Source: Micromonospora sp. M71_S20
Lineage (GTDB): Bacteria; Actinomycetota; Actinomycetes; Mycobacteriales; Micromonosporaceae
DNA length: 64,000 nt
Direction: 5' to 3'
Assembly: GCF_003664255.1 (NCBI RefSeq)
Contig: NZ_RCCV01000001.1
Span: forward strand, 4,092,001 to 4,156,000
A program made the translations under genes and the position numbers. The notes beneath the pieces are model-generated. The model was not told the DNA's origin. It was given only the letters and a program-made list of their open reading frames with translations, and ran no database searches. This document shows positions 1-64,000 of the stretch, in pieces; position 1 is the stretch's first letter; each line of letters starts with the position of its first letter.

Positions 1-1106
1 TGGTGGCTGACCTGTGCGAAGGTGATCGCTCCACCGTGTACCCGCAGCTCGGTCGCCCCGGGTTTGTCCGCGACCGCGAGCGGTTGCGCGACGGTCCGCA
101 GGGCCCGCCGCAGCGTGCCGACGGACCCGAACAGCGACGACACGGCGTCCAGGAGCCACTCCGCCATCGCGGTGATCCGGAAGCTGAGCGCCAGCGCGGC
201 CGCGACGAGACCCAGGGGCGCGGCATCGGTACGCCACAGCACGATCCCGTATCCGACGAGTCCGACGAGCAGCGCGCTGCTCAGCGCCATCATGGTGCCG
301 TTGATCGTCACCTCGACCCGCTGCAGGTCCAGATGCGCGCGCCGGGACAGCGCGAACACCCGGCGGTCGTGCTCGGTGCGGGTGTCCCGGCCGCCGAGCA
401 ACGCGAGCGTGTCGACGTTGCCGTACGAGTCGACGAGCAGGCCGGTCAGCGTGGACTCCGCGTCCTGCAGGCGCTCCGACGCGCGCCGGTAGCGCGGCAC
501 CACCCACCGCATGAGCGTCGCGTACGCCAGAATCCAGGCGCCCAGCGGGAGCAGCAGGCGCACGTCGATCGTGGACATCAGCCACACCGAGCCGGCTGTG
601 TAGGCGATCACGAACACCAGCGTGTGGACGACCGAGTACGCGGCGGTGCTGGCGGCATCGCCACCGTCGCGGACCGAGGTGGCGATGCGTCCGGCGAGGT
701 CGTCGCGGAACCAGCCGACGGACTGCCGGGACACGTGCCGGTGTGCCCGCCAGCGGGCGAGGGGGCGGGCGTTGGCGCGGAACGCGATGTCGTCGAGCGC
801 CTCGCCGACCACGTGGATCAGCGGCCTGACCAGCAGCACGAACAGGGCGACGGTGAGCAGCCCGGTGCCGTGGTCGGCCCAGAGCCGCTGCGGACTCGCG
901 GCGGCGAGCGTGTCGACGAGGCGCCCGGCGTACCCGATGAGCCAGACCTCGATCGCGGCCGCCAGGACGGTGGTGGCGACGGCCGCCGTCACGACCGGTC
1001 GTAGCGGTCGCAGCTCCTCCAGGAGGAACCGGCGGGCGCCGGCGGCCGGGGTGCGGTCGTCGCCGGTCGGGAAGGGATCAACAGGGTTTTCGAACAGACC
1101 GAACAC
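1..1106 (-). CDS. ABC exporter, fused membrane and ATPase domains (3' end outside window)
   Basis: Read on the minus strand from a GTG, this frame is open to the window edge. It begins VFGLFENPVDPFPTGD, a start typical of actinobacterial MsbA/Sav1866-like half exporters. About 300 residues of type I exporter membrane domain follow, with hydrophobic segments near residues 38-65 and 85-105, and the visible part ends where the nucleotide-binding domain begins (GAITFAQV). Walker motifs lie outside the window. The GTG at 1106 is preceded by GGAAAGG at suitable spacing. The family exports lipids, peptides or drugs using ATP; the substrate cannot be told here. It lies 166 bp downstream of the CGNR regulator on the same strand, so the two may be co-transcribed. 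The family call is firm, the substrate unknown. Confidence 0.85.
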   Translation of the reverse strand, partial: MFGLFENPVDPFPTGDDRTPAAGARRFLLEELRPLRPVVTAAVATTVLAAAIEVWLIGYAGRLVDTLAAASPQRLWADHGTGLLTVALFVLLVRPLIHVVGEALDDIAFRANARPLARWRAHRHVSRQSVGWFRDDLAGRIATSVRDGGDAASTAAYSVVHTLVFVIAYTAGSVWLMSTIDVRLLLPLGAWILAYATLMRWVVPRYRRASERLQDAESTLTGLLVDSYGNVDTLALLGGRDTRTEHDRRVFALSRRAHLDLQRVEVTINGTMMALSSALLVGLVGYGIVLWRTDAAPLGLVAAALALSFRITAMAEWLLDAVSSLFGSVGTLRRALRTVAQPLAVADKPGATELRVHGGAITFAQVSH

Positions 1107-1167
1107 GAAGTGCCTTTCCGGCGGGGGAGACGGACGGGGAGCCGGGGAAACCGCCGGACGTCCTCAT
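1078..1167 (-). CDS. possible 29-residue leader ORF overlapping the exporter start
   Basis: An ATG with a strong AGGAG ribosome site seven bases upstream opens a 29-codon frame (MRTSGGFPGSPS... ending RKPC) that runs 29 bp into the exporter gene in another frame. The ribosome site is better than the one in front of the exporter GTG, so translational coupling is plausible. The sequence is basic and ends in cysteine, with no recognised family. It could be a coupling leader, a small peptide exported by the neighbour, or chance. The ribosome site and overlap are seen; the role is inference. Confidence 0.3.
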   Translation of the reverse strand: MRTSGGFPGSPSVSPAGKALRVRSVRKPC

Positions 1168-1272
1168 GATCGATCTCCTCTTCGTGTCGGTGGGTGTCGT
1201 CGCGAGGCTAGGCGACATCGCGGGGCGCCGCCTTCCATTTAGCGGCGGGGGCCCGCCGAAGAGCCGCCCGGG

Positions 1273-1896
1273 TCAGGGCGCCTCGGTGCGGGTGCGGCGG
1301 GCGTAGGCGCGGGCCGCGCGGGCGCGATCGCCGCAGCGGACCGAGCACCAGTGCCGGCGGGCGTGGGTGCGCAGCAGGTAGCGGGTGCAGGGGGCGGAGC
1401 CGCAGGCGGCGAGGCGGTCGGCGTGGGGGCCGCTGAGCACGTCGGCCGCGTCGGCCGCCAGGACCGCCATGGCGTGGTCGACGATCTGCGTGACGGGGTG
1501 CGCCGGGGCGCGGTGCAGGCCGCGCGCCTCGTCCCAGTGCAGCAGGTCGGCGGCGGGAGCCATGGTCAGGGCGTCGTTGACCGCGCGCAGGGCGCCGACG
1601 GGGGCGGGTCGCGCGTCGATCCGGGAGGCGATCAGGGCTCGGATCTGATCGCGCAGCGCGCGCAACCGCTGCGCGCACACCTCCCGCAGCTCCGCCTCGG
1701 GCGGGGCGAGGTGGCGTTCGGCCAGCCATCGCGCTGCGGCCTCGGGGGTGCCGAGGAGGTCGAGAGACTGGCCGCCGGGCAGCGTCGGGGCGCTGTTGGC
1801 GAAGTCCAGCGCGACGTGCCGCTCCGCTCCCGGCGCCGGTAGCAGCGCGGGAGGGCCGCTGGCCTCGGTGGTCGCGGACTCCGTCACGGTTCTCAT
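1273..1896 (-). CDS. CGNR zinc-finger (ABATE-domain) transcriptional regulator
   Basis: The 207-residue product has the two-part layout of CGNR proteins. An N-terminal ABATE domain includes the typical LDFANSAPT near residue 25 and WLAERHLAPPEAEL. The C-terminal zinc finger has CGSAPCTRYLL, then RRHWCSVRCGDRARAARAYARR split over the last 35 residues. The usual CGNR is CGDR here. Members are presumed DNA-binding regulators in actinobacteria. The ATG at 1896 sits 75 bp from the divergent metallo-hydrolase start, and that interval contains repeated CCGTGAG half-sites which this protein may bind. The family call rests on the finger and the ABATE motif; the target is inference. Confidence 0.85.
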   Translation of the reverse strand: MRTVTESATTEASGPPALLPAPGAERHVALDFANSAPTLPGGQSLDLLGTPEAAARWLAERHLAPPEAELREVCAQRLRALRDQIRALIASRIDARPAPVGALRAVNDALTMAPAADLLHWDEARGLHRAPAHPVTQIVDHAMAVLAADAADVLSGPHADRLAACGSAPCTRYLLRTHARRHWCSVRCGDRARAARAYARRTRTEAP

Positions 1897-1914
1897 GGTA
1901 CATCTTGCGTTTAT

Positions 1915-1970
1915 CCGTGAGAGTCGATTACGGTTCCTCACGGCAAAGCCATTCCCCAACCGTGAGGAAC
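1915..1970. promoter_or_regulatory. candidate operator: three CCGTGAG half-sites
   Basis: The 75-bp divergent interval holds CCGTGAG at 1915-1921, GTTCCTCACGG at 1933-1943 and its exact reverse complement CCGTGAGGAAC at 1960-1970. The last copy also serves as the ribosome site region of the metallo-hydrolase GTG. The symmetry suggests a binding site for a regulator, most simply the adjacent CGNR protein. Confidence 0.5.
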
Positions 1971-1971
1971 A

Positions 1972-2739
1972 GTGGTGACCGACACCAGCACGACGACCGT
2001 CCCCGTCCGCGTCTTCGGCGGCCCGACCGCCCTCATCGAGTACGGCGGGCTCAGGTTCCTGACCGACCCGACCTTCGACGCCCCCGGCGACTATCCCCTG
2101 GGTCCCGGCATGGTCCTCACCAAGACGGCCCCCGCCACCGCCGGCCCGGCCGACCTCGGCCCCGTCGACGCGGTGCTGCTCTCCCACGACCAGCACCCCG
2201 ACAACCTCGACCACGCCGGTCGGGCCCTGCTGGCCGCCGTCGCCCTGACCGTCACGACCCCCAGCGGGGCGGGTCGCCTCGGCGGCACCGCCCGGGGCCT
2301 GGCGGCGTGGGCGTCCGTCGAGCTGGACCGCCCCGGCGGTGGCACCGTGACCGTGACGGGCGTGCCCGCCCGGCACGGCCCGGAGGGCTGCGAGCCGCTC
2401 ACCGGCGAGGTCGTCGGGTTCGTCCTGACCGCCGCCGACCTGCCCACCGTCTACGTCAGCGGCGACAACGCCTCGCTGGATCTGGTCCGGCAGATCGCCG
2501 AGCGCTTCGGGCCGGTCGACACCGCCGTGCTGTTCGCCGGGGCCGTGCGTACCCCCATGTTCGACGGCGCGCTGCTCACCCTCGACGGCGCCCAGGCCGC
2601 CGAGGCGGCCCGCATCCTGGGCGCGCGGCGGGTCGTGCCCGTGCACGTGGACAGCTGGGCCCACTTCACCGAGGGGCGCGACGACGTGGTCGACGCGTTC
2701 ACCCGGGCCGGCCTGGCCGACCGTCTCCAGCTCGGCTGA
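1972..2739 (+). CDS. MBL-fold metallo-hydrolase, UlaG-like
   Basis: The 255-residue protein is a compact metallo-beta-lactamase-fold hydrolase. It shows LIEYGGLRFLTDPTF near residue 20, the metal site region LLSHDQHPDNLD near residue 70, GVPARHGPEG near residue 130, YVSGDN near residue 163 and VPVHVDSWAHF near residue 225. In many relatives the first site reads SHDHHxDNLD; the second histidine is glutamine here, so one metal ligand may be altered. Two adjacent GTG codons (1972, 1975) can serve as start behind GAGGAA. The gene is divergent from the CGNR regulator and probably controlled by it. Substrate unknown. Confidence 0.85.
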   Translation: MVTDTSTTTVPVRVFGGPTALIEYGGLRFLTDPTFDAPGDYPLGPGMVLTKTAPATAGPADLGPVDAVLLSHDQHPDNLDHAGRALLAAVALTVTTPSGAGRLGGTARGLAAWASVELDRPGGGTVTVTGVPARHGPEGCEPLTGEVVGFVLTAADLPTVYVSGDNASLDLVRQIAERFGPVDTAVLFAGAVRTPMFDGALLTLDGAQAAEAARILGARRVVPVHVDSWAHFTEGRDDVVDAFTRAGLADRLQLG

Positions 2740-2783
2740 GCTGAGAGCCGCCGGCGTCCGCCCGGAGGACGGCCCGGGGCAGG

Positions 2784-4244
2784 TCAGGTCCGCGCGCCGC
2801 CGAGACCGAGCAGGACGGCGAGGCCCAGGGCGCTGCGCGGGGCGTACGGCACCCGCCACAGTCCACCGTGCGCGGCGCCGTACGCCTCGTCCTGCCACGG
2901 GTGCGGCAGTGCCGGGCCGCCCGTACGCAGGTGGTGCACCAGGAGCGCGGCCATCAGCGTGTTGCTGGTCGCCGGGTCGAACACCTCGATGCCGAAGCGG
3001 TGCGCGCCGGCGTACGCGGCGGCCAGCGCCCGGTTGCGCAGCACCGAGCGGGTGCGGGTGGGCGGGGCGACGGTGAACGACACGGTCGCCCCGGCGTCGC
3101 GGGCCACCGTCGCCCGCCACCGTTGCAGGCGTTTCGCCAGCGCGTAGTTGGGGCCCTGCTGGGGGACGAGGCTGTCGTTGACGCCCGGGTCGACGCCCGG
3201 CGGGTAGTTGCGGTGCAGGAGCCTGCCGCCGGAGGCGACCCGCAGCGACCGGCGGAGGATGCCGCGCGCCGCGTAGCCGCGTTCGGCGTCGCGCACCGCG
3301 TCGCCGGGGACGGCGAAGACGTCGGTGGGGGTGGCCAGGAACGCGAGCGCCACGTCGTCGCGGCGCTCCTGCAACCGAAGGGTGAGGGCGTCGACCGCCG
3401 TGGCGACCCGGACGTTGGTCGCGCCATCGGCGTAGACGTAGTTGCCCAGCACGAGCCGACCGTCGACGCCGAGCAGCCAGTCGGCCACCTGCGGAAGGTT
3501 GTGCAGCAGGTCGGCGCCGGCGCGGGCGGCCAACGCGCCGTCGTCGGGGTCGGTGCCGGCGGGGACGGGCAGGTGGAGCCGGCCGCCGGAGCGGCGCGTG
3601 GTGTCCAGCAGCCGCCGCCAGATCTCCGGGCGTGGCAGGTCGACCGCGACGACGTCGCCGCCCCAGCGCAGCACGGACGGCAGTGGGCCCATCTCCGCGC
3701 CCGCGCCGAGCACCACGATGCGCTGGTCGCGCAGGTCGAGCCAGTCCGGGTTGGCCATGACGGCGCGTACCGCGTCGGCGCAGGACGGCTCGACGACACC
3801 GGCGCCCACCCACGCGTCGAGCCGGCGATGCAGGCCGTCGCCGCGCAGCCGCCGGCCCCGGTACGGCAGGGACAGCTCCCGGTCGACCTCGCCGGTGCCG
3901 GCGACGGTCGCCGTCCGCAGCGGCGCGACCTCGGCGGGCGTGCCGAACGCGTCGGCGAGGCCGATCTCGGTGCCGTCGGCGCGCAGCACGGTCATCCGGC
4001 GGTGCAGCGAGGCGAGCCCGTCGCGGGCGATCGTCACCGCGGCCTCGCGGGAGAGCAGGCCGGCCTCGACGAGCCGTCGGAAGTGCCCGAGGTATCCGTG
4101 GCGCCAATTCGTCTCGTGTTCCGCCGAGCGCGCGCCGACCGGATCGACGGCGCGCAGGGCGTCGGCGACGACCGCCCGCCCGAGCGCGGACGTACTGCGT
4201 CCCGCGTCGGTCTTCGGAAACACCACCCCGGTCGGACCCTCCAC
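2784..4244 (-). CDS. conserved protein of unknown function with Rossmann-like motif
   Basis: I do not recognise a named family. The frame gives about 486 residues from the GTG at 4244, chosen because AGGGAGGG lies nine bases upstream; a GTG at 4250 is an alternative. A central segment reads IVVLGAGAEMGPLPSVL followed by VVAVDLPRP, which looks like a glycine-rich nucleotide-binding turn with an acidic residue closing the second strand, as in NAD(P)- or SAM-binding folds. C-terminal to it are VNDSLVPQQGPNYALAKRL and a hydrophobic tail. There is no signal peptide. The gene stands alone, convergent with the metallo-hydrolase. A dehydrogenase- or methyltransferase-like role is possible but unproven. 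Confidence 0.7.
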   Translation of the reverse strand: MEGPTGVVFPKTDAGRSTSALGRAVVADALRAVDPVGARSAEHETNWRHGYLGHFRRLVEAGLLSREAAVTIARDGLASLHRRMTVLRADGTEIGLADAFGTPAEVAPLRTATVAGTGEVDRELSLPYRGRRLRGDGLHRRLDAWVGAGVVEPSCADAVRAVMANPDWLDLRDQRIVVLGAGAEMGPLPSVLRWGGDVVAVDLPRPEIWRRLLDTTRRSGGRLHLPVPAGTDPDDGALAARAGADLLHNLPQVADWLLGVDGRLVLGNYVYADGATNVRVATAVDALTLRLQERRDDVALAFLATPTDVFAVPGDAVRDAERGYAARGILRRSLRVASGGRLLHRNYPPGVDPGVNDSLVPQQGPNYALAKRLQRWRATVARDAGATVSFTVAPPTRTRSVLRNRALAAAYAGAHRFGIEVFDPATSNTLMAALLVHHLRTGGPALPHPWQDEAYGAAHGGLWRVPYAPRSALGLAVLLGLGGART

Positions 4245-4393
4245 GCGCACCGCCCTCCCTCGCCTGCCGCCAACGGTGTCACTCTGCCGCACCGGGCGAC
4301 GCCGTGCAGCGCTGGCCCTCGGGCATGACGGGTGGTGGCGCGCGGTCGCGGCCCCGCCCGGGCCAAATGGGCGCTGGGCACACAATTGGTCCT

Positions 4394-4530
4394 GTGACGA
4401 TGCCGTTTCCCTCGCCAACCGTCCCGGCCGCCAACCGCGCCGAGGTGGTCCTGGGCTACCTCGACTTCTTCCGTGACAGCGTGCTGGCCAAGGTGTCGGC
4501 GCTGCCGGAGGAGGAGCTGCGCCGCACTCG
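4394..4530 (+). pseudogene. 5' fragment of a DinB/DUF664-type gene
   Basis: From the GTG at 4394 (ATG at 4400) the frame reads MPFPSPTVPAANRAEV and then GYLDFFRDSVLAKVSALPEE, ending LRRTR. This is the usual start of actinobacterial DinB-like DUF664 proteins, which continue LPSGWTPLELLKHL and run to about 170 residues. Here the similarity stops after about 43 codons and the frame runs into the antisense of the glycosyltransferase gene. The 3' three quarters are gone. The junction near 4530 is one edge of an apparent replacement; the other edge is the LuxR fragment at 6273. Confidence 0.7.
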
Positions 4531-4610
4531 CCGGGGGCCCGGTCGGGAGGTGACCCGGGCTCCTACCCGGGCCGGGCGGCCGATCTCGCCGGGAGCGGCC
4601 GTGGAGGCGG

Positions 4611-6164
4611 TCAGCCTCGGTGGCGTACCTCGGTGTCCCAGATCTCGACCCACGGACGTCGCAGGCCACGGCAGACCCAGATCGGGCCGCCGTTCTCGTC
4701 GTTGTCGACAGCGACGCGCTGGTCCACCCGCCCGGCGAGGGTGACCTCGGTGAACCAGCCCCGCAGCCGGTCCGGCCGCGCGAACCCGACCGCGATCACC
4801 ACGTCCGCGTCCTGCGGCGGACGGCCGAAGTCGACCATGCTGTTGTGGCCGGAGTACGCGCGCGGCAGTCCACGCGCCGGACCGAACCGCGCCACGGCGC
4901 CGGCCTCGCCGTAGTTGCCGGCGAGGATCACGGCGCGCTGCCGCTGGTCGACGGGCAGAGCACGATGGACGGCGGCGAGCGAGTCCGCGAAGGCGGGCCA
5001 GCCGATGGTCTCGCCGGCGTCGTAGTTGGCGGCGACGACGAAGCCGGGAAGCCGGTCGGCCGGCAGCACGGGCAGCAGCAGCACCATGCTGCTGGCGGCG
5101 GTGAGCACGGCGCCGACCACCAGCAGGCCTCGGCGGGCGACGGCGCGACCTCGCGACGCCCAGCCTGAGGCGACGACGGCTCCGGCGGCGGTGAGCACCA
5201 GCAGCAGCGGGGCGTCGTAGTAGCCCTTGCCGCCGGCGAGCAGCACGATGCCGAACACCACCAGCCAAGCCCATCCGACGGACCGCCAGGCGCGCCAGGC
5301 CGGCCGCCGCAGCAACGCCACCAGCCCGGCGACCCAGATCGGGACCGTGAACGGGCTGATGATGACGAACTGGAGGACGAGCGCGTCGAGCCGGCCACTG
5401 TAGGAGCTGTCGCCGTCGGCGATCGCGGCGGCCACCGACAGCTGCGGGAAGTCGTGCGTTGCCTGCCAGATCAGGCTCGGCGCGGCGAGCAGCAGGAAGA
5501 CGGCGGCGGCCACGAGCACCCACCGGTCGCGCAGCAGCCGCCTCGGTCCGGCGATGGTGATGCCGGCCAGCAGGCCCACGGCGAGCAGTGCCGGCAGCAG
5601 TTTGTTGAGCATCCCGACGCCGAGCGCGAGCCCGACGCCGAGCGCCCACCGGCTGTCGGCGGTGCGCAGCAGCCGCACCACGCAGAATGCGGCCGTCAGC
5701 CAGACCAGCAGGTCGACGGTGGTGGTGCTGAGCAGGTGCCCGCCGGCGAGCACGATGCCGGCGGTGGCCGCGAGGAAGGCGGCCCAGGTCTGCGCGCCGC
5801 GACCGGCGCCGAACTCGCGGGCGATCGCGGCGACCAGCAGAACCGCCACGCCGCCGACCACCGCCGACGGGGTGCGCAGCGCCACCAGGCTGCCCGGGGC
5901 GATCGTGTCGGCCAGCCGGGCCAGCGCCGGCACCAGGGGGCCCTGGTCCACGTAGCCCCAGTCGAGGTGCTGGCCGCAGAGCAGGAAGTACAGCTCGTCG
6001 CGGTGATGACCGTAGCGGCCGGAGAGCAGGAGCAGCACCGCCGTCGTCGTCGCGGCGACCGCCCACGGGCCGGTGGCGCGGGGGCCGGCGGCGGTGGGTC
6101 GCCCATCCGTGGGCGTCGCACGCCGCCGCGCCGGCGCGGCGAGGTCGGCGACGGGTTCGGTCAC
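4611..6164 (-). CDS. ArnT/PMT-like GT39-family membrane glycosyltransferase
   Basis: The 517-residue protein (GTG 6164; an upstream in-frame GTG at 6197 is possible) is a polytopic glycosyltransferase of the PMT_2/ArnT type. It shows HHRDELYFLLCGQHLDWGYV early, with the acidic residue of the first external loop that is catalytic in the family. A series of about ten to twelve hydrophobic segments follows, and there is a soluble C-terminal part (ILAGNYGEAGAVARFG). The family moves sugars from polyprenyl-phosphate carriers to lipids or proteins on the outer side of the membrane; the acceptor is unknown. It is flanked by the truncated DinB and LuxR genes on the opposite strand, which suggests that it arrived by an event that deleted parts of both. 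Confidence 0.85.
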   Translation of the reverse strand: MTEPVADLAAPARRRATPTDGRPTAAGPRATGPWAVAATTTAVLLLLSGRYGHHRDELYFLLCGQHLDWGYVDQGPLVPALARLADTIAPGSLVALRTPSAVVGGVAVLLVAAIAREFGAGRGAQTWAAFLAATAGIVLAGGHLLSTTTVDLLVWLTAAFCVVRLLRTADSRWALGVGLALGVGMLNKLLPALLAVGLLAGITIAGPRRLLRDRWVLVAAAVFLLLAAPSLIWQATHDFPQLSVAAAIADGDSSYSGRLDALVLQFVIISPFTVPIWVAGLVALLRRPAWRAWRSVGWAWLVVFGIVLLAGGKGYYDAPLLLVLTAAGAVVASGWASRGRAVARRGLLVVGAVLTAASSMVLLLPVLPADRLPGFVVAANYDAGETIGWPAFADSLAAVHRALPVDQRQRAVILAGNYGEAGAVARFGPARGLPRAYSGHNSMVDFGRPPQDADVVIAVGFARPDRLRGWFTEVTLAGRVDQRVAVDNDENGGPIWVCRGLRRPWVEIWDTEVRHRG

Positions 6165-6272
6165 CTCTCCATCATCGCCCGTGAAGGCCGGCCACACCGC
6201 CCCGTCGTCCGGTGCACTTTCCGGCGCACCCCGCCGCCGGCCGCACGTGAACAGCCGCCGACGCGTGTTCAG

Positions 6273-6380
6273 GCCGCCACGGTCAAGACGCACCTGGTAC
6301 ACGTCTACGGCAAGCTCGGCGTCGATTCCCGTACCGCCGCTGTCGCCGCCGCCAGGGCCGGCGGGCTGATCCGTCTGTGA
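6273..6380 (+). pseudogene. 3' fragment of a LuxR-family regulator (HTH end only)
   Basis: The last 35 codons of an open frame read ATVKTHLVHVYGKLGVDSRT and then AAVAAARAGGLIRL before the stop at 6380. This is the second half of a LuxR/GerE helix-turn-helix: recognition helix, dimer helix and C-terminus. The first half (LTxREREVL...SNREIA) is absent upstream, where the sequence becomes the start region of the glycosyltransferase on the other strand. I infer a decayed or truncated regulator gene. Confidence 0.7.
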
Positions 6381-6398
6381 GGGGGCCGTGCCGGCCGG

Positions 6399-7640
6399 TC
6401 ACGCGCTCGCTGCGTTCACCGCGCGGCGGATCGCCTCGTCGGCGGGCGGCACCGGTGACGAGGTGAGCCGCCGCACGCCGGGCACGGCGGCGGTGCCGGC
6501 GCAGGCGACGAGGACCAGAGCGCCCGCCGTGAGCAGCGGCACGGACTCGCCCCAGGCCCGGGCGGCCATCGGCGCGAGGGCGTAACCCAGCGGCATCGCG
6601 CCGAGGGAGACCAGCCAGTCGTACGAGGTGACCCGGGCGAGGACGTGCGGCGGGAACTGTCCCTGCACGACGGTCTCCCACACGGGGTTGAGGTAGCCGA
6701 GGGCGGTCAGCGCGACCCCGTAGGCGGTGACGACCAGCGGGGCGGGCGCGGCGACGGCGAGCAGGGCCAGCGGCGCGGCGTAGCTGGCCAGCCCGAGATT
6801 GGCCGTCAGCACCGGTCGGCGGGGGCGGATCCGGGCGGCGAGCAGCGAGCCGGCGAGCATGCCGACCGCGCCGGCCTGGAGCATCAGCACCCAGACGCCC
6901 TCGCCGCCGAGGCGACGCACGGCGACCGCCGGGCCGAGGGTCATGAGGACGGCGGCGGCGCCGTTCCACACGCCGTGGCCGAGCAGGCTGGTCCAGAACC
7001 AGTCGCGGCTGCGGACCTCCCGCCAGCCGTGTGCGAGGTCGGCCAGGACGCTCCGTCTCGGCATCGGGACGTGGCGGACCCGGACGAGCGCGAGCAGCAG
7101 CGCGCTGAGCGCGAACGTCGCGGCGTCGAGGACGAACGCCCAGCCGGGCCCGGCGGCCCAGATCAGCGCGCCGGCGAGGGCGGGGCCGGCGAGGCGGCTG
7201 GTGTTGGCGGTGACGCCCATCAGGGCGTTGGCCTGCTGCCGTTGGGCCGGCTCGACCGTGCCGGCGACCAGGGGCGAGGCGGTGGGCAGGGCGAACGCGC
7301 CGGCGGCGCCGCCGGCGGCGGCGGCCACCGCGATCACGTCGAGCGACGCGGCGCCGAGGAGTTCGACGCCGACGGCGAGTTGCGCGAGGCAGCGTACGAG
7401 GTCGGCGAGGATCGCGACGCGGCGGGCGTCGAGGCGGTCGGCGAGCACGCCGCCGAGGGGCAGCAGGAGCAGGCGGGGCACCAACGCGCAGGCCAGCACG
7501 AGGGCGAGGGCGCCTGTGGAGCCGGTGGCCCGCAGCACGGCCAGGGCGAGCGCGGCGGGCACGACCGCGTCGCCGACGGTGGAGACGGTGCGGCCGAGGA
7601 AGAGCAGCCGGAACTCGCGTACGCGGAGGGGATGGGTCAC
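6399..7640 (-). CDS. MFS efflux transporter
   Basis: The 413-residue product from the GTG at 7640 has about twelve hydrophobic segments and the MFS motif region GGVLADRLDARRVAILADL between helices 2 and 3. It resembles the MFS_3 (enterobactin exporter, macrolide efflux) group: REFRLLFLGRTVSTVGDAVVP at the start and NPVWETVVQGQFPPHVLARV in the second half. It probably exports a small molecule across the inner membrane. A longer in-frame start would run through the palindromes at 7654-7695, so the later GTG was chosen. It is divergent from a MarR regulator, the classic arrangement for a repressor controlling a drug exporter. Confidence 0.88.
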   Translation of the reverse strand: MTHPLRVREFRLLFLGRTVSTVGDAVVPAALALAVLRATGSTGALALVLACALVPRLLLLPLGGVLADRLDARRVAILADLVRCLAQLAVGVELLGAASLDVIAVAAAAGGAAGAFALPTASPLVAGTVEPAQRQQANALMGVTANTSRLAGPALAGALIWAAGPGWAFVLDAATFALSALLLALVRVRHVPMPRRSVLADLAHGWREVRSRDWFWTSLLGHGVWNGAAAVLMTLGPAVAVRRLGGEGVWVLMLQAGAVGMLAGSLLAARIRPRRPVLTANLGLASYAAPLALLAVAAPAPLVVTAYGVALTALGYLNPVWETVVQGQFPPHVLARVTSYDWLVSLGAMPLGYALAPMAARAWGESVPLLTAGALVLVACAGTAAVPGVRRLTSSPVPPADEAIRRAVNAASA

Positions 7641-7653
7641 CCGGGCAATGTAC

Positions 7654-7695
7654 TTCGACGTCGAACTTTTCGACAACGAATAGTTTGACGTCGCA
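7654..7695. promoter_or_regulatory. three 12-bp palindromes at 15-bp spacing (MarR operators)
   Basis: The divergent interval carries TTCGACGTCGAA (7654-7665, perfect palindrome), TTCGACAACGAA (7669-7680) and TTTGACGTCGCA (7684-7695). The start-to-start distance is exactly 15 bp each time. The sites cover the likely promoters of both the MFS gene and the MarR gene, so one repressor could control both. Confidence 0.7.
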
Positions 7696-7708
7696 TAGGC
7701 TGGGCCGC

Positions 7709-8206
7709 ATGAGCGACCGCGACCACGTCGACCGGCACGTCGAGCGCTGGCTGCCGATCCTGCCGACGCTCGACCCCGAGGTCGAAGGAGCGGTGACCCG
7801 GATCCAGTTCCTCACCCGCCACCTGCGCGAGGTCAAGGAGCGGACCCTGCTCGCCCTCGACCTGCACGGCCACGAGTACGACACCCTGCACGCCCTGGCC
7901 GGGCGGGGCGGCCGGGCGGCCCCCTCGGACCTGGCCCGCGACCTGGCGATGGCCCCCGCCTCCGTCACCGCCCGCGTCGACGCGCTGCTGCGGCGCGGCT
8001 TCGTGCGCCGGATCCCGTCCACCACCGACCGGCGGCGCGTCGACGTGGAGCTGACCGAGGCGGGGCAGGCGGCCTGGCACGGGGCCATGGACGTCCGGGG
8101 CGCCGAGGAGCACCGGCTGCTGGCCGCGCTCGCCCCGCACGAGCGGCGGCAGCTGTCCGACCTGCTGCGCCGCGTGGTGCTGCGCGCCGAGGCGGCCGGC
8201 GAGTAG
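7709..8206 (+). CDS. MarR-family transcriptional regulator
   Basis: The 165-residue protein has the winged helix-turn-helix of MarR: HEYDTLHALAGRG, then PSDLARDLAMAPASVTARVD as recognition region, and the wing RRGFVRRIPSTTDRRRVDVE, where DRR is the family signature. Long helices at each end form the dimer interface. It starts 13 bp after the third palindrome at 7654-7695 and is divergent from the MFS exporter. It most likely represses both genes until an exporter substrate binds. The ligand is unknown. Confidence 0.9.
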   Translation: MSDRDHVDRHVERWLPILPTLDPEVEGAVTRIQFLTRHLREVKERTLLALDLHGHEYDTLHALAGRGGRAAPSDLARDLAMAPASVTARVDALLRRGFVRRIPSTTDRRRVDVELTEAGQAAWHGAMDVRGAEEHRLLAALAPHERRQLSDLLRRVVLRAEAAGE

Positions 8207-8289
8207 CACCACCGGGCTCGCGGCGGCGTACCTCTGCCGGGGCGGAAATGGGGGTGCGGCCCGCGTACGGCGGCTGGCAGGGTGGCCGC

Positions 8290-8808
8290 ATGACAGCGCA
8301 GGCTCTGGCGGGGGCACTCGCCGACGACGTACGGCGGCAGGTCTTCGCGGCGATCGCGCTGGGCGACGCCGACGCCCCGGCGGTGGCCGACCGGACGGGC
8401 CTGCCGGCGCGGCAGGTGCTGACCGCGATCCGCCGGCTCGTCGACGCGGGCCTGGTCGCCGGCGGCGACGGCGACCTGCGGGTCGACGTCGAGCGGCTGC
8501 GGGAGGCGGCCCGGACGCCGGCGGCGCCCCGTCCGGCCGGCGACGCCACGGACCGCGTGCTGCGCACCTTCGTGCGCGACGACAGGCTGACCGGCCTGCC
8601 GGCGCAGCGCGGCCGGCGACGGGTGGTCCTGGCGCACGTGGCGAAGTCCTTCGAGCCGGGGGTGCGCTATCCGGAGCGGGAGGTGGACGAGGTGTTGCGG
8701 CGCTGGTGCGAGCGCGGCGGCTCCGACCACGCGGCGCTGCGCCGGTACCTGATCGACGAGCAGCTGCTGGCCCGTGAGCAGGGCGTCTACTGGCGCATCG
8801 GCGACTGA
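8290..8808 (+). CDS. DUF2087 protein with ArsR-like N-terminal HTH
   Basis: The 172-residue protein starts at ATG 8290. Residues 1-60 look like a winged helix (LADDVRRQVFAAIALG, LPARQVLTAIRRLVDAGLV). The C-terminal 80 residues match the DUF2087 pattern: TFVRDDRLTGLPAQRGRR, LAHVAKSFEPGVRYPEREVD and RRYLIDEQLLAREQGVYWR. The fusion is common in actinobacteria and is thought to be regulatory, but no regulon is known to me. It follows the MarR gene on the same strand with an 83-bp gap, and precedes a GNAT gene. Confidence 0.85.
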   Translation: MTAQALAGALADDVRRQVFAAIALGDADAPAVADRTGLPARQVLTAIRRLVDAGLVAGGDGDLRVDVERLREAARTPAAPRPAGDATDRVLRTFVRDDRLTGLPAQRGRRRVVLAHVAKSFEPGVRYPEREVDEVLRRWCERGGSDHAALRRYLIDEQLLAREQGVYWRIGD

Positions 8809-8878
8809 CCGGCCGCGCCGGGCTCGCCCCCGTCGTGACCGGCGGATATCCCGTTGACCCGACGGCGAGGATCGACGG

Positions 8879-9364
8879 GTGAGCGAGACAGCCTGGACGA
8901 CTGCCCCGACCCATCCCGACCGGCCCGAGGCGACGGCCCTGCTCGAGGAGTACTTCGAGGAGATGGTCCGCCGCTACCACGGCCGCCCGGTCAGGCCGGG
9001 TGAGGTCGCGGCGGCGATGGCCGACGACCCGAGCGACGACCTGGCCGCACCCACCGGGATCCTCCTGGTCGCGCACCTCGACGGTCGTCCGGCCGGCTGC
9101 GCCGGGCTGCGGTACCGGCCGGGCTGGGCGGAACTGACCCGGGTGTACGTGCGCCCCGCGCACCGCGGCCACGGCGGCGGGGCGGTCCTGCTCGCCGCCG
9201 TGGCGGAGCGGGCCCGCGCCGCCGGCGTCGACCGGATCCGGCTGGACACCCGCGGCGACCTGGTCGAGGCCCGCGCCCTGTACGCCCGGCACGGCTACCG
9301 GGAGATCCCGGCGTACAACGACGGCCTCTACGCCGAGCACTGGTTCGAGAAGGTCCTGAGTTGA
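8879..9364 (+). CDS. GNAT-family N-acetyltransferase
   Basis: The 161-residue protein from GTG 8879 has the GNAT core. GILLVAHLDGRPAGCAGLRY is strand 2-3, ELTRVYVRPAHRGHGGGAVL carries the acetyl-CoA pyrophosphate loop (R/Q-x-x-G-x-G/A form) near residues 95-100, and DTRGDLVEARALYARHGYRE is the C-terminal helix and strand. It transfers an acetyl group from acetyl-CoA to an amine; the substrate is not predictable. The stop overlaps the -35 box of the hsp20 promoter. Confidence 0.88.
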   Translation: MSETAWTTAPTHPDRPEATALLEEYFEEMVRRYHGRPVRPGEVAAAMADDPSDDLAAPTGILLVAHLDGRPAGCAGLRYRPGWAELTRVYVRPAHRGHGGGAVLLAAVAERARAAGVDRIRLDTRGDLVEARALYARHGYREIPAYNDGLYAEHWFEKVLS

Positions 9365-9389
9365 CGACGCGGCGGAAACGCGCTAAATA
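9361..9389 (+). promoter_or_regulatory. hsp20 promoter
   Basis: TTGACG (9361-9366) and TAAATA (9384-9389) are separated by exactly 17 bp. This is a good housekeeping-type -35/-10 pair in an otherwise GC-rich context. It lies just upstream of the HAIR-like repeat at 9401-9421, so a repressor bound there would block initiation or early elongation. Confidence 0.65.
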
Positions 9390-9400
9390 CAGAGGAGGAA

Positions 9401-9421
9401 GTTGAGTCGCCTCGGCTCAAC
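9401..9421. promoter_or_regulatory. HAIR-like operator (HspR type)
   Basis: GTTGAGT-N7-GCTCAAC forms a perfect inverted repeat with seven-base arms. It matches the layout of HAIR, CTTGAGT-N7-ACTCAAG, the site of the heat-shock repressor HspR. It is placed between promoter and ribosome site of hsp20, which supports heat-shock control by HspR. Confidence 0.7.
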
Positions 9422-9459
9422 TCAAGGACCTTCGGCCAGGAGAACCGAGGAGGCAGGCC

Positions 9460-9891
9460 ATGTTGATGCGTACCGACCCGTTCCGTGAGTTCGACCGGAT
9501 CACCGAGCAGTTCTTCGGCACCGCCGCGCGCCCCGCGGTCATGCCCCTGGACGCCTACCGCGACGGCGACTGGTTCTACGCGGCGTTCGACCTGCCCGGC
9601 GTCGACCCGGACAGCATCGACTGCACCGTCGAGCGCAACGTGCTGACCGTGCGCGCCGAGCGCCGCCGGCCCGCCGGCGACAACGTCGAACTCGTCGCCG
9701 CCGAACGCCCGATGGGCACCTTCACCCGGCGGCTCTTCCTCGGCGACACCCTCGACACCGACAAGCTCGAGGCCGGCTACGACAACGGCGTGCTGACCCT
9801 GCGGATCCCCGTCGCGGAGCGGGCCAAGCCCCGCCGGGTCACCGTTACGGCCACCGCCAACGGCAACGGCCGCAAGGAGATCAACGCCTGA
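9460..9891 (+). CDS. Hsp20/alpha-crystallin small heat-shock protein
   Basis: The 143-residue protein has the alpha-crystallin domain over about residues 30-125: [65 protein letters not shown]. [11 protein letters not shown] is the family signature. It is an ATP-independent holdase that keeps unfolding cytoplasmic proteins soluble under stress. The start ATG 9460 follows GAGGAGG. Expression is probably repressed by HspR through the repeat at 9401-9421, and the transcript ends at the hairpin at 9901-9938. Confidence 0.95.
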
Positions 9892-9900
9892 TCCCGGCGG

Positions 9901-9938
9901 ACGGGGGCGGGACGGCCGGTGCGGCCGCCCGCCCCCGT
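9901..9938 (+). terminator. hairpin after hsp20
   Basis: ACGGGGGCGGG (9901-9911) pairs perfectly with CCCGCCCCCGT (9928-9938), with an additional inner GGCC pair. It lies just after the hsp20 stop. There is no U-tract, which is usual for actinobacterial terminators. Confidence 0.6.
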
Positions 9939-10197
9939 GGCGTTTGCGGGGGCGCGGCCGAGAGCCGGCGGCGACGACGGGGGTGTACGCGGCGTCGCGC
10001 CGGGAGGGGCAAATCGGTGGCGGGGGCCGTGGGCCGGTGCCACACTCGACGCGGTCCCACAGCCGAACCGTCAGGAGTCGACCGGACGATGTGATCCCGC
10101 AGGACGCGGCAGGGCAGCGCCCCGCCGCCGCCGGTTCCGGCCGTCCGCCCGCCCGGGCGTCGACGGCCCCGCCCGTCGTCCCGCGGAGGAGCACCCC
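9939..10197 (+). other. long leader in front of the ABC-F gene
   Basis: About 260 bp separate the hsp20 terminator from the ABC-F start. It ends with GGAGGA nine bases before the GTG. I see no convincing gene, although an open frame of about 86 codons from ATG 9944 crosses it. Leaders of antibiotic-resistance ABC-F genes in actinomycetes often work by ribosome-mediated attenuation; whether this one does cannot be seen. Confidence 0.35.
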
Positions 10198-11835
10198 GTG
10201 TTGAAGGTCGCGTCCGTCAGCAAGCACTACGACACCGAGCCGCTGTTCACCGACGTCGAGCTGGTCCTGAACGCCGGCGACCGGGTCGGCCTCGTGGGCC
10301 CGAACGGCGTGGGCAAGTCCACCCTGTTGCGGGTGCTCACCGGCGAGGAACCACCGTCGGGCGGGCACGTCGCCCTGGCTCCCGGCGTGCGGGTCGGCTA
10401 CTTCGCCCAGCAGGTGCCGGACCCGGACGCCACCGTCGGGCAGTTCCTCGCCGCCGGGCTCGGCGAGCTGCAACCCCTGGCCGAACTGCTGCGTGATCTG
10501 GAACGGCGGATGGCCGACGGCGACGGCACGGCACTCGCCGAGTACGGCGACGCACAGGAACGGTGGGCGGCGCTGGACGGCTGGCGGGCGCAGGCCCGGC
10601 TGACGGAGGTCCGCCAGCGCCTCGACATCGACCATCTGCGCGACGACACCCCGCTGCGCCGGGTCAGCGGCGGCGAGCAGGCCCGGCTCACCCTCGCCCG
10701 GGTGCTGCTGCACGCCCCGGACCTGCTGGTGCTCGACGAGCCGACCAACCACCTCGACGCCGACGGGATCGCCTGGCTCGGCGACTGGCTGGCGGCCTTT
10801 CCAGGCGCGGTGCTGGTGGTCAGCCACGACCGGGCGTTCCTGGACCGCACGGTGACCAGGATCGTCGAGCTGGACGGCATCCACGAGGCGCCGCAGACCT
10901 ACACCGGCGGCTACAGCGACTACCGGGCGGAGAAGACGCGCCGCTGGCAGCGGCTGCTGCTGGACTACGAGGCACAGCAGAAGGACCACCGGCGCTGGCT
11001 TGCCGACATCGACCGCACCAAGGAGCAGGCCCGCGGAGTCGAGGAGACCGTGCGCAGCGGCCTCGGCGCCGACCAGCAGCGCCGCTACGCCAAGAAGGTG
11101 GCGAAGAAGGCCAAGGCCCGCGAGCGGCGGCTGCGCCGGCAGATGGACTCGATCCGTTGGCTCGCCGAGCCCCGTACCCGGCCGCCGCTGACGCTGGCGT
11201 TCCCCCAGCAGGGCACCGGCGGGCGGGAGGTGCTGCGGTCGCGGGGCCTGACGCTGCGCGCCGGCGGCCGGGTGCTGCTCGACCGCGTCGACCTGAGCGT
11301 CCGCGCCAGCGACCGGATCCTGCTCACCGGCGCGAACGGCGCTGGCAAGACCACCCTGCTGCGGGCCCTCGCCGCCGAGGACCACCCCGCCGGGGGCGAG
11401 GTCGTCGCCGACGAGCCGGTCGCCGTGCTGCCGCAGACCCACGACGCACTGCGTACCGACGTCACCGTGCGCGACTACTTCCGCTCCCGGGTGCCCGTGT
11501 ACGTCGACGACGCCGAACGGCTGCTCGACGCCCACCTGTTCGGCCCGGAGCGGTGGGACGTGCCGCTGCGGATGCTCTCCGCGGGTGAGCTGCGCCGGCT
11601 GCTGCTCGCGGTGCTGGTGAACAGCCCAGCCGAGGTGCTGCTGCTCGACGAGCCGACGAACTATCTCGACTTCGACGCACTCGACGTGGTGGAGGAGGCG
11701 CTGCGGCAGTTCCGGGGCACCCTGGTGATGGTCAGCCACGACGCCTGGTTCGCCGAGGCGGTCGGGGTCGACCGGCGCTGGCGGCTGGCCGACCGGCGGA
11801 TCGTCGAGGAGCCGGCGGTGGCCACGATCGCGTAG
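10198..11835 (+). CDS. ABC-F family ATPase (ribosome-associated)
   Basis: The 545-residue protein has two ATPase modules and no membrane segment. Walker A is GPNGVGKST (34-42) in the first module and GANGAGKTT (about 378-386) in the second. The signatures are RVSGGEQARL and LSAGELRRL, and the Walker B sites LVLDEPTNHLD and LLLDEPTNYLD. The charged linker with KKVAKKAKARERRLRR between modules is the P-site tRNA interaction motif region. ABC-F proteins bind the ribosomal E site; many in antibiotic producers (TlrC, OleB, CarA) give resistance to macrolides or lincosamides, while others act in translation control. No biosynthetic cluster is nearby, so a resistance role is only possible. The start is GTG 10198. 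Confidence 0.92.
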   Translation: MLKVASVSKHYDTEPLFTDVELVLNAGDRVGLVGPNGVGKSTLLRVLTGEEPPSGGHVALAPGVRVGYFAQQVPDPDATVGQFLAAGLGELQPLAELLRDLERRMADGDGTALAEYGDAQERWAALDGWRAQARLTEVRQRLDIDHLRDDTPLRRVSGGEQARLTLARVLLHAPDLLVLDEPTNHLDADGIAWLGDWLAAFPGAVLVVSHDRAFLDRTVTRIVELDGIHEAPQTYTGGYSDYRAEKTRRWQRLLLDYEAQQKDHRRWLADIDRTKEQARGVEETVRSGLGADQQRRYAKKVAKKAKARERRLRRQMDSIRWLAEPRTRPPLTLAFPQQGTGGREVLRSRGLTLRAGGRVLLDRVDLSVRASDRILLTGANGAGKTTLLRALAAEDHPAGGEVVADEPVAVLPQTHDALRTDVTVRDYFRSRVPVYVDDAERLLDAHLFGPERWDVPLRMLSAGELRRLLLAVLVNSPAEVLLLDEPTNYLDFDALDVVEEALRQFRGTLVMVSHDAWFAEAVGVDRRWRLADRRIVEEPAVATIA

Positions 11836-11882
11836 GGCGCGCCTCCTCCCGTTCCCGACCCGAAGCTGAGAACCTTTTTCAC

Positions 11883-12881
11883 ATGCTCTCCCCGAACGCT
11901 CCGGCGCGGCCAAGCCGGCCCACCCCGCTGGCCCTGCCCGGGGGACCCGCCGACTTCACCGAGGCGTGGCTGCGCAACCGGCGGCTGTCCGAGCACACCC
12001 GCGACGCGTACCGGCGCGACGTCGCCGGCTGGCTCGCGTGGTGCGCCGCCCGCGGACTGGACCCGTTGCAGGCGAACTTCCTGCACGTCAACGAGTACGG
12101 CCGGGCGCTGGAGGCCACGCTCGGCGCGCGTACCGGCAAGCCGCTCACCCCCGCCACCGTCGCCCGCCGGCTCTCCGCCCTGTCCAGCTGGTACGACTTC
12201 CTGGTCAAGCTGCGCGCGGTCGAGGCCAACCCGGTCGCCGGCGCCGACCGCCCCCGCATCGACCGGGACCACTCCGCGACGGTCGGGCTCACCCCCGAGG
12301 AGGTCGACGCGCTGCTCGCCGCCGCCGAGGCCGACACCGGGCCGACCGCCGCGCGCAACCGGGCCGCGCTCGCGTTGCTGGCCGACCTCGGACTGCGCGT
12401 GGGGGAGCTGGTCTCGCTCGACCTGGCCGACCTGGGCGCCGAGCGGGGCCACCGCAGCGTGCGGTTCGTCGGCAAGGGCGGCAAGTCGCGCCGCCGCGCC
12501 CTGACCCCCGGCACTGCGTACGCGGTCGACGCGTACCTGGCCCAGCGGGCCGCCGCGCAGGGCGTGGCGGTGCACGAGCTGACCGGCCCGCTGCTGGTCA
12601 CCGCCAGCGGGGCCCGGCTGGACCGGCACGCGATGTTCCGGCTGGTGCGCCGGCTGGCCCGCACGGCCGGCATCCCGGCCTGGGCGAGGCTGTCGCCGCA
12701 CTCGCTGCGGCACGCGTTCGCCACCACCGCCCGCGCCGAGGGCGTACCCCTGGAGGACGTGCAGGACGCGATGGGCCACGCCGACCCGCGCACCACCCGC
12801 CGCTACGACCGGGACCGGCACAACCTCGACCGCGATCCCGCGTACGCCATCTGGGCCGCCCGGGCCCGCCGCCGCGGCTGA
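11883..12881 (+). CDS. tyrosine recombinase/integrase (XerC/D-like)
   Basis: The 332-residue protein has an N-terminal core-binding SAM-like domain (about 22-115) and a catalytic domain with the complete set of residues: R172 in LGLRVGEL, K near 198-201 in GKGGK, H273 and R276 in SPHSLRHAF, H299 in MGHADPRTT, and the nucleophile Y308. It should cut and rejoin DNA by a 3'-phosphotyrosyl intermediate. No attachment repeats, tRNA or excisionase are nearby, so a chromosome-resident Xer-like role is as likely as an element integrase. It ends against the convergent RCK_C gene with a hairpin between. Confidence 0.9.
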   Translation: MLSPNAPARPSRPTPLALPGGPADFTEAWLRNRRLSEHTRDAYRRDVAGWLAWCAARGLDPLQANFLHVNEYGRALEATLGARTGKPLTPATVARRLSALSSWYDFLVKLRAVEANPVAGADRPRIDRDHSATVGLTPEEVDALLAAAEADTGPTAARNRAALALLADLGLRVGELVSLDLADLGAERGHRSVRFVGKGGKSRRRALTPGTAYAVDAYLAQRAAAQGVAVHELTGPLLVTASGARLDRHAMFRLVRRLARTAGIPAWARLSPHSLRHAFATTARAEGVPLEDVQDAMGHADPRTTRRYDRDRHNLDRDPAYAIWAARARRRG

Positions 12882-12889
12882 GGTGCGCT

Positions 12890-12927
12890 GGCCGGTGGAC
12901 GCCGCACGTACGTGGCATCCACCGGCC
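12890..12927. terminator. bidirectional hairpin between recombinase and antiporter operon
   Basis: GGCCGGTGGA (12890-12899) pairs perfectly with TCCACCGGCC (12918-12927). The loop contains the small palindrome CACGTACGTG. It lies between convergent stops at 12881 and 12941. Confidence 0.6.
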
Positions 12928-12940
12928 GGTGACCCGCGGC

Positions 12941-13429
12941 CTACGGGTCCGTGTGGATCAGCGCCCGGCTCAGCGCCTCGATGCTCTGCTGGCCCCCGGC
13001 GACGATCAGGACGTCGCCGTGGGCGAGGACGTGCCCCAGCCCCGGTGCGGTGATCGTCCGTCCGTCGCGCACGACGGCGACGACGCTCACGCCGTGGATG
13101 CGCGCGACCGCCTCGGCCAGGGTCCGGCCGTCGTACGGCGAGGCGGCCGTGACCGGCAGCTCGACGACGCTGATCGCCTCCCGGTGCCGTTCCAGGTGCG
13201 TGACGTGGTCGATGGTGGCGACGGGGTGCAGCAGTTCGGCCACCTCCTGCGCCTCGGTCGCGCTGAGGGTCACGGACCGCTCCACGGTGTCCGGGTCACC
13301 GGGCGCGTAGACGACGACGTCGCGCCGGCCGCCGCGGTGGCAGACGACCCCGATCACCTGTCCCTCCCCGGTGTGCAGGGTGTAGCCGACACCGATACCG
13401 GGCAGCGGCACGCGTTCTATCTGCATCAT
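12941..13429 (-). CDS. TrkA-C (RCK_C) regulatory subunit of the K+/H+ antiporter
   Basis: The 162-residue soluble protein begins MMQIERVPLPGIGVGYTLHT, the usual start of KhtT-like antiporter subunits. It ends with an RCK_C/TrkA-C domain (about 85-160: DGRTLAEAVARIHGVSVVAV, GHVLAHGDVLIVAGG). In Bacillus the KhtT subunit gates the KhtU antiporter. The reading frame overlaps the antiporter stop by four bases (ATGA at 13426-13429), so the two are translationally coupled. It probably adjusts potassium efflux to pH or a nucleotide signal. Confidence 0.88.
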   Translation of the reverse strand: MMQIERVPLPGIGVGYTLHTGEGQVIGVVCHRGGRRDVVVYAPGDPDTVERSVTLSATEAQEVAELLHPVATIDHVTHLERHREAISVVELPVTAASPYDGRTLAEAVARIHGVSVVAVVRDGRTITAPGLGHVLAHGDVLIVAGGQQSIEALSRALIHTDP

Positions 13430-14946
13430 TGCCTCCTGTCGTCAGGTGGAGCGAAATGGCCGGCCTCGCCGAACCAGGTGGCCAGCCGCCCGGCGCGGGA
13501 AACGGCCCGCAGACGCCGTTCGGTGGCGTCGCGTACGGGTGGGGTGGTGAGCACGACCAGTTGGTCACCGACGCGCAGCCGGGTGTGCTCATCGGGCACG
13601 AACGAGTCGTCGCCACGCACGACGAGGGTGGTCGCCGCCGGCGGCGGCAGCCGCAGCTCGGGCAGGTAGACCCCGTGCAGGCGGGAACCGGGTTCGACGG
13701 TGACGTGGATGAGGTCGGCGTCCATGGCGTCCAGCGGCGCCAGCTCGATCTGCAGGTCGGGTCCCAGGTCGTGCGAGTCGAGGCGTAGCCGCCGTGCCAG
13801 CCAGGGCAGGGTCGGGGCCTGGATGAGGGTGAACACCACGACGAGCACGAAGACGATGTTGAAGACCTGTTCGCTGCCCGGCGCCCCGCCGACGACCGGG
13901 ATGGTGGCCAGCACGATCGGCACGGCACCGCGCAGTCCGGCCCACGACAGGAACGCCTGTTCGCGCAGTGGAATCCGGAACGCGGCCAGCGCCACCAGCA
14001 CGGAGGCGGGCCGGGCGAGCAGCAGCAGTGCCGTACCGACCACGATCGCGGGAACGATCGCGGCGGGCAGTTCGCTGGGCGTGGCCAGCAGGCCGAGCAT
14101 GACGAACAGGCCGATCTGGGCGATCCAGCCCAGCCCTTCGGCGACCGAGTGGGTGGCCCGGCGGTGCGGCAGGCCGGCGTTGCCGAGCACCAGTGCGGCC
14201 AGGTACGCGGCCAGGAACCCGCTGGTCTGGGCCAGGCCGGCGACGGCGAACGCCAGCACCCCGCAGGCGACCGTCGCGATGGGGTACAGGCCGGAGGTGG
14301 GCAGGGTCAGCCGCCGCAGCAGCCACACGCCGGTAGCGCCGGTCACCACGCCGATCGCGCCCCCGGCGATCAACTGGTAGGCCATCGTGGCGACCAGCGG
14401 CAGGGGCTCGACCGCGTCGAGGGTGGCGGCGCTGAAGGTGAGCACCAGGATCAACGTGGGAGCGTCGTTGAGTCCGGACTCGGCCTCCACCAGGCTCGTC
14501 AGCCGCCGGGGCAGCGGCACCGCCCGCAGCACGGAGAACACCGCCGCGGCGTCGGTGGACGACACGACGGCTCCCAGCAGCAGCGCCATCTGCCAGCCGA
14601 TGTCCAGCAGCAGGTACGCCGCCGCGGCGGTGACGGCGACGCTGACGAACACGCCGACGGTGGCCAGCACCGACGCGGGCGCCAGCACCTCGCGTACGTC
14701 GCTGAACTTGGTGGTCAGGCCGCCCTCGACCAGGATGACCGCCAGCGCGGCCAGGCCCAGGGCCTGGGCCAGGGCCGCGTCGTCGAACGGGAAACCGGCC
14801 AGGTCCTGGCCCAGCAGCAGGCCGACGGCCAGGTACGCCAGCAACACCGGCATGCCCAGCCGGGTGGCCAGCCGGGCCGCGCCGACGCTGGCCAGGACCA
14901 CGCCGGCGCCGACGGCCAGCGTCACGTACAGCTCACCGAGATCCAC
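13426..14946 (-). CDS. cation:proton antiporter (CPA family) with C-terminal RCK_C domain
   Basis: The 506-residue protein has about twelve to thirteen membrane segments over residues 1-390: PVLLAYLAVGLLLGQDL, the TD of VVSSTDAAAVFSV, and LVEAESGLNDAPTLILV, which carries the conserved D of NhaP-type exchangers. A C-terminal TrkA-C-like domain follows (about 410-490, VEPGSRLHGVYLPEL, LRVGDQLVVL). It resembles CvrA/NhaP2 K+/H+ antiporters. The start is GTG 14946. Together with the downstream RCK_C subunit and two tiny upstream ORFs it forms one leftward operon, probably for K+ and pH homeostasis. Confidence 0.9.
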   Translation of the reverse strand: MDLGELYVTLAVGAGVVLASVGAARLATRLGMPVLLAYLAVGLLLGQDLAGFPFDDAALAQALGLAALAVILVEGGLTTKFSDVREVLAPASVLATVGVFVSVAVTAAAAYLLLDIGWQMALLLGAVVSSTDAAAVFSVLRAVPLPRRLTSLVEAESGLNDAPTLILVLTFSAATLDAVEPLPLVATMAYQLIAGGAIGVVTGATGVWLLRRLTLPTSGLYPIATVACGVLAFAVAGLAQTSGFLAAYLAALVLGNAGLPHRRATHSVAEGLGWIAQIGLFVMLGLLATPSELPAAIVPAIVVGTALLLLARPASVLVALAAFRIPLREQAFLSWAGLRGAVPIVLATIPVVGGAPGSEQVFNIVFVLVVVFTLIQAPTLPWLARRLRLDSHDLGPDLQIELAPLDAMDADLIHVTVEPGSRLHGVYLPELRLPPPAATTLVVRGDDSFVPDEHTRLRVGDQLVVLTTPPVRDATERRLRAVSRAGRLATWFGEAGHFAPPDDRRQ

Positions 14947-14973
14947 GGCGGCCCCCTGACCCGCGGTTTCCGG

Positions 14974-15093
14974 CTACGCCGCGACGAGGCGCGGCCACAC
15001 GTACACCCGGGCGTTCACCGTGGTCAGAGACATCGTGAAGGCGACGGCTACCGGCGAGATGACGATCGCGGCGGGGGCGGGCCGCGCGCTCAC
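14974..15093 (-). CDS. possible 39-residue small hydrophobic protein upstream of the antiporter
   Basis: A GTG at 15093 overlaps the stop of the preceding 36-codon ORF by four bases (GTGA) and opens a 39-codon frame ending 27 bp before the antiporter start. The middle of the peptide is hydrophobic (AAIVISPVAVAFTMSLTTV), enough for a single membrane helix, with a basic, aromatic tail (RVYVWPRL). It could be a KdpF-like accessory peptide or a leader. The coupling overlap and the position are seen; the role is inference. Confidence 0.4.
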   Translation of the reverse strand: MSARPAPAAIVISPVAVAFTMSLTTVNARVYVWPRLVAA

Positions 15094-15200
15094 GGGCATC
15101 CGCCCGGCGGGCCGTTCTCCGCGTTGGTGGGCCGGTAGGCGCAGGCGGGCGTGTCGGTCTCGGGTGGTGTGGGCTCGACCACCATCAGGTGACGGTTCAC
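15090..15200 (-). CDS. possible 36-residue small protein heading the antiporter operon
   Basis: A GTG at 15200 is preceded by GGAGG five bases upstream, a near-ideal ribosome site. The 36-residue product starts VNRHLMVVEPTPPETDTPAC and ends GGCP, with cysteines at residue 20 and near the end. No family is recognised. Its stop overlaps the next small ORF by four bases. The strong ribosome site makes translation likely; function is unknown. Confidence 0.45.
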   Translation of the reverse strand: MNRHLMVVEPTPPETDTPACAYRPTNAENGPPGGCP

Positions 15201-15599
15201 AAGATCCTCCGGGGTCTCGGCGTGACGGGCGACGTCCGCGCGGGCGGCGACAGGTGGAGCCGGGCAGCAGGAAGCGGAGCCGCAGGGGCTCCCTGGCCCG
15301 GGCTCGCCTTCATGGTCATCGGAGCGGGCCGGGTCGACATCGGGGCTGACACCCATTTGGCGCCGCCGCTGCCGCAGGGGCTCTGCGCCGGCTGCCCGGC
15401 GCGGTGCGCCCGCGTCCCCGCCCCGACTGCGGGCGCGACGGATAATGGGTGCGCGCACGCATTTACAGGACGCACCCGGGCCGACAGGCTGACCATGATG
15501 AGGGTGATCACCGCCGCGGGACGGGCCGGCCTGGCCCCTGGCGGGCCGCAGAGAACGGCCGACGCCGGGCGGAGTCGGGCAGCGAGGGGAGGAACCGTC

Positions 15600-16556
15600 G
15601 TGTCGCTGTTCTGGCGGATCTTCCTGCTCAACGCCGCCGTACTCGTCGCCGCCACGCTGCTGCTGCTCGGCCCGGTCACGGTGTCCACCCCCGTGCTGCT
15701 CACCGAGGCCGTCGTGCTGACCGTGGGCCTCGCCGCGATGCTGGTCGCCAACGCCGCGCTGCTGCGCGTCGGCCTCGCGCCGCTGCACCGGCTGACGCGG
15801 GCCATGACCACCATCGACCTGCTGCAGCCCGAACCCCGGCCGGTCCCGGCCGGGCAGGCCGGCATCGCGGACCTGATCCGCGCCTTCAACGCCATGATCG
15901 ACCGGCTGGAGGCGGAGCGGGCCTCCAGCGCGGCCAGCGCCCTGTCCGCCCAGGAGGCCGAGCGCCGGCGCGTCGCCCAGGAACTGCACGACGAGGTCGG
16001 CCAGACGCTGACCGCGGTCCTGCTCGAACTCAAGCAGGTCGCCCGGCACGCGCCCGAGCCGGTCCGCGCCCAACTCGCCCAGGTGCAGGAGACCACCCGC
16101 GACAGCCTCGACGAGATCCGCCGCATCGCCCGCCGGCTGCGCCCCGGCGTACTGGAGGAACTCGGCCTGACCAGCGCCCTCAAGGCGCTCGTCACGGAGG
16201 TCACCGGGCACACGGACCTGTCGGTGCGCCAGCACCTCGACGCGGACCTGCCCGCCCTCGACGGCGAGGCCGAACTGGTGATCTACCGGGTGGCGCAGGA
16301 GGCCCTCACCAACACCGTCCGGCACGCGCGGGCCACCACCGTCGAGCTGTCGCTGACCCGCCGACCGGGCCACGTGCAACTGCGGATCCGCGACGACGGC
16401 CGGGGCATCGGCGACGCCGCCGAAGGCGCCGGCGTACGCGGCATGCGGGAGCGCGCCCTGCTCATCGGCGCCCAGCTCAGCGTGGGGCCCGGCCCGGACG
16501 GCGGCACCGAGGTGCGGCTGCGGGTGCCCGTCGGCGACTCCGAGGCCCGGCCGTGA
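15600..16556 (+). CDS. NarL-type sensor histidine kinase (HisKA_3)
   Basis: The 318-residue kinase starts at GTG 15600 behind GGGGAGG. Two membrane helices (about 3-25 and 30-60) have almost no extracytoplasmic loop, and a HAMP-like linker (LAPLHRLTRAMTTIDLL) follows. The HisKA_3 phosphoacceptor is H130 in RRRVAQELHDEVGQTL, and the ATPase domain has RVAQEALTNTVRHARA (N box), DDGRGIG (G1) and GMRERALLIGA. With so small a sensor region it probably senses a signal in the membrane. It overlaps the response regulator by four bases (GTGA), so it is coupled. Confidence 0.93.
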   Translation: MSLFWRIFLLNAAVLVAATLLLLGPVTVSTPVLLTEAVVLTVGLAAMLVANAALLRVGLAPLHRLTRAMTTIDLLQPEPRPVPAGQAGIADLIRAFNAMIDRLEAERASSAASALSAQEAERRRVAQELHDEVGQTLTAVLLELKQVARHAPEPVRAQLAQVQETTRDSLDEIRRIARRLRPGVLEELGLTSALKALVTEVTGHTDLSVRQHLDADLPALDGEAELVIYRVAQEALTNTVRHARATTVELSLTRRPGHVQLRIRDDGRGIGDAAEGAGVRGMRERALLIGAQLSVGPGPDGGTEVRLRVPVGDSEARP

Positions 16557-17200
16557 CCACCCGCATCCTGCTCGCCGACGACCACGCCCTCGTGCGCCGT
16601 GGCGTGCGCCTCATCCTCGACAGCGAACCGGACCTGACCGTCGTGGCCGAGGCCGGCGACGGCGCGGAGGCCATCGGCCTGGCCCAGACCGAGCGCCCCG
16701 ACCTTGCCATCCTCGACATCGCCATGCCGCGGCTGACCGGCCTCCAGGCGGCCCGGGAGCTGTCCCGGCAGCAACCGGGCCTGCGCATCCTCATCCTGAC
16801 GATGTACGACAACGAGCAGTACTTCTTCGAGGCCCTCAAGGTCGGCGCCAACGGCTACGTGCTCAAGTCCGTCGCCGACCGCGACCTGGTGGAGGCCTGC
16901 CGCGCCGCCGTACGCGACGAGCCGTTCCTCTATCCCGGCGCCATCAACGCCCTCATCCGCACCTACCTGGAGCGCAGCGCCCGGGGCGAGAGCCTGCCGG
17001 CCAGGGCCATCACCGAGCGCGAGGAGGAGATCCTCAAGCTCGTCGCCGAGGGCCACTCCTCCAAGGAGATCGCCCGCCTGCTGTTCATCAGCGTCAAGAC
17101 CGTCGAACGGCACCGGGCCAACCTGCTGCAGAAGCTCGGCCTCAGGGACCGGCTGGAACTGACCCGCTACGCCATCCGGGCCGGGCTCATCGAGCCGTGA
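16553..17200 (+). CDS. NarL/FixJ-family response regulator
   Basis: The 215-residue protein has a receiver domain (1-120) with DD at 9-10, phosphoacceptor D55 in LAILDIAMPRL, T/S near 82 (LILTMYD) and K near 104 (YVLKSV). A LuxR-type helix-turn-helix (about 148-210) reads ITEREEEILKLVAEGHSSKE and then FISVKTVERHRANLLQKLGL. It is the partner of the overlapping histidine kinase. Targets are unknown. Confidence 0.94.
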   Translation: MTTRILLADDHALVRRGVRLILDSEPDLTVVAEAGDGAEAIGLAQTERPDLAILDIAMPRLTGLQAARELSRQQPGLRILILTMYDNEQYFFEALKVGANGYVLKSVADRDLVEACRAAVRDEPFLYPGAINALIRTYLERSARGESLPARAITEREEEILKLVAEGHSSKEIARLLFISVKTVERHRANLLQKLGLRDRLELTRYAIRAGLIEP

Positions 17201-17315
17201 CCGCGCGCGGCGGGGGTGACGGGCGCCGGCGGCGACCGCGGCCCGGACAGCCGGTACGGGGACGACAGGGCCGACTTTCCTGCGGGCGGGCCCGCCGGTT
17301 CTCTACGGTCGACGG

Positions 17316-17774
17316 GTGGGCGCTGAGCAGCCGTGGAGCCGGCCGGCCCGTCGGGGCCGCCCGGTGCGTACCGGGTTGGTGTTCGCGGGCGTGACCGTGC
17401 TGCTGTGCTGCGTCGGGGTGGCCGGGCTGGGCGCCTGGAACGTGCAGGTGGTCACGCAGGCCAGCGGTCCGGTGCGGGAGACCGCCGACGGCTTCCTGCG
17501 GTCGGTGGCGGCGGGCGACACCGACGGCGCGTACGAGCGGCTCTGCGCCGACACGCGCAGCCGGTGGAGCCCCATCGGGTTCACCAGCTGGCTGCGCACC
17601 CCGCCGGTGGTCGACGGCTACGAGATCGTCGACGTGTCGGTGGCGACCCGGGGTGGCAGCCCGCGCGGCACCGTGACGGTCCGGCTGACCCGCGACAGCG
17701 GCCTCACCGAGGAGCGGAAGCTGTCGGTGGTGCGCGAGGACGGCGACTGGCGGGTGTGCGGTGACCCGTACTGA
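17316..17774 (+). CDS. small membrane-anchored protein, DUF4878/NTF2-like
   Basis: The 152-residue protein has a basic N-terminus, one membrane helix (about 20-45, TGLVFAGVTVLLCCVGVAGL) and an extracytoplasmic NTF2-like domain: ADGFLRSVAAGDTDGAYERL, CADTRSRW, VTVRLTRDSG, and the end EDGDWRVCGDPY. Such DUF4878-like domains are common in actinobacterial lipoprotein-like or membrane proteins with no known activity. It ends a few bases before the convergent thymidine kinase gene. The fold call is moderate, the function unknown. Confidence 0.7.
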   Translation: MGAEQPWSRPARRGRPVRTGLVFAGVTVLLCCVGVAGLGAWNVQVVTQASGPVRETADGFLRSVAAGDTDGAYERLCADTRSRWSPIGFTSWLRTPPVVDGYEIVDVSVATRGGSPRGTVTVRLTRDSGLTEERKLSVVREDGDWRVCGDPY

Positions 17775-17778
17775 GGCG

Positions 17779-18492
17779 TCAGCGGCGGGGGCCGAGTTCG
17801 CCCGCGCGGTAGTGCCGGCGGCAGAGCACCTGGTAGCGCACCTCGGCGCTGTCCACGGTGTCGCCGATGACGACCTGCAGGCCCTCGCGGACCACCCGAC
17901 CGTCGACGACGCGGGCGTTGAGCAGCCCTTCCCGGCCGCACCAGCAGAGCACCTCGACCTGGATGCGGGCCACCTCGTCGGCGAGTTCGAACAGCCGCTG
18001 CGCGGCCGGGAACAGGCACGAGCGGAAGTCGGTGGCCAGCCCGAACGCGTACACGTCGACGTCGTAGCTGTCGACCAGCTCGGCCATCTGCTCGATGTGC
18101 TCCAGGTTGTAGAACGACGCCTCGTCGCAGATCAGGTAGTCGACGCGGACGCCCTCGGCCCAGGTGTCGCGCACGAGGGTGCGCAGGTCCAGCTCGTCGG
18201 TGACCTCGACGGCCTCGTGCGCCAGGCCGATGCGGGTGGTGACCTGCGGGCCCAGCGAGCGGTCGATGCGGGTGGTGACGAGGCCGCGGCGGCCCTGCCG
18301 GGAGTGGTTGTGGTTCATCTGCAACGCCATCGTGGACTTGCCGCAGTCCATCGGCCCCCAGAAGAACTTCAACGCCGCCGCGTGCAGCGGACGCCCGTCC
18401 ACGCCCCGCGCCGCGGCGCACCCGGCGGGGGAGTCGTCGGGGCCCAGCGGCGGGCGCGCCAGGCAGGTCGGGGCGGCGGCGTGGTCGGTCAC
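17779..18492 (-). CDS. tdk: thymidine kinase (type II, TK1-like)
   Basis: It phosphorylates thymidine to dTMP with ATP in the salvage pathway. Walker A is FFWGPMDCGKST (about 43-54 of the 237-residue form) and Walker B is YLICDEASF. The lasso and zinc-site cysteines are in VLCWCGREG and YQVLCRRHY near the C-terminus, and the substrate loop includes YAFGLATDFRSCLFPA. Usual proteins start a few residues before LKFFWG; the GTG at 18492 gives a 35-residue extension rich in Ala and Pro, and the GTG at 18402 gives 207 residues. Neither has a good ribosome site. Confidence 0.9.
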   Translation of the reverse strand: MTDHAAAPTCLARPPLGPDDSPAGCAAARGVDGRPLHAAALKFFWGPMDCGKSTMALQMNHNHSRQGRRGLVTTRIDRSLGPQVTTRIGLAHEAVEVTDELDLRTLVRDTWAEGVRVDYLICDEASFYNLEHIEQMAELVDSYDVDVYAFGLATDFRSCLFPAAQRLFELADEVARIQVEVLCWCGREGLLNARVVDGRVVREGLQVVIGDTVDSAEVRYQVLCRRHYRAGELGPRR

Positions 18493-18554
18493 GGTCGGGC
18501 AGCCTAGCCGATCGACGTCGGCTGATCCGGCCGGTGCGGACGGGCGCGCGTCGC

Positions 18555-19943
18555 TCAGAGCACCCGGGGCGGGGTGTTGCCGGCGGCGACGATCGCCCGG
18601 CGGATCGGCACGGCCAGCAGCAGCAGGAACCCGACGACGAAGAAGATCAGCAGGGAGACCAGGCCCACCCGGTAGGAGTTGGTGAGCTGGAACACGATGC
18701 CGAAGGCCAGCGGGCCGAGCCAGCTGGTGCCCTTGTCGCTGATCTCGTAGAAGCCGTAGTACTCGCCCTCCTTGCCGGCGGGGATGAGCTGGCTGAACAG
18801 CGACCGGCTCAACGCCTGGCTGCCGCCGAGCACCAGGCCGATGGCGGCGCCGAGGATCATGAACGGCAGCGGCGCCTCGGCGGGCAGCCGGAACGCGCCG
18901 AGGATCACCCCGGTCCACAGCACCAGGCTGATCAGCACGGTCTTCCAGGCGCCGATGCGCTTGGCGAGGGCGCCGAGCAGCAGCGCGCCGCCGAAGGCGA
19001 GGAACTGCACCAGCAGGATGGTGACGATCAGGGTGCTCTGCCCGAGCTTCAGCTCCTCGGTGCCGTACTGGCTGGCCAGGGCGATGACGGTCTGGATGCC
19101 GTCGTTGTAGACCAGGAACGCCAGCAGGAAGAACAGCGTCAGCGGGTACGCCTTGATCTCGCGCAGGGTGCGGCCGAGCTGCCGGAACCCGTCGGTGAGC
19201 GGGTTGCCGCCGGCCAGCGCGGCGGCCGTGGGGTGCTCGCGCAGCCAGCGCAGCGGGATCAGGGTGAACACCGCCCACCACACGCCGGCGGACACGATCG
19301 ACCAGCGGGCCAGGTCGAGGGTGCGCTGGTGGTTGCCCTCCTCGCCGAGCATGCTGACCGCGACGAGGTTGAGCGCCAGCAGCAGGCCGCCGCCCAGGTA
19401 GCCCAGCGCCCAGCCGCGGCTGGAGATGCCGTCGCGTTCGTCGGGGCCGCCGAGCCGCGGCAGGAACGAGTTGTAGACCACGACGCCGGCGCCGAAGGCG
19501 ATGTTGGCGACCATGAACAGCGCCCCGCCGAGCAGGTACCGGTCGCCGGTGACGAAGAGCATGCCGACGGTGGCGCCGGCGCCGGTGAAGGCGGCGGCGG
19601 CGAGCAGCCGCTTCTTGTGCGCCGAGCGGTCGGCGATCGCCCCGACGACCGGCAGCGCGAACACGGTGAGGAACACCGACAGCGACACCAGGTACGGGAA
19701 GTACGAGCCGGCGGCGACCTTGACGCCCAGCGGGTAGACGTACCCGGAGCAGGTGTCGGCGCCGAGTTCACAGCCGGCGGCGAGTTCGGTGACGGTGGTC
19801 AGGAACGGGCCGAGGAAGACGGTGATGACGGTGGTGGAGAAGGCGGACATCGCCCAGTCGTAGAAGTACCAGCCGCTGCGTTCGCGGCGGGTGCTCGCCG
19901 GGGCGGGGGTGTCGTCCACGGCGGGGGTGACGGTCTCGGCCAT
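18555..19943 (-). CDS. UMF1-type MFS transporter (Atg22-like)
   Basis: The 462-residue protein has about twelve hydrophobic segments and the UMF1/Atg22 hallmark start RRERSGWYFYDWAMSAFSTT, with GAIADRSAHKKRLLAAAAF in the second loop and NSFLPRLGGPDERDGISSRG after helix 5. It is related to fungal vacuole effluxer Atg22, which exports amino acids; bacterial substrates are unknown. Start ATG 19943. It follows the GDPD gene by 19 bp on the same strand and is probably co-transcribed with it. Confidence 0.9.
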   Translation of the reverse strand: MAETVTPAVDDTPAPASTRRERSGWYFYDWAMSAFSTTVITVFLGPFLTTVTELAAGCELGADTCSGYVYPLGVKVAAGSYFPYLVSLSVFLTVFALPVVGAIADRSAHKKRLLAAAAFTGAGATVGMLFVTGDRYLLGGALFMVANIAFGAGVVVYNSFLPRLGGPDERDGISSRGWALGYLGGGLLLALNLVAVSMLGEEGNHQRTLDLARWSIVSAGVWWAVFTLIPLRWLREHPTAAALAGGNPLTDGFRQLGRTLREIKAYPLTLFFLLAFLVYNDGIQTVIALASQYGTEELKLGQSTLIVTILLVQFLAFGGALLLGALAKRIGAWKTVLISLVLWTGVILGAFRLPAEAPLPFMILGAAIGLVLGGSQALSRSLFSQLIPAGKEGEYYGFYEISDKGTSWLGPLAFGIVFQLTNSYRVGLVSLLIFFVVGFLLLLAVPIRRAIVAAGNTPPRVL

Positions 19944-19962
19944 CGGGGTCCTTCGAACGGGT

Positions 19963-20724
19963 TCAGGCGGCCCAGTGGCCGCGGCTGCGGTAGACGTCGC
20001 GCAGCACGCCGACGTGATCGGTCATGATGCCATCCACTCCGAGGTCGAGTAACTCGTGCATCTCGGCAGGTTCGTCGATCGTCCAGACATGCACGTGCAG
20101 TCCGAGTCGGTGGGCGTGGCGCAGGAACCTGCGGTCCACCACCCGCACCCGCCCGTAGCGCACCGGCACCTGCGCGGCGACCACCGACGGGGGCAGCCGC
20201 AGCGCCCGCCCGGTCAGCGACGCCATCCGCAGCCGGGCCACCCCGCGCATGCCGAGGCTGCTGGCGACGCGCCCCTGGGTGAGGGCGCGCAGCCGGGCCA
20301 GCCGGGCGTCGCTGAACGAGGCCAGCAGCACCCGGTCGCCGGCCCCGACGCGTGCGACGGTGGCCACGGTCGGCTCGACGCCGCCGTCGGCCTTGACGTC
20401 GATGTTGAACCGCACCTGCGGCCAGGCGTCGAGGACCTCGTCGAGGCGGGGGACGACGGCGGCGCCGCCGACGCGTACCGAGGCCAGGTCGGCCCAGCGC
20501 AGGTCGGCGATGCGCCCCGGCTCGCCCGTGACCCGGGTCAGCGTGGCGTCGTGGAAGACCACCGCGACGCCGTCGGCGGTGCCGTGCACGTCGGTCTCGA
20601 CGTACCGGTAGCCGAGCCCGATGGCCCGGGCGAACGCCGCGGCGGTGTTCTCGTCGCCCTCGGCGGCGCCGCCCCGGTGGGCGAAGGCCAGCGGTGTGGG
20701 GCCGTCGAGGTAGGCGTGGGTCAC
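19963..20724 (-). CDS. glycerophosphodiester phosphodiesterase (GDPD)
   Basis: The 253-residue enzyme from GTG 20724 has the GDPD core. AFAHRGGAAEGDENTAAAF provides the HRG...N/E catalytic and metal residues near 16-27, YVETDVHGTADGVAVVFHD gives the ExD and H residues near 43-60, and WTIDEPAEMHELLDLGVDGI and TDHVGVL are at the C-terminal end. It hydrolyses glycerophosphodiesters to sn-glycerol 3-phosphate and an alcohol. No signal peptide is evident with this start, so it probably acts in the cytoplasm. It is divergent from the membrane cassette beginning at 20799. Confidence 0.9.
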   Translation of the reverse strand: MTHAYLDGPTPLAFAHRGGAAEGDENTAAAFARAIGLGYRYVETDVHGTADGVAVVFHDATLTRVTGEPGRIADLRWADLASVRVGGAAVVPRLDEVLDAWPQVRFNIDVKADGGVEPTVATVARVGAGDRVLLASFSDARLARLRALTQGRVASSLGMRGVARLRMASLTGRALRLPPSVVAAQVPVRYGRVRVVDRRFLRHAHRLGLHVHVWTIDEPAEMHELLDLGVDGIMTDHVGVLRDVYRSRGHWAA

Positions 20725-20798
20725 GCGGGGAGTATGCCCGGCGCCGTTGGCCGCCGGGTGGCCGCCCGGTTGCCACCGCGACGCCGTGCGGCTGGCGG

Positions 20799-21542
20799 AT
20801 GTCGGACAGTGACGACGGTGTCGCGCTGCGGTGCGGTGAAGATGTCCGGGTGATGCCATGGATGCCTTCTCCCCGGCCGGGAGGGGCCGAGGAGCCGCCG
20901 GCGTCCGCGCCGGGGGTGGCGGCCCGGGCGTTGGACCCGCTGCCGGCCCGCATCGCGCTGCCGCCGTCGCAGCGCCCGCACCGGCGCGTCCCGCCGCAGG
21001 CCCGGCCGCTGCTCTGGCTGGTCCTGCTGGTCGGTAACCCGTGGGCCGCCCGGCTGCTCATCGAGTGGCGCTATCGACTGCCCCGGGGCGACGGACTGCC
21101 GGGGCTGGTGGGGGCGCTGGGCGAGGCGATGCTGGCGGGGCTGGGCTGGCCGAGGTGGGACGTGCGGCCGCTGCGGGCCGACCATGTCGCCTGGTGGCTG
21201 GCGGAGAACGCCCGCACCGTGCTGTTCGTCGTGATCGCGGTGGCGCTGCTGCGTCGGCTTGCCACTCCGGCGTTCGCGCCGCGGCGTACGCACCGGGTGC
21301 TCGCGGTGATCGGCGCGAGCGTGACGGCGGCGGTGCTCGCGGCGGTGGGCGGCGTGACGATGCACGTCCTCACCGACAGCGGCATGCTGCGCGGCGTGGA
21401 CCTGACCTCGGCGGTGCTCGGCGCGATCTCCGGGGCGCTGTACTGCGGATTCGTCGTGGGTGTCCTGCTGGCCTGGGCGGCGGTGCGCGGACCGGGGCCG
21501 CGCCGTGGGGGGTTCCCGGCGACCCGGCACGGAGGTGGCTGA
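20799..21542 (+). CDS. membrane protein of unknown function, first gene of a three-gene cassette
   Basis: The 247-residue frame from ATG 20799 (ATG 20853 is possible) has a polar, Pro-rich N-terminal 65 residues and then about four hydrophobic segments: PLLWLVLLVGNPWAARLLI, RTVLFVVIAVALL, VIGASVTAAVLAAVGGV and ISGALYCGFVVGVLLAWAAV. No family is recognised. It ends one base before the ATG of the next gene, so the two must be co-translated. It is the least characterised part of the cassette and may anchor or gate its partner. Confidence 0.65.
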   Translation: MSDSDDGVALRCGEDVRVMPWMPSPRPGGAEEPPASAPGVAARALDPLPARIALPPSQRPHRRVPPQARPLLWLVLLVGNPWAARLLIEWRYRLPRGDGLPGLVGALGEAMLAGLGWPRWDVRPLRADHVAWWLAENARTVLFVVIAVALLRRLATPAFAPRRTHRVLAVIGASVTAAVLAAVGGVTMHVLTDSGMLRGVDLTSAVLGAISGALYCGFVVGVLLAWAAVRGPGPRRGGFPATRHGGG

Positions 21543-21543
21543 C

Positions 21544-23247
21544 ATGGTGGTACGGCAGCACAGCGGCCCGCGCGACGAGGCGCCGTCGGCACGCTCGCAC
21601 CCGGACGCCGGCAGCGAGGCCACCCGCTACCTGTGCGCGGCCGCCCACACCGACGACGCGTTCACCGAACGGGTGCTGGCCGAGGTGTTCGACGACGACC
21701 TGCGCGCGGTCGCCCCGTCGGTGGGCTTCGACCTGGGCACGGTGCTGCGGCACTGCCTGTCCGCCCGCCGCCGGCGCCGTCTGCGGGACGTCGGGCTGCT
21801 GGTCGCCGGCGGCCTGGCGGTGCTGCTCGCCCCGCTGGCGACGGTGCTGGTCGGGGTCACGATGGCGGTGGGCAGCTCACTGGCCCCGCTGCGGCCCGGC
21901 CGCAGCGGCCCGGTGGGCCCGTTCCTGTCGATGATCGCGATCGCGACGGTCTCGCTCGTGCTGGTCTTCCAGCTCGGCGCGGCCACGCCCGGCGACGACC
22001 CGGCGGGCCTGCCCGGTTGGGTCGTCGGCCGGCCGTGGCTGGCGCTGCCGGCCGGCCTGGTCGCCTACCTGGTGCTCGTGGGGCACCTGCTGGGCACCCG
22101 GCGGCTGCTGGTGACCCGGTTGCGCCGGGCCCGGTTCCGGCCGGAGCCACCCGACGTGGCGTCGCTGCCGGCGCGCGACGCCGAGCGGCTCGCCGCCGTC
22201 GACCGCGCCCAGGGCGGCAACGTGACGGTCTACGGCGGCTACACCCCGTTCGTCGGGCACGGCACGCCGGTGGCGGGGTGGTCGTTCGCCCTGCCGATCC
22301 TGGCCGACGCCCACGGGCCGGCCGGGACCGCCCCCACGGGCGACGTGTCCGCCCCCGCGCCGTTCACCGTCGTGGAGCTCATCGACCACGTGCGGGCCCG
22401 GCTGGCGGCGATCCGGCTGGACCAGGCCGGCGATCCCACCCCGGCGCGGCTCGCGGGGCTGCTGCTCGAGGACCGGGTGTTCGTCTGCGGCGACCGGCTC
22501 ACCGGCGACACGCGGTTGCTGCCGCACCGGGAGCGGATGCCGCGCCAGCGGTGGTCCGACGACGAGGTACGCGAGGTCGCCGGCCGCCCGCAGGGCGCGG
22601 CGCGGCACTACCTGTGCGCCCTGGTGCCGTCCTGGGGCGGGGAGGTCGTCGCCTCCACGTTCCTGCACTTCTCCACCGACGGCCAGGTGCTCTACCTGGA
22701 GTGTGCCCGCACGGTGCTGGAGCCGCCGCGGCAGGGGTACCACGACGTGGACCGGCTGACCGAGTGGCTGCCGGTGAGTCAGCTCGCGCAGGCGCTGGCC
22801 ACCGGCACCGAGCGGTTGCTGCCCACCGCGCTGGGCGCGCCGGTGCGGCTGCTGCGGGACCTGGTGCGGGGCGTCGCGCGTGGGCGGCGTCAGGCGCGGC
22901 TGCGGCAACTGGCCCGCGAGGACCTGGGCTACGACTACGGTGCCCGGGTCGGCGTGCGGGAGGTCGCCTCCGGCGCCGAGTACCACAACTACTTCCAGGT
23001 GCTCGACGCCGCCAAGCACCTGAAGGTCGTCGAGCGGCACGTGCTGGCCGCCATCATGGACTTCCTGGACGCCCGTGGGGTGGACACGGCCGAGTTCCGC
23101 AACCGGCAGACGACGATCCTCAACCAGGGCGTCATCCAGACCGGCGGCCTGAGTGTGGTCGGCAACCAGGCGGTGGGCCAGGGCGCCCGGGCCGAGCAGC
23201 AGGCCGAGGGGGCGCCGCCGCGCAGCCGTCGGCCGCGTGACGACTGA
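21544..23247 (+). CDS. actinobacterial membrane protein with C-terminal GNQAVG motif
   Basis: The 567-residue protein has a soluble N-terminus (1-75) and three hydrophobic segments (about 80-115, 125-150 and 160-190). A large soluble part follows, with VTVYGGYTPFVGHGTPVAGW near residue 225, a pattern I recall from membrane proteins of unknown function across actinobacteria. After a helical stretch (VVERHVLAAIMDFLDARGV) the C-terminus reads GVIQTGGLSVVGNQAVGQGA at about 531-548. The same motif opens the next protein. In bacterial amyloid-signalling and pRHIM systems a short Gly/Asn/Gln motif shared by neighbouring proteins mediates contact; here that is inference. No enzymatic motif is visible. 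Confidence 0.75.
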   Translation: MVVRQHSGPRDEAPSARSHPDAGSEATRYLCAAAHTDDAFTERVLAEVFDDDLRAVAPSVGFDLGTVLRHCLSARRRRRLRDVGLLVAGGLAVLLAPLATVLVGVTMAVGSSLAPLRPGRSGPVGPFLSMIAIATVSLVLVFQLGAATPGDDPAGLPGWVVGRPWLALPAGLVAYLVLVGHLLGTRRLLVTRLRRARFRPEPPDVASLPARDAERLAAVDRAQGGNVTVYGGYTPFVGHGTPVAGWSFALPILADAHGPAGTAPTGDVSAPAPFTVVELIDHVRARLAAIRLDQAGDPTPARLAGLLLEDRVFVCGDRLTGDTRLLPHRERMPRQRWSDDEVREVAGRPQGAARHYLCALVPSWGGEVVASTFLHFSTDGQVLYLECARTVLEPPRQGYHDVDRLTEWLPVSQLAQALATGTERLLPTALGAPVRLLRDLVRGVARGRRQARLRQLAREDLGYDYGARVGVREVASGAEYHNYFQVLDAAKHLKVVERHVLAAIMDFLDARGVDTAEFRNRQTTILNQGVIQTGGLSVVGNQAVGQGARAEQQAEGAPPRSRRPRDD

Positions 23248-23353
23248 ATCGCAGGGGAGGACGGGCATGCCCGAGGGGACCAACTACGGCATCCAGCAGT
23301 TCGGCGGGGTGAGCCAGGTGGGAAACCAGGCGGTGGGTCCGGGCGCGTACGCC
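23143..23353 (+). repeat. motif coded twice: end of one gene, start of the next
   Basis: Codons 534-550 of the upstream gene (23143-23193) and codons 13-29 of the downstream gene (23303-23353) encode nearly the same 17 residues. They read GG-L-S-V-VGNQAVG-Q-GA-R-A and GG-V-S-Q-VGNQAVG-P-GA-Y-A: 13 of 17 are identical and the central VGNQAVG is invariant. The DNA is also similar (both contain AACCAGGCGGTGGG), so it may have arisen by duplication. Confidence 0.75.
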
Positions 23354-23623
23354 AGCGGCGGCAGCCTGTGGGCCGCCGCGCCCGCCGGTGTCGACGCCCC
23401 GGCGCTGGTCCGGCAGCTGCTCGAGGTGCTCGACCGGCACCGGGGCGAGCTGTCGGAGCCGGCCCGGGTGACGGCCGCGCAGTTGCGTGCGGAGCTGACC
23501 CGTCCGGACGCCGAACCGGGCCGGGTCACCGGGTTGTTGCAGCGGCTGGCGGTGGTGGCGGCTCCGGTGACGCCGGTCGCGACGGCGGTCGGCGAGCTGC
23601 TGCGCCTGGCGCAGGCGCTCTGA
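23267..23623 (+). CDS. small helical protein with N-terminal GNQAVG motif
   Basis: The 118-residue protein starts at ATG 23267, 20 bp after the previous stop, behind GGGGAGG. Residues 5-30 read NYGIQQFGGVSQVGNQAVGP and then GAYAS, a Gly/Gln/Asn-rich stretch resembling short amyloid-like or pRHIM-type signalling motifs. The rest is predicted helical: PALVRQLLEVLDRHRGELSE, TAAQLRAELTRPDAEPGRVT and PVATAVGELLRLAQAL. Small helical proteins with such N-termini occur beside actinobacterial effector or STAND proteins; a firm family cannot be given. The shared motif suggests direct assembly with the membrane protein encoded upstream. Confidence 0.7.
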   Translation: MPEGTNYGIQQFGGVSQVGNQAVGPGAYASGGSLWAAAPAGVDAPALVRQLLEVLDRHRGELSEPARVTAAQLRAELTRPDAEPGRVTGLLQRLAVVAAPVTPVATAVGELLRLAQAL

Positions 23624-23654
23624 CGGCGCGCGCGGGCACCGGCGGTCCGGCGGG

Positions 23655-24434
23655 TCAGCCGGGCGAGCGGTGCCGGCGGTGCGCGCGGCTGGTGTCGCTC
23701 GGGCGGCCGGGGTCGACGTGGCGGGGGCGCTGCGGTTCGTCGGGGCGCAGCGGCACGAGGGCGTCGGTGATGGCGTCGATGATCCGGTCGGTGGCCTGCC
23801 GGGCGGCGCCGGGCGCGCCGTGGGCGAGGTCGGTCAGGTCGACGGGCTCGCCGAAGTGCACGCGCAGCACCGGGCGGCGCCACACGGCGCGGGCGACCCC
23901 GCGCAGCAGCCCCTTCGGGGCGCGGTAGGGCAGCACCTCGTGGGAGCCCCACTGGGCGACCGGGATCACCGGCGCGCCGCAGGTGAGGGCGAGGCGGGCG
24001 GTGCCGGTCTTGCCGCGTTCGGGCCAGATGCCGGGGTCCAGGCCGATGCGGCCCTCCGGGTAGACCAGGATCACCGAGCCGCCGGAGACCGCCGCGGCGG
24101 CGGCGTCGAGGGCGCGGCCGACGGCGGCGGTGCCCCGGTCGACACGCAGGTGCCCGGCGCGGCGCATCGCGGCGCCGAGGACGGGGGTGCGGAACAGCCC
24201 GCCGGTGGCCATGATCCGGGGGGCGACGCCCCGGGCGCGGCAGGCGGCGGCGAGCACGACGGGGTCGAACGGGCTGATGTGGTTGGCGGCCAGGATCAGC
24301 GGGCCCCGGCGCAGCGCCTCGGGTACGTCGCCGCTGACCTCCAGGCGGGCCAGGAGCGCGACGACGACGCGGGCGAGCAGTTGCGCGGCACGCCAGATCA
24401 GCGGTGGCTGCCAGGTCGGGCGGGTGGTGTCCAT
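23655..24434 (-). CDS. 1-acyl-glycerol-phosphate acyltransferase-like protein (PlsC family)
   Basis: The 259-residue enzyme from ATG 24434 shows the PlsC motifs. ILAANHISPFDPVVL contains NHxxxxD catalytic residues near 48-53, GHLRVDRGT is block II, LVYPEGRIGL is the EGR/T substrate block, and APVIPVAQWGS is block IV. It moves an acyl chain to lysophosphatidate or a similar acceptor at the inner face of the membrane. A C-terminal tail rich in Arg, Pro and His is not part of the domain. It is divergent from cydAB and convergent with the motif-sharing cassette. Confidence 0.88.
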   Translation of the reverse strand: MDTTRPTWQPPLIWRAAQLLARVVVALLARLEVSGDVPEALRRGPLILAANHISPFDPVVLAAACRARGVAPRIMATGGLFRTPVLGAAMRRAGHLRVDRGTAAVGRALDAAAAAVSGGSVILVYPEGRIGLDPGIWPERGKTGTARLALTCGAPVIPVAQWGSHEVLPYRAPKGLLRGVARAVWRRPVLRVHFGEPVDLTDLAHGAPGAARQATDRIIDAITDALVPLRPDEPQRPRHVDPGRPSDTSRAHRRHRSPG

Positions 24435-24564
24435 CAGCGCGCAATGGTCGCACGCGCAGGCCGGTCGGCGTGGCGCGGGGCGCGCGGCGGCGGGCCGTCC
24501 GGCAGAGGTGATCAGGGTCATTGGTCCCGGGCCGCTTCGGGCCCCCCGCCCCTGCCGCATTCTC

Positions 24565-24600
24565 TACGACGCGCAGTAGTATTTACTACGTCTCGTAGTA
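24565..24600. promoter_or_regulatory. two tandem inverted repeats upstream of cydA (BlaI/MecI-like)
   Basis: TACTACG-TCT-CGTAGTA (24584-24600) is a perfect repeat with seven-base arms. TACGACG-CGC-AGTAGTA (24565-24581) is a weaker copy 19 bp upstream. The pattern TACTAC...GTAGTA is like the operators of BlaI/MecI/CopY repressors. It lies 21 bp before the cydA start, an AT-rich island in GC-rich DNA, so it probably includes the cydAB promoter. Confidence 0.55.
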
Positions 24601-24621
24601 TGCACAGCCTGGGGGTTACTG

Positions 24622-26037
24622 GTGGACGCGTTGGACGTCGCCCGCTGGCAGTTCGGTGTCACCACCGTCTACCACTTTCTCTTCGTACCGCTGACCATCG
24701 GCCTGTCCGTGCTGGTGGCGATCCTCCAGACGATGTGGCACCGCACCGGCGACGAGAAGTACCTGAAGCTCACCAAGTTCTACGGCAAGCTCTTCCTCAT
24801 CAACTTCGCGATGGGCGTGGTGACCGGCATCGTGCAGGAGTTCCAGTTCGGCATGAACTGGAGCGACTACTCCCGCTTCGTCGGCGACATCTTCGGCGCC
24901 CCCCTGGCGATCGAGGCGCTGGTCGCGTTCTTCCTGGAATCCACCTTCATCGGCCTGTGGATCTTCGGCTGGGACCGGCTGCCCAAGCGGCTGCACCTGG
25001 CCAGCATCTGGGCCGCCGCGATCGGCAGCAACCTCAGCGCGTACTTCATCCTCGCGGCGAACTCGTTCATGCAGAACCCGGTCGGCTACCGGATCAACCC
25101 CGACACCGGCCGCGCCGAACTCACCGACTTCGTGGCCGTGCTGACCAACAAGGTCGCGATGATCACCTTCCCGCACACCATCGCCGGCGCGTTCCTGGTG
25201 GCCGGCTCGCTGCTGGTCGCCGTCGCCATGTGGCACCTGGTGCGCAACCGCGACTCCGCCGACACCCCCGCCTACCGCTTCGCCGCGAAGTTCGGCTCCT
25301 GGGTCACCCTGGTCTCCGCCGCCGCCGTCGCCATCACCGGCGACATCCAGGGCAAGATCATGACCCAGGTGCAGCCGATGAAGATGGCCGCCGCCGAGGG
25401 CCTCTACACCACCGAGAGCCCCGCCTCGTTCTCCGTACTCACCGTCGGCAGCCTCGACGGCAGCCGCGAGCTGTTCGCCCTCAAGATCCCGCACCTGCTG
25501 TCCTGGCTGGGCACCGGCGACCCGAACGGCACCGTGCAGGGCATCAACGACCTGCAGGCCCAGTACGCCGCCCAGTACGGCGCCGGCAGCTACACCCCGA
25601 TCATCCCGGTCACCTACTGGAGCTTCCGCTTCATGATCGGCTTCGGGATGGCCGCCGCCGCCATCGCCCTGCTGGTGCTCTGGAGCCAGCGCAAGGGCCG
25701 CACCCCCACCAGCAAGTGGCTGCTGCGCGCCGGCCTGGTCATGCCCCTGCTGCCCCTCGCGGCGAACTCCTTCGGCTGGATCTTCACCGAGATGGGCCGC
25801 CAGCCGTGGATCGTCTTCGGCGAGATGCTCACCCGCGACGGCGTCTCCCGCAGCGTCTCGCTGACCGAGGTGCTCACCTCCTTCACCGCCTTCACCCTCA
25901 TCTACGCCGCCCTCGCCGTCGTCGAGGTCAAGCTGCTGTTGCGCTACGCCAAGGCCGGCGTGCCCGACCTGACCCCGAACCCCGACATCGACGACACCCA
26001 CGACGACGCCGAGCGCCCGCTCGCGTTCGCCTACTGA
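24622..26037 (+). CDS. cydA: cytochrome bd ubiquinol/menaquinol oxidase subunit I
   Basis: The 471-residue subunit carries the haem sites. It starts MDALDVARWQFGVTTVYHFL with the conserved H near 18, has MITFPHTIAGAFLVAGSLLV with the second H near 180 and EMGRQPWIVFGEML (the GRQPW motif), and a shortened Q-loop compared with enterobacterial CydA. It oxidises menaquinol and reduces oxygen to water in the membrane with high oxygen affinity, supporting growth at low oxygen. The start is GTG. cydB follows after 16 bp. No cydDC genes are present here. Confidence 0.95.
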   Translation: MDALDVARWQFGVTTVYHFLFVPLTIGLSVLVAILQTMWHRTGDEKYLKLTKFYGKLFLINFAMGVVTGIVQEFQFGMNWSDYSRFVGDIFGAPLAIEALVAFFLESTFIGLWIFGWDRLPKRLHLASIWAAAIGSNLSAYFILAANSFMQNPVGYRINPDTGRAELTDFVAVLTNKVAMITFPHTIAGAFLVAGSLLVAVAMWHLVRNRDSADTPAYRFAAKFGSWVTLVSAAAVAITGDIQGKIMTQVQPMKMAAAEGLYTTESPASFSVLTVGSLDGSRELFALKIPHLLSWLGTGDPNGTVQGINDLQAQYAAQYGAGSYTPIIPVTYWSFRFMIGFGMAAAAIALLVLWSQRKGRTPTSKWLLRAGLVMPLLPLAANSFGWIFTEMGRQPWIVFGEMLTRDGVSRSVSLTEVLTSFTAFTLIYAALAVVEVKLLLRYAKAGVPDLTPNPDIDDTHDDAERPLAFAY

Positions 26038-26053
26038 ACACCGGAGACACACC

Positions 26054-27052
26054 GTGGAACTCACCACCATCTGGTTCCTGCTCGTCGCGGTCCTGTTCAC
26101 CGGGTACTTCATCCTCGAGGGCTTCGACTTCGGCGTCGGCATGCTGCTGCCCGTGCTCGGCCGCGACGACCGGGAACGCCGCGTCCTGATCAACACCATC
26201 GGCCCCGTCTGGGACGGCAACGAGGTCTGGCTCATCACCGCCGGCGGCGCCATGTTCGCCGCGTTCCCCGAGTGGTACGCCACCCTGTTCTCCGGCTTCT
26301 ACCTGCCGCTGCTGCTGATCCTGCTCGCCCTGATCATCCGCGGCGTCGCCTTCGAGTACCGCCACAAGCGCCCCGAGGCGACCTGGAAACGCCGCTGGGA
26401 CACCGCCATCTTCGTCGGCTCGGTGGTGCCGGCGGTGCTGTGGGGCGTGGCGTTCGCCAACATCCTGCGCGGCGTGCCGCTCGACGCCGACCACGAGTAC
26501 GTCGGCGGCCTGCTCGACCTGCTCAACCCGTATGCCCTGCTCGGCGGCGCGACCACCGCGGCGCTGTTCCTCACCCACGGCGCCGTGTTCATCGCCCTCA
26601 AGACCGTCGGCGAGGTACGCGAGCGCGCCGCCGCCCTCGCGGTGCGCGTGGGCGTGGCCGCCGCCGCCCTCGCGGTGGCGTTCCTGACCTGGACGCTGAA
26701 CATCCGCTCCAGCACCGCCGCCGTCGTCTTCGCCATCGGCGCGGCCCTGGCGCTGCTCGGCGGCCTCGCCGCCGCCCGCGCCCGCCGGGAGGGCTGGGCG
26801 TTCACCGGCACCGCCGTGGCGATCGCGCTGGCCGTGGCGACGCTGTTCGCGGCACTGTTTCCGAACGTGCTGCCCTCCACCGGTGACATCGCCGGCACGC
26901 TGACCGCCACCAACGCCGCCTCCACCCCCTACACCCTGAAGATCATGACCTGGGTGGCGGTGGTGTTCACCCCGATCGTGCTGGCCTACCAGGGCTGGAC
27001 GTACTGGGTGTTCCGCAAGCGCATCGGGGTGGCCCACATCCCGCGGCACTGA
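26054..27052 (+). CDS. cydB: cytochrome bd oxidase subunit II
   Basis: The 332-residue subunit has about eight to nine membrane segments and the family markers MELTTIWFLLVAVLFTGYFI, GFDFGVGMLLPVLG, IGPVWDGNEVWLITAGGAMF, and the end WTYWVFRKRIGV. CydB stabilises the haem centre of CydA as a structural half of the oxidase. It is in an operon with cydA, starts with GTG, and ends at the hairpin at 27101-27142. Confidence 0.95.
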   Translation: MELTTIWFLLVAVLFTGYFILEGFDFGVGMLLPVLGRDDRERRVLINTIGPVWDGNEVWLITAGGAMFAAFPEWYATLFSGFYLPLLLILLALIIRGVAFEYRHKRPEATWKRRWDTAIFVGSVVPAVLWGVAFANILRGVPLDADHEYVGGLLDLLNPYALLGGATTAALFLTHGAVFIALKTVGEVRERAAALAVRVGVAAAALAVAFLTWTLNIRSSTAAVVFAIGAALALLGGLAAARARREGWAFTGTAVAIALAVATLFAALFPNVLPSTGDIAGTLTATNAASTPYTLKIMTWVAVVFTPIVLAYQGWTYWVFRKRIGVAHIPRH

Positions 27053-27100
27053 CCAACCCCGCCGGGTGGCCGCGGGCCCCGCCGCCGCCACCGGCACCCA

Positions 27101-27142
27101 CCACGGGGCCGACGCGACACACCTGCCGCGCCGGCCCCGTGG
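27101..27142. terminator. bidirectional hairpin after cydB
   Basis: CCACGGGGCCG (27101-27111) is the exact reverse complement of CGGCCCCGTGG (27132-27142). It lies between convergent stops at 27052 and 27161. Confidence 0.6.
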
Positions 27143-27160
27143 CCGTGCCCACCGCCCGCG

Positions 27161-27850
27161 TCAGTGCGCCTCGCGCAGCTCCGCCAGGCGCGCCTCGATC
27201 TCCGCCAGCTCCGCGCGCAGCTTCTCCGCCTGCTGCTCCGCCTCGGCCCGCTCGGCGGCCATGATCTGCTCCACCGCCTCCTGCACCCCCGGCACGTCCA
27301 CCAGCGCCACCATCCGCAGCGCCTCCGCCGGCTTCACCACGTACGGCTTCGCCAGGGACTTGCTGCCCTGCTGCGCGGCGACCGTCCACTCGCCGTCGGC
27401 GTACGCCAGCGTCACCGTCAGCCCCGCCGGGCCCTTCGGCTTCACCGCCTTCACCGGCCGCCGCGCCGGCGCCGGCTTCGCCTCCACCGTCTCCACCTTC
27501 GGCTCCTCCCGCCGCTGCTGCGGCACCCGGTCCAGCACGAACTCCGGCTCCGCTGGCGCCGCCTCCACCTGCTCCTGCGGCTCCGGCTGCGGCTCCGGGG
27601 CCTTGCGCCCGGCGCCGCGCGGCGCCACCGCCACGTCGGCGGGGGAGAAGGGCAACTCGTCGCGACCGAAGCGGACCACCACGAACTCGTCCGACACGGC
27701 CGGATCGGTCAGCTCCACCACCTGCCCCACCTGCCCGGCGATCTGACCCGCCGAGGCGGTGAACACCACCTTCGGCTTGCGGCCCGCCGCCAGCGCCTCC
27801 CGGATGCTCTGCACCTCGTCAGTGGACAAACCCTGGCCAGCGGCACCCAT
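27161..27850 (-). CDS. hypothetical protein with C-terminal coiled coil
   Basis: The 229-residue protein starts at ATG 27850 behind GGAAGAGG. The N-terminal 75 residues look like a small beta domain (PKVVFTASAGQIAGQVGQVV, DEFVVVRFGRDELPFSPADV). A low-complexity Pro/Glu/Ala/Lys linker (about 85-145) follows, then a short domain (LTVTLAYADGEWTVAAQQGS) and a charged coiled coil (about 195-229, AERAEAEQQAEKLRAELAEI). No family is recognised. It is cytoplasmic by appearance. PrxQ lies just upstream on the same strand, with a 71-bp gap. Confidence 0.65.
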   Translation of the reverse strand: MGAAGQGLSTDEVQSIREALAAGRKPKVVFTASAGQIAGQVGQVVELTDPAVSDEFVVVRFGRDELPFSPADVAVAPRGAGRKAPEPQPEPQEQVEAAPAEPEFVLDRVPQQRREEPKVETVEAKPAPARRPVKAVKPKGPAGLTVTLAYADGEWTVAAQQGSKSLAKPYVVKPAEALRMVALVDVPGVQEAVEQIMAAERAEAEQQAEKLRAELAEIEARLAELREAH

Positions 27851-27921
27851 CAGCAACCTCTTCCGTCGTACACCTGTTCAGATGCCTGCCTTGATACCAG
27901 CCCACGCCGACAAGCGGAAGA

Positions 27922-28383
27922 TCAACCCCCCAGCGCCCGCAACGCCGCGTCCGCGTGGTCGTTCATGTTCAGCTCGCTGTGGACGACCTCCACCACCCGC
28001 CGGTCGGTGTCGATCACGAACGTCATCCGCCGCGTGCTCAGCGCGCCCAACGGCAGCCGCCGCCGCACCCCGAACAGGTCCGCCACGACCCCGTCCACGT
28101 CCGACAGCAACGGATAGTCGAACCCGTGCCGCCGGGAGAACTCCGCCTGCTTCGCCACCGGATCCCGGCTGATCCCCACCCGGGTCGCGCCCACCGCCGC
28201 GAACTCCGCCGCCAGGTCCCGGAAGTGGCAGCTCTCCGCCGTGCACCCCCGCGTCATCGCCGCCGGATAGAAGAACAACACCACCGGACCGCCGGCCAGG
28301 AACTCCGACAGCCGCCGCGGCGTACCCGTCTCGTCAGGCAGCTCGAAGTCCTCCACCACGTCGCCGACACCCACACCCGCCAC
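27922..28383 (-). CDS. peroxiredoxin, PrxQ/BCP type
   Basis: The 153-residue thiol peroxidase from GTG 28383 (GGAGGTG upstream; a longer form from 28401 is possible) has FFYPAAMTRGCTAESCHFRD with peroxidatic C47 and resolving C52 five residues later, the PrxQ arrangement. Also seen are ISRDPVAKQAEFSRRHGFDY and LLSDVDG. It reduces peroxides and lipid hydroperoxides in the cytoplasm with thioredoxin-type partners. The usual P-x-D/x-T-x-x-C motif is slightly changed (PAAMTRGC), as in many actinobacterial copies. Confidence 0.92.
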   Translation of the reverse strand: MAGVGVGDVVEDFELPDETGTPRRLSEFLAGGPVVLFFYPAAMTRGCTAESCHFRDLAAEFAAVGATRVGISRDPVAKQAEFSRRHGFDYPLLSDVDGVVADLFGVRRRLPLGALSTRRMTFVIDTDRRVVEVVHSELNMNDHADAALRALGG

Positions 28384-28488
28384 CGCGCACCTCCACGTCA
28401 CCGTCCACCGACGCGCCCGAGCCTATGCGCCGGCCCACGAGCCCGCCCCGGTAGCGTCGGCTGCGCAGCCACGACAGGGGAGAGGCAC

Positions 28489-29217
28489 ATGCGACCGGTC
28501 ACCGTGATCACCGGCGGCAGCCGCGGCATCGGCGCCGCCACCGCCCGCCGCCTCGCCCACGCCGGCCACCACGTCGCCTTCAGCTACCGCCGCGACCGCG
28601 CCGCCGCCACCGCCGTGCTCGCCGACATCGACGCCACCGGCGTACGCGGCCTCGCCGTGCCCGCCGACACCCGCGACCCCGACCAGGTCACCGCCCTGTT
28701 CGACGCCGCCGCCGACCTCGGCGCGATCACCGGCCTGGTCAACAACGCCGGCGTCACCAGCCCCATCGGCGCCTTCGTCGACCTCGACCCGGCCGACCTG
28801 CGCCACGTCGTCGACGTCAACCTCATCGGCTACGTCCTCTGCGCCCAGCAGGCCGCCCGCCGCATGGACCGCGGCGGCGCCATCGTCAACGTCTCCTCCG
28901 TCGCCGCCACCCTCGGCAGCCCCGGCGAGTACGTCCACTACGCCGCCGTCAAGGCCGCCACCGACACCCTCACCACCGGCCTCGCCAAGGAACTCGCCCC
29001 GCGCGGCATCCGCGTCAACGCCGTCGCCCCCGGCATCATCCGCACCGACATCCACGCCCTCTCCGGCCAACCCGACCGACCCGACCGGGCCGCCGCCCGC
29101 ATCCCACTGGGCCGCCCCGGCGAACCCGACGAGGTCGCCGGCGCCATCGCCTGGCTGCTCGGCCCCGACGCCAGCTACACCACCGGCACCGTCCTGCGCG
29201 TCGCCGGCGGCCTCTGA
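28489..29217 (+). CDS. short-chain dehydrogenase/reductase
   Basis: The 242-residue SDR has the cofactor turn TGGSRGIG at 8-15, NNAGV, the catalytic Ser in IVNVSSVAAT, YxxxK in HYAAVKAATDTLT, and the C-terminal APGIIRTDI and GAIAWLLGPDASYTTGTV typical of FabG-like classical SDRs. Basic residues after the second strand (SYRRDRAAA) favour NADP(H). The substrate is unknown. It starts at ATG 28489 behind GGGGAGAGG and stands upstream of a methyltransferase with a 42-bp gap. Confidence 0.9.
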   Translation: MRPVTVITGGSRGIGAATARRLAHAGHHVAFSYRRDRAAATAVLADIDATGVRGLAVPADTRDPDQVTALFDAAADLGAITGLVNNAGVTSPIGAFVDLDPADLRHVVDVNLIGYVLCAQQAARRMDRGGAIVNVSSVAATLGSPGEYVHYAAVKAATDTLTTGLAKELAPRGIRVNAVAPGIIRTDIHALSGQPDRPDRAAARIPLGRPGEPDEVAGAIAWLLGPDASYTTGTVLRVAGGL

Positions 29218-29259
29218 CCCCCGTCCACCGCGCCCCGAACCGTCGCCGTCCGTGCGACG

Positions 29260-30009
29260 ATGCGCGCTGTGACCGGTGTCTTCGGCGACGTCGCCGACCT
29301 CTACGACGACGCACGTCCCGACTACCCGAGCGCCCTCGCCGACCTCATCCGCGACTACCACGGCGGCACCCCCACCGCGGTCACCGAGATCGGCGCCGGC
29401 ACCGGCAAGGGCACCGCCGTGCTGCTGCGCCTCGGCGCGCCCGTCACCTGCGTCGAACCCGACCCCCGCATGACCGCCCGACTCACCGCCACCTTCCCGC
29501 AGATCCACCCCGTCACCGACACCTTCGAACGGTGGCAGCCACCCACCGGCGGCGTACCCCTGCTCGCCTGCGCGTTGGCCTGGCACTGGCTCGACCCGGC
29601 CACCCGCAACCCACGCGCCCACGACGCGCTCACCCCCGGCGGCACCCTCGCCGTCTTCGGCCACGAGTACGGCTACGCCGACCCCGAACAGGCCCGCGCC
29701 GTCGACACCACGCTGCGCGGCGTCGACCCCACCGCCACCCGCCGCCGCACCGACTGGTTCCACCAGGACATCACCGACAGTGGCCTGTTCACCGACGTAC
29801 GCGCCCACACCCTGCACCGCGACCTCACCCTGACCACCGACGGCTACCTGCGCCTGCTGCGGACCTTCGGCCCGTACCGGCAGCGCAGCGCCGAACAGCA
29901 GACCCGGGCGGCCACCGCGATGCGCACCCTCGTGGACGGCTTCGGCGGCAGCGTCGTGCTGCGCCTGCGCACCACCCTCGTCCTCGCCCGCCGCCCCCAC
30001 CGGCCCTGA
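29260..30009 (+). CDS. class I SAM-dependent methyltransferase
   Basis: The 249-residue protein has FGDVADLYDDARPDYPSALA at the start, motif I TEIGAGTGKGTAVLL near residue 42, the acidic end of strand 2 in VTCVEPDPRM, and ALAWHWLDPATR as the post-motif II region. These mark a methyltransferase of the UbiE/Coq5-like small-molecule group. An alternative GTG start lies at 29269. The substrate is unknown. It follows the SDR gene and may be in the same transcript. Confidence 0.88.
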   Translation: MRAVTGVFGDVADLYDDARPDYPSALADLIRDYHGGTPTAVTEIGAGTGKGTAVLLRLGAPVTCVEPDPRMTARLTATFPQIHPVTDTFERWQPPTGGVPLLACALAWHWLDPATRNPRAHDALTPGGTLAVFGHEYGYADPEQARAVDTTLRGVDPTATRRRTDWFHQDITDSGLFTDVRAHTLHRDLTLTTDGYLRLLRTFGPYRQRSAEQQTRAATAMRTLVDGFGGSVVLRLRTTLVLARRPHRP

Positions 30010-30105
30010 TGCCACCGACCGTCCACCCGGCACCCCAACGGCGATCCCGCCGGCCACGCCCGCACGCCGGATTGCTGTCGGTGGGCTCCTCTACCGTCCG
30101 CGAAC

Positions 30106-31443
30106 GTGAGCGCAACGCAGACGTACCGGTACCTCGGATCCTCCACCCTCGCACGCGGCGGCCTCGGCCTGCAGACCAGCGGCGGGCCCGCACCCCACCC
30201 CCGGTTCTTCACCGGGTTCCTCACCACCCCACCGGCGGCGGCCGTCGGCCTGCTCGCCGTCGCCGAGGTCGCCCGGACCCGCTACCACCGACCCGTCAGC
30301 GCCGCCAGCCTCGACCCGGTGGTCACCGGCAGCCGCGACCGGCTCCGGTTCGAATCCTTCTCCGGCTGCTGCGGCGTCTACGCCCGCCTCGACACCCTGC
30401 CCGCCGGCCTCGACGGCGACATCGTCGAGCACGGCACCACCAACGTCGACGTCAACAACCCGCTGCGCGAGGCACTGGCCCGCGTCGGCGGCCTCGACCC
30501 GCTGCACCTGTCCGTCGGCCCCGACGACCTGACCGTCTCCACCATGGACGGCCCGATCGTGGAGAAGAAGGTCCCCCTCCCGGCGCGCTGGCTGCGCGGC
30601 TTCGCCGAGGTGCAGATCCTCTCCGCCGCCTTCGAACCCCGCGCCGAGATCCCCGCCACCGAGGCGGCCACGTTCCTGCGCCGGCTACCCACCACCAGCG
30701 ACCGGTCGGTCCTCTGGGCGGTGCCGGCCGGCCGGTCCCTGCGACTGACCTCCCGACCCGTCCCCGGCGCCGTCTGCCTGGCCGGAGCGAGCCGACTGAC
30801 CGCCCTACGCGGCATGCTGCGCTTCGCCGAGTCCCTGCGCGTGTACGGACCGACCGTCGCCGCCGGCTCGGCACCCGTGCCGAGCACCTGGGAACTGGAC
30901 ACCGGCGCCCTGCGCCTCTCCCTCACCCTCTCACCCGAGCCGTACCGCGGATTCTCCGGCGAAGGCGCCGCCCTCACCGCACTGGCCGGCGACGACGTCG
31001 TCGACGACGCCGACCTCGTCGCCGCCGTACTCTCCTGGGACCCCACCATCGACGTCGACCGGCTGGCCACCGACACCGGCCTCGACCCGACCCGCGTCCG
31101 CGCCGCGCTCGCCCAACTCGGCACCGCCGGCCGCGTCGGCTACGACGTCTCCGAGGCCGCGTACTTCCACCGGGTCATGCCCTACGACGCGGGCCGCGCC
31201 GAACGCGACAACCCCCGCCTGGTCGGCGCCCGGGCGCTGCTCGACGCCGGAGCCGTCGAACTCGACGCCACGACCGCCACCGTCCGCAGCGGCGACCAGG
31301 TCTACCGGGTCCGCCGACTGCCCGACGGCGACTTCACCTGCACCTGCCCCTGGTGGGCCAAGCACCGCGGCCAACGGGGACCGTGCCGGCACGCGCTGGC
31401 CACCCGGATGCTGACCGTCGACCGGGCGCAGGAGCGGGTGTGA
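30106..31443 (+). CDS. SWIM zinc-finger protein, partner of DUF6493 protein
   Basis: The 445-residue protein ends with a SWIM finger (about 415-436): DFTCTCPWWAKHRGQRGPCR followed by H, the CxCxnCxH pattern. Upstream are a region with ESFSGCCGVYARLD and a helical segment LDPTRVRAALAQLGTAGRVG. The family is found beside DUF6493 proteins and often beside MoxR-type AAA and VWA proteins in actinobacterial conflict-like loci. The stop overlaps the next start by four bases (GTGA at 31440-31443). DNA or protein binding through the finger is expected; the role is unproven. Confidence 0.85.
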   Translation: MSATQTYRYLGSSTLARGGLGLQTSGGPAPHPRFFTGFLTTPPAAAVGLLAVAEVARTRYHRPVSAASLDPVVTGSRDRLRFESFSGCCGVYARLDTLPAGLDGDIVEHGTTNVDVNNPLREALARVGGLDPLHLSVGPDDLTVSTMDGPIVEKKVPLPARWLRGFAEVQILSAAFEPRAEIPATEAATFLRRLPTTSDRSVLWAVPAGRSLRLTSRPVPGAVCLAGASRLTALRGMLRFAESLRVYGPTVAAGSAPVPSTWELDTGALRLSLTLSPEPYRGFSGEGAALTALAGDDVVDDADLVAAVLSWDPTIDVDRLATDTGLDPTRVRAALAQLGTAGRVGYDVSEAAYFHRVMPYDAGRAERDNPRLVGARALLDAGAVELDATTATVRSGDQVYRVRRLPDGDFTCTCPWWAKHRGQRGPCRHALATRMLTVDRAQERV

Positions 31444-34103
31444 GACACGCACAGCAGGTGTTCATGAAGAGCGCCGCACGGCGGCAACGGGAACTGGCCG
31501 CCGGCGGCACCAGCGACCTGTTCGACCTCATCCAGAACGCCTCCGCCGGCCTGATCGTGGCGGCTCTGGCCGGGCTGCCGGAGCAGCGCCGCCGGGAGAT
31601 CGGCGCCGAGGTGACGACCTGGTTCAAGCAGCGGCAACGCACCACCTGGTGGACGGCCGGCTCCGGCACCGCCCTGGCCGTCGCCGTGGTCGGCTGCCTA
31701 CCCACCGCCGCGCAGGCCGCGACGATCCTCGCCCGCAACACGGTCAACCCCGACGGCGAACGCGCCGCCGCCCTGATGTCCACGGTCGCCGAGGAACGCG
31801 GCATCACCTGGCTCGGCGACCTGGCGCACCGGCTGACCACGAAGATCAACCAGCAGACGGGGATCGAACACTGGGGGTTCGTCGCCGCACTGCTGCGCGT
31901 CACCGGGACGACACCACCGGCCAACGACCGGTTCGTCGAACTGTGGCTGGACTCGGTGCAACTGCCCGACCGGCGACGCGCCGGCCGACCGGCACCCCTG
32001 ATCGAACGGCTCCGCGACGACCCGTTCCTCGACGCCATGCTGCCCCGACTGTTCGAGATCGACGGCCTCGGCCTGCGCATGACGTTCGACGAGGTCACCA
32101 CGACCTGGGACGAACGACGACGCCACGTCCTGCCCACCGCGCTGGCCCGGCTCGCCACCGAGGCGACCATCGACCGGACCACCCTGATCGACGGCGCGAT
32201 CCGCCGGCTGCTGCGCGGCGACCGGGCGGCCGCCCTGCGCGCCTTCACCATCCTGCTCACCGAACTCCAACCCACCACCACCGAGGTCGCCACCCGCGCC
32301 ACCGACTACCTCCGCCTGCTCACCGACGCGCCGGCCCCGGCCGCCACCATGGCGCAGAAGGCACTACGAGACCTGCCCGACCTCGAGATCGACACCGTCC
32401 TCGACACCTCCCGCGACGTGCTGCTGCGACCAGACAAGGCACTCGTCAAGGCCCAGCTCACCTGGCTCGACCGCCTCGCCCGCCAACACCGCGACCGGGC
32501 GGCCCAGGTCGCCGAGGTCATCGCCGTCGCCGCCGAACACCCCGCCGTCGAGCTACGCGACCGCGCCAACACCCTCGCCACCCGCCACGGACACGACCCG
32601 ACACCGGGCGGCACCGGCCAGGCGTTCGCCGGGCCACGCGGCGACGACCTGCCCCCGCCCGCACCACCGGCACCGGCACCCACCCCCATCACCGACGTCG
32701 ACGAACTCGCCGAGGAGGTCGCCGCCCTGCTCGGCACCCCGTCGCAGGGCACACCGCTGGACCGCATCCTCGACGCGCTGGTCCGGCTCACCGCCACCGA
32801 CGGCGCACGGGTGCACACCGCCCTCGCCCCCGTCATCGAACGCCGGCACTGGTCCTGGGGCAACGAACACCGCCACGACCCCCTCTGCCTGTGCAAGATG
32901 GTCGTCGACATCCTCACCACCGCCGCAACCACCGACCAGCAGGCCCGCCGACGCAGCCGGTGGGACACACTGCTCGCCGCGCTGCGCCGCACCGACCGGC
33001 AGACACCGCAGTCGGAACTGGTCACCACCGACCCCCGCGTGCCCGCACCGCACCGGCTGCTCCGAGCCCGCCTCGCCGAGATCGGCGCCCACCTCAACGA
33101 ACCCGGACACCCCGGCCTGCTCGCCACCCCCACCCACGCCAACGGCGCCCTCGACCCGCTCGCCCTGATCGAGCGCCTCGCGGCCCTCGGCGACCGCACG
33201 CCCTGGCACTGGGACCTCACCCAGGCACTGCTGCGCCTGCCCGGCGACACCGACGAGGCGGTCGCCGGCAAGGCGGCGGCGCTGGGCACCCCGGCGGGGG
33301 AGCGGCTCGCCACCTGGCTCCGCGCCGGCGGACTGCCACCACCCGTCATGCGCGTCACCACCCTCACCCGGCGGCCCCGCAGGAACGGCTACGACTGGGA
33401 GCACGACCAACTACCGCCGAAACGCATCGCGGTCGAACTGCGCCCACCCGACGGCTACGACGACCGGTACGGACTACTGACCGCCGACCCCGCACCGATC
33501 GGCGTCGAACACTCCGCCTGGGCGAACCTGTGGCCGTCGATCCTGCCAGGGCACAGGGCGGTGGTCGCCGCGTACGCCCTGCCGAACGTGGCCGCCACCG
33601 CGGACATGGACCAACGCGGCGGCACGACCATGCTGCCGCTGCTCGCCGAGAGCACCGGCCCCGGCGCAGCGGCCCTCGACCTCGCCCTGTCCTACGGTCT
33701 CGCGGCCCGCCACGGCACCGACCGGATCGCCGCCCTGGACGCCCTGCTCACCCTCGCCGCAGCCGGGCAGCTCGACGCCACCGCGACCGGCGGACACCTG
33801 GGCCGACTCGTCGCCGGGCAGCTGGTGAAGCTGTCCAGGGCACTCGAACCCCTACGCGACGCCGCCCTGGCCGGAGCACCGCTGACCGTGTGGCGACTGA
33901 TCGCCGCCGCACTGCCCCCGGTACTCGCCGCGCCCAGACCCCCACGCGGCCTGCCGGACCTGCTGAGCCTGGCGGCCGAGACGGCCGGCACGACCGGCGT
34001 CCGCATCGAGGTGCCCGGCCTGGCCGACGTCGCCGGCCGGGGCGGATCGAGCCGCCTCGTCACCGAGGCCCGACGCCTACGCCGCGCGCTCGACACGGCC
34101 TGA
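31440..34103 (+). CDS. DUF6493-like large helical-repeat protein
   Basis: The 887-residue protein starts at GTG 31440, coupled to the SWIM gene; ATG 31464 is an alternative. It is a mostly helical, HEAT-like protein (for example ATRATDYLRLLTDAPAPAAT, LERLAAL-type helices, AALDLALSYGLAARHGTDRI) with a Pro-rich linker near residue 400 (PPPAPPAPAPTP). DUF6493 proteins accompany SWIM proteins; no enzymatic motif is seen. The pair ends at a hairpin at 34156-34187. Here the MoxR ATPase and VWA genes that often join this pair are absent. Confidence 0.75.
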   Translation: MRHAQQVFMKSAARRQRELAAGGTSDLFDLIQNASAGLIVAALAGLPEQRRREIGAEVTTWFKQRQRTTWWTAGSGTALAVAVVGCLPTAAQAATILARNTVNPDGERAAALMSTVAEERGITWLGDLAHRLTTKINQQTGIEHWGFVAALLRVTGTTPPANDRFVELWLDSVQLPDRRRAGRPAPLIERLRDDPFLDAMLPRLFEIDGLGLRMTFDEVTTTWDERRRHVLPTALARLATEATIDRTTLIDGAIRRLLRGDRAAALRAFTILLTELQPTTTEVATRATDYLRLLTDAPAPAATMAQKALRDLPDLEIDTVLDTSRDVLLRPDKALVKAQLTWLDRLARQHRDRAAQVAEVIAVAAEHPAVELRDRANTLATRHGHDPTPGGTGQAFAGPRGDDLPPPAPPAPAPTPITDVDELAEEVAALLGTPSQGTPLDRILDALVRLTATDGARVHTALAPVIERRHWSWGNEHRHDPLCLCKMVVDILTTAATTDQQARRRSRWDTLLAALRRTDRQTPQSELVTTDPRVPAPHRLLRARLAEIGAHLNEPGHPGLLATPTHANGALDPLALIERLAALGDRTPWHWDLTQALLRLPGDTDEAVAGKAAALGTPAGERLATWLRAGGLPPPVMRVTTLTRRPRRNGYDWEHDQLPPKRIAVELRPPDGYDDRYGLLTADPAPIGVEHSAWANLWPSILPGHRAVVAAYALPNVAATADMDQRGGTTMLPLLAESTGPGAAALDLALSYGLAARHGTDRIAALDALLTLAAAGQLDATATGGHLGRLVAGQLVKLSRALEPLRDAALAGAPLTVWRLIAAALPPVLAAPRPPRGLPDLLSLAAETAGTTGVRIEVPGLADVAGRGGSSRLVTEARRLRRALDTA

Positions 34104-34155
34104 CCCGTCGCTCGTCCCCAGCACGCGGGAACCACCCGCCGCAGCCGCTCGGGGC

Positions 34156-34187
34156 GTACGGCGTGCCGTCGCGGCGGCACGCCGTAC
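34156..34187 (+). terminator. perfect 13-bp inverted repeat after the DUF6493 gene
   Basis: GTACGGCGTGCCG (34156-34168) and CGGCACGCCGTAC (34175-34187) are exact reverse complements with a six-base loop. It lies 52 bp after the stop and 44 bp before the AraC-type gene. It is probably a terminator; an operator for the AraC gene is the alternative. Confidence 0.55.
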
Positions 34188-34231
34188 GGTCCTGCTGGGC
34201 AACCCCGCCGCCACGTGGCACGATCTTGCAG

Positions 34232-34681
34232 GTGACCAGCAGAGACGCCGCCGAACAGCACCTACGCGACCTCGCCCGGCTGCGCCGCGTCCGCGACCGC
34301 ATCGACCGGGAGTACGCGCAGCCACTGGACGTCGAGGCACTCGCCCGGGGCGCCAACATGTCGGCCGGACACCTCAGCCGCCAGTTCCGGCAGGCCTACG
34401 GCGAGTCGCCGTACGCCTATCTCATGACCCGGCGCATCGAACGCGCCATGGCACTGCTGCGCCGCGGCGACCTCAGCGTCACCGAAGTCTGCTTCGCGGT
34501 CGGCTGCTCCTCGCTGGGCACCTTCAGCACCCGCTTCACCGAACTGGTCGGCGTGCCGCCGAGCACCTACCGCGCCCGGACAGCCCAGGCGACGGCGGAG
34601 ATGCCACCGTGCATCGCGAAACAGGTGACCCGACCGATCAGGAATCGAGAAGCACGCCGCACGCGGCCGCAACTAGCCTGA
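34232..34681 (+). CDS. AraC-family transcriptional regulator
   Basis: The 149-residue protein is little more than the double helix-turn-helix of AraC: LDVEALARGANMSAGHLSRQ and then FRQAYGESPYAYLMTRRIER, LRRGDLSVTEVCFAVGCSSL, and the signature end GTFSTRFTELVGVPPSTYRA. There is no ligand-binding domain, so it resembles MarA/SoxS-like short activators. The C-terminal tail is basic. It lies five bases upstream of the VOC gene and is the first gene of an AraC-VOC-UvrA-like set often seen in actinomycetes. The start is GTG 34232. Confidence 0.9.
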   Translation: MTSRDAAEQHLRDLARLRRVRDRIDREYAQPLDVEALARGANMSAGHLSRQFRQAYGESPYAYLMTRRIERAMALLRRGDLSVTEVCFAVGCSSLGTFSTRFTELVGVPPSTYRARTAQATAEMPPCIAKQVTRPIRNREARRTRPQLA

Positions 34682-34686
34682 CCGGC

Positions 34687-35097
34687 ATGGACATCACCAT
34701 CCACTACGCCTTCCTCCCGCACACCGACGCGGACGCCGCCCTGAACTTCTACCGCGACACCCTCGGCTTCGAGGTCCGCAACGACGTCGGATACGACGGC
34801 ATGCGCTGGCTCACCGTCGGCCCCGCCAACCAGCCCGGCACCTCCATCGTCCTGCACCCGCCGGCCGCCGAACCCGGCATCACCGACGACGAGCGCCGCA
34901 CCATCCTCGAACTGATCGCCAAGGGCAGCTACGGCGCCGTCACCCTGGCCACCGACGACCTCGACGGCCTCTTCGACCGGCTGCAGGCCAGCGGCGCCGA
35001 CGTCGTCCAGGAGCCGACCGAGCAGCCGTACGGCGTGCGCGACTGCGCCTTCCGCGACCCCACGGGCAACCTCATCCGCATCAACGAACTGCGCTGA
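34687..35097 (+). CDS. VOC-family protein (glyoxalase/bleomycin-resistance fold)
   Basis: The 136-residue protein has the paired beta-alpha-beta-beta-beta VOC layout: YAFLPHTDADAALNFYRDTL, FEVRNDVGYDGMRWLTVG, GAVTLATDDLDGLFDRLQAS and CAFRDPTGNLIRINEL, where the acidic metal ligand near the end is in RINEL. Its role may be metal-dependent catalysis or drug binding. It sits between the AraC-type and UvrA-like genes, which suggests a joint response to a DNA-damaging or toxic compound. Confidence 0.88.
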   Translation: MDITIHYAFLPHTDADAALNFYRDTLGFEVRNDVGYDGMRWLTVGPANQPGTSIVLHPPAAEPGITDDERRTILELIAKGSYGAVTLATDDLDGLFDRLQASGADVVQEPTEQPYGVRDCAFRDPTGNLIRINELR

Positions 35098-35172
35098 ACC
35101 CACCGGCGCACCCAGACACCGACCAGGCAACACCGCGACGCCGGCCCCCGCGCCACAGACGATGGAGACACG

Positions 35173-37560
<2,388 letters not shown>

Positions 37561-37574
37561 CCGGAGGCGGCCCG

Positions 37575-37617
37575 GTCGGTACCGCGGCGGGTGCCCGGCG
37601 CTCGCCACGGTACCGAC
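37575..37617 (+). terminator. hairpin after the UvrA-like gene
   Basis: GTCGGTACCG (37575-37584) and CGGTACCGAC (37608-37617) are perfect reverse complements 14 bp after the stop codon. The 23-base loop is long, so the structure is plausible rather than certain. Confidence 0.5.
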
Positions 37618-37762
37618 TCGGCCGCACGTTCCGGCGCACGGCAGGAAGACAGGCCAGGGGAGTGCGCCGTCGTGCCCCATCACGCAATGGGATGCGGCCA
37701 TCATCCTGAGTTGCCATCGACACAGATCGACTGGATTGACTCATCGTGACCGCGCCGACACG

Positions 37763-38138
37763 GTGAGTCCACGAGACTGCGACTCTTCCTTACCGCCGCG
37801 TTCGCCGCCGCCGCCACGCTGGCGGCGCCCGCAGCCGCCCACGCCGGCCCCAACGACAACCTCAACGCCAGCGTCTCCGGAGTCTCCTCGCAGGCCGCCG
37901 GCACCTCCTTCTGCCTCTACAGCGACACCTACTTTCAGGGGCGGATGTCGTGATGTACGCATGCGGCGACTACGCGCTGTTCAACTGGAACGGGCACGGG
38001 TCCGTCGTCAACAACCAGACTCCGGGCACCTGGGCCGACCTGCTGGACCAGAACCGCAACCCGATCCACGGCTTCGCCTACCGGAGCGACGCCCCGTACG
38101 TGGACTTCGATCCGTACTGGTACGCCCAGCCGTGTTAG
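37763..38138 (+). pseudogene. secreted peptidase-inhibitor I36-like protein, frameshifted
   Basis: One frame encodes a signal peptide (RLRLFLTAAFAAAATLAAPA ending AHA) followed by a mature start reaching SFCLYSDTYFQG. The following frame continues VMYACGDYALFNWNGHGSVV, then NNQTPGTWADLLDQNRNPIH, and ends YWYAQPC. Adding one base in the G-run at 37938-37941 joins them as QG-ADVVMYACGDY. A second shift seems needed between the GTG at 37763 and the signal peptide. The joined product of about 125 residues looks like the secreted I36 inhibitor (SMPI-like) proteins of Streptomyces relatives. It is either a decayed gene or carries sequence errors. Confidence 0.65.
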
Positions 38139-38474
38139 GGGAGTGCTGAGGCGCCCTGACTGCTCCGTGTGCGCCCGATTCAGGCGAGCACCAGCTTCTT
38201 CAGGCGAGCGCCAGCTTCGGCCGCGACGGCCCCGGACCGCCGCCCGCAGAACTCACCGGCTCGGGCGGCGGTCTTACGGTGGAGTCGACCGCAACGAGCC
38301 GAGTCCACTCAGGCGTAAAGAGCACTACGGGTCGGACCGCCATCACGACGGCGACCGCGCGGGCCCGCCACCGCGCAGGCATGCGTCGCCGATCGCCCAG
38401 AACCCCAACTTGTCGCCACGCGAGTCCATCCTTGGGCCGCCACCAGCGCGACGCTACAGGTTCGATAATTGACA
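38139..38474. other. gene-free stretch, possibly degenerate coding DNA
   Basis: No intact gene is visible in these 336 bp. The minus strand has fragments that look coding in more than one frame (WTRLVAVDST in one, and RLKKLVLA before a stop in another), weakly reminiscent of a decayed transposase end. The stretch also holds a 20-bp tandem repeat at 38179-38218. No terminal inverted repeats of an insertion sequence were found. Confidence 0.35.
38179..38218. repeat. 20-bp tandem direct repeat
   Basis: Two adjacent 20-bp units read TTCAGGCGAGC-A/G-CCAGCTTC. They differ only at position 12 (A in the first copy, G in the second). Confidence 0.85.
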
Positions 38475-38483
38475 TTATGTCAA
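38469..38483. repeat. 15-bp inverted repeat over the stop of the P-loop gene
   Basis: TTGACA-TTA-TGTCAA is a perfect six-base-arm palindrome covering the TAA stop (38475-38477) of the leftward gene. It may be a protein-binding site or a weak end-of-gene hairpin. The AT-rich content is unusual here. Confidence 0.5.
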
Positions 38484-39068
38484 GTAGACCGGATCGGGCA
38501 TTCCCTCGGCCCGCTCGGACGGCAGGTCGCCGAGGCGCCGTAGGTGCGCCTCCACCAGCGCGACCCGTGCCCGCACCGGCGCGGGCGGCACCGCGATCAG
38601 ACGATGGCCGTGCGCCCGGTAGACCTCCACGTGCATGCGGGCGAATGCCAGCGACTCCGCGTAGCCGATCCGGCGGGCAGCGCTGGGCGTCACGAAGCCC
38701 AACGGCTCGACCAGGAACACCTGCCGCTGGTAGGCGCCGTCGCGGAGCACCCGCCGCACCTCTTCGGTGAGCACGCGCCCCGGCGGGCGTCCCAGGTACC
38801 GCGCGAGCGCCAGCGTGCACAGGGGCGACCGGTCGTGGACCTGCACCGACCCGTGCAATCCGTGCGCCTCGCGGCGCTCCCGCTGGAGCCCTGCCACCGC
38901 GTCGACGAAGCCCGCCTCCTGCCACGGTTCGGCCACTCCCCGCTCCTGCCCCGCCGCGATGACGTCGGTGGCCGCCTCGGCCACGACGTCCCATCCGCGC
39001 CAGCGCAGCGCGTCGGCGAGTGTCGTCTTGCCCGCCCCCGGCGCACCCGTCAGTACGTACCGCCGCAT
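38475..39068 (-). CDS. AAA_28-type P-loop ATPase/kinase-like protein
   Basis: The 197-residue protein starts MRRYVLTGAPGAGKTTLADA with Walker A at 8-15. It continues with DVVAEAATDVIAAGQERGVA, HDRSPLCTLALARYLGRPPG (lid and Walker B region) and ARMHVEVYRAHGHRLIAVPP. This is the AAA_28 (NadR-like nucleoside kinase) pattern. It probably phosphorylates a small molecule; the substrate is unknown. Start ATG 39068 follows GGGGGAGAG. It is divergent from the tyrosine recombinase, and the interval of 58 bp carries the 26-bp inverted repeat at 39109-39134. Confidence 0.85.
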   Translation of the reverse strand: MRRYVLTGAPGAGKTTLADALRWRGWDVVAEAATDVIAAGQERGVAEPWQEAGFVDAVAGLQRERREAHGLHGSVQVHDRSPLCTLALARYLGRPPGRVLTEEVRRVLRDGAYQRQVFLVEPLGFVTPSAARRIGYAESLAFARMHVEVYRAHGHRLIAVPPAPVRARVALVEAHLRRLGDLPSERAEGMPDPVYLT

Positions 39069-39108
39069 GCTCTCCCCCTTCCTCCACGGTTGGCTGCCAA
39101 CCCGAAAT

Positions 39109-39134
39109 TCATGCATAATATCCCTTATGCATGA
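39109..39134. promoter_or_regulatory. perfect 10+10 bp inverted repeat covering the recombinase start codon
   Basis: TCATGCATAA (39109-39118), six-base spacer TATCCC, and TTATGCATGA (39125-39134). The arms are exact reverse complements. The ATG of the recombinase (39127) lies in the right arm. The AT-rich sequence could include a -10 box; protein bound here would block transcription of the recombinase and perhaps of the divergent P-loop gene. Confidence 0.7.
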
Positions 39135-40137
39135 CAAACAGGACGAATCGGTACAGCGGCTAATCGAGGAGTTCCTGACGGCCCGCGCGACCCGCAAGCC
39201 CTCCCCCCACACGCTGGAGGCGTACCGGCGGGACCTGCGCGCCGTCGCCACGCTGGCGGCCGAGGAGAGCACCCCTCCCCTCCCCCTCGACGCGCTGCCC
39301 GTCGCCTCCCTCACCGCCCGCGTCATGCGCGCGGCATTCGCCCGGTTCGCCGCTCCCCGCGCGGCCGCGTCGGTGCACCGGGCGTGGTCCACCTGGAACA
39401 GTTTCTTCTCCTTCCTGGTCGCCGACGGGGTGGTCGCCGGCAACCCGATGCCGGCGGTCGGCCGCCCCCGGGCACCTCTCCCCCAGCCCAAGCCGCTACG
39501 CGGCGCGGACACCCCCGAGCAGTTGCTCGCCTCGGTGGCCCGGCAGGAGGGCCGGCAGCGCGACCCGTGGCCCGAACGCGACCTGGCGGTGCTGGCGTTG
39601 GCGCTCTGCGCGGGGTTGCGACTGTCGGAGCTGCTGGCGCTGCGGGTGGGGTCGTTGACGGGCCGCGCGGGCGAGCGGCGGGTCGACGTGGCGGGCAAGG
39701 GCGGGCGGCCGCGGGTGGTGCCGATCGAGCCGGAACTCGACGGGGTGCTGGTGGGCTACCTGGACAGCCGGGTGCGCCGGTTCGGATCGCGCACGGTGCG
39801 GCCGGACGCGCCGCTGCTGGTGGACCGGCAGGGTGAGCCGCTGCGTCGGGGTGGGTTGCAGTACCTGGTGGAGTCCTGCTACCGGCGGGCGGGCATCACC
39901 GACCGGGTGCCGCGTGGGGCGCGGTTGCACGCGCTGCGGCACACCTTCGCGACCCGGTTGGCGGAGGACGGGGCGAGTGCGGCGGAGATCATGCGGTTGC
40001 TGGGTCACGCGTCGTTGGCGTCGTCGCAGACGTACATCGAGGTGACGGCCGGGCAGCAGCGCGCGGCGGTGCGGTCCAACCGCACCAATCGGGCGTTGGC
40101 GGGGTTGGTGGCGGCGGAGGGCGACGCGCGGTCGTGA
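39127..40137 (+). CDS. tyrosine recombinase (XerC/D-like)
   Basis: The 336-residue protein has an N-terminal core-binding domain (10-110, KPSPHTLEAYRRDLRAVATL) and a catalytic domain with R165 (CAGLRLSELL), K191 (GKGGRPR), H268 and R271 (LHALRHTFATRL), H294 (LLGHASLASS) and nucleophile Y303. All catalytic residues are present. ATG 39127 lies inside a perfect inverted repeat and lacks a ribosome site, so the mRNA may be leaderless. Third-base preference in the gene shifts from C to G near 39.6 kb. No attachment site is seen. It could be a resident Xer-like enzyme or a relic of an element. Confidence 0.9.
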   Translation: MHDKQDESVQRLIEEFLTARATRKPSPHTLEAYRRDLRAVATLAAEESTPPLPLDALPVASLTARVMRAAFARFAAPRAAASVHRAWSTWNSFFSFLVADGVVAGNPMPAVGRPRAPLPQPKPLRGADTPEQLLASVARQEGRQRDPWPERDLAVLALALCAGLRLSELLALRVGSLTGRAGERRVDVAGKGGRPRVVPIEPELDGVLVGYLDSRVRRFGSRTVRPDAPLLVDRQGEPLRRGGLQYLVESCYRRAGITDRVPRGARLHALRHTFATRLAEDGASAAEIMRLLGHASLASSQTYIEVTAGQQRAAVRSNRTNRALAGLVAAEGDARS

Positions 40138-40236
40138 GGCGGTACGCGGCGGGCGTCGCGGTGCCGGCCGGCGGGCTCGTCGGACCGCGCGCCGATGGCC
40201 CGCGCGGGTGTCGGCGTGGCCGCCCGAGGGGCGGTC

Positions 40237-40267
40237 GGCCCGGCGTCGGGGTCCCCGACGCCGGGCC
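40237..40267. terminator. strong bidirectional hairpin between recombinase and folD
   Basis: GGCCCGGCGTCGGGG (40237-40251) and CCCCGACGCCGGGCC (40253-40267) are perfect reverse complements with almost no spacer. It is the strongest hairpin in the window and lies between convergent stops at 40137 and 40276. Confidence 0.75.
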
Positions 40268-40275
40268 GGGGGCGG

Positions 40276-41142
40276 TCAGGCGTGGCCGGTGGCGCGGCGG
40301 GCGGCGTCGAGGGCGTTGCGGAAGAGCATGGCGACGGTGGTGGGGCCGACTCCGCCGACACGGGGGGTGATGGCGCCGGCGACGTCGGCGCAGGTCTCGG
40401 CGACGTCGGGTAGGAGGCGTCGGCCTTCGTAGCGGACGCCGCCGCCGATGACGACGGCGCCGGGGCGGACGTGTTCGGGTTGGATGATGCCGGGGACGCC
40501 GGCGGCGGCGATGAGGATGTCGGCGCGTCGGGTGTGGGTGGCCCAGTCGGGGACGCCGGTGTGCACGACGGTGACGGCGGCGTTGGCGGTGGGTCGCTTC
40601 TGGGTGAGCAGCAGGGCGAGGGGGCGGCCGAGGGTGGCGCCGCGGCCGAGGATGACGACGTCGCGGCCGGCGACGGGGATGTCGTGGAAGGCGAGCAGGG
40701 CTTCGATGCCGGCGGGTGTGCAGGGCAGGGGTCCGGGCAGGCCGAGGGCGAGGCGTCCCATGTTGAGCGGGTGCATGCCGTCGACGTCGAGGTCGGGGTC
40801 CATGGTCTGCAGGGCCCGGTCGTAGTCGAGGTGCGCGGGGATGGGGTGCTGGATGAGCAGGCCGTGCACGTCGGGTGCGGTGTTGAAGTCGGCGATGGCG
40901 CGGTGCAGGTCGGCCTGGGTGGCGGTGGCGGGCAGGTGTACGTGGGGTGAGGCGAAGCCGAGTTCGCTGGCCTGGCGTTGCTTGATGCGGATGTAGCCGG
41001 CGCTGGCGTCGTCGTCGCCGACGAGGATGGTGGCGAGGCCGGGGGTGGTGCCGGCGGCGCGCAGTGCGGTGACGCCGGCGGCGACGTCGGTGAGGATGCG
41101 TTCGGCGACGGGGGTGCCGGGCAGGAGTCGGGCGGTGGGCAT
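40276..41142 (-). CDS. folD: methylenetetrahydrofolate dehydrogenase/cyclohydrolase
   Basis: The 288-residue bifunctional enzyme interconverts 5,10-methylene-, methenyl- and 10-formyl-tetrahydrofolate in the cytoplasm. Seen are SAGYIRIKQRQASELGF with the YxxxK catalytic pair, LLIQHPIPAHLDYDRALQTM, the NADP site DVVILGRGATLGRPLALLL, and GGVGPTTVAMLFRNALDAAR at the end. PGGVGPMT reads VGGVGPTT here. The start ATG 41142 follows GAGGAGC. A ZTP-type riboswitch precedes it (41158-41243), tying expression to folate and purine status. Confidence 0.95.
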   Translation of the reverse strand: MPTARLLPGTPVAERILTDVAAGVTALRAAGTTPGLATILVGDDDASAGYIRIKQRQASELGFASPHVHLPATATQADLHRAIADFNTAPDVHGLLIQHPIPAHLDYDRALQTMDPDLDVDGMHPLNMGRLALGLPGPLPCTPAGIEALLAFHDIPVAGRDVVILGRGATLGRPLALLLTQKRPTANAAVTVVHTGVPDWATHTRRADILIAAAGVPGIIQPEHVRPGAVVIGGGVRYEGRRLLPDVAETCADVAGAITPRVGGVGPTTVAMLFRNALDAARRATGHA

Positions 41143-41157
41143 GGTGCTCCTCTGCCG

Positions 41158-41243
41158 GCGGGGCCCAGGCGGTCGACCTCCGCGCGTGGAGCTCCCCGAT
41201 GGTTTGGTGCCCATCCTCTGGCCGCCAGTCGCGTCTGGGTTCA
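41158..41243 (-). promoter_or_regulatory. ZTP/ZMP (pfl) riboswitch upstream of folD
   Basis: In the leader the RNA reads CGCGACUGGCGG, then a hairpin GGAUGG...CCAUC followed by GGGGAGCU, and finally GACCGCCUGGGC. These are the conserved blocks of the pfl motif: GACUGGCG, the CGGGGAGC after P2 and the CCGCCUGGGC at the end. The aptamer ends just before the ribosome site, which suggests translational control. The motif is known to bind ZMP/ZTP and often controls folD. Confidence 0.8.
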
Positions 41244-41386
41244 GCTTGCCACAGGGGTCGGGTGCGGTGTGTCCCGGTGCGGTCGGGCTGGCGGGTCGGC
41301 GTACTGACTGTGGGTGTCCCGTTGGTCACTGGTTAGGGCTACCCTGTCGGCCTGTCCGTGTCGGGCGGTCGCCCGGGGTGTCGTGA

Positions 41387-42541
41387 ATGGAGGCCATGGT
41401 GCCGGTGCAGGTCGGCGGGGATGGTGTGGCGTCGGGTCCGCGGTTGGGGGTGGAGGAGGAGTTCCTGCTGGTCGATCCGGTGAGTCGGTGTGTGGTGCCG
41501 GGTGCGGGTGCGGTGGTGGATCGGGCGGTGGCGCGGTTGGGTGCGCGGGTGTCGGGTGAGATCACGACGCTGCACGTGGAGACGAGGACGGATCCGACGT
41601 CGTCGGTGCGGGGGTTGTTGGCGCAGTTGGTGCAGGCTCGTCGGGTGGTGGCGGAGTGTGCGGCGGTCGACGGGTTGCGGATCGTGGCCACCGGTACGCC
41701 GGTGTTGCCGGGTGCGACGGCGCCGCCGGTGACGCGGGGGCCGCGGCAGGATCGGGGTACGGCGACGTTTCGGGGGTTGCACGACGAGTTGGCGATCTGT
41801 GCGTTGCACGTGCACGTGGAGTTGCCGGATCGGGAGCGGGCGTTGCTGGTGAGCAATCATCTGCGGGCGTATCTGCCGCTGTTGATCGCGTTGACGGCGA
41901 ATTCGCCGTTCTGGGAGGGGCGGGATTCGGGTTATGCGAGTTGGCGGTCGATGATCTGGCCGCGGTGGCCGGTGGCGGGGCCGCCGCCGCGGTTCACGTC
42001 GCTGGCTCACTACGAGCGGGTGGTGGAGATGTTGTCGGCGGCGGGGGCGGTCGTGGATCCGGGGACGTTGTTCTGGGACATCCGGCCGTCGGTGACGCAT
42101 CCGACGTTGGAGGTGCGGGTGTCGGACGTGCCGGTGTCGGCGCAGGAGTCGGCGTTGGTGGCGGCGTTGGTGCGGGCGTTGGTGGTGCGGGGGTTGGAGG
42201 CGGTGGATCGGGGTGATCACGGTCCGGAGGTTGCCGGGGAGTGGTTGCGGGCGGCGTACTGGCGGGCGGCGCGTGACGGGTTGGAGGGGTCGCTGCCGGA
42301 GGTCGGTTCGGGTCGGTTGCGTCCGGTGCGGGAGGTGTTGGGTGAGGTGGTGGGGTGGTTGGCGCCGGTGTTGCGGGCGTGTGGGGACGAGGCTCTGGTG
42401 CGGGGCTGGTCGGAGCGGTTGTTGGCGGTGGGTGGTGGTGCGGTGCGGCAGCGGGCGGCGGCGGGTCGTCGGGGTCGGTTGACGGATGTGGTGGATTTTC
42501 TGGTGGCGCAGACGGTGGTGGATGAGCGACTGCCGGTGTAG
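41387..42541 (+). CDS. YbdK-type carboxylate-amine ligase (GCS2 family)
   Basis: The 384-residue protein (ATG 41387, or ATG 41396) belongs to the glutamate-cysteine ligase 2 family. PRLGVEEEFLLVDPVSR near residue 18 has the EEE metal/ATP site. CALHVHVELPDRERALLVSN, ALTANSPFWEGRDSGYASWR and FWDIRPSVTHPTLEVRVSDV carry further conserved residues. YbdK-type enzymes show weak glutamate-cysteine ligase activity; actinobacterial members may join other substrates, and EgtA is a relative. It is divergent from folD. Leucine is often coded by TTG, in line with the G/T-rich plus strand of this region. Confidence 0.85.
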   Translation: MEAMVPVQVGGDGVASGPRLGVEEEFLLVDPVSRCVVPGAGAVVDRAVARLGARVSGEITTLHVETRTDPTSSVRGLLAQLVQARRVVAECAAVDGLRIVATGTPVLPGATAPPVTRGPRQDRGTATFRGLHDELAICALHVHVELPDRERALLVSNHLRAYLPLLIALTANSPFWEGRDSGYASWRSMIWPRWPVAGPPPRFTSLAHYERVVEMLSAAGAVVDPGTLFWDIRPSVTHPTLEVRVSDVPVSAQESALVAALVRALVVRGLEAVDRGDHGPEVAGEWLRAAYWRAARDGLEGSLPEVGSGRLRPVREVLGEVVGWLAPVLRACGDEALVRGWSERLLAVGGGAVRQRAAAGRRGRLTDVVDFLVAQTVVDERLPV

Positions 42542-42569
42542 GTGGTGCGGGGTGGTCCGGTTCGTCCGG

Positions 42570-44150
42570 TCAGCGGTCGCGGTGCAGTTCGCGGGCGAAG
42601 TAGTCGCGCAGGGGTGTCACGTGGCGGTCGGGGCGGCGCCATTCGGCGAGCAGGTCTTCGAGCAGGTGGAGTTCGTCGACGAGGGTGTCGCCGTGGTAGC
42701 GGCGGATGACGGGGTGGATGAAGGCGCTTTCGGCGGCGCGGTCGGGTTGGGGGTGGCGTTCGATGGCGAAGACGTCGCCGTAGTCGTCGCGGCCCCAGCG
42801 CAGGCTGACGGTGTAGTAGTGCGGGTGGTCGTGGAAGCGGGCGCGGACGTGGTCTTCGGGCAGGTCGGTGTAGTGGCGTAGCTGTCCGTGGGGGTCGACG
42901 ACGAGGGCGTCGCAGAGGAATTCGAACTGGGTCCACAGGGCGGAGCTCCAGTTGACCCGGTCGAGGACGAGGGTGGTGAGGGTGTCGGCGTCGCGGTCGA
43001 CGGGGGTGTGTGGCAGGGGTACGCCGTCGTAGCGTTCGCGTAGCAGGGCGGTGAGGGTGCGCAGGTTGTAGCGGAATCCGTCGATGAAGGCGGAGGAGGC
43101 TTTCTTGAGGTCGCGGTCCTGGGCGAGGGTGCCGGCGAAGTAGAGGCCGTCGACGTTGGTGGACTGCCAGTCGCCGGTGGTGGTGGGCATGCGGCCGCTG
43201 GGGACCATGTCGGGTCGGCAGGTGGGGTCGAAGGGGGTGGTGTCCATGGTGAAGCCGGTGCAGCGCAGGAGGGTTTCGTATTCCATGACGGCGGTTTCGC
43301 CGTCGGCGTGGGTGTAGGTGAGGTGTACCTGGTAGCGGTTGTCGAGGGGGCGGATCTCGTCGATGACGCAGTCGAGGACGGAGTGCAGGGTCTTGAACTG
43401 GTAGCTGTCGAGGACGGCGCCGTGGTGGCCGCGGACGTCTCCGGGGTGTTTGGTGTTCCAGGCCAGGCGCAGTGGGCGGGGGCTGGCGAGGTGGATCATG
43501 GCGGCGTGGCCGAGGATCGCGGAGGCGGTTTCGAACGCGGAGTTGCCCTTGCCGAGGATGAGGACGCGGTGGCCGGCGTAGGCGGCGGGGTCGGTGTGCA
43601 TGTCCTCGTAGCCGGTGGCGTGTTCGATGCCGGGGATGTCGGGGATGTTGGGTCGGCCCCAGCCGGTGGCGACGATGAGGCAGCGGCAGTGCAGGACGCG
43701 GTCGGGGGTGTGGACGAGGAAGCCGTCGTCGAGGCGTTCGATCCGGTCGGCGGGGGTGTCGAAGCGTACGGCGAGTTGGTGGTAGCGCTGGAAGTCGGTG
43801 AGGTAGCGCACCATGTCGTCGGCGTGGGGGAAGTATTCGCTGCTGTACTTGGCGAAGGGCAGGTCGGCTGGTTCGTGCAGCAGGGAGTTCCAGTCCCAGC
43901 GCAGGCGGATCTCGGGGTCGGTGCTGGTGGTGTGGACCTTGTTGAGGGAGATGAGCCGGCGGTGCCGGGGGAAGTGGCGGAAGAACTCGGCGGGTGCGGG
44001 GGCGCGTTCGAGGGTGACGTAGTCGCAGCCGGCCTGTTGGAGGTAGTAGCTGAGTTGGAGGCCGGCTGGTCCGGCTCCGATGATGACGTACCGGTGGTGT
44101 TCGGTGGTGGCGTCGTGGTGGCTCGTCGGGCCTGGGGTGGGTGCCGTCAC
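42570..44150 (-). CDS. FAD-dependent oxidoreductase (FMO/FOXRED2-like)
   Basis: The 526-residue protein has the FAD site YVIIGAGPAGLQLSYYLQQA near residue 21, the second Rossmann site VLILGKGNSAFETASAIL near 195 for NAD(P)H, and LIVATGWGRPNIPDIPG and YFAGTLAQDRDLKKASSAFI for the FAD/NADP coupling. A C-terminal 110 residues with YHGDTLVDELHLLEDLLAEW are outside the flavin domain. It resembles FAD-dependent proteins annotated as flavin monooxygenases or lysine-ornithine N-monooxygenase-like. The substrate is unknown. GTG start at 44150. Confidence 0.85.
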   Translation of the reverse strand: MTAPTPGPTSHHDATTEHHRYVIIGAGPAGLQLSYYLQQAGCDYVTLERAPAPAEFFRHFPRHRRLISLNKVHTTSTDPEIRLRWDWNSLLHEPADLPFAKYSSEYFPHADDMVRYLTDFQRYHQLAVRFDTPADRIERLDDGFLVHTPDRVLHCRCLIVATGWGRPNIPDIPGIEHATGYEDMHTDPAAYAGHRVLILGKGNSAFETASAILGHAAMIHLASPRPLRLAWNTKHPGDVRGHHGAVLDSYQFKTLHSVLDCVIDEIRPLDNRYQVHLTYTHADGETAVMEYETLLRCTGFTMDTTPFDPTCRPDMVPSGRMPTTTGDWQSTNVDGLYFAGTLAQDRDLKKASSAFIDGFRYNLRTLTALLRERYDGVPLPHTPVDRDADTLTTLVLDRVNWSSALWTQFEFLCDALVVDPHGQLRHYTDLPEDHVRARFHDHPHYYTVSLRWGRDDYGDVFAIERHPQPDRAAESAFIHPVIRRYHGDTLVDELHLLEDLLAEWRRPDRHVTPLRDYFARELHRDR

Positions 44151-44247
44151 GCCAGAGACCTTCGCCGATGCGGCGGGGTGGTGTCAACGCTGGGTGGGGT
44201 GATGGTGACGCCACCGGTGGTGAGGTGTCCTCTCCCCCGCCGGTGTG

Positions 44248-45027
44248 TCAGCCGAGGTCGACCAGGAGGGGGCGGTGGTCGGAGATGGTGGACACGGGGG
44301 TGTGCACGGCGGTGACGGGTGGCAGCTGGTCGAGGCCGTGGCGGTCGGCGAGGATGTGGTCGAGTTGGACGCGGGGTTGCCCGGCGGGGTAGGTGGGGCG
44401 GCGGCCGAGGGGGCGCCAGCCGGTGAGGAGTCGGGCGGGGCCGGCGGGCAGGTTGAGGTCGCCGAGGAGGATGCGCGGGGCGGGCAGGGTGCGTAGGGCG
44501 CGGACGGTCTGGCGGAGTTGGTGGGCGTTCCAGCCGGGGACGAAGGACAGGTGGGTGGCGGCGACGGTGATGCGGCCGTGTGGGGTGTCGAGGACGGCGG
44601 CGAGGACGACGCGGGGTTCGTCGCGCAGGAGGATGAGTCCGCCGCGGGGGCCGGGGACGTAGACGGGTGAGCGTACGGGGGCGGGGCGTAGTCGGGTTAC
44701 CTGCCAGGTGTGGACGCGGTGGCGGGTGACGAGGCCGACGCCGTAGCAGGGTTCGCCGTGTCCGTCGTCGTCGTGGGTGAGGGGGCGGAACTGTTCGCCG
44801 GGGGTGCCGACGACGGCGGCGGCGAAGCGGTGTTCGTCGGCGTCGAGGGCGCGGGCGGCGATGGCGGTGAGGTCGAGTTTGCCGCTGCGGCTCTGGTCGC
44901 GGTCGACCTCTTGCAGGGCGAGGACGTCGGCGTCGAGGGCGGTGACGGCGGCGGTGAGCCGGTCGGGGTCGACGAGTCCGTCGGCGAGGGACCGGCCGTG
45001 CAGCAGGTTGAAGGTGGCCAGGCGCAC
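44248..45027 (-). CDS. endonuclease/exonuclease/phosphatase-family hydrolase
   Basis: The 259-residue protein begins VRLATFNLLHGRSLADGLVD. It shows the EEP fold motifs: N in TFNLLHG, E in LALQEVDRDQSR, H in AATHLSFVPGWNAHQ, GDLN in RILLGDLNLPAG, and the C-terminal DH in ISDHRPLLVDL. It is a metal-dependent phosphodiesterase or phosphatase. No signal peptide. The substrate may be a nucleic acid, a sphingomyelin-like lipid or an inositol phosphate; this cannot be resolved. Confidence 0.88.
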   Translation of the reverse strand: MRLATFNLLHGRSLADGLVDPDRLTAAVTALDADVLALQEVDRDQSRSGKLDLTAIAARALDADEHRFAAAVVGTPGEQFRPLTHDDDGHGEPCYGVGLVTRHRVHTWQVTRLRPAPVRSPVYVPGPRGGLILLRDEPRVVLAAVLDTPHGRITVAATHLSFVPGWNAHQLRQTVRALRTLPAPRILLGDLNLPAGPARLLTGWRPLGRRPTYPAGQPRVQLDHILADRHGLDQLPPVTAVHTPVSTISDHRPLLVDLG

Positions 45028-45062
45028 GCTTGCACCCTACGTGGCCGTGGGAGGGTTGCCCG

Positions 45063-45149
45063 GTGTTGAAGGTGTTGTTGTGTTCGGTGCTGTTGTTCGT
45101 GGCGTTGGCGGCGGTGGGGGTGTGGCTGCGTCGGGCGCGGGGTCGGTGA
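45063..45149 (+). CDS. possible 28-residue single-helix membrane peptide
   Basis: A GTG at 45063, with GGGAGGG seven bases before it, opens VLKVLLCSVLLFVALAAVGV and then WLRRARGR. It is one hydrophobic helix followed by a positively charged end, the usual form of short bacterial membrane peptides. It lies between the divergent EEP and TauE/SafE genes. Ribosome site, hydrophobicity and charge all favour a real gene. No family is recognised. Confidence 0.4.
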   Translation: MLKVLLCSVLLFVALAAVGVWLRRARGR

Positions 45150-45220
45150 TGCGGTGGCGCCGGTGAGGCTGGCCACAGGGCGGGTCGTGGGGCGGGTGGT
45201 GGTGGGCAGAATGGCGGCCC

Positions 45221-46000
45221 GTGGATGTGGATCCCCTGTCGTTGACGACCCTGCTCGCCGCGGCCGCGATGGCCGGTTGGATCGACGCGGTGGTGGGTGG
45301 TGGTGGGCTGCTGTTGTTGCCGGCGTTGCTGGTGGCGGCCCCCGGGATGCCGGTGGCGTCGGCGTTGGGCACGAACAAGTTGACGGCGATCGCGGGTACG
45401 GCGACGGCGGCGGTGACGTACGCGCGGCGTACGAAGATCGACTGGGCGGTGGCGGGGCCGGCGGCGGGGTTGGCGATGTGTTGCGCGGGGGTGGGTGCGG
45501 CGTTGGCGGGGGCGGTGCCGGCGTCGGCGTACCGGCCGGTGGTGCTGGTGGTGCTGGTGTCGGTGGCGGCGTTCGTGGTGTTGCGGCCGCGGTTGGGGGT
45601 GGTGGCGCAGCCGCATCGGCGTACGCGGGTGCGGGTGGGTGTGGCGGTCGCGGTGGCCGGGGTGGGCATCGCGTTGTACGACGGGCTGGTGGGTCCGGGT
45701 ACGGGGACGTTTCTGGTGGTGGCGTTCACGGCGCTGGTGGGGGCGGACTTCGTGCACGGCTCGGCGATGGCGAAGGTCGTGAACGTGGGCACGAACCTGG
45801 GGGCGTTGGCGGTGTTCGCGGCGACGGGGCATGTGTGGTGGTTGCTGGGGGCGGCGATGGCGGTGTGCAACATCGCCGGGGCGGCGTTGGGGGCGCGGAT
45901 GGCGTTGCGGCGTGGTTCGGGTTTCGTGCGGGTGGTGCTGTTGGTGGTGGTGTTGGCGTTGGTCGGCAAGTTGGGTTTCGACCAGTGGGTGGCGGCCTGA
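45221..46000 (+). CDS. TauE/SafE-family sulfite/anion exporter
   Basis: The 259-residue membrane protein (GTG start) has eight or so hydrophobic segments. It shows WIDAVVGGGGLLLLPALLVA near residue 20 and ALGTNKLTAIAGTATAAVTY, the GxGGG and GTNK markers of the family, with the repeat half GLVGPGTGTFLVVAFTALVG and AMAKVVNVGTNLGALAVFAA. It moves sulfite, sulfoacetate or related anions out of the cell. Its 3' end forms one arm of a hairpin with the region after the stop. Confidence 0.88.
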   Translation: MDVDPLSLTTLLAAAAMAGWIDAVVGGGGLLLLPALLVAAPGMPVASALGTNKLTAIAGTATAAVTYARRTKIDWAVAGPAAGLAMCCAGVGAALAGAVPASAYRPVVLVVLVSVAAFVVLRPRLGVVAQPHRRTRVRVGVAVAVAGVGIALYDGLVGPGTGTFLVVAFTALVGADFVHGSAMAKVVNVGTNLGALAVFAATGHVWWLLGAAMAVCNIAGAALGARMALRRGSGFVRVVLLVVVLALVGKLGFDQWVAA

Positions 46001-46028
46001 CGGGTCGCCACCCACTGGTCGTGGGTGG
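45981..46028. terminator. bidirectional terminator with two competing stems
   Basis: ACCAGTGGGTGGCG (45981-45994, the last codons of the exporter) pairs exactly with CGCCACCCACTGGT (46006-46019). CCACCCAC (46008-46015) also pairs exactly with GTGGGTGG (46021-46028). The two stems share bases and cannot form together. They lie between convergent stops at 46000 and 46030. Confidence 0.65.
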
Positions 46029-46029
46029 G

Positions 46030-46641
46030 TCAGGCGTGCCGGACGACGTCGGTGTAGTCGAGGCGGGGCAGGCGGGGGAACCAGGCGTTCTCGCCGGGGC
46101 GGCCGATGTTGACCACGAGCAGGGTCTTCCAGGTGGTGTCGGCGAAGAACTCGCGGTCGATGGCGGCGGCGTCGAAGCCGGCCATGGGTCCGGCGGCGAG
46201 GCCGGCGGCGCGTACGGCGAGCAGGTAGTAGCCGATCTGGAGGGTGGCGTTGAAGCGGGCCATGCGCTCGCGTGCCTCGGGGTTGCCGGCGAGGCTGTCG
46301 CGCATCTGGGGTCGGACGGGGAAGATCTGCGGGATGAACTCGTGGAAGTCGGTGTCGGCGGCGAGCACGGCGACCATGGGGGCGGTGGCGGTCTTGGCCT
46401 GGTTGCCTTCGTTCATGTGGGTGACCAGGCGGGTGCGGGCCTCGCCGGGGCGTACGTAGAGGATGCGCAGGGGCTGGGTGTTGGCGGCGGTGGGCGGGAA
46501 CTTGGCGAGTTCGAAGATCGCCCGGAGTTGTTCGTCGGTGACCGGCTCGTCGGTGAAGGTGTTGGCGGTGCGGGCGTCGGTGAACAGCAGCGCCTGGGCC
46601 TCGGGGTCGAGGTTGATCAGGGGCGAGTGGACGTCGTTCAT
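46030..46641 (-). CDS. nitroreductase-family protein, RutE/HadB-like (malonic semialdehyde reductase type)
   Basis: The 203-residue FMN protein has the RutE pattern: ARTANTFTDEPVTDEQLRAI, FPPTAANTQPLRILYVRPGE (FMN phosphate site), LQIGYYLLAVRAAGLAAGPM and FFADTTWKTLLVVNIGRPGE. In E. coli RutE reduces malonic semialdehyde; many homologues have general nitro- or quinone-reductase activity. No other rut genes are nearby. It is divergent from an HxlR regulator with a palindrome between, the usual arrangement for a redox-responsive reductase. Confidence 0.88.
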   Translation of the reverse strand: MNDVHSPLINLDPEAQALLFTDARTANTFTDEPVTDEQLRAIFELAKFPPTAANTQPLRILYVRPGEARTRLVTHMNEGNQAKTATAPMVAVLAADTDFHEFIPQIFPVRPQMRDSLAGNPEARERMARFNATLQIGYYLLAVRAAGLAAGPMAGFDAAAIDREFFADTTWKTLLVVNIGRPGENAWFPRLPRLDYTDVVRHA

Positions 46642-46713
46642 CGGGGCGTCTCCATCGAATCGGCTGGTCTGCTTCGCTAACGGTAGCAGCTAGGTTTTTA
46701 GTAGTCCCTTGTT

Positions 46714-46729
46714 CGGGGGATGTCCCCCG
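46714..46729. promoter_or_regulatory. palindrome CGGGGGA-TG-TCCCCCG, candidate HxlR operator
   Basis: The perfect seven-base-arm inverted repeat ends immediately before TATCCT (46730-46735), a likely -10 box. The -10 lies six bases from the HxlR ATG, so its mRNA is probably leaderless. A repressor here would control its own gene and the divergent reductase. Confidence 0.55.
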
Positions 46730-46741
46730 TATCCTGGGGTC

Positions 46742-47110
46742 ATGACGGTCAGGCCGCAGGTGGGCGACACGCCCCGCACGTGTGACGGGGGCGTCGCCCG
46801 GGCCTTCGCGTTTCTCGGCAAGCGGTGGAACGGCATGCTCCTGAGCACCCTCGCCGACGGGCCGGCCGGGTTCGCGGAGCTGACCCGCGCCCTGCCCGGC
46901 ATCAGCGAGTCGGTGCTGTCGGACCGGCTGGGCGAGCTCGTGCGGCTCGGGCTGGTCACCCGGACGGTCCGGCAGGGTCCCCCGGTGGGGGTGAGCTACG
47001 AGCTGACCGGGGCGGGCGCGGCACTGCTGCCGGTGCTCGAGGCGTTGGGCCGGTGGGCACACGAGAACCTTCCCGCCGAGCCGGAGACGGCCGCGCCGCC
47101 GGGCTGCTGA
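46742..47110 (+). CDS. HxlR-family transcriptional regulator
   Basis: The 122-residue protein has the HxlR winged helix: FAFLGKRWNGMLLSTLADGP, FAELTRALPGISESVLSDRL, ELVRLGLVTRTVRQGPPVGV and YELTGAGAALLPVLEALGRW. A cysteine (TCDGGVARA, residue 14) before the first helix is at the position used for redox sensing in HypR/QorR-type members. That fits control of the divergent nitroreductase by oxidants or electrophiles; sensing is inference. Confidence 0.92.
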   Translation: MTVRPQVGDTPRTCDGGVARAFAFLGKRWNGMLLSTLADGPAGFAELTRALPGISESVLSDRLGELVRLGLVTRTVRQGPPVGVSYELTGAGAALLPVLEALGRWAHENLPAEPETAAPPGC

Positions 47111-47167
47111 GGGGCGCCGGCGCCGGGCGGAGCGTTTCGCGCCGGGCGGATGTGTGATTATCGGCGG

Positions 47168-47944
47168 ATGCCGGTGCGCGCCGAACACGACCGGACCGTC
47201 CTGGCCGCGCTGCTCGGGCGGGACCCGGTGCTGCACGCGTACCAGCTGGGTGACCTGGATGACTTCTTCTGGCCGTACACCTCCTGGTTCCGCCGCGACG
47301 AGGAGGTCGCGTTGCTCTACCACGGCGCGGACCCGCCCACGCTGCTGGCGTTCGCGGCCCCGTCACGGGTGGACCGGCTGGAGGCGCTGCTGCGTCAGCT
47401 CGCACCGGTGCTGCCGGCCCGCCTGTGGGCGCACCTGTCCCCCGGCCTGGAGCCGGGGCTGGCCGGGGCGTTCCGGATGGACGCGGCCGGCCCGCACCAC
47501 CGCATGGCGCTGACCGATCCGGCGCGGCTGGACACGGTGGCCCCGGCGGGAACCGTGCTGGACGCCGCCGACCTGCCGGCGCTGCGCCGGCTGTACGACG
47601 TCGCCTACCCGGGCAACTGGTTCGACCCGCGGATGCTGGACACCGGCCAGTACGTGGGCGTGCGCGACGGCGGTGAGCTGGTGGCGGTCGCCGGGGTGCA
47701 CGTGTTCTCCCCGGCGTACCGGGTGGCGGCGCTGGGCAACGTGAGCACCCATCCCAGGCTGCGCGGGCGGGGGCTGGCCGGCGCGGTGGTGGCCGCGCTG
47801 TGCCGGCGGCTGCGCGAGCACGTCACGCACGTCACGCTCAACGTCAAGGCGGACAACGCGGCGGCGTTGCGGCTCTACGGGCGGCTGGGCTTCACCCGGG
47901 TGGCCGACTACGGCGAGTACGCGCTGAGCGCCCACGGTCGGTGA
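47168..47944 (+). CDS. GNAT-family N-acetyltransferase (two-domain)
   Basis: The 258-residue protein has an N-terminal part (1-110, LLGRDPVLHAYQLGDLDDFF and WPYTSWFRRDEEVALLYHGA) of the kind fused to GNAT domains in actinobacteria, and a C-terminal GNAT domain: LVAVAGVHVFSPAYRVAALG, NVSTHPRLRGRGLAGAVVAA with the RGRGLA acetyl-CoA loop, and LNVKADNAAALRLYGRLGFT. The substrate is unknown. The ATG at 47168 lacks a clear ribosome site; a GTG at 47150 is an alternative. Confidence 0.88.
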   Translation: MPVRAEHDRTVLAALLGRDPVLHAYQLGDLDDFFWPYTSWFRRDEEVALLYHGADPPTLLAFAAPSRVDRLEALLRQLAPVLPARLWAHLSPGLEPGLAGAFRMDAAGPHHRMALTDPARLDTVAPAGTVLDAADLPALRRLYDVAYPGNWFDPRMLDTGQYVGVRDGGELVAVAGVHVFSPAYRVAALGNVSTHPRLRGRGLAGAVVAALCRRLREHVTHVTLNVKADNAAALRLYGRLGFTRVADYGEYALSAHGR

Positions 47945-48058
47945 GCGCCCGTGCCGGCCGGGTGCCGCGGGCGACGTCCCGGCCGGCGGCCCGCGCGTGC
48001 GCGGTGCGATCAACTGCGGGTTGGCCGCGTCGGCGCCGACCGCCGGGATGACGTTGTC

Positions 48059-48568
48059 TCAGCCGCGGCGGCTGGGTGAGTCGAAGCGGCCGGCGCGGAT
48101 CTCCCGCAGCGCCCTGCGGCGGGTGTCGCCGCGCAGGGTGTCGACGTAGAGACGGCCGGCGAGGTGGTCGGTCTCGTGTTGCAGGGCGCGGGCGAGGAAT
48201 CCGCTGCCCGAGATGGTCAGCGGCTCGCCGTGCTGGTCGAAGCCGTGGGCGGTGGCGTGCAGGGCGCGCGGCGTCGGGAAGTAGAGGCCGGGGATGGACA
48301 GGCAGCCCTCGTCGTCGTCCTGCAGTTCCTCCGACACCTCCAGCGTCGGGTTGACCAGGTGGCCGCGGTGCCCGTCGGCGTCGTAGACGAACACCTGGGC
48401 GTTGACGCCGATCTGGGGGGCCGCGACGCCGGCGCGGCCGGGGGCGCCGAGCAGGGTGTCCATCAGGTCGGTGACCAGGGCGCGAAGCTCGGCGTCGAAG
48501 CTGGTGACGGGCTCGCTGGGGGTGCGCAGCACGGGGTCACCGATGATCCTGATGGGGCGCATCGTCAT
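48059..48568 (-). CDS. def: peptide deformylase
   Basis: The 169-residue enzyme removes the formyl group from nascent N-formyl-methionine chains at the ribosome. All three motifs are present: G47VAAPQIG54 (motif I), E87GCLS91 with the metal-binding Cys90 (motif II), and H131ETDH135 with two metal histidines and catalytic Glu132 (motif III). The C-terminus is short (RAGRFDSPSRRG). Starts are possible at 48568 and 48562. The position without fmt suggests an additional copy besides the def-fmt type. Confidence 0.95.
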   Translation of the reverse strand: MTMRPIRIIGDPVLRTPSEPVTSFDAELRALVTDLMDTLLGAPGRAGVAAPQIGVNAQVFVYDADGHRGHLVNPTLEVSEELQDDDEGCLSIPGLYFPTPRALHATAHGFDQHGEPLTISGSGFLARALQHETDHLAGRLYVDTLRGDTRRRALREIRAGRFDSPSRRG

Positions 48569-48578
48569 GCCGGCAAGG

Positions 48579-49367
48579 TTATCGGTCGCCGGTGGTGCCG
48601 GCGGCGTCCGGGCGGGCGGCGACGAGGACCTCGATGCCGTCGAGGATGCGGGCCAGGCCGAACTCGAAGGCGCCGTGGGGGTCGGCGGCGGCCTGGTACT
48701 CCTGGCCGGCGGCGGTGCCGACGCGGGCGGCGAGGGGGTAGCGGCGCGGGTCGAGGGCCTTCTCCAGGTAGGGGGCGTGGGCCTGCCACCACTGTTGCTC
48801 GGTCATGCCGGTGCGCGCGGCGGCCTGGGCGGCCTCCACGGCGCTGCGTACGGCGCCGTGGACGTAGCCGGAGAGGAGGGTGACGACGGCGTCCATCTCC
48901 AGGTCGGTCAGGCCGATGCCGTCGACGGCACGCAGTTCGTACTCGTAGCGGGCGATGACGTTGGGGCCCAGCGGGGGGCGGGTGGTGGCGACCTGCAGCA
49001 GCCAGGGGTGGCGCAGGTAGAGCGCCCAGGTCTCGCGGGCGATGTGGGTGAGCCGGCCGCGCCAGCCGCCGGGCACGTCGTCGGGGCGGGCGGTCTCGCC
49101 GTAGACGGTGTCGAGCATGACGTCGAGCAGTTCGCCCTTGCCGGGGACGTAGGTGTAGAGGGACATGGTGCCCACGCCGAGCCGCTCGGCGACGCGGCGC
49201 ATGGACAGGGCGGCGAGGCCCTCGGCGTCGGCCACGTCGATGGCGGCGCGCACGATGCGGTCCACGGACAGGTCGGGCCGGCCCTTGCGGCTGGTGCGTT
49301 CGCGGGTGCGCCAGAGCAGGGCGAGGCTGCGCGCGGGGTCGCCGGTGCCGCTGTACTCGGTCGTCAT
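48579..49367 (-). CDS. TetR-family regulator of the DrrAB-type transporter
   Basis: The 262-residue protein has an N-terminal extension, a TetR helix-turn-helix (about 33-80: SVDRIVRAAIDVADAEGLAA, MRRVAERLGVGTMSLYTYVP) and a TetR_C-like ligand domain with WRGRLTHIARETWALYLRHP and QQWWQAHAPYLEKALDPRRY. Start ATG 49367. The divergent gene encodes an ABC exporter ATPase, and an 11+11 bp inverted repeat lies between, so it is very likely the repressor of the exporter and of itself. Confidence 0.92.
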   Translation of the reverse strand: MTTEYSGTGDPARSLALLWRTRERTSRKGRPDLSVDRIVRAAIDVADAEGLAALSMRRVAERLGVGTMSLYTYVPGKGELLDVMLDTVYGETARPDDVPGGWRGRLTHIARETWALYLRHPWLLQVATTRPPLGPNVIARYEYELRAVDGIGLTDLEMDAVVTLLSGYVHGAVRSAVEAAQAAARTGMTEQQWWQAHAPYLEKALDPRRYPLAARVGTAAGQEYQAAADPHGAFEFGLARILDGIEVLVAARPDAAGTTGDR

Positions 49368-49385
49368 CCCGGCACTGTAGCGTGC

Positions 49386-49412
49386 GCCGTACCGTATGCT
49401 GTACGGTACGGC
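49386..49412. promoter_or_regulatory. TetR operator, 11-bp arms
   Basis: GCCGTACCGTA (49386-49396), spacer TGCTG, TACGGTACGGC (49402-49412): a perfect inverted repeat in the 73-bp interval between the divergent TetR and ABC genes. Confidence 0.75.
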
Positions 49413-49440
49413 GTACGACACGAGTGGGACGGGGGCGCCG

Positions 49441-50421
49441 ATGCACGACGACGGACCGGCCATCGAGGCCGAGGGCCTGCGCAAGCGCTACGGCGGCACC
49501 CAGGCCCTCGCCGGCCTGGACCTCGTGGTGCCCGCCGGCACCGTGTGCGGCCTGCTCGGCCCGAACGGGGCGGGCAAGACCACGGTGGTACGGGTGCTGA
49601 GCACCCTGCTGCGGCCCGACGCCGGCACGGCCCGGGTGGCCGGCGCCGACGTGCTGCGCCACCCGGAGCGGGTCCGCGCCCGCATCGGCCTGGTCGGCCA
49701 GCACGCCGCGCTCGACGAGGTGCTCAGCGGCCGGCAGAACCTGGTGCTGTTCGGCCGGCTGCACCACCTCGGGAGCGCGCGGGCCCGTGCCCGGGCCGCC
49801 GACCTGCTCGCCCGCTTCGACCTGAGCGACGCCGCCGACCGGCCGGTCGGCACGTACTCCGGCGGGATGCGCCGCCGCCTCGACCTCGCGGCGAGCCTGC
49901 TCCTCGACCCGCCGGTGCTCTTCCTCGACGAGCCCACCACCGGCCTCGACCCGCGCGCCCGCGCTCAGGTGTGGGACGCGGTGCGTCGGCTCGTCACCGA
50001 CGGCACCACCGTGCTGCTGACCACGCAGTACCTGGAGGAGGCCGACCAGCTCGCCCACACCGTCCGGGTCGTCGACGCCGGCCGGGTGATCGCCGACGGC
50101 ACCCCGGAGCAGCTGAAGTCCGCGCTCGGCGGCGACCGCGTCGAGGTCGTGCTGACCCGCGCCGACGACCTGGCGAAGGCGGTACGCGTCGTCGGCGCCG
50201 CCGTCACCGCGACCCCGCTCGTCGACGCGGCGGGCCTGCGCCTGAGCGTCCCCGTCACCGGGCGGGTGACTGCGCTGGCCGCCGTGCTGCGGGCCCTGGA
50301 CGACGCCGGGCTGACGGCCGCCGACGTCGCGGTGCGCCGCCCCACCCTCGACGAGGTGTTCCTGCGGCTCACCGCCGACCACTGCCCCACCCGCCCCGAC
50401 CGGGACAGGGTGGGCGCATGA
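49441..50421 (+). CDS. daunorubicin-resistance-type ABC transporter ATPase (DrrA-like)
   Basis: The 326-residue ATPase has Walker A GPNGAGKTTV (40-49), the Q loop in RIGLVGQHAALDEVLSGRQN, signature YSGGMRRRLDLAASLLLDPP, Walker B VLFLDEPTTGLDPRARAQVW and switch His in LLTTQYLEEADQLAH (Q replaces the usual His). The C-terminal DrrA extension includes RRPTLDEVFLRLTADH. It powers the permease encoded next, overlapping it by four bases (ATGA). Start ATG 49441. It probably exports a hydrophobic drug or lipid under TetR control. Confidence 0.93.
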   Translation: MHDDGPAIEAEGLRKRYGGTQALAGLDLVVPAGTVCGLLGPNGAGKTTVVRVLSTLLRPDAGTARVAGADVLRHPERVRARIGLVGQHAALDEVLSGRQNLVLFGRLHHLGSARARARAADLLARFDLSDAADRPVGTYSGGMRRRLDLAASLLLDPPVLFLDEPTTGLDPRARAQVWDAVRRLVTDGTTVLLTTQYLEEADQLAHTVRVVDAGRVIADGTPEQLKSALGGDRVEVVLTRADDLAKAVRVVGAAVTATPLVDAAGLRLSVPVTGRVTALAAVLRALDDAGLTAADVAVRRPTLDEVFLRLTADHCPTRPDRDRVGA

Positions 50422-51236
50422 GCACGACGGGCGTGCACCCCGCGCCGCGCCGCCTGCGCTGGGCCGTCGCCGACGGCGTCACCCTCACCGGCCGGGCGCT
50501 GGCGCACTGGCGGCGCCAACCCGGGCAGTTCGTCGTCGGGCTGCTCTTCCCGGTGCTGATGGTGCTGATGTTCGGCTACCTGTTCGGCGGCGCGATGAGC
50601 GTGCCCGGCGGCGGCGACTACCGCGAGTTCCTGCTGCCCGGCATGTTCGCCATGACGGTGCTCTTCGGCATCGAGTCGACGTACGCGGCCGTGGCCACCG
50701 ACACCGCGCGCGGCGTCACCGACCGGTTCCGGTCGCTGCCGATGACGTCCTCGGCGGTGCTCACCGGCCGCGCCGCCGCCGATCTGCTGCACTGCGCCGC
50801 CGGCCTGGCCGTCATGCTCGCCTGCGGCGTCGCCGTCGGCTGGCAGTGGCGGGCCGGGGCCCCGGCGGCGCTGGCCGCCGTCGGGCTGCTCCTGCTGCTG
50901 CGCTTCGCCCTGATCTGGGTCGGCATCCACCTGGCGCTGGTGCTGCGCAGACCCGAGTCGGTGGTGATGCTGCAGATCCTGGTCTGGCCGGTCGGGTTCA
51001 CCTCCAACGCGTTCGTCTCCCCCGACACCATGCCCGGCTGGCTCGCCACGATCGCCGGGTGGAACCCGCTGTCGGCGACCGCCGGGGCCTGCCGGCAACT
51101 GTTCGGCAACCCCGGCTGGGGCGGCGAGTCGTTCGCCGCGCAGCACGCCGTCGTGCTCGCCGTGGCGTGGCCGCTGCTGCTGATCGCCGTGTTCGGGCCC
51201 CTGGCGGTACGCCGGTACCGCAGGCTCGGCCGGTGA
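50418..51236 (+). CDS. ABC-2 type permease (DrrB-like)
   Basis: The 272-residue membrane protein has about six hydrophobic segments. It shows FVVGLLFPVLMVLMFGYLFG at the first helix, GIESTYAAVATDTARGVTDR and FRSLPMTSSAVLTGRAAADL (a DrrB signature region), and WPVGFTSNAFVSPDTMPGWL and WNPLSATAGACRQLFGNPGW in the last third. It is the channel half of the exporter with the preceding ATPase, to which it is translationally coupled. Confidence 0.92.
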   Translation: MSTTGVHPAPRRLRWAVADGVTLTGRALAHWRRQPGQFVVGLLFPVLMVLMFGYLFGGAMSVPGGGDYREFLLPGMFAMTVLFGIESTYAAVATDTARGVTDRFRSLPMTSSAVLTGRAAADLLHCAAGLAVMLACGVAVGWQWRAGAPAALAAVGLLLLLRFALIWVGIHLALVLRRPESVVMLQILVWPVGFTSNAFVSPDTMPGWLATIAGWNPLSATAGACRQLFGNPGWGGESFAAQHAVVLAVAWPLLLIAVFGPLAVRRYRRLGR

Positions 51237-51327
51237 CCCCTGCCGCCGACCCCCGGGACGAACGCCACCGGCTTTCGCCACGCCCCCGCGCCCGCCGAGG
51301 ACCGACCACCCACCCGGAAGGACGCCC

Positions 51328-54169
<2,842 letters not shown>

Positions 54170-54173
<4 letters not shown>

Positions 54174-54943
54174 CTCCGCGCGGCTTTCCCGCCTTCCCGC
54201 CCGGCCGGGCGCGGCGGTCCCGTAGCTGGTGGGGCACGGCCTGGAACCGGGCATGGGAGGCCGACGCCCTGGACGCCCGGCCGCTGCGCGCCGGGCGTCG
54301 GCTGGCCGCCGCCGGGCACGTCGGTGCGATCACCGTCAGCCCCGGCCGGCTCGCCGCGGCCGTGCACGACGGCGACACCGAGCAGGCGTACGCCACCCGG
54401 GTGCGCGTCGCGACCCTGGCCGACGACGACTGGGACCGGCTGGCTGGCGAGGTGGCCGCCCGCGCCGGGCACCAGGCGGCGCTGCTGGCCGGGCAGCTGC
54501 CCCGGGACCTGGCCGAGGTGACCGGGGTGCCGCTGCTACCGGGGCTGGGCGAGGTCGCCCCGGAGTGCGACTGCCCGGAATGGGACCACCCGTGCCGGCA
54601 TGCCGCCGCGCTGTGCCACCAGGTGTCCTGGCTGCTGGACGCCGACCCGGCCCTGCTGCTGCTGGTCCGGGGCCGCGACGCCCGCACGCTCGTGCCGGCC
54701 GCCGCGCCCCACGGCGAGGTGCCGGCACCGGCGACCGCCGCCGTGCGGGCCGCCGAGGCGGGCACGGCCGCCGCCGAGGCGTACGCCCGGGCGGTGCCGC
54801 CGCTGCCGCCCGGGCCCGAACCGGTGCCGGGCGCGCCCACGCTGCCGCTGCTGCCGCCCGCCCCCGACGTGGACGTCGACGCGCTGCGTGCGGCGGTGGC
54901 CGTGGCGGCCGGCCGGGCGGCGGCCCTGCTGAAGCCACGATGA
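54170..54943 (+). CDS. SWIM zinc-finger protein, partner of the SNF2 helicase
   Basis: The 257-residue protein overlaps the helicase stop by four bases (ATGA). It opens with RSRSWWGTAWNRAWEADALD, typical of SNF2-linked SWIM proteins, and carries the SWIM finger ECDCPEWDHPCRHAAALCHQ (about 123-142). A Pro/Ala-rich C-terminal part follows. The SNF2-SWIM pair is widespread in actinobacteria and thought to act on DNA or chromatin. If the helicase is off, coupled translation of this gene may also fall. Confidence 0.88.
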
Positions 54944-55010
54944 GGTCCCAGCAGCTGCTCCGCGCCGCGTCGCCGTCATGCGCCGGCCCGGCGGGCGCGG
55001 GGCGGGGCCG

Positions 55011-55490
55011 TCAGGGCGGCGGCAGGCCCGCGTCGGCGATGCGTTGACGCAACGGCCGCCGGCGCAGCGCGGCGAGCACCTCGTGCAGCAGGTCGGCCAG
55101 CGGCACCGCCAGCTCCGCGTCCAGCTCGCGGATCGCGGCGGTCGTCGCCGCCCACTCCGCCTCGATCAGCGGTTGCAGCTCACGGGCGCGGCCGCTCAGG
55201 CGCACGATGCGCTGCCGGGCGTCCGCCCCGGGGGTCAGCTCGACCAGGCTGGCACGGGCCATCTGCGCGACGGTCTGGCTGGCCGCCGAGTGGGTGACCC
55301 CGACCCGGCGGGCCAGGTCGCGGATGGGCAGCGGACCGTCGGCGAGCAGCACCCGCAGCGGCGGTGAGAACCGGGGCCGGTAGTCGGCCAGGTCCCGTTC
55401 GGCGTAGACCGCGGCGACGTCGCCGTCGAGCACGTCGAGGACGTGCCGTAGCAGCGTCCCCAGGGCCTCACGTTCCGGCGCGTCACTCAC
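55011..55490 (-). CDS. MarR-family regulator
   Basis: The 159-residue protein (GTG 55490) has RFSPPLRVLLADGPLPIRDL, ARRVGVTHSAASQTVAQMAR as recognition region, and a wing VELTPGADARQRIVRLSGRA. An ATG further upstream in the same frame would lie within the palindrome at 55499-55516, so the GTG is preferred. It is divergent from prolyl aminopeptidase and probably controls it or itself through that palindrome. Confidence 0.85.
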   Translation of the reverse strand: MSDAPEREALGTLLRHVLDVLDGDVAAVYAERDLADYRPRFSPPLRVLLADGPLPIRDLARRVGVTHSAASQTVAQMARASLVELTPGADARQRIVRLSGRARELQPLIEAEWAATTAAIRELDAELAVPLADLLHEVLAALRRRPLRQRIADAGLPPP

Positions 55491-55498
55491 CCCGCTAA

Positions 55499-55516
55499 TG
55501 TAACAGCGCTGTTGCA
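55499..55516. promoter_or_regulatory. MarR-type palindrome
   Basis: TGTAACAGC-GCTGTTGCA is an inverted repeat with one mismatch, built on the perfect core AACAGCGCTGTT (55502-55513). It lies between the divergent MarR and aminopeptidase genes. Confidence 0.6.
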
Positions 55517-55544
55517 TCTGACTGGTGAGAGGGAGGAGTGGGTG

Positions 55545-56504
55545 ATGGCCGAGCGATATCCCCTGGTCGAGCCGTACGCGCACGGGATGCTCGACGTGGG
55601 TGACGGTCAACGCGTGTACTGGGAGACCTGCGGCAACCCTGACGGCAAGCCCGCCGTGGTGCTGCACGGCGGGCCCGGCTCCGGCTGCTCGCCCGGCTGG
55701 CGGACGCTGTTCGACCCGGCCCGCTACCGGGTGACGCTGTTCGACCAGCGCGGCTGCGAACGCAGCACCCCGCACGCCGCCGACCCGGGCGTGGACCTGT
55801 CCACCAACACCACCGAGCACCTGATCGCCGACATCGAACTGCTGCGCGAACACCTCGGCGTGCGCCGCTGGCTGGTGCTCGGCGCCTCCTGGGGCTCCTG
55901 CCTCGCCCTGGCGTACGCGCAGCGGCACCCGGAGCGGGTCAGTGAGCTGGTGCTGTTCAGCGTGACCGCCGGCACCCGGCGGGAGATCGAGTGGATCACC
56001 CGGGACATGGGGCGGGTCTTCCCGGCCGAGTGGGCGCGTTTCCGCGACGGGGTGCCGCCGGCCGAGCGCGACGGCGACCTGGCCGACGCGTACGCCCGGC
56101 TGCTGGCCGACGCGGACCCGGCGGTGCGCGCGCGGGCGGCGCGGCAGTGGTGCGCGTGGGAGGACACCCACGTCGGCACCGTCCCCGGGCACCGGCCCGA
56201 CCCCCGCTACGACGACCCGGTGTTCCGGATGGCGTTCGCCCGGCTGGTCACCCACTACTGGCGGCACGGGTGCTTCCTGCCCGAGGGGCAGCTGCTGCGC
56301 GAGGCGGGGCGGCTGGCCGGCATTCCCGGCGTGCTGCTGCACGGCAGGCTCGACATCAGCAGTCCGCCGGACGTGCCGTGGCAGCTGGCGCAGGCCTGGC
56401 CCGACGCCCGGCTGGAGCTGCTGGAGGACGCCGGGCACGGGGCGGGCAACGGCATGGCGCAGCGGGTCGTGGCGGCGTTGGACGACTTCGCCGCGCGCCG
56501 CTGA
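55545..56504 (+). CDS. proline iminopeptidase (prolyl aminopeptidase, S33)
   Basis: The 319-residue alpha/beta hydrolase shows the S33 motifs. VVLHGGPGSGCSPGW forms the oxyanion region, FDQRGCERSTPHA has Glu where relatives have Gly, the nucleophile is in VLGASWGSCLALAYAQRHPE (GxSxG), and MRRV...-like FRMAFARLVTHYWRHGCFLP belongs to the cap. The catalytic His is in EDAGHGAGN. It removes N-terminal proline from peptides in the cytoplasm. Start ATG 55545, or GTG 55542. It is divergent from a MarR regulator. Confidence 0.92.
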   Translation: MAERYPLVEPYAHGMLDVGDGQRVYWETCGNPDGKPAVVLHGGPGSGCSPGWRTLFDPARYRVTLFDQRGCERSTPHAADPGVDLSTNTTEHLIADIELLREHLGVRRWLVLGASWGSCLALAYAQRHPERVSELVLFSVTAGTRREIEWITRDMGRVFPAEWARFRDGVPPAERDGDLADAYARLLADADPAVRARAARQWCAWEDTHVGTVPGHRPDPRYDDPVFRMAFARLVTHYWRHGCFLPEGQLLREAGRLAGIPGVLLHGRLDISSPPDVPWQLAQAWPDARLELLEDAGHGAGNGMAQRVVAALDDFAARR

Positions 56505-56517
56505 CGAGTCGACGCCG

Positions 56518-57174
56518 CTACGCCACGGCCTCCTTGCCGTCGCGCACCACGAACTCGCCGGCGGCGGTGGCCCCGAAACCGGTCCGGCGCAGGGTGAGCG
56601 CGACGGCCCCCGCACCGCCGCCGGCCACCGTCGAGTCGGTGATCCGGTAGGACGCCGGGGCCGCGCCGTCGGCGAACAGTCGCTTGCCCTCGCCGACGAC
56701 GACGGGGAACTGCAGCAGCCGGTAGGTGTCGACGAGCCCCGCGTCGTGCAGGGCGCGCGCCAGCTGCCAGCTGCCGTGCACCTGGAGTTCGCCGCCCGGC
56801 TGCTCCCTGAGCCGCCGCACCCGCGCGACGATGTCGCCGCCGCGCAGCACGGTGGTCTTCCCCCAGGCCGCGTCGGCGTCGGAGAGGGTGTTGCTGACGA
56901 CGTACTTCGACCCCGTGTTGAGGGCGGTGGCCACCAGGTTGTCGGGGTCGGTGACCTGCGGCCAGTAGCCGCGCATCATCTCGAAGGTGCGGCGTCCCAG
57001 CAGGAAGGCGTCGGCCTGCCGGAACCACCCGTCCACGACGTCGAGCTGACCGTCGCCGCTGTGCGGCACGAGCCAGCCCCCGCGCGTGAAGCCGTTGCTG
57101 GTGTCCTCCTCGGCCCCACCCGGGCCCTGCATGACGCCGTCGAGGCTGACGAAGGTGTGGACGCTGATCTGCAT
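56518..57174 (-). CDS. dihydrofolate reductase-fold family protein (RibD_C-like)
   Basis: The 218-residue protein starts MQISVHTFVSLDGVMQGPGG and continues with ADAFLLGRRTFEMMRGYWPQ, SKYVVSNTLSDADAAWGKTT, LQVHGSWQLARALHDAGLVD and VVGEGKRLF. This is the RibD C-terminal/DHFR-like family common in actinobacteria. It probably binds NADPH. These proteins are not the housekeeping DHFR, and the substrate is unknown. An AT-rich repeat region lies about 100 bp upstream. Confidence 0.9.
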   Translation of the reverse strand: MQISVHTFVSLDGVMQGPGGAEEDTSNGFTRGGWLVPHSGDGQLDVVDGWFRQADAFLLGRRTFEMMRGYWPQVTDPDNLVATALNTGSKYVVSNTLSDADAAWGKTTVLRGGDIVARVRRLREQPGGELQVHGSWQLARALHDAGLVDTYRLLQFPVVVGEGKRLFADGAAPASYRITDSTVAGGGAGAVALTLRRTGFGATAAGEFVVRDGKEAVA

Positions 57175-57270
57175 GCGGTGTCTCCCTGGCAGGGGCCTGC
57201 GGGACGCGCAGGCTGCGGATGCGGTGTGTTCCTCCGGCGAAGCACCGCCCACCCGAAGCCTGCCGCCGAC

Positions 57271-57301
57271 GACAGGAACTGTCAAGACAAAAAATGTTGT
57301 C
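57271..57301 (-). promoter_or_regulatory. AT-rich promoter region with GACA inverted repeats
   Basis: GACAG-GAA-CTGTC (57271-57283) and GACAA-AAAATG-TTGTC (57286-57301) are two neighbouring inverted repeats. On the minus strand TTGACA (57285-57280) matches a -35 box with a weak CAGGCT at 17-bp spacing. It lies between the DHFR-like start and the lactate permease stop, so it probably drives the DHFR-like gene. Confidence 0.45.
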
Positions 57302-57342
57302 GGCAGGGCGCGACAGGACCCCCGGGAGGGCAGCCGCGCCGG

Positions 57343-58950
57343 CTACGGCACCATCCAGGACAGCACGGGCGTCGCCTGCAACCCGACCAGCACACACATC
57401 AGGGCGAGCAGCAGCACGCTCGGACCGAACATCCGCCGGAACAGGTCGCCCTCCCGGCCGGTGAGTCCGACCGCCGCGGCCGCGATCGTGAGGTTCTGCA
57501 GGCTGATCATCTTGCCGAGCGTGCCGCCGGAGGCGTTGGCCGCGGCCAACAGGACCGGATCGAGGCCGGCCCGCTGCGCCGCAGCCACCTGGAGCGCGCC
57601 GAACAGGGAGTTGGACGACGTGTCCGAGCCGGTCAGAGCGACACCGAGCCAGCCGAGGACCGGCGCCAGCACGGCGAAGAGGCCGCCCGCGCCGGCCATC
57701 CAGACGCCCAGCGTGGCGACCTGCCCGGCGGCGTTCATGGTGAACGACAGCGCCAGCAGCCCGACCACCGTCAGCACGGCCCACCGCAACTCGAACAGGG
57801 TGCGCCCGTAGAGCCCGACGGCCTCGCGCGGCGCCACCCGCAGCAGCGCCACCGTGATCAGGCCGGCCACCAGCAGCAACGACCCGGGCGCGGCGAGCCA
57901 GGCGAACCGGAACGTCGTCAGGGGCGACGGGTCACCGGACGCGGTGACGACGTGCAGTCCGGGCCAGGAGACCGCGAGCGTGCCGGCGTCGAGCAGCCGC
58001 TTGACGACCGGCACCTGGGAGATGGCGAACACCACCACGATCGTCAGGTACGGCGCGTACGCCCGCCACCGCGACCCCGCCGGCGCCGGCGCGTCGGGCT
58101 CCGGCGGCCCCCCGCCGACCGGCACGGCAGCCGTGCGGCGCACCACGTCGCGGCGGACGACGAGCAGCAGGACGCCCATCCCCGCGAACGCGGCGGTGAT
58201 GTCGGCCAGGGCGGCCGACAGCCAGTTCGCCGTGGCGAACTGGGCCACCGCGAACGCGCCGCCGCACGCCAGCGCCGGACGCCACAGTTCGCGTACGCCG
58301 CGCCGGCCGTCGGCGGCGGCGAGCACGACCAGCGGGACGACGACCGCGACCACCGGCACCTGCCGGCCGGCCATCATGCCCAGTTCCGTGGCGGGCAGCC
58401 CGGTCACGCCGGCCAGCGTGGTGATCGGCAGGCCGAGCGGTCCGAAGGCCGCCGGCACCGTGTTGCCGACCAACGCCACGGCGGCCGCGCGCAGCGGGGT
58501 GAAGCCGAGGGCCAGCAGCATGACCGTGGTGACGGCGACCGGCGTGCCCTGCCCGGCCAGGGCCTCGAGCAGCGAGCCGAAGCAGAACGCGATCACCATG
58601 GCCTGCACGCGGCGGTCGTCGCTGACCCGGGCGAAACCCTGCCGCAGCGTGTCGAAGTGCCCCGTGTGCACGGTCAGGCGGTGGATCCAGATCGCCGTAC
58701 CGAACGTCCAGGCGAGCGGGAAGAGGGCGAAGGTGGCGCCCTGGGCGGCGGCCAGCAGCGTCTGCGGCAGCGGCATCCGCCACAGCCCCCAGGCCAGTAC
58801 GACCGCCACGGACAACGCGCCGAACGCCGCCACCCAGGCCCGCGTACGCACCACTCCGAGCAGCACGAACAGGGTCAGCAGCGGCAGCGCGGCGCAGGCG
58901 GCGCTGAGCGCGAGCGACCCGCCGACGGGTTGCAGGGGTTGCTGGTACAT
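57343..58950 (-). CDS. lctP: L-lactate permease family transporter
   Basis: The 535-residue membrane protein has about twelve to thirteen hydrophobic segments and LctP family blocks: AFCFGSLLEALAGQGTPVAV, GNTVPAAFGPLGLPITTLAG, GWLGVALTGSDTSSNSLFGA and NASGGTLGKMISLQNLTIAA. It imports lactate or glycolate with protons. The symbol is family-based; no lactate dehydrogenase lies nearby. ATG start at 58950. Confidence 0.9.
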   Translation of the reverse strand: MYQQPLQPVGGSLALSAACAALPLLTLFVLLGVVRTRAWVAAFGALSVAVVLAWGLWRMPLPQTLLAAAQGATFALFPLAWTFGTAIWIHRLTVHTGHFDTLRQGFARVSDDRRVQAMVIAFCFGSLLEALAGQGTPVAVTTVMLLALGFTPLRAAAVALVGNTVPAAFGPLGLPITTLAGVTGLPATELGMMAGRQVPVVAVVVPLVVLAAADGRRGVRELWRPALACGGAFAVAQFATANWLSAALADITAAFAGMGVLLLVVRRDVVRRTAAVPVGGGPPEPDAPAPAGSRWRAYAPYLTIVVVFAISQVPVVKRLLDAGTLAVSWPGLHVVTASGDPSPLTTFRFAWLAAPGSLLLVAGLITVALLRVAPREAVGLYGRTLFELRWAVLTVVGLLALSFTMNAAGQVATLGVWMAGAGGLFAVLAPVLGWLGVALTGSDTSSNSLFGALQVAAAQRAGLDPVLLAAANASGGTLGKMISLQNLTIAAAAVGLTGREGDLFRRMFGPSVLLLALMCVLVGLQATPVLSWMVP

Positions 58951-59157
58951 CGGGACCGCCTCGGCTGCCGACGCCCTGGCCCGGGTGGCGGGCAGTACGG
59001 CTCATCTCATCCGACGCGGCCGGCGCGACGCCTCTTCCACCGTGCGCAGACCGCAGCGCCGGTGCATGCGGGACCGGCGCGGTGACGGCCGGGGCCCGGC
59101 GCGCGGCCCCTCAGCCGCCGGCGAGCGCGGTGATGGCCGGGTCCCGGCCCGCGCCGC
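58951..59157. other. intergenic region between lctP and pabB
   Basis: These 207 bp show no gene in any frame. They must carry the lctP promoter. They also contain the first copy of a 21-bp repeat of the pabB 3' end at 59110-59130. Confidence 0.5.
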
Positions 59158-59177
59158 TCAGCCGCCGGCGAGCGCGG
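59110..59177. repeat. 21-bp direct repeat of the pabB 3' end
   Basis: CTCAGCCGCCGGCGAGCGCG followed by G occurs at 59110-59130 and at 59157-59177, 47 bp apart. The second copy holds the pabB stop codon and the last codons; the first lies in the intergenic region. Confidence 0.8.
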
Positions 59178-60354
59178 CGCGCACCGGGGCGGCCTTCGCG
59201 GCGGCCTCGGCGACCTCGGCGTCGGGATCGCTGCCCCACGTGATGCCCCCACCGGCCCACACGTGCACCCGCTCGGCGTCCACGGCGGCGGTGCGGATGG
59301 TCAGGCCCAGGTCGATGCGGCCCGGGGCGACCCAGCCGAGCGCGCCCATGCTGGCACCCCGGCCGACCGGCTCCAGCGCGGCGACGTGGTCCAGGGCGGC
59401 GCGCTTCGGTGCGCCGGTGACCGAGCCGCCGGGGCAGACCGCGCGCAGCAGGTCCGCCAGGCCGAGCCCGTCGGCGACCGCCGCGGACACCGTGGACTCC
59501 GCCTGCCACAGGTCGCACCACCGGCGTACGGCGAACAGCTCGTCGACGCGCACGCTGCCGGTGCGGGCGACGCGGGCCAGGTCGTTGCGTTCCAGGTCGA
59601 CGATCATCACGTGCTCGGCGCGTTCCTTGGCCGAGGCGAGCAACTCGGCGCGGCCGGCGGCGGTGGCCGGCCGCGTGCCCTTGATCGGCCTGGTGATCAA
59701 CCGGCCGTCGGCCAGCTCCACCAGGGTCTCGGGGCTGGCGCAGCCGATCGCCCAGCCCGCCCCGGCGAGGGTGCCGCCGTAGCGGGCGCCGGGCAGCGTG
59801 GCGAGCCGGCGCAGGGCCGGCAGCGGGTCGCCGGTGTAGCGGGCGGCGGCGTGGCCGACGAGGTTGACCTGGTAGACGTCGCCGCGGCCGATCGCCGCGC
59901 GGACCGCCGTCACGGCGTCGGCGTGCTGGCGGGGCGTCCAGCTCTCGGCCCAGTCGCCGCGCCACCAGTGCGTGTCGGGTGCCGCGGTGGGTCGCGGTGC
60001 GGCCGGTGCGTGGCCGTAGACGACCACGGCTACCTCCGGCAGCGCGGGGACGGGGTTGGCCGCGCCGGTGGGCGCGCCGACGAGGGCCGCGCCGGCGGCG
60101 GCGGAGACGTAGAGGGCGGCCCCGCACACCCCGGCCGGGTCGTGGCGCCCGGCGGGGCGGGCCAGCTCGTGCAGCGGCAGGCCATGCGCGGCGAGGAACT
60201 CCTCGGCCCGCACCGCCGGGTCCCCGCCGTCGGCGGGCCGCCACTGCCACCGGGCCCGCTCGACGAGCGTACGGCGGCAGCGGGCCGGCGCCCCCGGTGT
60301 ATCGACCCCTAGCCCTGGGAGCGTTTCCACGCCGTCCGGCCCATCATCCCTCAT
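59158..60354 (-). CDS. pabB: aminodeoxychorismate synthase component I-like (chorismate-binding)
   Basis: The 398-residue protein has the chorismate-binding domain at its C-terminal end: GDVYQVNLVGHAAARYTGDP, WAIGCASPETLVELADGRLI, TRPIKGTRPATAAGR (PIKGT with catalytic Lys), VDLERNDLARVARTGSVRV, LRAVCPGGSVTGAPKRAALD and HVWAGGGITWGSDPDAEVAE. It makes 4-amino-4-deoxychorismate from chorismate with a glutamine amidotransferase partner in folate synthesis. No pabA or pabC is adjacent. Distinction from anthranilate or salicylate synthases rests on PIKGT and is moderately firm. Start ATG 60354. Confidence 0.85.
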   Translation of the reverse strand: MRDDGPDGVETLPGLGVDTPGAPARCRRTLVERARWQWRPADGGDPAVRAEEFLAAHGLPLHELARPAGRHDPAGVCGAALYVSAAAGAALVGAPTGAANPVPALPEVAVVVYGHAPAAPRPTAAPDTHWWRGDWAESWTPRQHADAVTAVRAAIGRGDVYQVNLVGHAAARYTGDPLPALRRLATLPGARYGGTLAGAGWAIGCASPETLVELADGRLITRPIKGTRPATAAGRAELLASAKERAEHVMIVDLERNDLARVARTGSVRVDELFAVRRWCDLWQAESTVSAAVADGLGLADLLRAVCPGGSVTGAPKRAALDHVAALEPVGRGASMGALGWVAPGRIDLGLTIRTAAVDAERVHVWAGGGITWGSDPDAEVAEAAAKAAPVRAALAGG

Positions 60355-60477
60355 CCGTTCAGTGGATTTCGGAGAAACCACGCGCATACGTGCTCGATGT
60401 TGGCCGGTTTTGCTTGGTACTGTGCGTCACTGGTCATGTGAACCATGACACAGTGCCCCCACAGTCCGGAGATCCCG

Positions 60478-60678
60478 ATGTGCCAGCACCAACCCACCTG
60501 CCCCTCCGCCGAAGCGACCGACCGGGAAGCCGCCCGAGTCCTCGCCTGCTTCCCTGAGCAGGGCTGGAGCCTGCTCTGCAACGGTGTCATCGTCTTCGAG
60601 GACACCGGCGAACTCCTCCCCGACGGCAGCAGCATCGCCCCGCACCGCGGCCCGGCCCGACACGCCCTCGTCGCCTGA
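60478..60678 (+). CDS. DUF5999-family small protein
   Basis: The 66-residue protein reads MCQHQPTCPSAEATDREAAR, then FPEQGWSLLCNGVIVFEDTG and ELLPDGSSIAPHRGP. It matches the actinobacterial DUF5999 family, with cysteines at 2, 8 and in LLCNG. The family is widespread in Streptomyces and Micromonospora and its function is unknown; the cysteines could bind metal. It starts at ATG 60478 with GGAG upstream and is divergent from pabB. Confidence 0.9.
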   Translation: MCQHQPTCPSAEATDREAARVLACFPEQGWSLLCNGVIVFEDTGELLPDGSSIAPHRGPARHALVA

Positions 60679-60763
60679 ACTTCACGCTGCGTCACGCATT
60701 CCAGACGCGTCGATCAAGGCTAGTCCCCCGGTCGGGACACCCCCCGCCCAGGTCGGCGTACCC

Positions 60764-60791
60764 GCCGGGGCGGCACCACGACCGCCCCGGC
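60764..60791. terminator. bidirectional hairpin between DUF5999 and gcvP
   Basis: GCCGGGGCGG (60764-60773) and CCGCCCCGGC (60782-60791) are perfect reverse complements with an eight-base loop. It lies between convergent stops at 60678 and 60803. Confidence 0.65.
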
Positions 60792-60802
60792 GTCACGCGT
60801 CG

Positions 60803-63649
<2,847 letters not shown>

Positions 63650-63730
63650 GGGTGGCGCTCCCGGGGGCGAGGTCGACAGGTCGGCCTCCCCCTCTGTCGC
63701 GCCCGCGAGGCGCTCCACAGTGCCTGCCCA

Positions 63731-63815
63731 CGAGGTCCTTTTGCCTGAGAGGTTCCGGGGAGGATTTGCCCCTTCGGCGCCGCCCGGGGTGCTGCTGGGC
63801 GGTCTCTCCCACGTG
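63731..63815 (-). promoter_or_regulatory. glycine riboswitch, single aptamer
   Basis: The gcvP leader RNA reads GUGGGAGAGACC, GGCGCCGAAGGGGCAA, CGGAACCUCUCAGGCAAAAG and GACC. These are the conserved blocks of the glycine aptamer. CACCCACG upstream can pair with CGUGGG downstream as an extended P0/P1. No second aptamer follows in the next 80 bases. Glycine binding should turn gcvP on. Confidence 0.92.
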
Positions 63816-63932
63816 GGTGCTGCCGGCATGGTCAACGCTACCAGCGCCGCATCACCCACCGGAGGTCGTACCCCCGCCGGGCGCGGGCGACGGTGGATCA
63901 CCCACCAGCCCCGCGACCCCGCCGGGACCGCT

Positions 63933-64000
63933 ACCGGCCGACGCCCGTCAGCCCCACCGGCACCGCAGCGCCGGCCGTCCGGTCGGCCAGCGCCGGCAGC
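63933..64000 (-). CDS. possible C-terminal end of a gene entering from the right edge
   Basis: The minus strand has an open frame from the edge reading [20 protein letters not shown], then GR and a TAG at 63933-63935. It could be the last 22 codons of an upstream gene, or chance in GC-rich DNA. Confidence 0.3.

Follow-up and report, generated by a model that had tools for sequence, protein, structure and literature searches.

The locus lies in a window of 64,000 nucleotides of Micromonospora sp. M71_S20 (the whole stretch of DNA that was analysed), and every feature described here is on the + strand of that window. Three adjacent genes are present, which are termed A0, A and B. A0 (20799–21542) encodes a 247-residue membrane protein for which hydropathy indicates about three hydrophobic segments, and its stop is separated by 1 nt from the start of A (21544–23247), which encodes a membrane protein of 567 residues. 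The membrane segments of A comprise residues 85–116, 124–142 and 166–184 (21796–22095; hydropathy and AlphaFold2 helices) and are followed by a soluble alpha/beta domain (residues 210–517; 22171–23094) with a loose likeness to the KA1, Bet v1 and StARkin folds. B (23267–23623) is a protein of 118 residues in which residues 44–117 (23396–23617) are predicted to form a four-helix bundle (hydropathy and AlphaFold2; pLDDT 76.9, pTM 0.64), with a moderately hydrophobic stretch close to its end. An alternative GTG start for B at 23237, if used, would overlap the stop of A, and P0002, a close relative with 129 residues, represents this longer start version. None of the three proteins could be placed in a known domain family: Pfam returned nothing at E≤1, and NCBIfam nothing but one meaningless match to A0. 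PADLOC gave only a weak match of A0 to Unk_04, an I-E associated membrane protein that occurs in the same context as a STAND NTPase (E 0.0056 over 35 residues); the match is too weak to assign A0 to that family, and no STAND gene was found in the cassette.

A and B carry nearly the same short motif, at the C terminus of one and the N terminus of the other. The preliminary description had reported 13 of 17 identical residues between A 534–550 and B 13–29, a figure that a hand count reproduced, and the match proved to be longer, extending over A 527–550 (NQGVIQTGGLSVVGNQAVGQGARA; 23122–23193) and B 6–29 (NYGIQQFGGVSQVGNQAVGPGAYA; 23282–23353) with 16 of 24 residues identical (BLASTP E 3e-6, single comparison). 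In the AlphaFold2 models both tags are of low confidence (disordered) next to confident domains: pLDDT is below 50 in A from residue 532, the tag standing at the start of this tail, and in B over residues 1–27. Across the 7.8-Mb genome a DNA pattern encoding GNQAVG has just two matches, one in the A gene and one in the B gene. Since it is found only twice in the genome and the match recurs in relatives, the likeness of the two tags is not a chance event.

Homologues of A numbered at least 117 among the matches listed; of the 394 genomes sampled from the class, 68 contain A, and the A–B family also occurs in cyanobacteria of filamentous genera. The view of the locus as a three-gene cassette is borne out by loci in which A0 adjoins A upstream or is fused to it. 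In a named set of loci, tblastn placed A0 directly upstream of A at 9/9 Micromonospora/Verrucosispora loci and at 6/8 Lentzea loci (L068, L078, L104, L121, the EAD1 loci and B proteins of ≥200 residues were set aside in this run and in the accompanying hydropathy analysis of B). In Streptomyces, A0 is by profile comparison fused to A: 23 long A proteins, most of them from this genus, have an extension at the N terminus that matched the A0 family with 98.3% probability (E 1.5e-14), the same relationship being marginal or non-significant by single-sequence comparison. A and B are themselves fused, with a single motif, in one chain from Lentzea flava (P0050, L142).

The tail of A and the head of B were then compared over 72 loci, with the B neighbour chosen blind to the motif. 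These were the window and 71 loci fetched with the strongest matches first from the match table; 80 had been fetched, from which L122–L129, the tail-less paralogues that served as controls, were removed, as was L113, which reaches a contig end and has no B candidate. The preliminary description had supposed that homologues keeping the gene pair but losing the motif would speak against a link, and the outcome was the reverse: the tag co-varies between neighbours, with a similarity of 72.1 for own pairs versus 31.5 for cross pairs (0/20,000 permutations). The effect persisted on permutation within clusters of A bodies at ≥60% identity (36 loci; 77.8 versus 65.2; 0/5,000). In 14 genomes with two or three paralogous pairs each, the own pair exceeded every same-genome cross in 32/32 cases (the B of L068 was hand-corrected, and the genomes of L088/L104 and L112/L121 were set aside, one member of each having already failed). 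The proposal that the motif links neighbouring proteins thus passes the test of co-variation overall, among close relatives and between paralogous pairs. The named set, in which third-position GC decided the choice of B, or length where GC was ≤60%, comprised the best 80 of 95 loci and gave 73.1 for own versus 48.6 for cross over 79 scored pairs (L177 had no candidate), and 67.2 versus 29.6 over 16 divergent representatives, the own pair being best in 12/16; this set is not independent of the 72 loci because at least three of its contigs (L162, L165, L168) have the same lengths as contigs of the first set.

The own B ranked first in only 36/72 cases and in the top three in 56/72, owing to near-identical tags among relatives. 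Pairs scoring at or below the top same-genome cross (44) numbered 9/72 and 8/79. The low scores of L068 and L110 reflect picking or frame errors, the A frame of L199 is ambiguous and L142 is the fusion locus; at L061, L063, L064, L073 and L196 the tag pair is weak yet visible. An intact A tail is missing in L121 and L207–L210, a recognisable tag pair was not found at L078, and L104 and L182, together with the unscored L177, have an A tail with no adjoining B found. Among 63 pairs the tags fell into 23 clusters at a cross score of 60, six at 50 and three at 44, a continuum by which the idea of dozens of unrelated motifs was dropped. A gene for the B helices was found at none of eight loci (∼11 kb each) of A paralogues that have no tail, taken from among more numerous matches of this kind, with a detection rate of 29/41 on out-of-sample B loci; 15 control loci were rows of the profile.

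The part of B beyond the tag varies. It is mostly a helical domain, partly DUF5955-like, and a Pfam scan of 67 B proteins (the window and 66 others; L068, L078, L104, L110 and L121 were left out) found PNP_UDP_1 in 11/67, DUF5955 in 10/67 and EAD1 in 4/67, EAD1 being absent from the B of the window. Caspase or cyclase families were found in 0/67 at E≤1e-3, and CHAT and TIR had no match in these proteins or in those of the window. One further B, that of L202, is cyclase-like by eye with no Pfam match at 0.01. Third genes were scanned for 22 of 31 candidates. A PADLOC scan of ten proteins matched two: the B of L082, the single PNP-type protein scanned, matched Effector PN-superfamily (2.6e-25) and PDC-M60C (2.3e-19), and PDC-M14B (3e-4) was matched by one helical B, from L050; the other eight, of which two were A proteins and six were B or third-gene products, gave no match. 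Two copies of the motif are present in three B proteins that were read whole (L070, L074, L076), an arrangement that is also described for HET-S on its effector side and, in many cases, for BASS4.

An NLR as a hidden third partner was considered and rejected, as neighbouring genes held no extra copy of the motif at a score of 45 apart from three low-complexity matches. The 71 fetched loci contain 745 called genes, 167 of them of ≥450 residues; seven of the latter have a Walker-A pattern, one of which is A itself. The other six were scanned and two are NB-ARC proteins, in neither of which the A/B motif was found. Hence no NLR/STAND partner with the motif was found among Walker-A genes of ≥450 residues in the 71 loci, and the A and B of the window match no NBD family. 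The preliminary suggestion of a membrane-linked signalling or defence module is consistent with PNP_UDP_1 and EAD1 among B proteins and with the PADLOC effector match of the single PNP-type B scanned, and the receptor expected from known systems, an NLR/STAND protein, was not found among the genes just described. Sequence likeness to published amyloid motifs was no better than chance for the two peptides compared over the same 67 loci. Of the A and B ends, 3/134 matched one BASS3 peptide at p≤0.01 and 13/134 matched one PUASM peptide, of fungal origin, at p≤0.05, for which shuffled queries gave 4–22. In the window the RHIM-like BASS3 peptide gave p 0.03 for the A end, through a stretch outside the motif, and p 0.70 for the B end.

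With its matched and co-varying tags, A–B resembles a pair dedicated to homotypic signalling in which a membrane protein stands where the NLR would be. We consider it probable that A, with A0, is a membrane-anchored receptor or transducer whose tag templates B, its dedicated downstream partner, probably in an amyloid-like manner. On triggering, A would cluster and its disordered C-terminal tag would take up a beta fold, probably cross-beta, which through direct contact would template the matching tag at the N terminus of B; the variable domain of B would then multimerise and be switched on. The output could be a nucleoside phosphorylase or nucleosidase activity, an EAD1 adaptor recruiting further effectors, or a helical bundle that possibly acts on membranes, and the domain types would be compatible with an outcome in defence or regulated cell death. 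With its own version of the tag, each operon could serve as one of several switches working in one cell free of cross-talk. A, like NLR-dependent effectors, has its tag at the C terminus, which counts against A acting upstream of B. More tentatively, and with somewhat less than even confidence, we propose that these pairs form a large family of NLR-independent bacterial amyloid signalosomes in which a membrane receptor would act through a prion-like barcode on a cytosolic nucleosidase, EAD1 adaptor or helical executor, with barcodes renewed by conversion between neighbouring genes so that orthogonal switches can coexist.

That the motif is nothing but a by-product of DNA copying between neighbours, by gene conversion or tandem duplication and with no functional pairing, is highly improbable. 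Six loci do have 24–52 bp of exact DNA in common between the end of A and the start of B, which is a sign of recent copying, and over 67 loci (L068, L078, L104, L110 and L121 again excluded) identical residues shared the same codon in 637/1,050 cases versus 546.5 expected. However, 11/67 loci account for 66 of the 90 codons in excess. Elsewhere codons are near expectation, in the window (8/14 versus 7.7) as in the rest, where 453/824 versus 428.9 (sd 12.8) leaves a slight excess of +1.9 sd, the 11 loci having been chosen by their excess. Because the residues match with codons near expectation, the likeness of the tags appears to be kept largely at the protein level. Copying alone also fits poorly with the tail-less A paralogues examined, beside which B was not detected.

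Two functional alternatives were weighed. An ordered, non-amyloid contact, in which the tail of A folds together with the head of B as a beta-hairpin, beta-roll or small heterodimer within a constitutive membrane complex, is possible if rather doubtful. Any dedicated interface would give co-varying pairs, the natural A–B fusion suits a constitutive complex and the tags resemble neither of the published amyloid peptides, but heterotypic interfaces usually co-vary by complementarity, whereas the A and B tags keep much the same sequence, which may be taken as the mark of homotypic stacking. The paired tag copies in three B proteins likewise suit stacking rungs, and the low model confidence for the tags alone argues against a co-fold. 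Alternatively, A could bind lipid or a small ligand through its StARkin/KA1-like domain, with B as a tag-tethered subunit of an envelope or lipid-homeostasis unit. This is unlikely: a PNP_UDP_1 enzyme or EAD1 is found in 15/67 B proteins, the PNP-type B that was scanned matches a PADLOC effector family, and changing tags and a patchy spread (68/394 genomes) are unlike housekeeping.

These data suggest that A–B is a membrane-protein variant of known short-motif, amyloid-like signalling pairs. A 2021 review of amyloid signalling (PMC7889193) raises the question of whether fungi and bacteria have signalling amyloids in NLR-independent pathways, and points out a bias of previous searches towards pairs of an NLR and an executor; the A–B family is a candidate answer, with a membrane protein replacing the NLR. 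With many natural matched tag pairs, two or three per genome in 14 cases, the family opens the specificity of prion-like templating to direct experiment, and some B partners are PNP-type enzymes, a kind listed among phage-defence effectors. No description of the family was found in the literature searched, which left out most subscription papers and the primary BASS paper. The bacterial amyloid signalling sequences BASS1–10, which pair an NLR with Bell, CHAT or TIR proteins, were reportedly described by Dyrka et al. in 2020.

BASS (PMC7889193, PMC8086366) and A–B pairs have in common adjacent and often overlapping genes (in A–B the overlaps are overstated, the most upstream B start having been allowed, 40 nt inside A), a motif of ∼20 residues placed at the C terminus of one protein and the N terminus of its neighbour, a large number of motif versions, occasional repetition of the motif on one side, and hosts among filamentous actinomycetes and cyanobacteria. 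They differ in that BASS has an NLR, and none was found for A–B. In addition, the C-terminal motif of A–B is carried by a large membrane protein, and the N-terminal one by a protein that is small and helical or of the EAD1 or PNP_UDP_1 type. The BASS effector has a Bell, CHAT or TIR domain and a C-terminal motif; the B of the window is a predicted four-helix bundle with an N-terminal tag. The fungal PUASM/NLR–PNP_UDP and HET-S/NWD2 pairs (PMC9815663, PMC5485727) resemble A–B in a short motif common to neighbours, in one or two motif copies and, for a subset, in a PNP_UDP effector, but the fungal partner is an NLR and the motif is C-terminal to PNP_UDP rather than N-terminal. EAD-coupled and EACC1 systems (PMC7159879, PMC8195603) also combine a constant membrane or core component with a variable effector and couple neighbours homotypically, the copies in adjacent genes being most alike, and EAD1 itself links them to A–B through the four B proteins that contain it. 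Their coupling element is a folded domain and that of A–B a disordered tag of ∼20 residues; EACC1 has one TM and A three hydrophobic segments with a soluble domain; and the 3′ gene of EACC1 encodes a caspase-family peptidase or cyclase, neither of which is among the 67 B proteins at the Pfam threshold given above. By analogy with these systems, A–B looks as though it works like the bacterial amyloid signalosomes.

The cassette comprises three consecutive plus-strand genes encoding a 247-residue membrane protein (A0, 20799-21542), a 567-residue membrane protein (A, 21544-23247) and a 118-residue partner (B, 23267-23623). A short motif, or tag, is common to the C-terminal tail of A, where it follows the last folded helix (residues 527-550, NQGVIQTGGLSVVGNQAVGQGARA), and the start of B (residues 6-29, NYGIQQFGGVSQVGNQAVGPGAYA), with 16 of 24 residues identical. 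The DNA pattern coding for the GNQAVG within it occurs at exactly two sites genome-wide, those in A and B. By eye, the cassette seems isolated among housekeeping genes: those flanking it (17779-19943, 19963-20859 and 23655-27052) resemble thymidine kinase, a UMF1-type transporter, glycerophosphodiester phosphodiesterase, a PlsC-type acyltransferase and cytochrome bd oxidase subunits.

The preliminary description, which suggested motif sharing of the BASS/pRHIM type, asked whether the motif co-varies between neighbours, and it does. A was located by HMM in a first set of 80 loci (∼10 kb each), B was the next same-strand gene, picked solely by third-position GC and blind to the motif, and tags were scored by aligning the C-terminal 75 residues of A locally with the N-terminal 75 of B. 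The window and 71 fetched loci were scored, 72 in all, without L122-L129 and L113. Pairs from one locus (own) averaged 72.1 versus 31.5 for A of one locus against B of another (cross), and the highest mean in 20,000 permutations, 39.1, fell far short of the own value. The own B ranked first of 72 in 36 loci and among the top three in 56, and was first in 22 of 31 when one locus was taken per A-body cluster at 50% identity. Relatedness is insufficient to explain the match, since permutation only among A proteins at least 60% alike (36 loci) gave 65.2 versus 77.8 observed (0 of 5,000). For 14 genomes carrying two or three pairs each, all 32 own scores were higher than any cross within the same genome (mean 75.2 versus 26.2); one B had been re-picked by hand, and two more genomes were set aside because a member had failed. 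A second, named set, partly overlapping the first, gave 73.1 versus 48.6 for 79 pairs, and its 16 divergent representatives gave 67.2 versus 29.6, own being best in 12. The 63 pairs scoring above 44 fell by single linkage into 23 clusters at a cross score of 60, 6 at 50 and 3 at 44; the tags are a continuum, not unrelated families. Examples are L096 (A, NYGNQVFGTQNADGMNFGPGSTTV; B, NHGNQVFGTQNADGMNFGPGSTTV), L111 (A, GATFHGGRHSFSGSTFGSGDIHHH; B, GATFHGGRHSFSDSTFGSGDIHHH), L105 (A, VSGQGNVFGDQAQVTN; B, VSGQGNVFGDNNQVTN) and L179 from Tolypothrix (A, NSGVLVSGGSFQATNVSSGTNTKAIIN; B, NQGIQVTGGHFWADNVASGNNTMAIKN).

The motifs of 67 loci share 1,050 identical residues, of which 637 are encoded by the same codon in A and B; the codon usage of the genes themselves predicts 546.5. 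Eleven loci, selected for their codon excess, contribute 66 codons to the surplus of 90 (184 of 226 the same versus 117.6 expected); the other 56 show a slight surplus (453 of 824 versus 428.9, 1.9 s.d.), and the window shows 8 of 14 versus 7.7. Exact A/B DNA identity over 24-52 bp, which points to recent copying from one gene to the other, was found in six loci, five from the high-excess group (L054, L082, L086, L096 and L111) and, separately, L058. We read this as occasional copying that supplies new matched tags, with selection on the proteins keeping the match.

At a bar of 44, the top same-genome cross score, 63 of 72 pairs pass in the first set and 71 of 79 in the named set. Below it lie L068 and L110 (picking or frame errors, matched tags present), L199 (A reading frame not settled), L142 (an A-B fusion), L061, L063, L064, L073 and L196 (tag pairs weak yet visible), and L121 and L207-L210 (without an intact A tail). 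Also below the bar are L078, in which no tag pair could be recognised, and L104 and L182; in these two, and in L177, which yielded no candidate to score, A keeps its tail but no adjoining B was found. Eight loci (L122-L129) carry a conserved A paralogue without the tag, mostly ending in KADVYDA or similar, and a profile search found no B helix domain in these ∼11-kb loci. Missed detection is unlikely to account for all eight, because the profile, although blind to PNP or EAD1 partners, recovers 29 of 41 out-of-sample B loci.

Pfam and NCBIfam returned no family for the window A or B. A protein search gave at least 117 A homologues, and of 394 genomes sampled from the class, 68 have A (E≤1e-10). 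Among the matches listed, the closest is from Micromonospora sp. NBC_01740 (97% identical), and most end in a G/N/Q/S-rich tail of varying sequence. The named set, the best 80 of 95 loci, spans actinomycetes (Micromonospora, Lentzea, Streptomyces, Amycolatopsis, Actinomadura, Kineosporia and others) and four cyanobacteria of filamentous genera (Brasilonema, Tolypothrix, Scytonema and Richelia). The A-B gap is at most 65 nt in 67 of 68 loci; with the most upstream start assumed, the genes overlap in 41, by exactly 4 nt in 26 of those. A and B are fused in Lentzea flava (P0050, L142), with a single motif as the joint, and A0 is fused to A in Streptomyces; these natural fusions tie all three products together. 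The Lentzea fusion looks as if recombination between two motif copies had removed the intervening segment. In three related loci (L061, L063 and L065), a gene for a large HerA/DUF87-like ATPase lies directly upstream of A.

The 67 B proteins carry PNP_UDP_1 (11), DUF5955 (10) or EAD1 (4) domains, the remainder being mostly small proteins without a family. When ten proteins of the wider family were scanned with PADLOC, the PNP-type B of L082 matched Effector PN-superfamily (2.6e-25) and PDC-M60C (2.3e-19) and the helical B of L050 matched PDC-M14B (3e-4), with no match for two A proteins and six others. The L202 B, with no Pfam match, is suspected by eye to be cyclase-like. In the window B, a low-confidence tag precedes what is predicted to be a four-helix bundle. 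Kyte-Doolittle hydropathy exceeds 1.6 over a 19-residue stretch in 19 of 52 helical B proteins. Between the most hydrophobic stretch of helical B proteins and the C-terminus there is a median of 2 residues. A third gene recurs downstream of B (L069-L071, L074-L076, L079, L083-L085 and L087-L091), its product having a short RWNxxxQxW-like start, one hydrophobic helix and then a long further region; of the 22 third-gene products scanned, 3 were PsbP-like. Downstream of PNP-type B genes (L082, L086, L092 and L094) lies a conserved protein of ∼220 residues with an N-terminal hydrophobic helix, whose L082 member has no Pfam family.

The tags are much alike in both partners, not complementary, matched within the operon and sometimes doubled on the B side (two copies in L070, L074 and L076, three B proteins read whole), and the tag is predicted to be disordered in isolation. 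The main rival explanation is that the A and B tags co-fold without forming amyloid. The same tag pattern is seen in the amyloid signalling motifs of HET-S/NWD2 and BASS pairs (PMC5485727, PMC7889193, PMC8086366, PMC9815663), and for this reason we propose templating of B by the A tail. Membrane-located A would nucleate a β fold in its own tail, which would template the B tag, and templating would multimerise, and hence activate, the B domain. Direct contact between the tags, an amyloid state, the A-to-B direction and the outcome are all inferred elements of this proposal.

Seven long Walker-A proteins occur in the fetched loci, one being A itself; two of the other six, all scanned, are NB-ARC proteins, and both lack the A/B motif. 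For want of an NLR sharing the tag in these loci, A-B does not qualify as a BASS/NLR signalosome. One NB-ARC and TPR protein (L079, 803 residues, ∼1.7 kb downstream of A, opposite strand) begins with a short G/H-rich stretch (VVQARDISGGVHFHNQ), unlike that locus's own A/B tag, and this stretch is possibly an NLR-type amyloid motif in its own right. The tags resembled one BASS3 peptide and one fungal motif peptide no more than expected by chance, which, because known amyloid motif families are unrelated to one another, is compatible with a like mechanism yet gives it no support. A-B would work like BASS/NLR-type systems without being an established member. Searches of full-text literature, mostly from outside subscription journals, turned up no description of the A-B family. 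The EACC1 two-gene membrane system parallels A-B in layout, but the two are not relatives by the tests run (PMC7159879). A 2021 review leaves open whether signalling amyloids act in pathways without NLRs, a question that the A-B family makes testable (PMC7889193).
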